From assembly GCA_000565255.1 (NCBI GenBank), contig ASRH01000009.1:1-34084 (forward strand): a stretch of DNA of 34,084 nt, written 5' to 3'. Positions within the stretch are counted from its first letter, which is position 1, and each line of letters starts with the position of its first letter. The notes below the pieces were generated by a model. The model was not told where the DNA came from. It saw only the letters and a list, made by a program, of their open reading frames with translations, and made no database searches. This document shows positions 1-34,084 of the stretch, in pieces. Made by a program: the position numbers and the translations under genes. Source of the stretch: Candidatus Aramenus sulfurataquae (GTDB lineage Archaea > Thermoproteota > Thermoprotei_A > Sulfolobales > Sulfolobaceae).

Positions 1-156
1 AGAAAAAGAACGATTATCTTAATCTCCTTTGTACATAGCGATATTTCATATGAACCACAAAATTCAGTAGAATATGGTATAATTAACTAATTTTATAATA
101 TATCTAATTTAATTTAAGATAAACTGGGTTAAGCTAATCTACGAAGGTTTTTCATA

Positions 157-199
157 AAATATATTAAAAACGTTTAAACATAATTTAATATATGGAGAT
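157..199 (+). promoter_or_regulatory. doxD promoter and ribosome binding site
   Basis: AT-rich TATA-like elements lie at about 157-166 and 171-178, followed by a GGAGAT Shine-Dalgarno motif at 194-199, four bases before the doxD ATG. The first box would give a transcript with a short leader that keeps the ribosome binding site. Seen directly; its function is inferred. Nothing else is recognisable in bases 1-156. Confidence 0.45.
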
Positions 200-202
200 A
201 AA

Positions 203-730
203 ATGGCTCAAAGTAAAGTTATAGATGATACCCAGAAGTTTTTACCTATCTTGAGGATAACGCTAGGTTGGATGTATTTTTCAGCATTTGTCAGGAGAAC
301 AATTAACGTTCCTGCAAAATTAAATCCTAATTCATCGGCCTATGTAGGAGGAAAAATAATCACTTTCTTGCCACATGCCTGGCCTCCAGTCAAAGGCGTT
401 TTAGTATATACATTAACGCATCCTACGCTCCTTTACGATTTCCTGATTTTATTCACTAGTCTTGAAGCAATTTTTGGTTTATTCCTAATACTGGGGTTTT
501 TAACTAGAATATCTGGGCTGGTAATAGCTGCATTAGCATGGGGAATAGGAGCTGCTGGTGGTTGGTTAGGTTCTACTTGTGTCGACGAATGGCAAATAGC
601 TGCTACCGAAGGCGCTGCAGCTTTCATGTTTGTGTTTACTGGGAGTAGATGGTTGTCAATTGACCAGTACTTATACAAGAAATATCCTGATGGAATAAAA
701 ATTTGGAAATATAAAATTCCTTTATGGTGA
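203..730 (+). CDS. doxD: DoxD, thiosulfate:quinone oxidoreductase large (membrane) subunit
   Basis: This 175-residue membrane protein of the DoxD/DoxX type is a subunit of the thiosulfate:quinone oxidoreductase that oxidises thiosulfate to tetrathionate and passes electrons to caldariella-type quinones. About four hydrophobic segments are visible (around residues 15-30, 75-100, 100-122 and 130-150). A conserved-looking [12 protein letters not shown] stretch lies near residues 118-129. Length fits the Sulfolobales family. The ATG has a good GGAGAT site just upstream. It is immediately followed by doxA, the other subunit, so the pair forms an operon. Identification rests on recognising the sequence type and the doxA partner. 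Codon use is AT-rich, unlike genes to the right of 4.3 kb. Confidence 0.9.
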
Positions 731-735
731 TAGAT

Positions 736-1233
736 ATGAATAAAATAGATTTAGTCGCAATAATAATGATGTTATTGGCTACTGGAATTACATTTGGGCT
801 ATATCAAATTAATTTTCAAGGATTTACTCATTTAACTAATTATTCTAAGACTCCAGCTTACGTATTGACGGGAACTAGACTTTATTCAAATGGTACATTA
901 TTTCTACAAATAGCCAGAGTCGCAGGTCCTGATACTTATGGTGGTTTCGTAACTTTAGTGCAAATACTTTATCCTAATGGAACAGTATTATATGAATGGG
1001 GGCCATCTCAGTTATCTCATATACCAAGTCGTGATATAATAAATGAATTTCCACTTCATCCAGTTCATTCAGATATGTTCGCGCTAGTAGTACCTTTAGG
1101 GCAGAACGCTACAGTAATTTTACAGGCACATTTACACATACAGCCTGGTAAATATATAGTAAGAGTTTATGATGTAGATGGAGAATATGAAGCGTATGGA
1201 ATAAAATTCCAAACAGTTGTCCAAGTAAGTTAA
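736..1233 (+). CDS. doxA: DoxA, thiosulfate:quinone oxidoreductase small subunit
   Basis: The product is about 165 residues, with one N-terminal membrane anchor (about residues 5-22) and a soluble domain that should lie outside the membrane. It is the second subunit of the thiosulfate:quinone oxidoreductase. Together with DoxD it makes the complex that feeds thiosulfate electrons into the quinone pool. An earlier ATG exists at 724, overlapping the doxD stop. The ATG at 736 is preferred because GGTGAT at 726-731 makes a Shine-Dalgarno site at normal spacing, which gives translational coupling to doxD. Downstream is a T-rich stretch that probably ends the transcript. Confidence 0.88.
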
Positions 1234-1266
1234 TCTTTTTTAAAAAAAGTCGTAATTTTGTTTTTA
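1234..1266 (+). terminator. T-rich terminator after doxDA
   Basis: Two T-runs follow the doxA stop (six Ts at 1236-1241, then TTTTGTTTTT near 1256-1265), as in crenarchaeal termination sites. No strong GC hairpin is present, as expected in archaea. Confidence 0.4.
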
Positions 1267-1327
1267 CATCCTTTATCAATACATATGGAGAAAGACCTAG
1301 TATGCCAATTATTGTTAAACATTAAAG

Positions 1328-1654
1328 GTCGTCTTTGTTCGCGATAGAGCGTCAGCGTACAACGCATTCAACTGGTTCGCTAAACACGATGTTGAGATTG
1401 GTAAGAGAAGCTTAGTGGTAGCGTTTAGAAGAGTGAAACACAAGCTGGCGGGTGTGGACTTTCACTTCCCTTGGAACTCGGTAAGGAACGCGAGGAGGTC
1501 GTTGAAAACGTTCTTCCCAGGACTCTATTTACTCGAAATAAGCATTAGTCAGAATAAAATTGAATTTTACGAAGCAAATGAAATTCTTGTCCACACTCGT
1601 TTCTTCAAAGAAAATTTTCCTCGGATATACTTGGCGGTATTCTTGACACATTAA
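1328..1654 (+). pseudogene. Transposase fragment (IS6-like DDE element, degenerate)
   Basis: The frame opens at about 1328 and ends with a stop at 1652-1654, with no proper start codon. Its first about 70 residues contain VFVRDRASAYNAFNWF followed by RVKHKLAGVDFHFPWNS and a basic RNARRSLK tract. These resemble the catalytic-core-to-C-terminal part of archaeal DDE transposases; the spacing suggests the IS6 group, but the family call is tentative. The segment between the aspartate block and the KHKLAG block looks scrambled (GKRSLVVAF), consistent with an internal deletion. After about 1545 the frame continues into sequence that does not look like transposase. It lies in the debris zone between doxDA and the MFS gene. 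Confidence 0.5.
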
Positions 1655-1707
1655 GATTTTAATAAACAAATAGTTTTTAGATAACACTATTATGGAAAAA
1701 TGAATAC

Positions 1708-2045
1708 TTATGGAATTTCAGGTTGCTCATCTTTTAACCACGGTGGAGATATTATATTCATCTTATTAGACCTAAAAACGAAGAATATACCTGCTGCCAT
1801 TATTCCTATAGTGAGCGCATAAGATAAAATAGGTATTCCAAAAGCTGGACCAGCTTCTATTACTCCTAATACAATAGTGGATATCATTCCGAATGCCGTA
1901 ATAGGAGATATTATTCGATGATAATATCAGAATAATAGGCATTTGATAATAAGCAATTTTACTAAAAATAAAGATAGAATACACAATATATGGATAACAA
2001 TTTATCAATTTTTATTCACCAATTCTTTCGGCAATCTTTTTCCAT
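1708..2045 (-). pseudogene. C-terminal remnant of an amino-acid permease (APC type)
   Basis: Read on the minus strand from about 1925 down to a TAA at 1708-1710, the sequence encodes a clean permease-like C-terminus. It has a two-helix hydrophobic stretch containing SPITAFGMISTIVLGVIEAG and FGIPILSYALTIGIMAAGIF, then a charged tail. Upstream (1925-2045) hydrophobic fragments continue in other frames (for example IFSKIAYYQMPI near 1935-1970), so frameshifts have broken the reading. No promoter or full N-terminus is present. This is a dead gene tail. Permease family membership is inferred from hydrophobic pattern and a tail typical of APC transporters. Confidence 0.5.
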
Positions 2046-2110
2046 AATCACGCCAAAGCTAAATTGAAAGATATCTTTAAAGCTAAACTAATTGATGATT
2101 AAAAGAAAAA

Positions 2111-2143
2111 CATTAAATACTTAACATTTCCTTATTTTTATTT
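2111..2143 (+). promoter_or_regulatory. TATA promoter of the MFS-marR operon
   Basis: CATTAAATAC at 2111-2120 is centred about 28 bp before the ATG at 2144, which predicts a leaderless transcript. It is a plausible binding region for the MarR regulator encoded downstream, although no clear palindrome was found. Confidence 0.5.
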
Positions 2144-3823
2144 ATGCAGTACAAATGGGTTGCGTTAAGCAACACAACATTAGGAATTTTGATGGCTTCG
2201 ATAAACGGAACCATTACCATAATCTCGCTTCCAGCTATCTTTAGGGGGATTGAAATTAATCCCTTTACGTCTTTCCAATACTTGTTGTGGATATTAATGG
2301 GATACAACATAGTTACTGCAACTCTCCTAGTCTCTTTTGGAAGATTGTCGGACATGTATGGGAGAGTTAGATTGTACAACTTGGGTTTCCTTATATTCAC
2401 TATAGGTTCTATTCTCTTATCTATAACGCCAAATACCGGAACATTAGGCGCTTTAGAGCTAATATTCTTTAGGATAGTACAAGGCATAGGAGGAGCGTTT
2501 TTAATGGCTAACAGCGCGGCAATACTAACAGATGCTTTTCCGTACACAGAAAGGGGAAAAGCGTTAGGAATAAACCAGATAGCGGGGCTAGCAGGATCTT
2601 TAATAGGCCTAATTTTAGGAGGAATTCTTTCAGTGATAAACTGGAGATACGTGTTCCTAGTAAGCGTTCCAGTGGGAATTTTCGGTACAATATGGAGTTA
2701 CGCTAAGTTGAAAGAGTTAAGTAAACCAAGTAGAAATGAAGGATTAGATCCCATAGGTAACGTCACGTTTGGGCTAGGATTAATACTTATACTAGTGGGC
2801 GTAACTTACGGTTTGATGCCATATGGAACTTCTCAAACAGGATGGGGAAATCCTTGGGTCATAGCCTCTATGATAGCTGGAGCTGGACTTCTAGGGTCTT
2901 TCCTTTACGTCGAAAAGAAAGTCAAGTATCCAATGTTCAGACTAGAGCTATTTAAGATAAGAATGTTTGCTGCAGGGAACATAGCTAGTATGCTAAGGTC
3001 TTTTGCGTATGGAGGACTAATGATAATGCTAGTCATATTCCTTCAAGGTATATGGCTACCATTGCATGGGTATAGCTATTCTGAAACTCCCTTCTGGGCA
3101 GGAATATACACAATGCCTCTTATGCTTGGATTCGTAACAATGGGACCAATAAGCGGATGGCTATCAGATAGGCATGGAGCTAGATTGTTGGCAACTTTAG
3201 GAATGGTTATTGTAGGAGTAGGATTTTTAGCGTTGACTACGCTTCCCTACAACTTTAGTTATCCAGAATTTGCAATAATAATATTTATTATGGGTTTAGG
3301 TAATGGGATGTTCGCTTCGCCAAATACAGCGTCAATAATGAATAGCGTTCCAGCAAAATACAGGGGTGTAGCTTCCGGTATGAGAGCTACATTGCAGAAT
3401 AGCGGACAAACTGCAAGCATTGCCCTCTTTTTCACTATTGTTATACTTTCTTTAGCTGCGTCGTTACCACATAGTTTAGCTCAAGCAGTTACGCAAGCAG
3501 GAGCACCTCAATTAGCGCCAGTAGTTCAGAAAATACCGGTTACTGGAGCGCTTTTTGCGGCGTTCTTAGGTTACGATCCAGTAAAAACAATATTGTCGTC
3601 ATTACCTCAAAACATAGTTGCCTCTATACCTTCATCGGCAATAACCACAATGGAGCAAAGGACGTGGTTCCCTACTGCTATAGCCCCAGCTTTCATGAGC
3701 GCGTTGAGAGATGCGTTTTATGTAGGTGCGGCGATGTCTTTCATTGCTGCAATCATATCTGCACTTAGAGGAAGAATTCAAATAGCAGAAAAAGAAGAGG
3801 TGAATAAAAATGCAGAAAAATGA
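2144..3823 (+). CDS. MFS multidrug exporter, 14-TM DHA2 (EmrB/QacA) type
   Basis: This 559-residue proton-coupled major-facilitator efflux pump sits in the cytoplasmic membrane. About fourteen hydrophobic segments, the motif-A-like loop [11 protein letters not shown] after the second helix (about residues 66-76), a second [10 protein letters not shown] loop near residue 337 and the family length all point to the 14-helix DHA2 group. An extended non-helical stretch near residues 440-510 precedes the last helix. The start is supported by a TATA box about 28 bp upstream. The marR gene starts 14 bases before this stop, a classic efflux pump plus regulator pair. The substrate cannot be told from sequence. 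Composition is AT-rich like the doxDA region. Confidence 0.88.
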
Positions 3824-4241
3824 GGATATACAGATTTTCAGTAGTATAGCTAAGATATATAGAGCTATGCAAAGAGAATTAAATAGAAGGTTTCAGAAAC
3901 TTAATATCAGTTATCTAGATTTTCTAATTTTGAAGGCTACTAGTGAAGGACCTACGACTATGGTTGGATTGTCTAGACGATTTTACGTTACTCAACCAGC
4001 TATTACGTCTGCTATTGATAGGCTAGAGAAATACCATCTAGTTGAAAGAAAGAGAAGCGCAGAAGATAGAAGAGTAATTGTTATAACAATTACAGAAGAA
4101 GGTAAGAGAACTTTCGAGGAAGCTGTTAAAATTTACACGGAACTAGCCTCTGAGATTTTGAAAGACCTAGGAGAAATGGACGACGTACTGATGAAGTTAA
4201 ATAAAATTTTAGAAAAAATTAATGAAATTGAAAATAAATAG
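3810..4241 (+). CDS. MarR-family transcriptional regulator
   Basis: This 143-residue winged-helix DNA-binding protein is typically a dimeric, ligand-responsive repressor of an adjacent efflux pump. The wHTH core spans about residues 32-100: a helix-turn-helix around [20 protein letters not shown] followed by the wing [17 protein letters not shown], both hallmarks of MarR proteins. N- and C-terminal helices (about 1-30 and 105-143) form the dimerisation region. GAGGTG at about 3796-3801, inside the end of the MFS gene, gives a good ribosome binding site, and the genes overlap by 14 bases, so they are translationally coupled. It probably autoregulates the operon in response to a pump substrate; the ligand is unknown. 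Confidence 0.9.
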
Positions 4242-4341
4242 TTTTTATCCCTGCGTATCCGGAGCTTGAAGAACTAGTATTTGATATTAATAGAAAATAT
4301 CGAGAATAACAACGATTTTAACCTACAAGGAAAATATAGTT

Positions 4342-6588
4342 ATGGAAATCATGGGGAACTTGAAGTCGTATAAGGTGGTCATCTCTGGCCTGGTGCAGGG
4401 CGTAGGGTTCAGACCATTCGTGTATAGGGTAGCAAAAGCCTCCAAGGTGAATGGATACGTAAAGAACCTAGGCGGTAGCGAAGTAGAAGTGAGGATAGAG
4501 GGAGACAGCCATCAAATAGGTGAGTTCTTGCACCTCCTCTTCACTAAGTTACCACCACCAGCCAGAATAGAGAGCGTAAGAATGGAAGAGGAAGAGTTTT
4601 CAGGCTTAGAGGGCTTCTCCATAGCCCCCAGCGGTAACTTGATGAGGGAGCCGAGCCAAATACCGCCAGATCTAGCTGTGTGCGACGAGTGCATGAGAGA
4701 AGTTTTAGACCCCAAGGACAGGAGGTATCATTACCCCTTCAACAGTTGTGCCTACTGCGGACCTAGGTTCTCCATGCTCTACAAAGTCCCTTACGACAGG
4801 GAGAACACTGCAATGAGGGACTTCCCCCTCTGCGACCTGTGCTCCAAGGAGTACTACGACAGCGAGAACGAGAGGAGGTTCGACGCCCAGGGGATAAGTT
4901 GCCCATCTTGCGGGCCAAAGCTCTTCCTTGAGACAATAGACGGGGAGGGAGTTGACGGGGACCCCATTGAAGTTACTGCAAAGTTGCTCTCCGAGGGCTA
5001 TGTGGTGGCGGTGAAGGGGATTGGCGGTTTCCACATAGCAGTGGACCCCTTCAACGACGACGTGGTGTTAAAGCTGAGGGAGAGGAAGAACAGGCCACAA
5101 CAGCCCTTCGCAGTTATGGCCCTCAGCCTCAACGAGGTCAAGAGACATGCGTACGTAAGTAAGGTGGAGGAGGACTTGCTTACCTCCCCCGAGAGGCCCA
5201 TAGTCCTGTTAAAGAAGAGGGAAGACTACTCCCTCTCCCGATTCCTGTCGCCGGGACTTGACAGGGAGGGGTTCTTCCTTTACTACACTCCGCTCCACTA
5301 CCTCCTCTTGGAGAGGTTAGGGAAGCACGTCCTAGTCATGACGAGCGGGAACAAGCACGGTTTCCCCATGTGCACTGACGAGAGGTGCGTTAAGGAGAGA
5401 CTAAAGGGCGTCGTCGACTTCGTGCTGTACCACAACAGGAAGATAGTGAACAGGGTAGACGACAGCGTAGTCAGGGTGTCCAACAACAGGGTTTTGATGA
5501 TTAGGCGGAGCAGAGGATATGCTCCCCTCTGGATAAAGGTGAAGGGGAGGAGGTTTGTCCACTCCATGGCAGTCGGAGCTGAACTACAGAACGCGGGGGC
5601 AGTGGGCTTCGACGATAAAGTAGTGCTGACGCAGTACATTGGTGATACAGACGATCTTGAGTCCCTAGAGGATTTGGAGAAATACCTAGAGTTCTTCTCT
5701 AAATTATACTCATTAAGACCTAAAATTGTAGTATCAGATAAAAATCCTGGTTATCAGAGCTCGTACCTAGCCCAGAAATTGGCGGAGAGGTATAACGCTG
5801 AACTGGTGAGGATACAACACCACTATGCTCACGTTTTGAGCGTAGCGGCAGACCACGGTCTGGAGGAAGGGGTCGGGATAGCAATAGACGGAATAGGCTA
5901 CGGGGACGACGGAAACGCGTGGGGAGGAGAGGTTATAAAGTTCTCTGGCGAAAAGTACGAAAGAATTTACCACCTCCGTTACGTACCCTACGTGGGAGGG
6001 GACGTGAACGCCTTAAGGCCAAAGAGGATGCTCGCGCTCTTCCTTTCCCAGTTTATGGGGTTTGACGAGATAAGTGGGTTGACCGGGCTAAAGGACGTGG
6101 AGCTGGCCTTCCTGGAAAAGGCAGTGAAGAGAAGGGGGCTGATGACCTCAAGCCTCGGTAGGTTCTTGGACGCCGTCTCAGCCTTCTTAGGGATCTGCAA
6201 CCTTAGGACTTACGAGGGGGAGCCGGCAATGAAGTTAGAGGCCTCTGCCATGGGTGGGAAGTTACTGGACATGGAGATACCGTTGGTCGGGGAGGAAATA
6301 GACACGGTTAGGGCGTTCCAGTGGATGATTGAAAACTGGGGGAAGTACAGGGTGAACGACTTGGCCTACACAGTGCAATACAAGGTAGGAGAGGCGTTGG
6401 TAAAGGCTGCGCTAAAGCTCTCCCCAGAATCCATCTTGGTGTCTGGAGGGGCAGCCGTTAACGAGTACGTGCTGAAGGGGATAGCTGAGAACTCTGAGGG
6501 GGTCCCAGTGCTAACTCCTAGGAGAGTCCCGGCAGGCGATGGGGGAATTGCCTTGGGGCAGATATATTACACTACGTTTATGAGCTGA
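4342..6588 (+). CDS. hypF: HypF, carbamoyltransferase for [NiFe]-hydrogenase maturation
   Basis: HypF uses carbamoyl phosphate and ATP to load the carbamoyl group onto HypE, the source of the CN ligands of the hydrogenase NiFe centre. All four domains are visible in 748 residues. The acylphosphatase domain has [11 protein letters not shown] at 16-26. Two zinc-finger-like units have Cys114/117-136/139 and Cys164/167-187/190. The YrdC-like domain spans about 205-390 and includes KGIGGFHIA and MTSGN. The Kae1-like carbamoyltransferase domain follows, with QHHYAHV and [15 protein letters not shown]. The length is normal. TTTTAA at about 4315 favours the ATG at 4342 as a leaderless start; an in-frame ATG at 4351 is the alternative. 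No hydrogenase or other hyp gene lies in the window. A short AT-richer patch near 5690-5770 interrupts otherwise GC-rich codon use. Confidence 0.95.
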
Positions 6589-6704
6589 AAAAGCAAGAAC
6601 AAGAAATTACCTTGACGTGCGCCCGTCCACCTCCTTATTTTGCGTGGGGTCATAGCAACTAAGAGCTTCGTCCCGGAAAAGGGCTGGAAGTCAGCTTGAC
6701 GTGC

Positions 6705-8255
6705 CTACAAGCCGAGCCCCCTAACTACCGTCAAAAGGGCTAGACCCAACGACAGGCCGTACACTACCCCTAGGAACTGGTCCCTTTTCCCCACTAAGTA
6801 ACACGCCGTTAGCACTACCAATGACAGTAGGACATATACTAACACGGCCGCCCAGTCCCCTGAGACAGAGTAAAGGAAAACCTTCGCTGGGTAGTACCCC
6901 TCCATAGGAGTAACGGAGACTGGCAAGTAGGACAGTAGCTTGAAGTTCTTTACCCTTAACGACTGCAACAACAGCGAAATGGATGAAGCTAAGGAAGCTA
7001 TGGCAAAAAAGACGTGATGAATTGAGGCGAAGGACACGACTATTAGCGCTAAAACCGGTATGAGGTTCCACCTGTTCCTCAAATAGTACCCGGCTAAAGG
7101 CGCTAACGGGTTCAGAGACGAGAGGAGAACTAGGAAGGTCCACTTAAGGAACTCCAACTCCCTCTTAAGCCAAGGTAAGGCAACGTAAGTGAACGCGCCT
7201 ATGGAAACAACGAGGGACACGTAGGGCATCCAATAGTAGTAGAGGAAGAGCGTTAAGAAGGAACTCGCTACTGCAATCGGGATGGCTATGAGGGGGACTA
7301 CAACCCGTTTAACCTTCCTCCAGTGTGCGTAGAGCCACAAATAGGAGAGAAACACCGCTGAAGACGTCAACGACCCCAAGGAGGCAGTGACCGCGTACCC
7401 AAAGTCCCCCACAAGGAAGAAGTAAGCGGAGACAGCGGAGAGGACAACGGACGCTATTACTAATGCCTTCTTCTCTAGCCTAGCAAGGACGAAGATTAAG
7501 GGGAGGGAATAGGGGGATGAAATGCCAAGCCCCAAGCTCGTCATCACGTAGCCTGGCAAATTGTCGAAAAAGTATGGGAGGATTACCAGTGGCAGAAAGT
7601 AGGGAGCATAGGCAAACCCGGAAAAGTAGAGCGTAGCCAACGCTACGAAAGTTGCAGGGGGATAAAACAACGAGATGCCAATGGAAGTGAGGACAAAGGG
7701 TAGGCCAAAACTCGAATAGAACTGGGCCAAGAACACAGACGCCACGGCGAGGGCCAATTTCCATCCCTCTGTCCTCCCGGTCCTCCCCTCAACTAAAGCG
7801 CCAATAATCCCTCCCAAGAGGAGAAAGTAGGATGTGTCCATGAAGGAGCTGTCGAAGACTGAAGAGATCAAGAACGCTATACCAGAGAGCACAACGCCTC
7901 TGTAGTCCAAAGCCTTAGACAGGAAGACGGCAGAGGACACCAAGACGAGGAAAACGTCAATAACGGTAGAGTTAACTGCGAGGGAAATGCCAGAAACTGC
8001 GAGGGAAGTAGTCACTACCTTTTTGTCCCACTTTGACGCAAGAAAAACTGGAAGGGATAAAGCGACTATGGTAAAGCCCTCGAGGTGGAGGATCGCGCCT
8101 AGGGCAGAGATCACGGGGAGGTACCTCCACTCCCCCAGATAGTAGAGCCCTGCCAGTACCACAAGGTACGCTGGGAGGAAGTAGTGAAAAGGCAGAAAGA
8201 GGAGGGCTAAGGCCACTGCTGACAGAATTTCTGGGACGTACTTCACATTCCTCAC
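6705..8255 (-). CDS. Polytopic membrane protein of unknown function
   Basis: This 516-residue protein is hydrophobic along almost its whole length, with roughly 14-16 membrane segments separated by very short loops. No transporter, oxidase or glycosyltransferase motif was recognised, and charged residues are few (for example RLEKKAL near 260 and WRKVKR near 312). The start is a GTG at 8255, with TTTATTTTAA at about 8270-8280 as a TATA-like element, so it is probably leaderless. It is convergent with hypF, ending 117 bases from the hypF stop. Those 117 bases hold two copies of CTTGACGTGC (6612-6621 and 6696-6705) but no gene. It may be specific to Sulfolobales; no function is proposed. Confidence 0.7.
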   Translation of the reverse strand: MRNVKYVPEILSAVALALLFLPFHYFLPAYLVVLAGLYYLGEWRYLPVISALGAILHLEGFTIVALSLPVFLASKWDKKVVTTSLAVSGISLAVNSTVIDVFLVLVSSAVFLSKALDYRGVVLSGIAFLISSVFDSSFMDTSYFLLLGGIIGALVEGRTGRTEGWKLALAVASVFLAQFYSSFGLPFVLTSIGISLFYPPATFVALATLYFSGFAYAPYFLPLVILPYFFDNLPGYVMTSLGLGISSPYSLPLIFVLARLEKKALVIASVVLSAVSAYFFLVGDFGYAVTASLGSLTSSAVFLSYLWLYAHWRKVKRVVVPLIAIPIAVASSFLTLFLYYYWMPYVSLVVSIGAFTYVALPWLKRELEFLKWTFLVLLSSLNPLAPLAGYYLRNRWNLIPVLALIVVSFASIHHVFFAIASLASSISLLLQSLRVKNFKLLSYLPVSVTPMEGYYPAKVFLYSVSGDWAAVLVYVLLSLVVLTACYLVGKRDQFLGVVYGLSLGLALLTVVRGLGL

Positions 8256-8292
8256 AAATGAATAGAGCTGAATTAAAATAAAGCTATCTTAA

Positions 8293-8562
8293 CAAAGGGA
8301 CGGAAAGCAGAGCGGGAAGGAGGTACTCTTTTTCCCCTCACTCAACTTTTACGACAAGGCGAACGCCTTCTTCAAGCAAACCTTCCGCCAGGAGAAGGGT
8401 GGTAGCAGGGCGTTTATGCTGGGCGCGCTCGCATCGTTGGTAGCAGGGGTTTTGATCACCTTCTTCATAGCCTTCTCCTTGAGCTCCCTTCCTGCCTCCT
8501 TCTTCATAGGGGCAGGAGTCCAGGGAGACTTCAACCTCCTTAATCCCGTCTATGACGTATAG
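8293..8562 (+). pseudogene. Possible C-terminal fragment of a membrane protein gene
   Basis: An open frame from after a stop at 8290 to the TAG at 8560-8562 encodes a soluble, basic stretch (DKANAFFKQTFRQEKGG) followed by one strong membrane segment (LGALASLVAGVLITFFIAF) and a polar tail. There is no good start codon: the only in-frame ATG (8416) lies just before the helix. GC-rich third positions make the plus frame look protein-like. It is best read as a broken gene end or a very short single-TM protein. Family not recognised. Bases 8563-8686 show nothing further. Confidence 0.3.
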
Positions 8563-8686
8563 TGAGCTTCAAGAGCTTACCTCTAGACCTCTTCCTGGTG
8601 ATAGTAGTCTATTGACAAGGTTACTTTGACCATCACATCATGTATGCACAAGGACTTTTAAGAGGCAGTGTGGGAGTACGGGCTCT

Positions 8687-9160
8687 TTACTTTGCCTTCT
8701 TTATCTTCCACCCGTATTCCTTAAGCAAAACATCTTCTCCGTAACCGACCCATTTGTAGTACTTAACTACCCTCCCACCGGCTTCCCTCTCTATCCACCT
8801 CTGAAGCGCGAACTCCTGGACGTTAGAGAGAGGCCACGCCATAACGAACGCCATCGTGGAGCTAATCCACGGAAGTGGCGGAAGGAACGCTGAGAGAACC
8901 ATAGGTCCCACTATGACAAGGAGGACAACCGTCAGAGCCCTGTTTGCCTCTGCCTTGTTTTTCCTGAACTTTGGCTCGTAGCTCAGCACTCCCTTACTCT
9001 CGAGTTCCTTGAGGTTTTTAATCATCTTCCACTCTCGAAAGAGGAGCATAAAGAAGGACAAAGGAACTATTAACAAAAACCCAAGCACATAAGTGTATAA
9101 GGAGACCAAGAAGCCCAAGGACACGAATACTGCCGAGAGGATAACCTCTTTGGGACTCAC
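8687..9160 (-). CDS. Small membrane protein downstream of dppF
   Basis: This protein of about 157 residues has two hydrophobic blocks: about 40 residues near the N-terminus (two helices, VILSAVFVSLGF to LLIVPLSFFML) and another near the middle (ALTVVLLVIVGPMVL, then a Pro-rich PPLPW turn and a further helix). A basic cytoplasmic loop separates them and the tail is Lys-rich. The preferred start is the GTG at 9160, 13 bases after the dppF stop, with GAGG just after that stop as ribosome binding site. A GTG at 9214 or ATG at 9205 would extend it inside dppF. Being the last gene of the dpp operon, it may accompany the transporter, but the family is not recognised. Confidence 0.6.
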   Translation of the reverse strand: MSPKEVILSAVFVSLGFLVSLYTYVLGFLLIVPLSFFMLLFREWKMIKNLKELESKGVLSYEPKFRKNKAEANRALTVVLLVIVGPMVLSAFLPPLPWISSTMAFVMAWPLSNVQEFALQRWIEREAGGRVVKYYKWVGYGEDVLLKEYGWKIKKAK

Positions 9161-9173
9161 CAGCGATCTTTCC

Positions 9174-10115
9174 TCAGTATAGGAAACATGCGACGTAGTG
9201 GTCATTAGATTCACCGGTTAGCTCTGGCTCCTTTTCCTTGCAGACGTTCATGGCGAAGGGACACCTAGGATAGTACCTGCAACCCTTGCCGTTATACGGT
9301 TCCACCTCTTCCCTTACCTCTGTAGAGAACAGCGTGCTCCTCCCAGATGGGTCAGGCAAGGGCACTGCAGATATTAGCGCCTTGGTGTAAGGATGTAATG
9401 GGTGGTCAAGGACTTCGTCTGTGGGTCCGCTCTCTATTACCTTCCCTTGGTACATTACGTATATGTTGCTTGCAATATAGCCTATTGTGGAGATGTCGTG
9501 GGTAATCATCAAGACGCTTTTTCCCTTCTCCTCTTTCAACTTCTGGAAAATATCGAGAATCCCAGCCCTAATTGACATGTCCAACATGGAGACCGGTTCG
9601 TCAGCTACTATAAAGCTTGGGTCTAGAACAAGCGCCCTGGCAATTGCCACCCTCTGCAGTTGCCCACCGGAGAGCTGGTTTGGTAGGGAGTTAGCGTACT
9701 CCTCCTCTGGCGTGAGTCCCACTTCCCTTAAGGCGTTCATTACCATCTCCCTTTCTTCCTTTTCGTTCTTTGCCAGTTTATGCACCCTTATGCCCTCAGC
9801 AATTATGTCGTATACCTTCATCCTTATGTCCACTGCCTCATATGGGTTCTGGAATATTATTTGGTTCTGCCTTCTGAACTCCTTCTCCTCTTTTCCCTTT
9901 AGCTTTGAAACGTCTTTCCCGTTCCACAGCACCTTTCCTGCAGTGGGCCTCTGCAGGTTCAAAATAGTCCTCCCAAGCGTAGTTTTCCCGCTGCCAGATT
10001 CGCCCACTAACCCGACTATCTCCTTCTCTTTGATCTTAATGTTGACCCCGTCTACTGCCTTAACTACCACGTCCCTTGACTTGAAGTAAACCTTGAGGTT
10101 CTGCGTCTCTATCAT
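9174..10115 (-). CDS. dppF: Dipeptide/oligopeptide ABC transporter ATPase, DppF/OppF type
   Basis: This 313-residue cytoplasmic nucleotide-binding subunit pairs with DppD. Walker A is GESGSGKTT (about residues 38-46), the ABC signature is LSGGQLQR, Walker B with the catalytic Glu is [12 protein letters not shown], and the switch His is in MITHD. The C-terminus carries the oligopeptide-transporter extension with four cysteines in [14 protein letters not shown]...VACF. In related peptide-transporter ATPases this motif can bind a [4Fe-4S] cluster. The ATG overlaps the dppD stop (ATGA). Substrate class is inferred from family; Sulfolobales Dpp/Opp-type transporters may also move oligosaccharides. 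Confidence 0.9.
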
Positions 10116-11098
10116 TTCCTGCTCACCGCGTGACAGGCTACGTAATGGAACCCCTCTACCTTTGTCAGCTCAGGTTCCTTCTCTCTGCAGATGGGCATGG
10201 CTATTGGGCACCTAGGGGCAAACCTACAGCCTTTCGGTGGGTTCTCTAGGTCCGGAGGATAGCCAGGAACTGAGACGAGCTTCTTCTTTTTCCTCAACCT
10301 CAAGTCTGGAATGGCGTCAATCAAGGCCCTTGTGTAGGGGTGGAGTGGGTTCCTGAAGATCTTTTCCACGTCCCCAAACTCCACTACTTTTCCCGCGTAC
10401 ATAATGAGAACGCTGTCGCTTATGTTAGCTAAGAGCGCTAGGTCATGAGTTACGAACATCATGCTAAACTTCCTACTCTCCTGGAGGTCCTTCATCATCT
10501 TCAGTATCTTAGCTTGGGTTATGACGTCGAGGGCAGTGGTGGCCTCGTCCGAGACAACCATGGACGGGTTCAACAGCAGAGCCATCGCAATCACTACCCT
10601 CTGCCTTTGTCCCCCGGAGAGTTCGTGGGGAAACATGTCTGCTTTTTCCGGAGGCACGCCGACGCTCTCCAGCGCCTTATATATTCTCTCCATGGCCTCT
10701 GCCTTTGAGACGTCCTCGTGCTCCATTATAGTTTCCATCATCTGGTCCTTTACCTTGTACACAGGGTCAAGTACGTCCATGGAAGCTTGGGGTATGTAGG
10801 CTATGTCCTTCCAGACAATGGTCTTCCTAAAGGTCTTAAGATCCATGGAAAGTATGTCCTGTCCCTTGAATTTTACTTCTCCAGATACTACTTGCGCGTT
10901 CCTCGGAAGCACCCTAAATATTGTAGAGACCAGCGTTGACTTACCGCATCCGGACTCCCCTGCTACCCCGAGAACCTTTGCTCTGTCCACGAAGAGAGAT
11001 ACGTCGTCCACAGCTTTGACACTTCCTCTCTTGGTCTTATAGTACGTCCTAAGGGAGTCCACCTTTAGGATTACGTCCGTGGATTCCTCAAAAATCAC
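10112..11098 (-). CDS. dppD: Dipeptide/oligopeptide ABC transporter ATPase, DppD/OppD type
   Basis: This 328-residue partner of DppF forms the heterodimeric motor of the importer. It shows Walker A GESGCGKST, a Q-loop in IAYIPQASMDVLDP, signature LSGGQRQRV, Walker B MVVSDEATTALDV and the switch His in FVTHDLALLA. The C-terminal oligopeptide-transporter extension again has four Cys in CRFAPRCPIAMPIC...VACH. The start is a GTG at 11098, one base after the dppC stop, and the 3' end overlaps dppF by four bases, so translation is coupled. All family motifs are intact. Confidence 0.9.
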   Translation of the reverse strand: MIFEESTDVILKVDSLRTYYKTKRGSVKAVDDVSLFVDRAKVLGVAGESGCGKSTLVSTIFRVLPRNAQVVSGEVKFKGQDILSMDLKTFRKTIVWKDIAYIPQASMDVLDPVYKVKDQMMETIMEHEDVSKAEAMERIYKALESVGVPPEKADMFPHELSGGQRQRVVIAMALLLNPSMVVSDEATTALDVITQAKILKMMKDLQESRKFSMMFVTHDLALLANISDSVLIMYAGKVVEFGDVEKIFRNPLHPYTRALIDAIPDLRLRKKKKLVSVPGYPPDLENPPKGCRFAPRCPIAMPICREKEPELTKVEGFHYVACHAVSRK

Positions 11099-11099
11099 G

Positions 11100-12527
11100 T
11101 TACTCGCCCCTCAACTTGTAAGGACTTAGCACGTCGAGCATGGCAGAGCCGAAGAAGTAAAACGCCGTGCTTAGCAGGACTATTCCTATCCCAGGCGGAA
11201 GTACCCACCACCACGCGAAACCGTTAATAAAGGACACGTTATACGTGGCAAAGCCCAACATGTTTCCCCACGTGGGAAATCCCGTTATTCCCAATCCCAG
11301 GAAGTCTAGGCCAGACTCCGCTAAAATTACTCCAGGAACGTCGTAGGCCAACTGGGCGAAGAGTATGCCCATCAAGTTAGGAAGGATATGCCTAAACAAT
11401 ATCCTCAAGTTTCCCTCTCCTAGGGCCTTCGCGGCCTCCACGAAAGTCCTGCCCTTTAAAGAGAGCGTCTGTCCCCTTATAATCTTGGCTGTGCCGGGCC
11501 ACGATAGCAAGGATATTATTAGTAGTATAAGTATGGGCTTATTCACGTTAACTATGGTCCCAGTTACGTCAAATATGCTTATTAACACAACGAGCAATGG
11601 AAGCCCAGGTATCAAGAGGAAGAAGTCAGTCAGAGCGTTTAGGGAAAGGTCAGTAAACCCTCCAACGTAACCTGCCAGCAAGCCTATGAATAGGCCTATT
11701 CCTATTATTAATGCTGATGCCAGGAGAGATAGGTATAAGTCAAACCTAGCTCCATAGACGAACTCCGCAAATACGCTAGCCCCGTTGTCGTCCGTGCCTA
11801 GCTTACCGTATACGTATCCCAAGGAACTATAGGAAGGCAGCGACATGACGAATACTTCCTTAGAGCTTCCAGTGTTCTCAAAGGAAACCGTGACGTTGTA
11901 GGTTCCAGGCTTTGGAAGCGCGTAAGATGGAAACTCGTAGGCAGCTAGAGGTTGTTCAGATAGTGGTAGCTCAGAGGCAAAGGGGGAGTTTGCTGGAGAT
12001 ATATACTTTGAGTCAAATACCACGCTGTTTACCTTGCCGGGGGATATTGAAACTGCTGGCTCCACGGGGAAGGGCACAGGGCAAAGTTCCATTGCATACA
12101 AGCCGTTGAAGTATAAGTTTACGACAAAGCTGGTTGTGCTAGGCGTTAAGAGCTTAAACGATACAACCACGTCGTACGGGTGGCTCCAGTTCCACTTAAA
12201 AGGAAACGATACGTTAACGGTTTGCCCTGGTGGAACTACCACCTTAATATAGGACGCGTTTACCGCCGTTACGTAAGAGCTATCAGAGGAGACGTACTTC
12301 GTAAAGGTGAATGACACATCTGGAGGAAGTTCCTTGTACTGTGGAAAAATCGTTGCCCAAGAAGGGACGGCGTATGGGGCTGCCACATACTGTTGGGAGG
12401 GCAAATAGGGGTTACTATAAGTGGTCAGCGCTGGAGCGGCTACTGCTAAAATTGAGAAAAACCCAATTATTATGATCGAGAATATGAAGGACTTCCTCGA
12501 TAGCAGGTCCTTAATGACTTTATTCAT
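11100..12527 (-). CDS. dppC: ABC transporter permease DppC with extra extracytoplasmic domain
   Basis: This membrane subunit forms the channel with DppB. At 475 residues it is much longer than ordinary DppC/OppC (about 280-320). After TM1 (about 15-33) comes a stretch of some 180-200 residues, rich in Ser, Thr, Val, Pro and Asn with several N-x-S/T sites and alternating beta-like patterns. The normal family sequence then resumes at KLGTDDNGASVFAEFVYGARFDL near residue 240. The EAA loop that docks the ATPases is visible (EAAKALGEGNLRILFRHILPN). The start overlaps dppB by four bases (ATGA). The inserted segment should face outside, where it could contact the binding protein or substrate; that role is inference. 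Confidence 0.88.
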   Translation of the reverse strand: MNKVIKDLLSRKSFIFSIIIIGFFSILAVAAPALTTYSNPYLPSQQYVAAPYAVPSWATIFPQYKELPPDVSFTFTKYVSSDSSYVTAVNASYIKVVVPPGQTVNVSFPFKWNWSHPYDVVVSFKLLTPSTTSFVVNLYFNGLYAMELCPVPFPVEPAVSISPGKVNSVVFDSKYISPANSPFASELPLSEQPLAAYEFPSYALPKPGTYNVTVSFENTGSSKEVFVMSLPSYSSLGYVYGKLGTDDNGASVFAEFVYGARFDLYLSLLASALIIGIGLFIGLLAGYVGGFTDLSLNALTDFFLLIPGLPLLVVLISIFDVTGTIVNVNKPILILLIISLLSWPGTAKIIRGQTLSLKGRTFVEAAKALGEGNLRILFRHILPNLMGILFAQLAYDVPGVILAESGLDFLGLGITGFPTWGNMLGFATYNVSFINGFAWWWVLPPGIGIVLLSTAFYFFGSAMLDVLSPYKLRGE

Positions 12528-13579
12528 TCGTACTTCACCCTAGGATCTATTAGAGGGTATATGAGGTCTAACGCCAGTAGTATAACCACTGCAAACAAGC
12601 TTATAACGTAGAAGTCGCCCTCTAGGAGGGGAATGTCTAAGTTCTCTGCGGCGGACACCAAAAGCCTTCCCAACCCGGGGATGTTAAACACGTCCTCAAT
12701 GAACACTACCCCGGCAAATAGGAAGGCAAGGTCTATTCCAACCCTTGTAAACACGGGTATTATAGCGTTCCTCGTCACGTGTTTGTAAAATATCTTTCTG
12801 TCGCTGATCCCCCTTGCTCTCAAGTAGTTGACGAAGTTGCTACCCATGAGCTCTACACCGTTGTTCCTGAAGAGGATATTCCTGACCCCATAGCTTACTA
12901 CCGTGAGGAATAGGATAGGGAGAGTGAGGAACTTTAACAGGCTAGCCCAGTAAGCGAAACCATGTAACGTCACTCCGTTCCTGGTTATAGCCTCGGCTAT
13001 GTTCGTCGGAAATATGTTTAGGTAGAAACCGAACACGTAAAGTACGATCTCCCCTAGCCAGAAAGATGGAATAAAGTAAGTCATTATCGCCGTAAAGCTC
13101 ACGATGCTGTCTCCTATCTTGCCTTGTCTTGATATAGAGTAGAGGCCCAGCACCACCGCCAGAACGGTGCTCAATAACAGACTGGGGATGACCAGAAGGG
13201 CGGTAACAGGAAACCTCTGCTCTATCAAGTTTAGCACAGGTTCGTCGTAGTGCATCGATATACCTAAGTGAAAGGTCAAAAGGGACTCAATGTAAACGAA
13301 GAACCTCTCCTGTAGAGGTAGGTTTAGCCCGAACTGTCTGTCAATGGCCTGCACGAGCTCGCTCCTGGGAAGACCCTTATAGGAAAGCGGGACGTAAAGC
13401 TCGGCTACGTTTATATGGTAAAGGGTGGGTAAGACTTGAAAGACAAAGAAGTTGAACACGAGGATCCCAAACAACAAGACTAACCTCTCGGCTATTCTCT
13501 TCAATAGGTACCTCTTTAGACCGGTTATGTGGAACCTGCCCCTGATCACGCTTTTCTCAGAGGTAGCCGTAGAGCTCAT
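12524..13579 (-). CDS. dppB: ABC transporter permease DppB
   Basis: This 351-residue first gene of the dppBCDF operon is a six-helix permease. TM1 is at about residues 28-52, followed by the usual external loop (GLNLPLQERFFVYIESLLTFHLGISMHY) and the BPD_transp_1 core. The EAA-like loop (YLRARGISDRKIFYKHVTRNAIIP) contacts the ATPases. A slightly long polar N-terminus (about 25 residues) precedes TM1. The ATG at 13579 lies about 35 bp from the centre of a strong TATA box at 13608-13620, so the leader is only about 8 nt. All family landmarks are present. Confidence 0.9.
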   Translation of the reverse strand: MSSTATSEKSVIRGRFHITGLKRYLLKRIAERLVLLFGILVFNFFVFQVLPTLYHINVAELYVPLSYKGLPRSELVQAIDRQFGLNLPLQERFFVYIESLLTFHLGISMHYDEPVLNLIEQRFPVTALLVIPSLLLSTVLAVVLGLYSISRQGKIGDSIVSFTAIMTYFIPSFWLGEIVLYVFGFYLNIFPTNIAEAITRNGVTLHGFAYWASLLKFLTLPILFLTVVSYGVRNILFRNNGVELMGSNFVNYLRARGISDRKIFYKHVTRNAIIPVFTRVGIDLAFLFAGVVFIEDVFNIPGLGRLLVSAAENLDIPLLEGDFYVISLFAVVILLALDLIYPLIDPRVKYE

Positions 13580-13607
13580 TCCTATTCCTTACAATGTAGT
13601 TCTCGTC

Positions 13608-13620
13608 GTTTTTTAAAAAC
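13608..13620 (-). promoter_or_regulatory. TATA box of the dppBCDF operon
   Basis: Read on the minus strand, GTTTTTAAAAAAC is a near-perfect crenarchaeal TATA box. It predicts transcription starting near 13588, just before the dppB ATG. Confidence 0.55.
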
Positions 13621-13643
13621 TTTGTCATTTAGGTGTTGTGGCT

Positions 13644-13691
13644 ATGTAATGTATTTCAAAACTGAAGGAGATCTTCATATAAACATTACAT
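13644..13691. repeat. Inverted repeat, candidate operator upstream of dppB
   Basis: ATGTAATGT at 13644-13652 is matched by its exact reverse complement ACATTACAT at 13683-13691, centre to centre 39 bp. It lies just upstream of the dppB TATA box in the divergent region between dppBCDF and the plus-strand genes, which is where a regulator of the transporter would bind. The spacing is nearly four helical turns. The sequence is AT-rich, so chance is possible. Confidence 0.3.
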
Positions 13692-13767
13692 TATGATTAC
13701 GTCACATTAAATTGACAAAACATGATATAAAGAAGGAAATAGTATAAATTATCATATAGTAATTTGT

Positions 13768-13798
13768 GGATTTTAAATAAGTAGTTTTTAAATACTTA
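13768..13798 (+). promoter_or_regulatory. Candidate promoter(s) in the divergent dpp intergenic region
   Basis: The gap 13580-13981 (about 400 bp) is very AT-rich up to about 13800, with TATA-like boxes GATTTTAAATAAG (13769-13781) and GTTTTTAAATACTTA (13784-13798) pointing to the plus strand. Either would leave a leader of about 150-170 nt before the ATG at 13982, unusual for Sulfolobales. Bases 13800-13980 show no convincing gene or RNA; they contain short open frames on both strands only. Confidence 0.4.
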
Positions 13799-13981
13799 TT
13801 ATTGAAACTTTTGAGGTTCATCTACCTCCCAGTCTGAGGGGATTTTACTCAGTATTAGGTGATCTAAGCAGTAGAACCACGTAATTAGAACGCTGAGCCT
13901 CAAAGCGACTGTAAGGTAGAAGCACGCTTCGGACAAACAATTAATACCCAACAAACTACTCTTCATGTAAGGTTTATTATA

Positions 13982-15157
13982 ATGCCTAAACCGGGGAGAA
14001 GACAAAGGAAATCGCGTAAACATAAGGAGTACCTTATCGTGGTAGCCCTAATAGTGGTGGCCGTTGCCTTTTATTTATACTACAGTTCAACATCTCTCTT
14101 TAACGTCCCTGTTGTTAAGGCGATGTCCGGCACGTACACGCTGAACGACGTGGTAGAGGTAAACGGGAACGTTGTGGCCTTCGCTGGATCCTCTCAGTCC
14201 AACAACATCTCCTACGGGGTGGCGGGAGAGTTCTTCATTCAGAACTCCTCTTACTCCTTCTTTAACCTAGGGGACTACTTCCAGAATGGGACGATATACT
14301 CGATTGCGTACAACGGTTCGGCTTTCCTCTTAGCCGGGGCCCAGTACATAAGGGAGGGAAACGTAAGCGTCCTTCAGCCTGAAGTAGCACTCTATGCAGA
14401 TGGCAAGGCCATCAACGTCTCGCAATTGATACCTAGCTTCTACACCCCAGGCCAAGCGTACGTGGCAGCGTGGACTGGGAAGTACTGGCTAGTAGGAGGG
14501 AGCGCGCTCGTTATAGAGGGCACAGCCCAATATAACGTGCCTTTCCTAGTAAAGGTATTCCCCAACTTAACCTCCGTTGACCTGACCTCAAGGTTGCCTG
14601 CCTTCTTTTACAGTCCGCTCAGCGTAGGTACAGGGGTATACGCCTTGTCCTCCCAAGGAGGTCAGTTTGCAGTGGGCGGGAGCCATCTTTTCAACTACAC
14701 TTTCGCTGTCTTCAACGGCACGTCTTTTGTGGACTCCTTGGATGGAGTCGGCTTAATTCTGACAGTTGCCAATTCCCCTGATGGCTGGCTAATAGGGGGT
14801 TTCAACTACAGCTCTAAACCAGACGTGACGTTAACATTGTTAGGCATAGTAAACGGAAGCGGCGTACACTTCATTGACTTGAAATACGCTGTAGGAGTTG
14901 TGGTAGCTGTAGGCTACGGCGACGGCGAGTACGTGGTCTCCGTTAGGATACCCTTAATAAATGAGGCGTCTGGAACCGTTTCAGAGGAGGGAATAGTGCT
15001 TATGGGGAAGACTCCTACCTCCCTTTCTGAGGTCTACGCTGGGATTAACGTCAGCGTAAACTCGTTGGCCTTGGCTGGAGACCACGTCGTAGGAGTAGGA
15101 TATAAAGTTAGCAACCAAGTGAGAGAGGGGATCATAATAGTCCTCAGAGTGACGTGA
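13982..15157 (+). CDS. Membrane-anchored seven-repeat (propeller-like) surface protein next to Dpp transporter
   Basis: This 391-residue protein has a very basic cytoplasmic N-terminus (PGRRQRKSRKHK), one membrane anchor at about 17-34 and an external domain to the end with many N-x-S/T sites. Seven weak repeats of the form 'short strand, polar turn with Gly, hydrophobic strand, Gly-Gly/Ala-Gly' are visible at about residues 57-70, 106-120, 160-173, 219-233, 259-273, 307-320 and 359-373. Examples are GSAFLLAGA, GKYWLVGGS, GGQFAVGGS and DGWLIGGF. The spacing of 40-59 residues is what a seven-bladed beta-propeller would give. No enzyme motif was seen. It lies between the divergent permease operon and the binding-protein gene, so a role at the outer face of the transporter is inferred. 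Confidence 0.75.
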   Translation: MPKPGRRQRKSRKHKEYLIVVALIVVAVAFYLYYSSTSLFNVPVVKAMSGTYTLNDVVEVNGNVVAFAGSSQSNNISYGVAGEFFIQNSSYSFFNLGDYFQNGTIYSIAYNGSAFLLAGAQYIREGNVSVLQPEVALYADGKAINVSQLIPSFYTPGQAYVAAWTGKYWLVGGSALVIEGTAQYNVPFLVKVFPNLTSVDLTSRLPAFFYSPLSVGTGVYALSSQGGQFAVGGSHLFNYTFAVFNGTSFVDSLDGVGLILTVANSPDGWLIGGFNYSSKPDVTLTLLGIVNGSGVHFIDLKYAVGVVVAVGYGDGEYVVSVRIPLINEASGTVSEEGIVLMGKTPTSLSEVYAGINVSVNSLALAGDHVVGVGYKVSNQVREGIIIVLRVT

Positions 15158-15189
15158 GGGACCGCAAGGCGCTTACAAAAGAACGACAA

Positions 15190-15225
15190 ACTTCTCCCTT
15201 TAGGGCGGGGAGGAAGTTAGTGTCA
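15190..15225 (+). mobile_element. Solitary IS200/IS605-like (TnpB) right-end hairpin remnant
   Basis: CTTCTCCCTTTAGGGCGGGGAG at about 15191-15212, followed by GAAGTTAGTG, forms a short GC-rich hairpin with a TTTA loop. It matches the look of the right end of TnpB-encoding IS200/IS605 elements. The tail GGAGGAAGT is shared with the copy at about 30049-30056. No tnpB reading frame adjoins it. The rest of the gap 15158-15365 is AT-rich promoter sequence. Confidence 0.4.
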
Positions 15226-15320
15226 ACTAAATATTATGTTGTTAATTATGGTCTAGTTGGAATAGTTTGTTTTAATTCGATTAAAAGAACTTCATCGCAT
15301 GACATTTGACTTATAAAAAA

Positions 15321-15360
15321 AGTTTAAATAGATTACGAAAAGTTGTTATACATAAGTGAT
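15321..15360 (+). promoter_or_regulatory. Promoter and ribosome binding site of the binding-protein gene
   Basis: AGTTTAAATA at 15321-15330 is a good TATA box predicting a start near 15352. GTGAT at 15356-15360 sits five bases before the ATG at 15366 as a Shine-Dalgarno motif, so the leader is about 14 nt. Confidence 0.5.
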
Positions 15361-15365
15361 AAGTA

Positions 15366-17651
15366 ATGAGAAAACTAACCTTAATAATAGGTATTTCACT
15401 AGTTCTAGGATTTCTAGTAGCCATACCAATTCAAACCTCAGGTTTCGCTATAGCTAACTTTAACGCTCCCGTTCTGACCCCATCACAAGTGATATACAAC
15501 GAGCCTTGGGTCGGCACAATCGTCTTCACTTACGCCTACAGCACACACACAGACGAGTTCAACGCCCTCTTGCACGGTAAGGTGGACTTCATTACCCTCA
15601 CACATGTCTCGGAAATCCAAGAACTCGAGAAGGCTAACACCACAGCGTTCCTTGCGATAGCCCCTGCAGAGAGCTTTGGGCAAGTAGCTTTCGCATTTGG
15701 AAACAACTTGACCGCCAACTTGTACTTTAGGTACGCAATAGCGTCCCTCATAAACCCGCAGAACGTGACCTCTTACGTCCTGGATAACGGCGTATTAGGA
15801 GTTGATGAGCCGTTCTTCGTTAACCCGAACCTAGCGGTGTACAAGCAGTGGTTCAACCCACAAGTAGAGTCCTACTACCAGCAGTACGAGTCTTACAACT
15901 TGACGAGGGCAGTTATGTATTTAGAGAAAGTCCCAGGGATAACTCACGTCAATGGCCAGTGGTACTACGACGGGCAACCACTGAAGCTAACCTTCTACTA
16001 CACTTACCCACCAGAGACCCTGCTGAAGTTCGCCAACCTCCTGAAGGCATCCGCAGCAGCGATTAACTTAACCATAGTGCCCGTATCTGAGACTTTTGCC
16101 ACGCTGATAACCCAAGCGACAACTCCTCCGTTCAACGACTTTAACTTGACCACTTTCGGCTGGATAAGCTTAGGGCCTTTCCCCAACTCCTGGATGAACG
16201 GTATATACACTAGTCCAGGCAACACGGGTGGCTTCTCCAACTCCACCATTGACGCCGTATTACAAGAGGCCCTCAGCGCACCTACCCTAGCACAAGAGAT
16301 AAACTATACCAAGGAGGCAGAGCTGTTACTACAACAGCAACTCCCGTACGTAATATTCGTGTGGTCCAACGCAATACAAGCTGTATACTTACCGGGCTGG
16401 GCTGACTACATCTACCTAAGCTCCGGAACTCCCACGTACGCAATAAACATAATGGACGTACACCCAACCAACCAAGCACTTAACGGGACTTTCATATTCT
16501 CCTCTGTATCTAGTGACGAGCCAAGGCACATTAACATATACGCCAGCGTCTCCCTGTACGCCTTCAACACGTTAGACGAGATGTACGACTCCCTGGCAAT
16601 AACCAATTTCGCTAACGAGACCCAGCTACTTCCGTGGGTAGCTTCCTCCTGGACTATAAAGTCCCCAGTGACCATGACCTTGCCTAACGGAGAAGAGATA
16701 GTTAACGGAACTATTCTCACGGTGAACTTAGTCCACAACGACACTTGGATAGACGGCTACCCGCTCACTGCCTACGACGTTAACTTCACAGTGTGGTATT
16801 ACGATATCCCTGGAATGATGGGCACCAACACGTTCGACGGAGTTCACTTGAACTACACATACCTAGCACAGGAGGGATTTATAAACACAGACTTGTTCGG
16901 CACCATCCCAGCTCTAGTGTGGACTAACGTGACAGGGCCGTACCAGATAGTGTTCTACTTGAACTCCTCCTCTTACGTTAACGTCTACGAGACCCTATCC
17001 GAGTACCCGATAATGCCACTCCACGCCATAGGGCCAGTAAACGTAGTAACCTTGTACCATTCCACGCTAGCTCCAGAGATTTCTTCGGGGCCATACAGGT
17101 TTGTCTCATTTAACACTGAGGCGAAGACTGTAACCGTTACATACAACCCATACTACTTCAGGATAAACCCGTTGATCTTCCTGCAGAACGTGACCCAGGG
17201 ACAGACATACACGTTCACTGCTAACTTCACCTACTACACTTGGGACAACGCAACCTCCTCCTTGGTGCCCAACCAGGTGACAAATGGAACTGCTGTTATG
17301 TGGCTCAAGTACCTTAACGTATCTGGCCAAAGTTACGGCAACGCTACGGCTCCTGTGCCCATGAAGATGGTGGCGCCTGGTGTATACCAAGGTACCATTA
17401 ATACCGCAAACTTAGCCCCTGGAGTGTATGAGGTAGTGAGCAAGGTTACGTGGGACAACGGTACTAGGGAGCTCTACTACTACGGATCAATTAACGTCAC
17501 TAAGCCAGTGACAACTACTACTGTTACGACGACAGTTCCAACAACGACCACTAGCACCACTACCACGATCCCAACACTAACTATTGTTGCCGGAGTAATA
17601 ATAGTGATAATAATTGTTGCAGCAGCGGTTGTGGTGTTAAGAAGAAGATAA
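15366..17651 (+). CDS. dppA: Surface-anchored peptide-type substrate-binding protein (SBP_bac_5), apparently circularly permuted
   Basis: This 761-residue external receptor serves the adjacent DppBCDF importer. It has a signal/anchor helix at about 4-22. Residues 45-350 correspond to the usual second half of SBP_bac_5 proteins: TDEFNALLHGKVDFITL, the R-x-A-I block LYFRYAIASLIN near 120, then the C-terminal lobe ending in QQLPYVIFVW. Residues 375-605 correspond to the usual first half: FNTLDEMYDSL, LLPWVASSWTI, HNDTWIDGYPLTAYDVNFTV and SSGPYRFVSFN. A beta-rich domain follows (about 608-711), then a Thr-rich stalk (713-736), a membrane helix (738-758) and an Arg-rich end. Anchoring by stalk plus helix is typical of Sulfolobales binding proteins. 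There are dozens of N-x-S/T sites. Substrate (peptides or sugars) unknown. Confidence 0.85.
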   Translation: MRKLTLIIGISLVLGFLVAIPIQTSGFAIANFNAPVLTPSQVIYNEPWVGTIVFTYAYSTHTDEFNALLHGKVDFITLTHVSEIQELEKANTTAFLAIAPAESFGQVAFAFGNNLTANLYFRYAIASLINPQNVTSYVLDNGVLGVDEPFFVNPNLAVYKQWFNPQVESYYQQYESYNLTRAVMYLEKVPGITHVNGQWYYDGQPLKLTFYYTYPPETLLKFANLLKASAAAINLTIVPVSETFATLITQATTPPFNDFNLTTFGWISLGPFPNSWMNGIYTSPGNTGGFSNSTIDAVLQEALSAPTLAQEINYTKEAELLLQQQLPYVIFVWSNAIQAVYLPGWADYIYLSSGTPTYAINIMDVHPTNQALNGTFIFSSVSSDEPRHINIYASVSLYAFNTLDEMYDSLAITNFANETQLLPWVASSWTIKSPVTMTLPNGEEIVNGTILTVNLVHNDTWIDGYPLTAYDVNFTVWYYDIPGMMGTNTFDGVHLNYTYLAQEGFINTDLFGTIPALVWTNVTGPYQIVFYLNSSSYVNVYETLSEYPIMPLHAIGPVNVVTLYHSTLAPEISSGPYRFVSFNTEAKTVTVTYNPYYFRINPLIFLQNVTQGQTYTFTANFTYYTWDNATSSLVPNQVTNGTAVMWLKYLNVSGQSYGNATAPVPMKMVAPGVYQGTINTANLAPGVYEVVSKVTWDNGTRELYYYGSINVTKPVTTTTVTTTVPTTTTSTTTTIPTLTIVAGVIIVIIIVAAAVVVLRRR

Positions 17652-17680
17652 AGCAATAAACCATCGCGTTAATAAAGATA

Positions 17681-17692
17681 AAGCGTTTTTTA
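17681..17692 (+). terminator. Terminator of the binding-protein gene
   Basis: GCG followed by a run of six Ts (17686-17691) comes 35 bases after the stop codon, a typical archaeal T-run termination signal. Confidence 0.35.
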
Positions 17693-18009
17693 TTGGGCTT
17701 AGATTACTCAACTTGCTTTAAGATAAAGTTTTTGCCAAGGTGTTTGGATTACAGTCCCCTTTTTGACGTATTCAGCTACAGGATTAGCCCCCTTCGTTCA
17801 CAGACAATTGCTTTCAACACTTCTAATAAGCCATTCATATCTCATTTCACTGATTAGTAGAGGTGTTTATTTCTCTATCTAGGTATAATAGAACCGGAGA
17901 GCCGAGATACAACGCTTATAATCTTAGCTTCCTTACCAGAGTCCTCTTTAAAAACAAAACGCGTTCCCCGTCTCCTGGAGCTCTTCCCCCACGTTGGGAC
18001 GTTTTACCT
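17693..18009. other. Intergenic gap with a possible decayed gene tail
   Basis: About 320 bp without an intact gene. On the minus strand a short frame ending at a TAA near 17718 reads like a protein end (NPVAEYVKKGDCNPNTLAK), but a stop interrupts it upstream near 17815 and no family was recognised. Bases 17820-18000 show nothing firm. Confidence 0.25.
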
Positions 18010-18417
18010 CTAACCTGTTCCTGAATTCACCCTCTCTAATACCTTCTCCGGATCCTTTACGTCCATAATTACTATTACCTTCCCATTCTCCATGACTATG
18101 TACACAGACCCCACTCCTAACCTCTTCGCAATTGGACCTTGGGAAACGAAAGCTTCTCTTAAGTTTGCCAACCTCACCCTTTTCCTGGAGGTAAATGACC
18201 TTATTTCCAGCTCTCCTCCTTCAAAGCAGTACAAGTGGCTGGTCTGCCACCATATTATCAACCCTAGAAGAGCGTACCAGATCAACACGAAAATAGCGTA
18301 GTTCAGCAGTGCCTTTATCTCCAGGAAGAGAGAAAAAACCACTAGGCCTATGGTACCCTCAACCAGTAGCCTTACCCCTGTCGGTCTCGTACAGCCAGCA
18401 GGCGACTTTCCTCCCAT
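18010..18417 (-). CDS. Small two-helix membrane protein with bacterial-PH-like domain
   Basis: Up to 135 residues. Two adjacent membrane helices (IGLVVFSLFLEIKALL and AIFVLIWYALLGLIIWW) are followed by a small beta-rich domain of about 65 residues with the pattern of bPH (DUF304-type) domains: ELEIRSFTSRKRVRLANL, then KRLGVGSVYIVM and IMDVKDPEKVLERV. Such proteins are membrane-associated with unknown biochemical role. The ATG at 18417 would overlap the ABC ATPase remnant by 59 bases and give an odd polar N-terminus. A GTG at 18342, after the remnant's stop, gives a more natural 110-residue protein. The bPH assignment is by pattern only. Confidence 0.6.
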   Translation of the reverse strand: MGGKSPAGCTRPTGVRLLVEGTIGLVVFSLFLEIKALLNYAIFVLIWYALLGLIIWWQTSHLYCFEGGELEIRSFTSRKRVRLANLREAFVSQGPIAKRLGVGSVYIVMENGKVIVIMDVKDPEKVLERVNSGTG

Positions 18418-18722
18418 TTACCTCCACCACCGGGGGTTCTTTAGTTCTACACACCTCTAAGGCAAAGGGACATCTAGGGTGAAATCTACACCCGCTTGGA
18501 GGGTTGATCAAGCTTGGGGTCTCGCCAGAGGGTGGCGAAAGTTCCTTTTTCCCGAGGTCTGGCACAGAGCTAAGCAACGCCTTAGTGTAGGGATGCATTG
18601 GCTCGGAGATCACCTCGTCGACTTTGCCCTCTTCTACTGCCTTCCCGGCTACGGCTAGCTTGTCAAATATGAAGCCTGCAATTGATATATTGTGGCATGT
18701 AGAGGAGCTCTATGTCGTCAAA
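18359..18722 (-). pseudogene. C-terminal remnant of a peptide-transporter ATPase (DppD/OppD type)
   Basis: On the minus strand, an open stretch from about 18690 to the TGA at 18359 encodes the end of an OppD/DppD ATPase. It reads HNISIAGFIFDKLAV, AGKAVEEGKVDEV, then EPMHPYTKALLSSVPD and the Cys-motif CRFHPRCPFALEVC...VACWLY. The two residues normally between 'AV' and 'AGK' are missing, and upstream of 18690 the frame breaks. Walker A, signature and Walker B are absent, so it cannot be active. It is a leftover of a second peptide-type transporter and is not a recent copy of the dppD or dppF above (the residues differ). Bases 18723-18866 hold nothing recognisable. Confidence 0.75.
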
Positions 18723-18866
18723 TTACTCTCTGCCTAAGAACAGGACTTTTCCACGGATCAACTTAAGAGGAAATCTAACTCACAAGCCACCAGCAAAACC
18801 AAAATCTCGCACGAAGTCGCGTTTTCAGTTGTGTAGAGAAAAATAGCGTGCGGGAAAAAGGAAAAA

Positions 18867-19160
18867 TTACGCGTTGAGCTCCTGCAGTACCTTGTGGGAA
18901 GGTCTGCCCTCTAATATCGTTCTGCCGTATTCCACAGTGCTCCTATAGGCGTTGCTAGTAGTGAACTTCCTGAAGGAGTCCAAGTCTTTCCACACGGTAT
19001 ATATTAAGTACTCTGACGGGTCGTCCACTGCCTTGTATAGCTTTGCGTCCAGTAGCCCAGATTCGCTGCTCTTCAGTAGCTTAAGTACTTCCGAGAACTT
19101 CTCCTCAAACTCCTTCTCGTGCCCCTTCTTGACCTTGTAGTAAAAACCGACGTTGATCAT
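18867..19160 (-). CDS. odsN: OdsN, ABM-fold small protein of the cbsAB-soxLN cluster
   Basis: This protein of about 97 residues has the antibiotic-biosynthesis-monooxygenase (dimeric alpha-beta barrel) pattern: a first strand INVGFYYKVKKG, a helix HEKEFEEKFSEVLKLL, strands LLDAKLYKA and EYLIYTVWKDLDSFRKF, and a last helix region. It closes the respiratory cluster, as in Sulfolobus acidocaldarius, where this position is called odsN; its biochemical role is not established. The ATG at 19160 is chosen because it falls eight bases after the soxN stop and starts the conserved first strand. A longer reading inside soxN (to 19184) would add unneeded residues. Members of this fold often bind haem or act as small oxygenases; that is not shown here. 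Confidence 0.8.
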   Translation of the reverse strand: MINVGFYYKVKKGHEKEFEEKFSEVLKLLKSSESGLLDAKLYKAVDDPSEYLIYTVWKDLDSFRKFTTSNAYRSTVEYGRTILEGRPSHKVLQELNA

Positions 19161-19167
19161 TTCCTTA

Positions 19168-20769
19168 TCACTTTCTATATACAACGTAGTGGTATAAGGA
19201 TATTGCCTCGCCCAGCATGACGAATATGAGGCCTAAGTCTACTCCGAACATGTTGGACGCGTAGCCAGTGGCAGGGATGGTCCATAGCTGAGCTGCCAGC
19301 ACCACTGACATTATGAACAGCAAGCTGATGAGGACTTCAGCTAGCCTCTTCTTTACTTCCAAGTTCCTCGGGCTCTCCGAGACGACGGGCTGCGGCTCCG
19401 GTTGCTGGCTCTGTTTCTCCACCTTTATCGCCACTGGGGTTAAGCTCCTTGCAGCTAGCAGGAACAACACCGCGAACAGCGCGAAGACTGTTGCCGTCAA
19501 CGCAGAGGGACTTACCACGAGCGTCACTAAGGATCCTGAGAACAGCAAAGAAGCTACTAGGAAGCCCAGCGTACCGTAAGGAGACGCCACGGCCTTCCTA
19601 GAGGTCGGTATGAGAAACACTCCGGCCAACGTTATTACTGCTGGCGGTAAGTACACTATCACCTGCTGGTATACTGGTATCTCGACGCCAGGGGTAAGGT
19701 CTCCCCAGATCGTTGTCTGTATCAAGTAGGTTATCATCAAGATCCCAAAGGCAGTGAACAGCCTCCTCTTCTTGAGGTCCAAGTAAGGCGACCTGTCGAT
19801 AAATGGCACTAGCAATAGGTAAATTAGGGGTATTATGACTCCTATTAGCAGGAATACGACCACGTCGCTGGTGAAGTCGGCAATCTTGTAAAGGAACAGG
19901 AAGAACCACGGCGGGTAAGTGGTTATGTGTGCCGCAGCTGGGCTGTTGGGCGGTGGAGCTGGCTTGGGGTTGAGGAAGGGGTTAAGCTCTTGTGGCAGTC
20001 CGTTCAAGTAGGCCAGGGCGTTTGGTATGAGCAGTATGAAGCCCCAAGTCATGAAAACAAGGGACGTCATGTACACGAAGTTCCTCGGCCACCAAGGGTT
20101 GAACTTCTGCCACTCCTCTTTAGTGTAGACCGCTGGAGCCTTGTTCTTTTCCTTCTTTGAGGGCATCATGCCGTAGTGCTCCGCCATGAAGAAGTGGAGC
20201 ATGAAGAGAACCCCTATCAGCGCTACTAGGATTATGTGCCATGCGAGCACCCTACCGTAGTCTCCAGCGTCGTAGTTGCCGAAGAGTATCGGTATGAGGA
20301 AGGACAAACTTGGTATGCTGGTTATTATTCCCTCTCCTACGTCCACTGCGCTAGTCGCCAAAGCGTCACCTATCAAGCTGTACCCGAGGAACGCAGTCCC
20401 AAGCGTCAACACCAACATGAGGACTCCGAGGATCCAGAGCAGTTCTCTGGGCTTCTTGTACGCCCCATCGAAGTAGTTCCTGAACATGTGAACGTACGCG
20501 AGGATTATCATGGCGTAGGCGCCGTACAAGTGGCTGTACAATACCACTGAGCCGTAAGGGACCTCCTGTATGAGAGTCTCAGTAGAACTGTATCCAGCCT
20601 CGGGGTTATAATATAGGAGGAGGATTAGCCCGGATATCACAGTGTAGATAAACGAGCCTGCCACTAAAGCTCCTAGCCAGTACTCTACTTTGTACATGTA
20701 GTCCGGCGTCCTGAAGAAAGGTAGGTCATCTAGACCTAACCTCTCCTTAAACCATTCTGATACTCCCAT
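19168..20769 (-). CDS. soxN: SoxN, cytochrome b of the bc1-like complex
   Basis: This 533-residue diheme cytochrome b works with Rieske SoxL2 and CbsAB as a quinol-oxidising bc1 analogue in the membrane. Haem ligands are clear: His80/His94 and His178/His192, each pair with 13 residues between. The N-terminal four-helix bundle is followed by a loop and C-terminal helices. The Qo-site region reads YPPWFFLFLYK (about residues 285-295), so PPWF replaces the canonical PEWY. Extra helices extend the C-terminus (about 415-530), longer than a mitochondrial cytochrome b. GAGGTGAT ends six bases before the ATG, a strong ribosome binding site. The order soxL2-soxN-odsN matches known Sulfolobales clusters. 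Confidence 0.93.
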   Translation of the reverse strand: MGVSEWFKERLGLDDLPFFRTPDYMYKVEYWLGALVAGSFIYTVISGLILLLYYNPEAGYSSTETLIQEVPYGSVVLYSHLYGAYAMIILAYVHMFRNYFDGAYKKPRELLWILGVLMLVLTLGTAFLGYSLIGDALATSAVDVGEGIITSIPSLSFLIPILFGNYDAGDYGRVLAWHIILVALIGVLFMLHFFMAEHYGMMPSKKEKNKAPAVYTKEEWQKFNPWWPRNFVYMTSLVFMTWGFILLIPNALAYLNGLPQELNPFLNPKPAPPPNSPAAAHITTYPPWFFLFLYKIADFTSDVVVFLLIGVIIPLIYLLLVPFIDRSPYLDLKKRRLFTAFGILMITYLIQTTIWGDLTPGVEIPVYQQVIVYLPPAVITLAGVFLIPTSRKAVASPYGTLGFLVASLLFSGSLVTLVVSPSALTATVFALFAVLFLLAARSLTPVAIKVEKQSQQPEPQPVVSESPRNLEVKKRLAEVLISLLFIMSVVLAAQLWTIPATGYASNMFGVDLGLIFVMLGEAISLYHYVVYRK

Positions 20770-20813
20770 AAAATCACCTCTTCAAGGTGAGATAAAAGGG
20801 TAAAACGTTAGAC

Positions 20814-21788
20814 TCATGAGGAGAACGGGTTCTCAGTCCCCGATGCTGTAGTCTTGTCCCCTACTGGGCTCCCGTAGCTGTTGCTCAAGTCGTCCGTTGG
20901 ATCATTAGATGGGACGCCGTTTGCTCCATTGGGATAGGTAGCTACGCCTATTGCGCCTATTGCGTATAAGTAGTCAGTTGTGGAGTCCCACTCTAACAGC
21001 ACTGCAGGAAGGGGTCTAACCGTAGGGCCCGTTAATACTGCTGCCCCTTTGTATGGGTCGTAAGTGGAGCCGTGACAGTCGCAGTGAATTAGGGCGGGGA
21101 CGTGGTTCTGCTTTGCCGCCAGCAACGCTTCAGCACTCAGCTGGTCGGGCTCAGAGGCTGTAAGTTGGGCTGGGCTGACGTACTGTGGAGGGTAGAAGTG
21201 GATATACGGCGGAGTACACCCCAAGTGCTGACAAATGGCAGAGTAGGCCACTATGGACTTGTTGGGCCCTACTCCCCCAGGGAACTGGTACGTCTTGCCC
21301 GTCTGGGGTATGGTAACTGTCGTTGGGGGTATCTCCACGGGGTTCCCTTTAGAGTCCCCTAGGTTGAGCAGGAAGTTAGGCTCGCCTGTCATTGGATACT
21401 CAAATAGGAGGATCACGGGGCTGTTTACCGGTAAGGAAGACGCCTTTATGGGGTTCCCAGAGGAGTCCACCAAGAGCGACTTGGGGAACCCGGAAACTGA
21501 GGTAATCGTTGGTGGTACTAGGACCCTGACCCCTGGGATAATCCCTACCACAGCAGCGGCTGCAATCCCAAACACAAGCGACTTGAGGAACTTCCTCCTC
21601 TTCTCGTCCACGCTACCCACGTTCTTGTTAACGTAGTTGAACAAGTAGTCGTCTCCCCTCTTTGCGAACTCCTTAACGTCGAACTTGGTCCTTGGGTCCC
21701 TTATCTTGCTGGCCAGCTTCCTAAAGAAGGTCAAGTTGGAGTAGTCTAGTACTTCCTTTTCGTCTTTTCCTAGCCTGAACTTTATCAA
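20814..21788 (-). CDS. soxL2: SoxL2, Rieske iron-sulfur protein
   Basis: This 324-residue [2Fe-2S] Rieske subunit takes one electron from quinol at SoxN and passes it on, probably to CbsA. Ligands Cys186/His188 (in CQHLGC) and Cys236/His239 (in CDCHGS) are intact, as are the disulfide pair Cys191/Cys238. The 44 residues between the two boxes are long for a Rieske protein. A twin-arginine-like sequence KRRKFLKSLVFG (63-74) precedes the membrane helix, which fits Tat export. About 60 residues of charged, cytoplasmic sequence come before it. The start appears to be a TTG at 21788: an in-frame TAG lies just upstream and GGTG precedes it. The gene sits 24 bases after cbsB. Confidence 0.93.
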   Translation of the reverse strand: MIKFRLGKDEKEVLDYSNLTFFRKLASKIRDPRTKFDVKEFAKRGDDYLFNYVNKNVGSVDEKRRKFLKSLVFGIAAAAVVGIIPGVRVLVPPTITSVSGFPKSLLVDSSGNPIKASSLPVNSPVILLFEYPMTGEPNFLLNLGDSKGNPVEIPPTTVTIPQTGKTYQFPGGVGPNKSIVAYSAICQHLGCTPPYIHFYPPQYVSPAQLTASEPDQLSAEALLAAKQNHVPALIHCDCHGSTYDPYKGAAVLTGPTVRPLPAVLLEWDSTTDYLYAIGAIGVATYPNGANGVPSNDPTDDLSNSYGSPVGDKTTASGTENPFSS

Positions 21789-21812
21789 CTCGCACCACTA
21801 AACAGAAAAATC

Positions 21813-22775
21813 TCATTGGCTTGATTTATCCTTTACCCGTTGGACTAATTTTCCCCTGGCTAAGTACCATAAAGGCTTGCCCTCGTCTGCGTAGGTCATA
21901 AGGCCAAAGCCCACAACAGGAGACAACATGTACACAACGAGTAAGTAACCTTCAATGCCCAGGAAAACGGTGCTGAAGAGCATAAGGTAGCCTATGCCTG
22001 CGGCGTAGTTACCCTTGACCAACGCCATAAATACTAGGGCAAAAGACATGCCCATGGCAAACACAAGGTAGACTATTTGGAAGGGGTTATAGAGGTCTAT
22101 ACCGAGGACTGAGGGTAGGATCATGTTCATTAGCATCTCCATGTATCTGTTCTCTGCGACTTGTTTCTCCAGGAAAAGAAAAGGGACTAGGATCAGGAGG
22201 AAAACGCCTAACCCCGCGTAACTCCTGACGGACTTTATCTTCCTCCAAATTACGAGGTACAGGAGAAACCCCACTAGGGACGCGAGGTAGAGGGCAAGGT
22301 AGTTGGCGAAGAGCGCTTGGTGGTAAACGTTCAACGAGATGGACGCAATAACCCCCACAACAACAAGCAGGGCAGAGGGGACTAATAGGAGAGAACGAAT
22401 AGACGATCTGAGGAGGCTCTCTAAGACTAGCGCTATCCCTATTACCCCTATAAATACCTCGAAGTAATACCAAAGAGGAGACAAGTTGTACCCAGGCACG
22501 AAGGAGGCTAAGAACGAGGCCACTAGGGAGAAGCCTACAAGGTACATTACCCTGTACTTGTTCCCAAGGAGGAACGACACGAAAGTCATTGAGAGGAAGT
22601 AGAGGTAGAAGAACACGTTTCCTAACTCCTCAAGCTGGGACTCATAAGGCACGTTAAGTGGAAGAACTGAGGGGTACATGAACGCCTCCTTGAAGGCAAA
22701 CTGAAAAAAAGACGAGATACCTAGGATAGCCAAAAAAACGTTGAAATTACCTTTAATCTCCCTGAACAAACTCAT
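21813..22775 (-). CDS. cbsB: CbsB, membrane subunit of cytochrome b558/566
   Basis: This 320-residue, very hydrophobic protein with about nine to ten membrane segments partners CbsA and is found only next to it in Sulfolobales. No cofactor motif stands out; a His in [10 protein letters not shown] is one possible ligand, but this is not established. The ATG overlaps the cbsA stop by four bases (ATGA), and soxL2 follows after 24 bases. Identification depends mainly on position and on the hydrophobic profile, both of which fit the cbsA-cbsB-soxL2-soxN order. Confidence 0.85.
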
Positions 22776-24196
22776 CTTCTATACACCACGTACAGAGCGA
22801 TCAAGGCCACTATGGCTATCACTACCCCTACCAGAGTAACGTCAAGGGTGGTTGAGGGTATGGAGGAGGACACTGATGGCGCGCTAGTGGTTGAAGTGGA
22901 GGTGGTTGAAGTGGAGGTGGTGGAGGTCGTGGTAGTGGGCGGGGTAGTTACCAGCTGTAAAGTCAGGAAGCTGGGCGTGATGGACTTGTCGAAGAGCGTC
23001 TCGCCCAAGGGTCCCTGCCACACAGCAAACGCAACGTAGTACGTCTTCCCTACGGTTATGTTAGGCATGTAGGGCTCGTAAGCTGGCGGTACTGCTAAAG
23101 GCCTCGCGAACTCTATTATCCAGTTTCCGTCCACGTACTTGGCCCCAGTCCATATGAAGAACAAGGAGCCGTTTAGCCCGCTTGAAGCTACGGGTGCGTA
23201 CCAGATGCCTGATGTGTCCACCTCGTACATGTTAGTGTTATTGGTGTAAAGAGGTACTGCGAAGCCGTGGTCGCCAGGGTCAACGTAAGGTAGACCAGTC
23301 AGCGACTCGTTCTCCCATAAGTTGGCCTTAAATGCGGGATCGTAGGTAGCGTTGTTCCAAGTGGCTCCAGATACCCACATCCATATGTTTGCCGAACCTC
23401 CCTGTTGTACCAAGGAACCTCCGGCATCCTTAAGGGTAAACCCGTCAAACTGCTGTCCAGGGTACTTGCCGCCTATGTACATCCCGTCCTTAGTGGGGGT
23501 ACCGCTTCCTAGGTACCACATAATGGCAGCTCTGTCAGGGTAGTACCAGGTTGAGTTGGCGTAATAGCCGTAGAACATCCCATCGCTGTACAAGAGCTCC
23601 TCCATGGGCCTCAGGGAGTGGTAAAGTAAGATAGTACCGTTCGGCATTACGTATATTTGCGTGCCGTTCGGAGCGGGTAAGGTTATGCCAGAGTAGTTGA
23701 ACACTATCCTCCCTGTGACCTGTTTACCGTTCACTATTGAGACGTAGTTGGTGTAATTGTTCTCTACTGTATAGGTCGTGCCCGGAGTCAGCTCAATTAT
23801 CCTAAACAATCCTGGACCAGATGCACTTGGATAGAGGGCACCTGCTGCGGCAGACCACGCGTTGTACGCTGGATTGGGCGAGGGCCACTCCTCTAAGATG
23901 AATAACCACGAGCCGTTCCACACTGCCTTTACCAATAAGTAGTGGGTGAGCCCAGAGGTAGGGGCGTTGGGTATGTTGGCAGTTAGAGAAATGTTGATCC
24001 AAGGTATGTTGTTCCAGTAGCTCGCGGTACCGGGATTTGAGAGGTCAGCCGATCCAACTACCTTGTACACTGGGATCTGTGGAGAGGTCTGAGCTAACGA
24101 GACGTTTTCGAACGCCATTACTACGGAGAAAAGCATTAAGGCTACCACTATTGCTATTGTTGCCTTTGAACTTAGTTTCAGGCTCATTATTCTCAC
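22772..24196 (-). CDS. cbsA: CbsA, cytochrome b558/566 subunit A
   Basis: This 474-residue monohaem cytochrome lies on the outer face of the membrane and is known in Sulfolobus to be heavily glycosylated. A signal peptide (about residues 12-35) precedes a large external domain resembling the ethylbenzene-dehydrogenase gamma/DMSO-reductase-type haem domain ([24 protein letters not shown] near 87-110). Then come a Thr/Ser stalk (about 417-448), one helix (about 451-471) and a short Arg end. Many N-x-S/T sites are present. The start is a GTG at 24196, about 27 bp from a TATA element centre (leaderless); an ATG at 24187 is the alternative. It leads the cbsA-cbsB-soxL2-soxN-odsN operon and is proposed to accept electrons from the Rieske protein. 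Confidence 0.92.
22887..22916. repeat. 15-bp tandem repeat in the CbsA Thr/Ser stalk
   Basis: Two exact copies of GTGGTTGAAGTGGAG (22887-22901 and 22902-22916), followed by a partial third, encode the repeated Thr/Ser stalk of CbsA. The unit is a multiple of three, so copy-number change would only alter stalk length. Confidence 0.7.
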
Positions 24197-24218
24197 ATTA
24201 CATTTCTACGTCGACGGA

Positions 24219-24228
24219 GTATTAAGCA
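24219..24228 (-). promoter_or_regulatory. TATA box of the cbsA operon
   Basis: Minus-strand GCTTAATACT is centred about 27 bp before the GTG at 24196, predicting a leaderless or nearly leaderless transcript. CACATTACATTT at 24194-24205 between box and gene resembles the ACATTACAT half-site near dppB; this may be chance. Confidence 0.4.
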
Positions 24229-24313
24229 TAAGACGTTGGACTGATGAAATTCATCGCGACATTAGTTTAAGAAAGTAAAAATGTTATCTTTAATTTCGTT
24301 AATTTAGATTGAA

Positions 24314-25645
24314 TTAAGTTTTATGACCTTCGAAGAACTTTTCGATCTCCTCAAAGAGCCTCACCTTCTCTGGAGAGGCCCTCTTCCCTTCCCTTACTAT
24401 AGCGTAAAACATAAGGAGTACAAAGGTAGTGATGATTCCTATCAGCAGGGCCTCCTTTGGCATCCCAACAAATACCACCAGCAGACCCACCAATGAAACC
24501 ATTGGCAGATAAGGATATCCAGGGGTTTTAAAGCTCCCAACCACCCCTTGTCTCCTTAACTTAAAGACTGCTAACGTAGTCATTAAGTAAGTAAAGAGGA
24601 GGCCGAAGTTGCTTATTGAAGCTATAACGTACACGTTTCCGGCAAACAAGGTCGCTATTGAGATGATTAACGTGATCAAAATCCCGTTAACTGGGACGTC
24701 CCTCTTCTTGTCGTATTTCGCGAAGAACTTTGGTAGGAGCCCGTCTGCGCTAACCTGGTAGATAACGTTAGCCGAGGTCAATATGGTGGCTAATGTGGCG
24801 GAGGTTGTGGCCATGAGCGCGCCAACGTCTACCACTAAGTAAACGTAGTCCGGAGCGTGGACGTAGTTTAGGGCAAAGGAAAGTGGATCTGCAGCAATCT
24901 TAAAGGAAGACGCAGGGGCTAGGGACATTAGGGAAACCGTGACCAATACGTAGAGGACGAAGCTTATGAGCACTGAGTACACTATGGCCTTAGCAGCCCC
25001 ATTTCCCCCTCCCTTAACGTCTGGAGCAATTGTCGAGACGCTCTGGAAGCCTGAGTAGGCAAATATTATCCCCTGCATGGACTCAAAGAAACCATAGCCT
25101 GCGTTGGTGGGTATTGTAAAGTGGGAGGGGTTGAACTTGCTCACTATCAAGGCAAATACCACGAAGTACACTAGTACAGCCACTTTTATCGCGACTAGGT
25201 AGAAGTCAGTCTTAGCGGCCTTCTGCACGCCCAGGAGGTTGACCACGTGGAGGACGACTATGAGGGCTATGGTGTAGAGCAAGGGGGAGCCAAAGCCGAG
25301 CAATGCGCTCAAGTAGGAGCCGAAGCCCAAGGCTATTGCTGGCACGCTGGTGGCGTAGCTAAAGTACATCAAGAGCCCAGTAACAAAGCCCAAGTTGCTT
25401 CCAAAGGCCTCATACGCAAAGGAGTACGAAGAGCCCCTCAGCTCCGGGTACACGCTAGTGAGCTCCCCTAGCTCAAAGGCTAGGATAAGGGAGATGAAAC
25501 CCACGAAGGCAAAGGCCACCAAGGAAAGGGCTCCAGCGAGGGAGATTACTGTCCCGCTTAGCACGAATATTCCCGAGCCTATTATTGCTCCTAGGCTCAC
25601 GGCAGTGGCGTATGCTACGCTTATCTTCCTTTGTTCTCCACTCAT
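24314..25645 (-). CDS. APC-family amino-acid permease
   Basis: This protein of about 443 residues is a twelve-helix amino-acid/polyamine/organocation transporter. The diagnostic unwound first helix reads LGAIIGSGIFVLSG. The sixth-helix region has IIFAYSGFQSVSTIAPDVKGGG, with a charged loop typical of amino-acid transporters, and the NGILITLIIS region follows helix eight. A Lys-rich cytoplasmic tail ends it. ATG 25645 is chosen over a TTG at 25663 because it starts right before the conserved N-terminus and is preceded by GTGAG. It is divergent from the NifX-like gene across a 64-bp region with one TATA element. The substrate is not predictable from sequence. Confidence 0.9.
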   Translation of the reverse strand: MSGEQRKISVAYATAVSLGAIIGSGIFVLSGTVISLAGALSLVAFAFVGFISLILAFELGELTSVYPELRGSSYSFAYEAFGSNLGFVTGLLMYFSYATSVPAIALGFGSYLSALLGFGSPLLYTIALIVVLHVVNLLGVQKAAKTDFYLVAIKVAVLVYFVVFALIVSKFNPSHFTIPTNAGYGFFESMQGIIFAYSGFQSVSTIAPDVKGGGNGAAKAIVYSVLISFVLYVLVTVSLMSLAPASSFKIAADPLSFALNYVHAPDYVYLVVDVGALMATTSATLATILTSANVIYQVSADGLLPKFFAKYDKKRDVPVNGILITLIISIATLFAGNVYVIASISNFGLLFTYLMTTLAVFKLRRQGVVGSFKTPGYPYLPMVSLVGLLVVFVGMPKEALLIGIITTFVLLMFYAIVREGKRASPEKVRLFEEIEKFFEGHKT

Positions 25646-25680
25646 ACGCTCACATAAGTTCAAGAGAAAATTAACGTTTT

Positions 25681-25689
25681 CTTATAAAC
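25681..25689. promoter_or_regulatory. Shared bidirectional TATA element
   Basis: CTTATAAAC reads as a TATA box on both strands (GTTTATAAG on minus). Its centre is 25 bp before the ATG at 25710 (leaderless transcript) and 40 bp before the permease ATG at 25645 (leader about 14 nt). No other box is present in the 64-bp gap, so both genes probably depend on it. Confidence 0.5.
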
Positions 25690-25709
25690 TCTCGTGAGAA
25701 CTTGTAATC

Positions 25710-26069
25710 ATGAAGGTCTGCACCACAGTTGACGAGAACTTGAGGCTACAGGAGTTCCCTAAAGCGAAGTTTATAGTACTCTTCGACGATCAAAGGAAGG
25801 AGATCTTAGAGAAAATTGAGAACAAGTACCACGAAAGACCTAAGGTGGCAAGGCAATGCATCTCAATGAAACCTGAGGCCGTTATTGCCCCACACGGGTC
25901 TGCTTGCTACCCTTCCTACGCCATGTTCAAGAGAGAAGGGCTAAGGGTGTTTGTTGAGGAAGTAGGGAAGCCCTCGTGGGAGGCAAAGCTAAGCAAGGAG
26001 ATAACTTGGAGAGAAGTCTGGTACTCTAGCGTTAGAGCAATAATGCAGAGGTTAAGGCTAGTGGAATAA
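25710..26069 (+). CDS. NifX/NifB-C-like small protein (dinitrogenase FeMo-cofactor-type fold)
   Basis: This 119-residue protein has the RNase-H-like Di-N-FeMo-co pattern: a first strand MKVCTTVDENLRLQEFPKA, a second strand KFIVLFDD, a helix around KVARQCISMKPEAVIAPHGSACYPSYAMFKREGLRVFVEE (positions about 47-86) in the place of the usual 'G..a...L...Gi.vy' segment, and a C-terminal helix. Members bind metal clusters or cofactors. It lies 76 bases upstream of a molybdenum formate-dehydrogenase-type gene on the same strand, which suggests a service role for that enzyme or its cofactor; this is inference. The start is leaderless from the TATA at 25681-25689. Confidence 0.65.
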   Translation: MKVCTTVDENLRLQEFPKAKFIVLFDDQRKEILEKIENKYHERPKVARQCISMKPEAVIAPHGSACYPSYAMFKREGLRVFVEEVGKPSWEAKLSKEITWREVWYSSVRAIMQRLRLVE

Positions 26070-26145
26070 GCTTTAACTCAGTTAAACTATTTCTCCTAGG
26101 ATCTTTCCACCTCGCCTATTTTACGCTATGGGGCAATAATTTCTC

Positions 26146-28104
26146 ATGCAGGTCGTGAAAAGCGTTTGTCCATTCTGCGGAGTAGGTTGCGGAGTTGAGC
26201 TTTACGTAAACTCGAGAGTGCTGAGGCTTTCCCCTGCTAGGGAACACCCAGTGAGCAGGGGACACTTGTGCGGAAAGGGCACTCTCTCCTACGAGGCTAC
26301 ATACTCCTGGGACAGGCTTACCTCCCCCCTCAAGAGGGTAAAGGACACGTTCGTGAGGGTAAGTTGGGAAGAGGCAATTAGGGAAATAGCGGAAAAACTA
26401 AAGGAAATAACGAAGACTTACGGGCCGGAAGCAGTAGCGTTTTACGGTGGTTGTCAAAACACCTTGGAGGAAACGTACTTAATGCAGAAGGTAGCCAGGG
26501 CATTAGGTACAAACAACGTGGACTCCTGCGCCAGGGTTTGCCACGAGCCCTCGGCAATGGCCTTAAAGGAGATGTTGGGTATAGGGGCTTCGTCAATATC
26601 TGCTGAGATGATTCCCCTCATGAAGACGTTAGTGATTGTAGGAGAGTCTATAACGGAGAGCCACCCAGTCCTCTCGCAGTACTTGACTGAAGCCAGGCAG
26701 AGAGGCACAAAGATAGTTGTAGTTGACCCAAGGACGACGGGAACGGCAAAGTTTGCCGACCTACACTTAAGTGTGAGGCCGGGAACTGACGTGGCGCTCT
26801 TCAACGCGGTGGCCAACTACTTGATAAAGAACTCGCTTTACGACAGGGAGTTCGTTGAAAAGAGGACTGAGGGATTCCCAGAGTACGCTAAAGGCGTGTC
26901 CAAGTACGCGCTCGAGTACGCCGAGGAGGTGACAGGCGTAGAGAGGGAAAAGATAGAGGAGTTCGCCAGACTCATCAGCGTGAAGGGGGTCATATTCTCT
27001 TGGGGCCTTGGACTTACCCAGTCATCTGGCGTTGACGGAGTTAGGGCGTTAATAGACCTAGCCCTCTTGACCGGAAACTTCGGGAGATATGGAGGAGTAA
27101 TAGTTTACAGGGGACAGACAAACGTCCAAGGGTCTGGAGACCTAGTGAAGCCCAACGTATTTCCAATAGGCCCAATGAACGAGGAGAACGCTGAGAAATT
27201 GGCAAAGGTATGGGACTTCAAGCCTCCAACGAAGCCTGGGTTAACAGTGACCGAGGCCCTCCTAAGGGACAACGATATAAGAGCCATGTTCTTCATGGGC
27301 TTCAACCCCCTAGCCAGCATGCCCAATAGGAGGAAGGTCGAGGAGAGGCTCAGGAAGCTTGACCTCCTAGTAGTAATGGACGCCTTCATGACCGATACTG
27401 CCTCCCTAGCCCACTACGTCCTTCCCTCAGCAGTGTGGACCGAGAAGGAAGGATCAGTTACAAACCTGGACAGGCTGGTCAAGTGGAGGTTTAAGGCAGT
27501 AGATCCACCAGGAGAGGCAAAGCCGGACTACGAAATCCTCGGCATGTTAGCCAGGGAGCTGGGCTTTAACTTCGCCACCGACCCCAAGCTCCTCTTTGAG
27601 GATATGAAGAAGGTAACCCCAATCTACTCCAACCTAACCCTTGACTCGATTATGGATTACTCCGCCAACTCTCGCTACCCCAACGGGGAGCTCTACCTCT
27701 ACGAGGAGAAGTTCCACACACCCTCAGGAAAGGGAAAGTTCGAGTTCAGGGAACAAAGGGAGGTGAAGAAGGGCTACGTGTTGCTCACGGTAAGAAACGT
27801 GACTAGGTACAACACAGACGTATTAACCGGTAGGATTCCAGGGTTTGGAATGTACGAGAGCCCACTTCTTGTTAACCCCTCAGACGCGAAAGGATTGGGG
27901 CTAAGGGACGGAGATGAGGTAATAGTGTCCTCTGAGTGTGGGAGCGTAAGGGCTAAAGTCAGGGTGTCCTCAGAGGTGCTGAACTCCACAGTGGTCATGT
28001 ACATGCACGATAAAAAGGTCAACTACGTAGTGTGCGACGAGCTAGACGAGTCGAAGGCACCGAGGTATAAGTACACTGTCGTGGAGATAAGAAAGAAGGT
28101 TTGA
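26146..28104 (+). CDS. fdhF: Formate dehydrogenase catalytic subunit, Cys-type molybdopterin enzyme
   Basis: This 652-residue molybdenum/tungsten bis-MGD oxidoreductase has an N-terminal [4Fe-4S] site at Cys8, Cys11, Cys15 and Cys42 (C-x2-C-x3-C-x26-C). The metal ligand is Cys132 in CARVCHEPSA, aligning with the Sec-His pair of E. coli formate dehydrogenase H. The expected QTNVQGSGD-type region (about 324-332) and a C-terminal MGD-binding domain (about 545-650, LLTVRNVTRYNTDVLTGR) are present. Length is somewhat short of FdhH (about 715). No Tat signal, so it is cytoplasmic. No iron-sulfur or NAD-binding partner adjoins it, so the electron acceptor is unknown. Assimilatory nitrate reductase relatives share the fold, but the VCH site favours formate. 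The ATG is close to a TATTTTA element near 26117. Confidence 0.85.
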   Translation: MQVVKSVCPFCGVGCGVELYVNSRVLRLSPAREHPVSRGHLCGKGTLSYEATYSWDRLTSPLKRVKDTFVRVSWEEAIREIAEKLKEITKTYGPEAVAFYGGCQNTLEETYLMQKVARALGTNNVDSCARVCHEPSAMALKEMLGIGASSISAEMIPLMKTLVIVGESITESHPVLSQYLTEARQRGTKIVVVDPRTTGTAKFADLHLSVRPGTDVALFNAVANYLIKNSLYDREFVEKRTEGFPEYAKGVSKYALEYAEEVTGVEREKIEEFARLISVKGVIFSWGLGLTQSSGVDGVRALIDLALLTGNFGRYGGVIVYRGQTNVQGSGDLVKPNVFPIGPMNEENAEKLAKVWDFKPPTKPGLTVTEALLRDNDIRAMFFMGFNPLASMPNRRKVEERLRKLDLLVVMDAFMTDTASLAHYVLPSAVWTEKEGSVTNLDRLVKWRFKAVDPPGEAKPDYEILGMLARELGFNFATDPKLLFEDMKKVTPIYSNLTLDSIMDYSANSRYPNGELYLYEEKFHTPSGKGKFEFREQREVKKGYVLLTVRNVTRYNTDVLTGRIPGFGMYESPLLVNPSDAKGLGLRDGDEVIVSSECGSVRAKVRVSSEVLNSTVVMYMHDKKVNYVVCDELDESKAPRYKYTVVEIRKKV

Positions 28105-28179
28105 ACCTAATAACTAACTAAGACTAAGATGTCTTTTTCCTAGAAAAAAGGGAAAAAGGGTTTTTTACAAAAGAATAAA

Positions 28180-28205
28180 AGCCTCGCCTTTTAAGGCGGG
28201 GATGT
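28180..28205 (+). mobile_element. Solitary IS200/IS605-like right-end hairpin remnant
   Basis: GCCTCGCCTTTTAAGGCGGGG at 28181-28201 forms a nine-base-pair stem (one G-T pair) with a two-base loop, followed by GATGTAGAAGG. It shares AAAGCCTCGCC with the copy at 30031-30041 and the GGCGGGG arm with the copy at 15204-15210. It could alternatively be a simple terminator hairpin of the gene before it, but the shared flanks favour a common mobile-element origin. Confidence 0.4.
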
Positions 28206-28439
28206 AGAAGGAAAAACCAGCTATTTATTGCGGGGCGCAAATTTTTAAACTGCTCTCACAGTTATTATGATATATATAATTTTATGTACATAAAGTGATG
28301 AGTAAATACTTGTATAAAATTTTTGAGGTAGATATTTATCAAGTATATCTTAGTAAACAAAAATTTACTGCTACTATCTACAATCACGTGAGCTCGACTT
28401 TTCAATAAAAGGGACTAAGAGAAGGAGTTGTTGTGCCTT
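28206..28439. other. AT-rich intergenic stretch
   Basis: This gap lies between fdhF and the convergent DUF1634 gene and is much AT-richer than both. It contains a good TATA-like box (AAATTTTTAAAC, about 28230-28241) and a 36-codon open frame at 28298-28408 with no homology that I recognise. T-runs at 28129-28134 and 28161-28166 after fdhF may act as its terminator. Confidence 0.3.
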
Positions 28440-28823
28440 TCACTTCCCTATAAGGAGGGGTAAGATGAATATGGCAAACATCAAGTTGAAGAACACTATT
28501 GCAGTAATGATAGTGTAGAGCTTGTTTCTCTCAGACGCAAACTGCGCTATCCCTAACACTACTCTGACTACCTGGATTGCTATCAAGAGCATTAGGCCTA
28601 GGAAAATGAGGTCTATGGGCTGGAGTTCTTCTACCCCCTTAGCAACCTGGATTGGAGGGAACTCGGACGTGTTGACTACGGTCTTTGGAGACGATATCTG
28701 GGAGAGCGTGTAACCGTTGGAGTGACCCACGACAAAGAGCATCACCGAGCCCAGTATAATGAACACGGTACTGATTATCACTCCTATCCTTAAGGTGTTG
28801 CCAATTAAATCTTCAAAATCCAT
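28440..28823 (-). CDS. DUF1634 membrane protein, partner of TauE/SafE exporter
   Basis: This 127-residue protein has three membrane helices (about 12-32, 71-92 and 103-124) and a polar external loop in between. Its size, three-helix layout and position directly after a TauE/SafE gene match the DUF1634 family, which is found beside such exporters. The ATG overlaps the upstream gene by 11 bases, so the two are translationally coupled. Function is unknown but is presumably tied to the exporter. It converges on fdhF. Confidence 0.8.
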   Translation of the reverse strand: MDFEDLIGNTLRIGVIISTVFIILGSVMLFVVGHSNGYTLSQISSPKTVVNTSEFPPIQVAKGVEELQPIDLIFLGLMLLIAIQVVRVVLGIAQFASERNKLYTIITAIVFFNLMFAIFILPLLIGK

Positions 28824-29673
28824 AGCCTAACCCCCTGAGGATCATCTGGATTCCCAAGAAGGCCAATATGAGAGTGAACACGTACCTAATGGTCTTGTTC
28901 CTTACCCTCACCAAGATCTTAGTACCGATAAAGGCCCCTATTAGCACCCCTATTGCAGTGCCCGCAGCTAGGAAAGGCTGGATGTACCCAAAGCTCCAGT
29001 ATATGGAACTTCCAGTAGCTGCAGTGACGCCTATCATGAAGTTGCTGGTGGTGGTGCTGACCTTTATTGGCAGGTTCATAGCCCAGTCCATGGCTAGGAC
29101 CTTCAACGCCCCAGACCCTATTCCAAGGAGGCCCGAGATGTATCCAGCAAAGAACATGATTATCTCCCCGAGCCACCACTTCACCCCAATGTACTCTACC
29201 TCTCGATCAAGGACCATGTCGTAGTACTTACCGTAGAGCTGGAAGACCCTTGTCGTCCAATCTGGCTTGACCCCCCTAGGTAGCTCGAACTTGGACCTCT
29301 GGAGCTGCACGTAAACTTGGGAAAGGAGGACTGCTCCAAAAACTATGTAGATAATGTACTGTAGATGGTGAGAGTAAATGAAGGCCACTGTGAGCGAGCC
29401 GATAATTGACCCGGTAGTAGTCGCTGTTAGCAGCCCCGTGCCTATCTTGAGGTTAGTTATTCTGTCCTTTATGTAGGCGCTTGCGGTCCCGCTAGATGTA
29501 GCTATAGTGGAGATTAAGCTAGCGCCCGAGGCGTACACTATGGGAATCCCCAAGTAGAGCGTGTAGATGGGGACAAGAATAGTGGCCCCTCCCAAACCCG
29601 TTAAGGCGCCGAGAATCCCACTTAATGCGCTTAGTAGTATTATTAGTATAAAAAACTCTATTGTTGGTAGCAT
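28813..29673 (-). CDS. TauE/SafE-family sulfite/sulfonate exporter
   Basis: This 286-residue membrane transporter is built of two similar halves of about four helices. The N-terminal half has the hallmark ALSGILGALTGLGGATILVPIYTL; the second half repeats it as GYISGLLGIGSGALKVLAM. A charged cytoplasmic loop lies between (about residues 125-165). The family exports small sulfur anions such as sulfite or organosulfonates, which would suit a sulfur oxidiser, although the substrate is not shown. ATG 29673 (MLPTIEFF) is chosen because a strong TATA box is centred 27 bp upstream, making it leaderless. A longer reading to 29742 would run through the promoter. Confidence 0.88.
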   Translation of the reverse strand: MLPTIEFFILIILLSALSGILGALTGLGGATILVPIYTLYLGIPIVYASGASLISTIATSSGTASAYIKDRITNLKIGTGLLTATTTGSIIGSLTVAFIYSHHLQYIIYIVFGAVLLSQVYVQLQRSKFELPRGVKPDWTTRVFQLYGKYYDMVLDREVEYIGVKWWLGEIIMFFAGYISGLLGIGSGALKVLAMDWAMNLPIKVSTTTSNFMIGVTAATGSSIYWSFGYIQPFLAAGTAIGVLIGAFIGTKILVRVRNKTIRYVFTLILAFLGIQMILRGLGYGF

Positions 29674-29691
29674 GATTAAGCAATATGTGCT

Positions 29692-29706
29692 ATAATTTTT
29701 AAACTT
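29692..29706 (-). promoter_or_regulatory. TATA box of the TauE-DUF1634 operon
   Basis: Minus-strand AGTTTAAAAATTATA is centred about 27 bp before the ATG at 29673, defining a leaderless start. Confidence 0.55.
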
Positions 29707-29849
29707 TTCATGACACGCAACCCTCAGCTTCCTTGTGAACAAGCAACTCTTCGTGGCGGTCCTGGTTAACCTAACGAGGGTCTTGTGAACTCTCGCAGCT
29801 TTAACGCGGCATTAAGATGGTTTTACGCCCTTAACTGACGTAACGCTTT

Positions 29850-30055
29850 TCTAGGGTTTGAGGCAATGACTCTCCTCACTTGGCACTTGAGTAGCACAAA
29901 CAAGACTATAGGCAGCCATCACTTGAGCCCACATGCCGTGCAGGTCTTGCTTCGCCATCAGGACTTCTTCAAACTGGGAGAACCGTCCAAAAAGGTTTAA
30001 AAGACCAAGAAAGAACCTTACAAAATGATTAAAGCCTCGCCATTTATGGAGGAAG
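29850..30055 (+). mobile_element. Decayed mobile-element end with IS200/IS605-like hairpin
   Basis: GCCTCGCCATTTATGGAGGAAGT at 30034-30056 is a hairpin with the same GCCTCGCC and GGAGGAAGT arms as the remnants near 28190 and 15200. Upstream (29880-30030) a plus-strand open frame, interrupted by a stop near 29912, ends with a TAA at 30029-30031 just before the hairpin. That is where a tnpB gene would end, but its residues are too decayed to call. The hairpin arm now provides GGAGG in front of the channel gene, and AGGTTTAAAAG at about 29994-30004 looks like that gene's TATA box. The gap 29707-29850 shows nothing else. Confidence 0.35.
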
Positions 30056-30062
30056 TCAGTCA

Positions 30063-31070
30063 ATGAAGGAGAAGCTCTGGAATAAGTTTCTCATACCAAT
30101 TGTCGAGACCTTTGCCGCCCCCTATTCGGTGATAAGGAAGATCTACCCTCAGCTAATCATACTTTCCGTAGTCGTCTATTCCATTGCCTTAATTTTCGTC
30201 TACTACCAAGGCCTCGACTGGGTATCAGCTATCTACGCGGCAATTAACGTCATAACCACTGTTGGACTTTACGCGCCAGACATAAACGAAATGCCCTCAC
30301 AGGAGAAGCTCCTCCTTACTATAACCATTATCTTCAGCGTAGGGCTCTTCGCCAGCATGGCGCAAACTTTAATCTCGACCTTGCTAAATAGAAATAATTG
30401 GATAGATGCTAGGGCTAGGTGGAGAGGGAAGCTCATGAAGGGACACGTTGTCGTCTTGGGCAACTCCAAGAGCGTGCTCTCTGCTGTCAAGAAGCTCCAA
30501 GAGCTGGGAAAGGACTACATCGTAGTGACTGGAAACAAAGACATCTACAACCAGATAAAGAACGCCAAGGTCATCCTTGGCGACCCTAAGGACGACCAGA
30601 ACATCCTCGCTGCGGGGATAATGGGGGCGGAGTCCGCAATAATAGCTATGGAAGACGACGCGGAGACCCTCCTCGTAACGCTAAAGGTACAGAAGTTCAA
30701 CCCTCCCCTCACCGTGGTGACTGTAGTGAACGACTCCTCAATGGTCGACGTTATGAAGACAGCTGGCGCTGACATCGTCATCCCATTTGAGGAGGTAGTG
30801 GGGAGGATGATGGCTTCGGCTTCGGTGTCAAAGCAGTTGGCTGGTTTGATATTCTCTAGCAATGAGAGGGAGTTCGTCATTGCAGTGTTTAAGGCAAAAA
30901 CGAGGTTCAAGCTGAGGGACCTCCCAGACGGCGTTATACCAATAGCTATACTAAGGAACGGAAAGCTGGACCCATACTTCGACAGGGATACCGAGGTAGA
31001 TACTGGGGAAACGTTGTTCGTCATAGGAGACCCCTTAAGGTTCAAGGAGCTCTCTGCCCTAATGGAGTGA
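30063..31070 (+). CDS. Two-helix potassium-channel-like protein with RCK (TrkA) domains
   Basis: This 335-residue MthK-like architecture has two membrane helices (about 29-48 and 80-104) around a pore loop, then a RCK_N Rossmann domain (about 123-235, starting GHVVVLGNSKSVLSAVKKL) and a RCK_C domain (about 245-335, TRFKLRDLPDGVIPIAILRNGK...VDTGETLFVIGD). It should conduct K+ or a related cation gated by a cytoplasmic ligand. The filter reads TTVGLYAPD in place of TVGYGD, with two extra residues, so selectivity is uncertain. The nucleotide loop GNSKSV lacks the canonical GxGxxG glycines. The ribosome binding site GGAGG comes from the upstream hairpin remnant. Confidence 0.85.
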   Translation: MKEKLWNKFLIPIVETFAAPYSVIRKIYPQLIILSVVVYSIALIFVYYQGLDWVSAIYAAINVITTVGLYAPDINEMPSQEKLLLTITIIFSVGLFASMAQTLISTLLNRNNWIDARARWRGKLMKGHVVVLGNSKSVLSAVKKLQELGKDYIVVTGNKDIYNQIKNAKVILGDPKDDQNILAAGIMGAESAIIAMEDDAETLLVTLKVQKFNPPLTVVTVVNDSSMVDVMKTAGADIVIPFEEVVGRMMASASVSKQLAGLIFSSNEREFVIAVFKAKTRFKLRDLPDGVIPIAILRNGKLDPYFDRDTEVDTGETLFVIGDPLRFKELSALME

Positions 31071-31106
31071 CCATGGGTCAAAGTGCGGTAACAACCCTTA
31101 GACAAA

Positions 31107-31129
31107 GCCCCTCCACGGCTAAGGAGGCG
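31107..31129. terminator. Hairpin after the channel gene
   Basis: CCTCC (31110-31114) can pair with GGAGG (31123-31127) around an eight-base loop, followed by an A-rich and then T-containing stretch. It may act in termination or be a fourth, more diverged relative of the hairpin remnants; the AAAGCCCC left arm resembles theirs. Confidence 0.25.
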
Positions 31130-31147
31130 AAAAGTTTAGGTGTCTAG

Positions 31148-31156
31148 CTTTTAAAG
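31148..31156 (+). promoter_or_regulatory. TATA box of the polytopic membrane protein gene
   Basis: CTTTTAAAG is centred 25 bp before the GTG at 31177, supporting a leaderless GTG start. Confidence 0.45.
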
Positions 31157-31176
31157 TCTCCCTGGTACTTTCTACC

Positions 31177-32085
31177 GTGGAAAAGGCAATAGAACCTTGG
31201 GGTGTCAACGTCCCTTACTTGGCGCTAGGGCTAGTTTACTGGGCACTAGGTGGCGCAACCATATCTTTGGGCCTGCACCCGTACTTCATGATGGTTGGTA
31301 GTTACGCAGTATTCTTTGGCATGATCTCCAGGCTCTTCTTTCCCGCGAGGAAGTACATCTTGGGCCACGTCATCACCTTGGCGTTGCTTTCAGTCCCCCT
31401 CTATCCCTTCCAAGCCCTCGCCTCTGCCTCCTTGGGAGTCACAGAGCTTTGGGGATTTAAGGACACGAAGTCGTACGGCGCCAAGTTCCCCGTCAACGTG
31501 CTGGTGCTCTCTTCCCCATTTGCGTCCTTTGTGGCGTGGTTGTTATTTCCTGCAAACTACGAGGTACTGCTCTTTCCCTTAACCTTGTACCTCCTCGGGG
31601 TCAACGTGGGGGTCTTCTCAGCAACTATGGGCTTTAAACCAAAGTTTGGGGCAAAGCAGGTTCCCCTCATCCTACTCTCAGTCTTAGTGGTGAAGTACCC
31701 CGTTTTGCCTGTGTTGGGCTACGTTGCGTGGCTCCTTTACGACAGTAAGCCAAGGGTGAACGCCACGGCAATGGCTACGCTTTCAGCCTCTATTGCCACC
31801 ACTTCCGCCTCCCTTTTACTAGGCCAAGAGTTGCACGCCTTCGCCCTGGGCGTTATGATGACCTACTTCTTCAATTGTATAACCTATTCTACTTCAAGGT
31901 ATAACTACCAAAAGGCGTTTCCAATCCCTCTCCTCTTAGCCACTTCCTACTTTACCAGGTTCCTGAACTTGGAGCTCTCCTCGGCGTTTACAGCTTTCAC
32001 TGTTCTCTACTTCGTCTACTTGGTGAAGGACAACTTCACTTGGAGGACAATAAAGTTAGGTATTTCAGCAAAATACTTAAGTTAA
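31177..32085 (+). CDS. Polytopic membrane protein of unknown function
   Basis: This 302-residue protein is hydrophobic throughout, with about ten membrane segments and short loops. Charged clusters occur near GFKDTKSYGAKF (about 93-104), YDSKPRVNA (about 190-198) and at the C-terminus. No known transporter or enzyme motif was recognised; isolated histidines in membrane segments (LGHVITL near 66) do not form a clear cofactor site. The start is GTG at 31177 from the TATA box at 31148-31156. It stands alone, 106 bases after the channel gene and 115 before the next. It may be specific to Sulfolobales. Confidence 0.7.
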   Translation: MEKAIEPWGVNVPYLALGLVYWALGGATISLGLHPYFMMVGSYAVFFGMISRLFFPARKYILGHVITLALLSVPLYPFQALASASLGVTELWGFKDTKSYGAKFPVNVLVLSSPFASFVAWLLFPANYEVLLFPLTLYLLGVNVGVFSATMGFKPKFGAKQVPLILLSVLVVKYPVLPVLGYVAWLLYDSKPRVNATAMATLSASIATTSASLLLGQELHAFALGVMMTYFFNCITYSTSRYNYQKAFPIPLLLATSYFTRFLNLELSSAFTAFTVLYFVYLVKDNFTWRTIKLGISAKYLS

Positions 32086-32200
32086 ACTAGTTATAAATAC
32101 TATGGAAAAAATAAGATAATAAAAATTAAACCAAGTTAATGTCAAGATAGAAACTCAATTATCGATAACAGTAAAAAACTGGAAACACCATCATTTACTC

Positions 32201-32758
32201 ATGTGCATAATAAGGACTGCTGAAGTAAGTAGACCAGTGCTCTTCCGAGACGTCCTGCTAATTAACGAGAAGGACTTCGAAAAGCTGAGCGACGAGAACT
32301 ACTTTAGGGTCTTAGCTATGGACAAGAAGTGGGAGGAAATAAGCAAGAGCTACTTTTACTACATTGTGGGAAAGCTGAGGGAGCTTGGACTCCTCTTGGA
32401 CAACGCCATCTCGTTTAAGGTCGTATTGCCCTTCACCGTAAACGAGGGAGGGTTTCACGTAAGCGATGGTCTGCTCTACTTGACCGAGGACAGGAAGCTC
32501 GTTTACTACAACCCCAAGTTCGACGTGTATGCTTGTAGTGGTTGCCCAGTGGTTGAGACGTGTTTAAAGAGCATTAAGTCCCTTGCTAGGGAGACTGGGA
32601 TTAAGTTGAGGAACGAGTGCTTAGATAGGGCGTGGAGCAGCGTCTTGGAAGAGGTTAGGAGGGTTGTTGTGTCGAGGATAACGTTCATGAGGGCAAGAAT
32701 AGACCTAACAGCGGAGAACAAGGTGAGGGAGCTTGAATGGGCTAAGCAAGGCCTATAA
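32201..32758 (+). CDS. Unrecognised cytoplasmic protein with a Cys cluster
   Basis: This 185-residue soluble protein starts at ATG 32201. The first part (about 1-105) mixes helices and strands (KSYFYYIVGKLRELGLLL resembles a helical pair). It then has CSGCPVVETC (about 111-120) and a further Cys in RNEC about 18 residues later, giving C-x2-C-x5-C-x18-C. This is a plausible ligand set for zinc or an iron-sulfur cluster. A basic, helical tail follows. A TATA-like TTATAAATAC at about 32092-32101 would leave a leader of about 80 nt. Its end overlaps the next gene by 26 bases. Family not recognised; a redox-sensing or regulatory role is only a guess. Confidence 0.65.
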   Translation: MCIIRTAEVSRPVLFRDVLLINEKDFEKLSDENYFRVLAMDKKWEEISKSYFYYIVGKLRELGLLLDNAISFKVVLPFTVNEGGFHVSDGLLYLTEDRKLVYYNPKFDVYACSGCPVVETCLKSIKSLARETGIKLRNECLDRAWSSVLEEVRRVVVSRITFMRARIDLTAENKVRELEWAKQGL

Positions 32759-33137
32759 GCTCTCCTTCTTTGGGCTAGTGGCATTAGCAGGGACCTTCGT
32801 GCTGGGCCTCTTGAGGGCGTTGGCAGACGACGGGAAGATAGACGCTCAAATGAGCACTCCACTCCTCATTATGCATATAGCGTTTGCCCTAGTGACGGGA
32901 TTACTTTCCCTCTACTTATTCCACTTAAGCAGAAAGACTGGTCTCATATTCCCTGAAGCTTTGGCCACAGCGAACCTATCTGCAGTGACCTTAGCTGGGA
33001 CCTCTGGACTCCTCTTCCTGTTCTTTAGGGCTCAGTTCTTGTCGTACCTAATGCTCTCCTCCTTTGAGGTAAGCTTCGGCCTCTCCTCTGTACTAATCGG
33101 CTACTTGTACAGCTTCTTCAGAAACTGCTACAGATGA
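32733..33137 (+). CDS. Four-helix membrane protein
   Basis: This 134-residue protein has four clear membrane helices (about 8-27, 43-63, 75-99 and 104-128) and a His in the second helix (LLIMHIAFAL). The start is inferred as TTG at 32733 inside the previous gene, with GGTGAGG just upstream as ribosome binding site; no ATG or GTG is available before the first helix. Translational coupling suggests it works with the Cys-cluster protein, for example as its membrane partner. The helix pattern is reminiscent of small haem-binding or oxidase-assembly proteins, but there is no clear motif, so no function is assigned. Confidence 0.6.
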   Translation: MNGLSKAYKLSFFGLVALAGTFVLGLLRALADDGKIDAQMSTPLLIMHIAFALVTGLLSLYLFHLSRKTGLIFPEALATANLSAVTLAGTSGLLFLFFRAQFLSYLMLSSFEVSFGLSSVLIGYLYSFFRNCYR

Positions 33138-33167
33138 ACTTTTTTCCCTCCCTTCCACCTCTCTCTA

Positions 33168-33788
33168 GTGCTACCATATATCATAATATTTTCCACAGTA
33201 AGCATCGACGGCAGGCTAGCCACAAAGACTGGATACAGCCAATTGAGTTGTCCCTTCGACAAACAGAGGCAACACCAGTTGAGGGCAGAAGTAGACGCCA
33301 TTGTGGTAGGGGGGAACACGGTGAGGATCGACAATCCCTCCTTGACGGTAAAGTACGCCAAGAAGGAAAAGGACCCAATAAGAGTGGTCGTGAGCGAGTC
33401 GCTGAACCTAGACCCGTCCTACAAGGTCTTTTCCACTCCGCCTATGACAATCGTTTACACTAAGTCAGATAAGTCCCCAGAGGAGTTCGTGAAGAGGGGA
33501 GTTGAGGTTAGGCGGTTCTCCCAGCTTGTGGACGTATTTGAGGACCTCTACGCGCTTGGAGCGAGAAAGGTCATGGTGGAGGGGGGAGGAAGGCTCATAT
33601 GGAGCCTCGTTAAGGAGGGACTTTACCACGAGATCAGGGTTACTGTCTCCCCTAGGGTCTTTGGAAACGGCGTAAGCCTTGCACAAGGGGAGGGGTTCAA
33701 CGGGGAAGAGGCCCCAAAGCTAAAACTGGTGGACTTTAAGCTTTGCGAGTGCAAAAACGAGGTCCACTTGGTGTACAGGAGGACCTAG
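33168..33788 (+). CDS. arfC: 2,5-diamino-6-(ribosylamino)-pyrimidinone 5'-phosphate reductase (RibD C-terminal type)
   Basis: This 206-residue NADPH-dependent reductase of archaeal riboflavin biosynthesis reduces the ribosyl side chain to ribityl. The RibD_C/dihydrofolate-reductase-like fold is clear: a first strand [14 protein letters not shown], the substrate motif [20 protein letters not shown] near 44-63, the cofactor-binding [18 protein letters not shown] (about 138-155), and VSPRVFGNG after it. There is no deaminase domain, as expected in archaea. The start is GTG at 33168, with no alternative in frame nearby. The stop codon overlaps the stop of the convergent stress-protein gene. Confidence 0.92.
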
Positions 33789-34084
33789 TCCTTTACTACT
33801 AGTACTGACCTCCTCGAGTTCTCCATCACTTTTGATGACACGCTCTCCACGAAGAGCTTCTTTATTCCCTTGATCCATCTATTCCCTAACTACTATTAAG
33901 TCAGCGTCCTCTTCCTCAGCTACCTTAGACAAGGCGATCGTAGGGCTGCCTCTGATTACTTTGTACTCTACTTCAACCCCGCGGGTCCTTCCAAGCAACT
34001 CCACCTCCTCCTTGTGCTTCATTATTCTCTCCTTGGTCTTGACGTCTTCTTTCACGTACGCCTCTGAGGAATCCAAAGGATGTG
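33785..34084 (-). pseudogene. Universal stress protein (UspA family), frameshifted and cut by the window edge
   Basis: Minus strand. From the window edge the frame encodes an UspA middle part ending KVAEEEDADLIVV. It then meets a premature stop after RE (TAG at 33879-33881). One extra base (the A read at 33887) explains this: removing it gives VVGNRWIKGIKKLFVES, then [18 protein letters not shown] and a stop at 33785-33787, exactly the UspA ATP-binding GxxG-like end. The frameshift is therefore either a real inactivating mutation or a sequencing error. The N-terminus lies beyond 34084. Its stop shares bases with the arfC stop inside a CTAG. Confidence 0.8.

Follow-up and report, generated by a model that had tools for sequence, protein, structure and literature searches.

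Organization of the dpp locus

The locus described here raises the question of what a surface protein, encoded in the midst of the genes for an ABC importer, contributes to that importer, if anything at all. The window analyzed is one entire contig of 34,084 bases from a genome of 1.8 Mb, and the features that bear on the question are listed below.

8687..9214, minus strand: small protein of 175 aa that has hydrophobic segments; last in the row of permease genes
9174..10115, minus strand: DppF-type ATPase
10112..11098, minus strand: DppD-type ATPase
11100..12527, minus strand: DppC-type permease; ~200-aa insertion at residues ~39–242, probably extracellular
12524..13579, minus strand: DppB-type permease
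13982..15157, plus strand: membrane-anchored, probably β-propeller protein of 391 aa (anchor residues 14–40, ectodomain about 43–391)
14132..15154, plus strand: seven proposed propeller units (protein residues 51–102, 103–156, 157–211, 212–256, 257–303, 304–353, and 354–391; boundaries approximate and set by the analyst)
15366..17651, plus strand: DppA-type binding protein (SBP_bac_5) of 761 aa, apparently circularly permuted, with hydrophobic segments at residues 1–30 and 730–761

The importer is of the Dpp/Opp type (family 5), comprising an SBP_bac_5 binding protein, two BPD_transp_1 permeases, and two oligo_HPY ATPases, all above the Pfam cut-offs; OppC_N in DppC falls below its own cut-off. 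The binding protein looks circularly permuted, with residues 100–317 matching residues 237–439 of the nickel-binding protein 4ofl, and residues 460–476 and 565–598 matching, both weakly, residues 70–86 and 140–173. DppA matches in other genomes keep the same order over most of their length. The insertion in DppC follows the first membrane segment and probably lies outside the cell, because it carries four glycosylation sequons.

The propeller ORF begins with ATG, spans 13982–15157 as first annotated, and is indeed flanked by the permease operon on one strand and the binding-protein gene on the other. Upstream it has 402 bp of its own. On the other side, a TATA-like element (15310–15340, by eye) directly precedes the start of dppA, and is also present in locus L021; the propeller gene and dppA may therefore be transcribed apart. 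An inverted-repeat-like stretch, also noted by eye, is located between the two genes at 15188–15220. At the far end of the permease row, a BLAST relative of the small protein follows dppF in 14 of the 15 other linked loci. Beyond dppA, the window carries a bPH_2-domain gene (18010–18417); in G002 (locus L020) a second, distant dpp operon adjoins the orthologue of this gene, which is not so in the window.

Anchor and surface location

The N terminus of the 391-residue protein is rich in Lys and Arg and is followed by a single hydrophobic segment at residues 14–40; no further hydrophobic segment was found after it, in agreement with the single N-terminal anchor that had been proposed. The region after residue 40 contains 12 N-glycosylation sequons, as compared with 3.4 expected and a maximum of 9 in 1000 shuffles. 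DppA has 24 sequons, at a density per residue equal to that of the propeller protein, DppD has one, and DppB and DppF have none. From the charged start, the hydrophobic segment, and the excess of sequons, the product is therefore very probably a surface protein held by one N-terminal anchor. The ectodomain contains no cysteine, nor does any other part of the translation.

Internal repeats and predicted fold

The first-pass annotation had described seven weak repeats, 40–59 residues apart, each closing in a GG or AG turn, and had proposed a seven-bladed β-propeller. The repeats were assessed by aligning 19 orthologues and comparing the ectodomain profile with itself, with 100 column shuffles as the control. 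The off-diagonal scores were 69.0 and 60.2, as compared with a maximum of 25.8 in the shuffles, so that the internal repeats exceed chance. The units are all-β, as judged from this self-alignment and from the strands predicted in both AlphaFold2 models described below. When profiles of the units were compared one by one, units 2, 3, and 5 were clearly alike (75–97% probability), unit 4 was moderately similar to unit 2 (46–69%), and units 1, 6, and 7 showed negligible likeness to the others, their assignment being based on position and predicted strands. Thus the repeats themselves and a spacing of ~40–60 residues, as read from the sequence, have held up, but units 1, 6, and 7 are not individually recognized, and the closing turn is not a feature of every repeat: an AG or GG turn ends units 1–5 only, unit 6 has none, and unit 7 ends in GVG. 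Seven is likely the best repeat count, short of proof.

AlphaFold2 produced a whole-protein model (pLDDT 42, pTM 0.40) too poor to be used on its own, and a model of the ectodomain alone that is also of low confidence (pLDDT 48, pTM 0.52); the two were used side by side. Compared with known structures by VIA-align, the ectodomain model matched CylK with a Z score of 19.7 (root mean squared deviation 4.5, 301 of 349 residues aligned), integrin α heads with Z scores of 16.0–17.7, and WD40 proteins with Z scores of about 16–17, all of them over nearly the full length, and 863 of the 983 chains compared reached a Z score of 8. The whole-protein model gave shorter alignments, with Z scores up to 11.3. 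These best matches of the ectodomain model, which we take to be seven-bladed propellers, have Z scores of 15.9–19.7 over 230–309 residues as a group, but share only 7–16% sequence identity with the protein, and no common family profile was found. The predicted ectodomain, low in confidence as it is, is therefore arranged along its length as in known propellers, as the propeller symmetry suggested at the outset would have it, and seven units agree both with the repeat spacing and with the blade numbers of the best matches.

Searches for known families gave little to set beside these structural matches. None of the Pfam propeller models (including Kelch, WD40, NHL, FG-GAP, and PQQ) was among the 12 families listed for the 19 members at E values up to 1, a search in which the HMMER filters discard most weak matches. 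No NCBIfam model matched the window protein at 0.01, and no PDB sequence matched the family profile up to an E value of 10. A profile of a single unit found nothing significant among PDB sequences; its best match (E value of 0.32, not used) was PkwA, presumably a WD40 protein.

On the strength of the predicted models, the ectodomain is very likely a β-propeller, and seven is the probable number of blades. A different all-β repeat fold, or a propeller with another blade number, appears quite improbable. Such an alternative could appeal to the low model confidence, to query TM-scores that do not exceed 0.44 for the ectodomain model in Foldseek, to the range of 5 to 8 blades among the propellers that Foldseek matched, and to the three units that escape recognition by sequence; yet the recognized matches of two separate models are propellers, and the best alignments extend over ~300 of the 349 residues.

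Co-occurrence with one importer subtype

A protein search identified orthologues of the propeller protein in 19 of the 31 genomes of the window's own family, several of which are incomplete (G025, G004, and G021 at 71–87%). When a profile was run against 197 genomes that belong to the order and had been sampled from a larger group, the same 19 were matched, and a search of 398 genomes of the phylum recovered 15 of the 19 and one weak, short match outside the order. This match, in G445 (E value of 1.9e-4), and a second weak place in G007 (E value of 6.1e-4) each cover a short stretch only and were not counted as relatives. Genome contigs scanned with the single propeller protein gave no match; a scan with A2, an alignment of 8 of the 19 sequences, gave one locus, L038 of Metallosphaera javensis AS-7. 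No relative was found on viral contigs in two scans, one with A2 and one with another orthologue as the query. Convincing orthologues were thus found nowhere beyond the window's family in the samples searched.

Within the family, DppA is present at 53–100% identity in exactly the 19 propeller genomes, and DppC is matched over residues 1–475 in those same 19. The propeller gene is absent from all 12 of the other genomes, which are without this DppABCDF subtype. The association with dpp genes that had been put forward from the one locus therefore extends to every family genome with this subtype. Five of the 12 (G003, G004, G014, G015, and G018) have a sister importer subtype. The remaining seven have DppB paralogues at 26–37% identity and no DppA at an E value of 1e-30; the closest of these paralogues (37%, in G017) reaches roughly the similarity of the sister subtype, and the DppC reading frame of that genome is short (322 aa). 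In G027, a propeller genome, DppA is matched a second time, in part and at 37%.

In 16 genomes of the 19, the window included, dppB and dppA flank the propeller gene. In G020 it is about 0.7 Mb from dppB, in G021 the two genes are on different contigs, and in G010 it stands alone on a small contig, with other genes filling the gap between dppB and dppA. This gap (locus L066, ~9079–16655) includes a stretch of X and, among its genes, one that by eye looks ankyrin-like. A DppB tree was built from 18 of the 19 propeller genomes, with the window's own row left out and with a long-branch warning. A branch supported at 94/91, below the star level of the tool, and present in 96% of bootstrap trees separates the propeller genomes from the rest; the sister clade stands beside them (100/100), and the G020/G021 pair, which belongs to one genus, falls inside the propeller clade with modest support (85/85).

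Linkage alone accounts in part for the co-inheritance in the 16 genomes. That genomes keep the gene even where it no longer lies in the locus is the strongest indication of a functional link, although the events are few (one genus, and G010, where the genes are on separate contigs). A figure of 7e-9 for the 19 versus 12 genomes does not allow for kinship or linkage and was not taken as proof, nor was a correlation of 0.92 between propeller and DppA identities. Mean identity among 10 of the 19 genomes is 36% for the propeller protein as compared with 63% for both DppA and DppB; by this sequence measure, the propeller evolves faster than either.

A different anchored protein in the sister clade

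In the sister clade, a different anchored protein of 374–403 aa is encoded directly upstream of dppA, on the same strand, in all four contiguous loci:

L059:12321-13532, sister-clade anchored protein
L060:10922-12112, sister-clade anchored protein
L061:4424-5548, sister-clade anchored protein
L062:13111-14280, sister-clade anchored protein

In G004, the fifth sister genome, a homologue of this protein is found on another contig. By eye, the protein has a coiled-coil stalk and a duplicated small domain; the three of the four that were scanned gave no Pfam family above the cut-off. Homology to the propeller protein was not found (hhalign probability 0.7%), nor was it found between the small operon-end proteins of the window's subtype and those of the sister clade (1.3%, 12 and 5 sequences). 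The outside domain of DppC is common to both subtypes (hhalign 99%), but its two versions share 26% identity, as compared with 48% in the part within the membrane (18 sequences of the propeller type and 5 of the sister type). Each subtype thus seems to add to its binding protein and its DppC outside domain a further surface protein on an anchor, which differs in kind between the two, and the unrelated partner in the sister clade suggests that this type of importer uses such a protein.

Possible roles of the propeller protein

The explanation that best fits these findings is that the product of the propeller ORF is an accessory part, on the outside of the cell, of one subtype of Dpp/Opp-type ABC importer, because the protein is conserved, built of repeats, anchored, rich in sequons, and, in the genomes searched, found only with that subtype. 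The protein would sit beside the transporter on the outer face of the membrane, working with the anchored DppA and the outside domain of DppC, and would either gather substrate and pass it to DppA or position loaded DppA on the permease. Its role would be that of a scaffold or a binding part, not of an enzyme. We consider such a component, aiding DppA in capture or docking, somewhat probable, the capture or docking step itself being inferred; as an association of gene and importer, the additional subunit has good support, and as a mechanism it is a proposal.

Three other roles were weighed. An independent surface propeller, engaged in adhesion or in S-layer or glycan contact and lodged in the dpp locus by chance, would account for the gene's own upstream region and the separate promoter-like element (by eye) of dppA, for the faster evolution relative to the transporter, and for the location of the gene away from dppA in G020, G021, and G010. 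It is nevertheless an unlikely reading, because the match with the importer subtype is exact in both presence and absence, unlinked cases included, and because in the sister clade another kind of anchored protein stands next to dppA.

Many extracellular propellers are glycosidases or lyases, and the Foldseek matches include arabinanases, polysaccharide lyases, and peptidase propellers, from which it could be supposed that the protein trims an oligosaccharide or peptide substrate before uptake. The best-kept charged columns of the alignment might be called on as well, Arg322 being Lys or Arg in 17 of the 19 sequences and Asp200 being Asp in 16 of the 19 and invariant in a closer set of 8. The residues invariant in all 19, however, are Met, Gly, Asn, Pro, Leu, Trp, Tyr, and Phe only; with no charged residue among them an enzymatic role is unlikely. 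Moreover, the S9 peptidase chains matched are 561–649 residues in length, and 391 residues leave no space for a peptidase domain in addition to the propeller. An extracellular enzyme is consequently very improbable. A sensor that reports substrate to the cell is rated as highly improbable: the single anchor and the short charged tail that would be inside are compatible with it, but that tail is strongly variable and is reduced to about two residues in L028 and L029. The accessory component of the importer, should it be borne out, would provide a testable function for a family for which no matching profile was found here, and an importer subtype with a conserved extra surface part would reveal a design for ABC importers without an outer membrane, in archaea that also tether the binding protein to the membrane.

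Substrate and candidate genes in S. acidocaldarius

The genetics of S. acidocaldarius are workable, which makes the question testable. From the gene order in G022, which we take to be S. acidocaldarius DSM 639, the propeller protein would be Saci_1761 and DppA would be Saci_1760. Saci_1762–1765 are called a putative ABC transporter and rise on glycerol (PMC11962113), saci_1762 is called a binding-protein-dependent transporter (PMC12529230), and Saci_1760, the inferred DppA, is described as a membrane protein that is glycosylated and occurs during growth on pentoses (PMC8578740) and raised on nutrient excess (PMC11486757). Saci_1761 was not found in the literature searched; the published passages name Saci_1760 or Saci_1762–1765 and never the gene between, which is not to claim its absence from print. 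Given that glycerol and pentoses are what these inferred genes respond to, the name "dipeptide" is to be read with caution, and, by analogy, the importer may have a substrate other than peptides. The glycan or peptide capture suggested for the propeller in the first-pass annotation is a guess, the reports on the inferred orthologues being concerned with glycerol and pentose conditions, not with peptides.

Comparison with known systems

The Dpp importer of Escherichia coli, DppABCDF, is described as having five subunits (PMC12136057), and the locus resembles it in its two permeases, two ATPases with oligo_HPY tails, and family-5 binding protein. It differs in that the binding protein here appears to be circularly permuted and carries hydrophobic segments at both ends, in that DppC has an insertion of ~200 aa, and in that a propeller-like protein and a small membrane protein join the locus. 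A possible parallel in a related archaeon is OppA of Saccharolobus solfataricus (SSO1273), which is glycosylated, binds oligopeptides for an ABC importer, and has been considered a possible virus receptor (PMC4124505, PMC4456609).

For the propeller itself, a comparison can be made with BtuG of Bacteroides, a lipoprotein lid on a TonB-dependent outer-membrane barrel, BtuB (PMC10404256). BtuG is a surface-anchored seven-bladed propeller that works with an importer, and the protein here, predicted to be a propeller and probably a seven-bladed one, would likewise act with an importer. They differ in that the anchor here is an N-terminal hydrophobic segment and the neighbor is an ABC importer, so that neither the lipoprotein anchor nor the TonB-dependent barrel partner of a BtuG-type lid is present. 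No sequence relationship to BtuG was found. BtuG is not among the top 50 matches of the better, ectodomain model, and 8blw (BtuB1 with BtuG1) is among the matches of the poorer whole-protein model (Z score of 11.2, root mean squared deviation 2.7, 129 residues aligned). By analogy, the propeller could be an obligate extracellular subunit of an ABC importer and an archaeal counterpart of BtuG-like lids, for which the sister clade uses an unrelated anchored protein instead, a proposal that we hold as conceivable but doubtful.

Follow-up and report, generated by a model that had tools for sequence, protein, structure and literature searches.

Substrate-binding proteins (SBPs) of cluster C, such as DppA, OppA, AppA, and NikA, belong to the SBP_bac_5 family (PF00496), whose segments follow the order N1-C1-C2, and in these normal-order systems Opp-type permease and ATPase genes lie beside the SBP gene. 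Rearrangements of the binding-protein fold are on record as the 'domain dislocation' described for periplasmic binding proteins (Fukami-Kobayashi 1999, as cited by PMC10601554) and in ribose-binding protein, whose halves have been permuted by engineering (PMC9815098). Searches of the open-access literature (PMC) brought up no permuted member of SBP_bac_5. Here, we analyzed a stretch of 34,084 nucleotides from Candidatus Aramenus sulfurataquae (hereafter the window), in which Opp-type permeases and ATPases are likewise encoded next to an SBP gene. This gene very probably encodes a naturally circularly permuted SBP of an Opp/Dpp-type ABC importer, and permuted SBP_bac_5 proteins are real and conserved and have apparently been overlooked.

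Segment order and predicted fold of the window protein

The gene at 15366..17651 (+) encodes a 761-aa SBP_bac_5 binding protein that is circularly permuted, with the order C1-C2-N1 (type A), as assigned by HMMs, profile search, and an AF2 model. Its N-terminal hydrophobic signal sequence (residues ~1–27, 15366..15446, +) was read from the sequence, with a helix at residues 2–18 in the full-length model. Segment C1 (residues 47–166, 15504..15863, +; 112 bits with the C1 HMM), which carries GKVDF and YFRYAIASLIN, corresponds to the part of the canonical fold located after the 'GPY...NPyYw' block, and segment C2 (residues 213–348, 16002..16409, +; 139 bits with the C2 HMM) comprises the latter half of domain III together with the old C-terminus. 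The HMM segment limits and linker comparison place the link between the old C- and N-termini at residues ~349–377 ('...INIMDVHPTNQALNGTF', 16410..16496, +); this junction, which the first-pass annotation had put near residues 355–375, is confidently modelled in the AF2 core model. Segment N1, the old N-terminal part (residues 378–599, 16497..17162, +; 186 bits with the N1 HMM, Pfam model positions 2–142), contains the motifs LLPWVASSWTI, TWIDGYPLTAYDV, SSGPYRF, and NPYYF. The permuted core is followed by an Ig-like beta domain (residues ~612–712, 17199..17501, +), a well-predicted all-beta stretch that matched no family in the Pfam search, by a Thr-rich stalk read from the sequence (residues ~713–736, 17502..17573, +), and by a C-terminal transmembrane helix with RRR at its end (residues ~737–761, 17574..17648, +), identified in the sequence and modelled as helix 738–760 in the full-length model. 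In the profile alignment, the point at which the chain is opened, compared with normal-order proteins, falls directly after 'GPY...NPYYF', at approximately residues 205–214 of AppA/DppA. Given the published domain limits of OppA, we take this position to lie within domain I, so that the two lobe-crossing strands are left uncut.

Comparison with PF00496 (whole-protein match, E 2.1e-21, 76.9 bits against a Pfam gathering score of 32.4) revealed two stretches in exchanged order, with residues 48–286 matching model positions 147–366 and residues ~421–610 matching positions 2–142; the window protein follows the order C1-C2-N1 and not the family order N1-C1-C2. A comparison HMM, built from normal-order proteins only and run with filters off, was concordant. 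Its best domain aligned window residues 46–340 to model positions 186–469 (110 bits; total 169 bits), E. coli DppA aligned as a single domain over positions 3–476 (461 bits), and shuffled window-protein sequences stayed below 9 bits. These results bear out the swapped halves that the first-pass annotation had proposed for this ORF, with residues 40–365 aligning to the C-terminal, not the N-terminal, part of PF00496. When the first half alone was searched against Pfam (hmmscan), no match was obtained; this is apparently an effect of the HMMER filters, and the match was recovered within the whole protein and with filters off. DppA, NikA, and the protein of locus L024 aligned in a single piece to the unrotated normal-order model, as did the type A proteins L080 and L022 to the type A rotation of the model and the type B proteins, which have the order C2-N1-C1, to the type B rotation. 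The window protein, L045, and L066 still aligned in two pieces to the rotated model, and other type A proteins in one. The profile of the aligned family matched AppA (1xoc) in two stretches, profile positions 315–504 to chain residues 20–214 and positions 9–301 to residues 209–507, and the other PDB chains listed in the profile search likewise matched in two; all PDB relatives listed are of normal order.

The AF2 core model is confident (pLDDT 89.7, pTM 0.89) and was obtained with a 98-row alignment of type A proteins and fragments of normal-order and type B relatives; the earlier full-length model, from 19 close sequences only (pTM 0.30), was discarded. Foldseek comparison of the core model with the PDB returned AppA, OppA, NikA, and DppA among the best matches. 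The order-bound alignments spanned ~290–350 columns each, with a TM score of ~0.45 at best among the 50 SBPs listed, and that to AppA covered only ~320 of 575 residues, a partial coverage that should be expected of a permuted fold. Among the best PDB matches listed for type A or type B proteins (60, 50, and 60), no permuted chain was found.

Distribution and origins of the permuted proteins

A search for Sulfolobales homologues, which the first-pass annotation had suggested, matched the window protein in 24 of 31 Sulfolobaceae genomes and yielded relatives in other Sulfolobales families. With a type A query, colinear relatives were found in approximately 30 further genomes of the phylum sample, as counted from the listed ranges. 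The segment order is kept from 94% down to ~35% identity and recurs in complete, single-contig genomes as well as in named Metallosphaera records. The window reading frame has no internal stop, its dN/dS to the nearest species is 0.12, and the gene is intact and under purifying selection. At least four Sulfolobaceae genomes, three of them without the window protein, hold a divergent ~900-aa relative (L190–L193) heading a full OppBCDF cluster; profile comparison indicated that these relatives are colinear with type A across the junction, as are the ~1000-aa relatives of other Sulfolobales families (L103–L108). Two damaged type A copies were also noted, L035:4568-6550 (+) and L092:5343-7553 (+), one without the N-terminal part and one split by an in-frame TAG.

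Classification of the proteins at the fetched loci by separate N1, C1, and C2 HMMs gave 47 of type A (C1-C2-N1), 10 of type B (C2-N1-C1), and 51 of normal order, nearly all of them with each segment once; unrotated relatives are represented by these 51 ORFs and by E. coli DppA and NikA. In type B, the cut lies within domain III, in the loop between '...DGDGI.E' and '.KPLKL'. Type B proteins are present in other archaea, including haloarchaea, and in Alphaproteobacteria, and a probe spanning the C2-N1 junction gave one-piece matches to plasmid-borne haloarchaeal and alphaproteobacterial proteins. All eight plasmid proteins examined at full length (L197–L201, L205–L207) are of type B, and where annotated they are named plainly as 'ABC transporter substrate-binding protein'. 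The plasmid type B genes with annotated neighbours mostly lie beside Opp-type genes, with L207 as the exception. The haloarchaeal and alphaproteobacterial type B proteins examined have no C-terminal anchor, so the permutation is not simply a means of moving one. The scope is wider than the first-pass annotation had taken it to be: the clade of the window protein spans the phylum, and a second permutation is found outside that clade. NCBIfam models matched the permuted proteins far under their cut-offs and in pieces, and the permutation explains such split or partial matches reported by family tools.

Mixture-model trees were built on the three segments concatenated in one common order, for a smaller set and for a larger set that includes E. 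coli DppA and NikA. Type A proteins formed one clade (support 99/97 in the smaller set and 99/95 in the larger), with three type B proteins (B1) as its sister (96/93 and 97/82, respectively). The remaining type B proteins were placed elsewhere, L099 and most haloarchaeal and alphaproteobacterial ones forming one group (99/96, larger set). On these trees, type A is the product of one event; several type A origins, suggested by two placements in FastTree, were dropped because the better mixture-model trees give one clade. Tests on the smaller set rejected a single clade of all type B proteins (p 0.007) and also one origin for everything permuted (p 0.018); on the larger set, the latter was not rejected (p 0.10). 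The linker common to A and B1 runs roughly from a 'W..LNvH' end through ~8 residues to 'GG'; in the B2 group, the linkers are longer and do not resemble it. The sister position of A and B1, together with their similar fusion linkers, suggests one fused ancestor trimmed in two ways. The origin would most likely be a tandem duplication whose outer parts were then lost, as the first-pass annotation had proposed (C1-N2); the short fusion linker fits this course, and against it no intact tandem-duplicated intermediate was found among the proteins classified.

The adjacent importer and the rival readings

Pfam analysis of the neighbouring genes identified an OppB-type permease (12524..13579, −; PF00528, PF19300), a 475-aa OppC-type permease (11100..12527, −; PF00528), an OppD-type ATPase (10112..11098, −; PF00005, oligo_HPY), and an OppF-type ATPase (9174..10115, −; PF00005, oligo_HPY). 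The SBP gene is divergent from these four genes, and their counterparts adjoin most other type A genes. Between SBP and OppB lies the gene for a 391-aa N-terminally anchored extracytoplasmic protein (13982..15157, +; Pfam and locus comparison), which matched no Pfam family over the cut-off; close relatives (L001, L196) also have it next to the SBP. An 84-aa ORF at 18359-18613 (−), which overlaps a bPH_2 ORF, looks like the C-terminal end of an Opp ATPase (oligo_HPY) and is probably a remnant.

As placed by motif position, the window OppC carries ~170 extra extracytoplasmic residues between TM helix 1 and the GTDxxG motif at residue 243. Among the other type A loci, 14 have a complete OppC beside the SBP, and in all of these the motif is located at 244–303, against 46–158 in the normal-order loci where it was found, with the single exception of L137, whose long OppC reads as an upstream extension of the ORF. 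Iterated search indicated that the OppC inserts of type A operons are mutually related, the searched pieces including the shared first TM region. A short OppC is found at L110 and L111, which are basal in type A, and at the B1 and B2 loci; the OppC domain is therefore probably later than the permutation. Since the type A loci share ancestry, the link between insert and permutation is an association and not a functional test, and it points to a possible modified importer subtype. One speculative scenario, which we consider possible but rather doubtful, is that permutation of family 5 binding proteins occurred repeatedly and independently, with two preferred cut sites, and that in type A it altered the contact between SBP and importer, the permuted SBP with its new tether evolving jointly with an added extracytoplasmic OppC domain that docks it. 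A different and longer OppC insert, of ~300 aa and with propeller-like repeats by eye, was observed beside the type B SBP at L099:3306-5075 (−).

The genomic context suggests that the window protein functions biochemically as an importer binding protein. In the proposed arrangement, the chain would start in the domain I loop after the canonical 'GPY...NPxYW' block, run through the remaining domain I and domain III to the old C-terminus, reach the old N-terminus by way of a short linker, and end with domain II and the GPY block. The signal sequence would export the protein, and the Ig-like spacer, Thr-rich stalk, and C-terminal TM helix would tether it. A peptide-like ligand, as the context suggests, may be bound between the lobes and passed to the divergently transcribed OppBC-DF.

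Several other readings of the locus were weighed. An assembly, frameshift, or pseudogene artefact could be suspected from the 46 contigs of the window's assembly, but the recurrence of the order in complete genomes and named records, the uninterrupted frame, and the low dN/dS refute it, leaving it a vanishingly small probability. Scarcely more credible is an array of two complete normal-order SBP domains or a tandem repeat, which the length of some relatives (~900–1040 aa; L103–L108, L190–L193) might suggest. The window protein holds one copy each of C1, C2, and N1, in rotated order and with the old termini joined, and the long relatives match the type A profile as one continuous alignment that spans the junction; two full domains in normal order, the outcome by which the first-pass annotation could have failed, are not seen. 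Parts of two different SBP genes might instead have been fused in swapped order, giving a chimera with no true permutation. The missing tandem intermediate and the distinct B2 linkers would fit such a fusion, but type A holds together as one clade at 99% support with all three segments concatenated, and we regard a chimera as improbable.

It is also unlikely, though somewhat less so, that the permuted SBP has been uncoupled from the importer and serves instead as a receptor or sensor at the cell surface. Consistent with uncoupling, the SBP gene lies outside the permease operon and divergent from it, with the 391-aa surface protein between, and where AppA has an aspartate near the 'GW...PD' block, the window protein has Asn, a single-site reading; many other type A SBPs, however, are encoded together with permease and ATPase genes on the same strand (e.g. 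L080, L082, L086, L093, L096, L190). A permuted importer SBP remains the reading that we prefer.

Comparison with known binding-protein systems

The window protein shares the three segments, the PF00496 motifs, and, as the core model predicts, probably the fold with the normal-order proteins DppA, OppA, AppA, and NikA, and differs from them in that its termini lie in a domain I loop, as its C1-C2-N1 order entails. Its signal sequence, C-terminal stalk, and TM helix resemble those of archaeal C-terminally anchored SBPs (e.g. L024, L031, L060), in which the stalk follows the canonical C-terminus, whereas the type A stalk comes after the GPY block. According to two reviews, the ATV protein p529 pulls down the S. 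solfataricus oligopeptide-binding protein SSO1273, which has been proposed as a virus receptor (PMC4124505, PMC4456609). In a Saccharolobus-like genome, a divergent ~900-aa type A SBP heads a full OppBCDF cluster (L190:8649-15676, +), and the five-gene order of this locus together with these two reviews suggests that SSO1273 (OppASs) may be this type A protein.

Domain dislocation, in which the strand order of the binding-protein fold is rearranged as it is here, reportedly denotes an ancient change of core topology between type I and type II and not a cut and rejoining within family 5. The ribose-binding protein constructs also have a permuted binding-protein fold, but they are laboratory-made and belong to another PBP class. 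The proteins described here represent natural permutation, with all three cyclic orders occurring within one large transporter-receptor family of archaea and bacteria, and offer natural material for asking how the position of the termini and the site of the tether affect SBP-importer docking and lobe closure.
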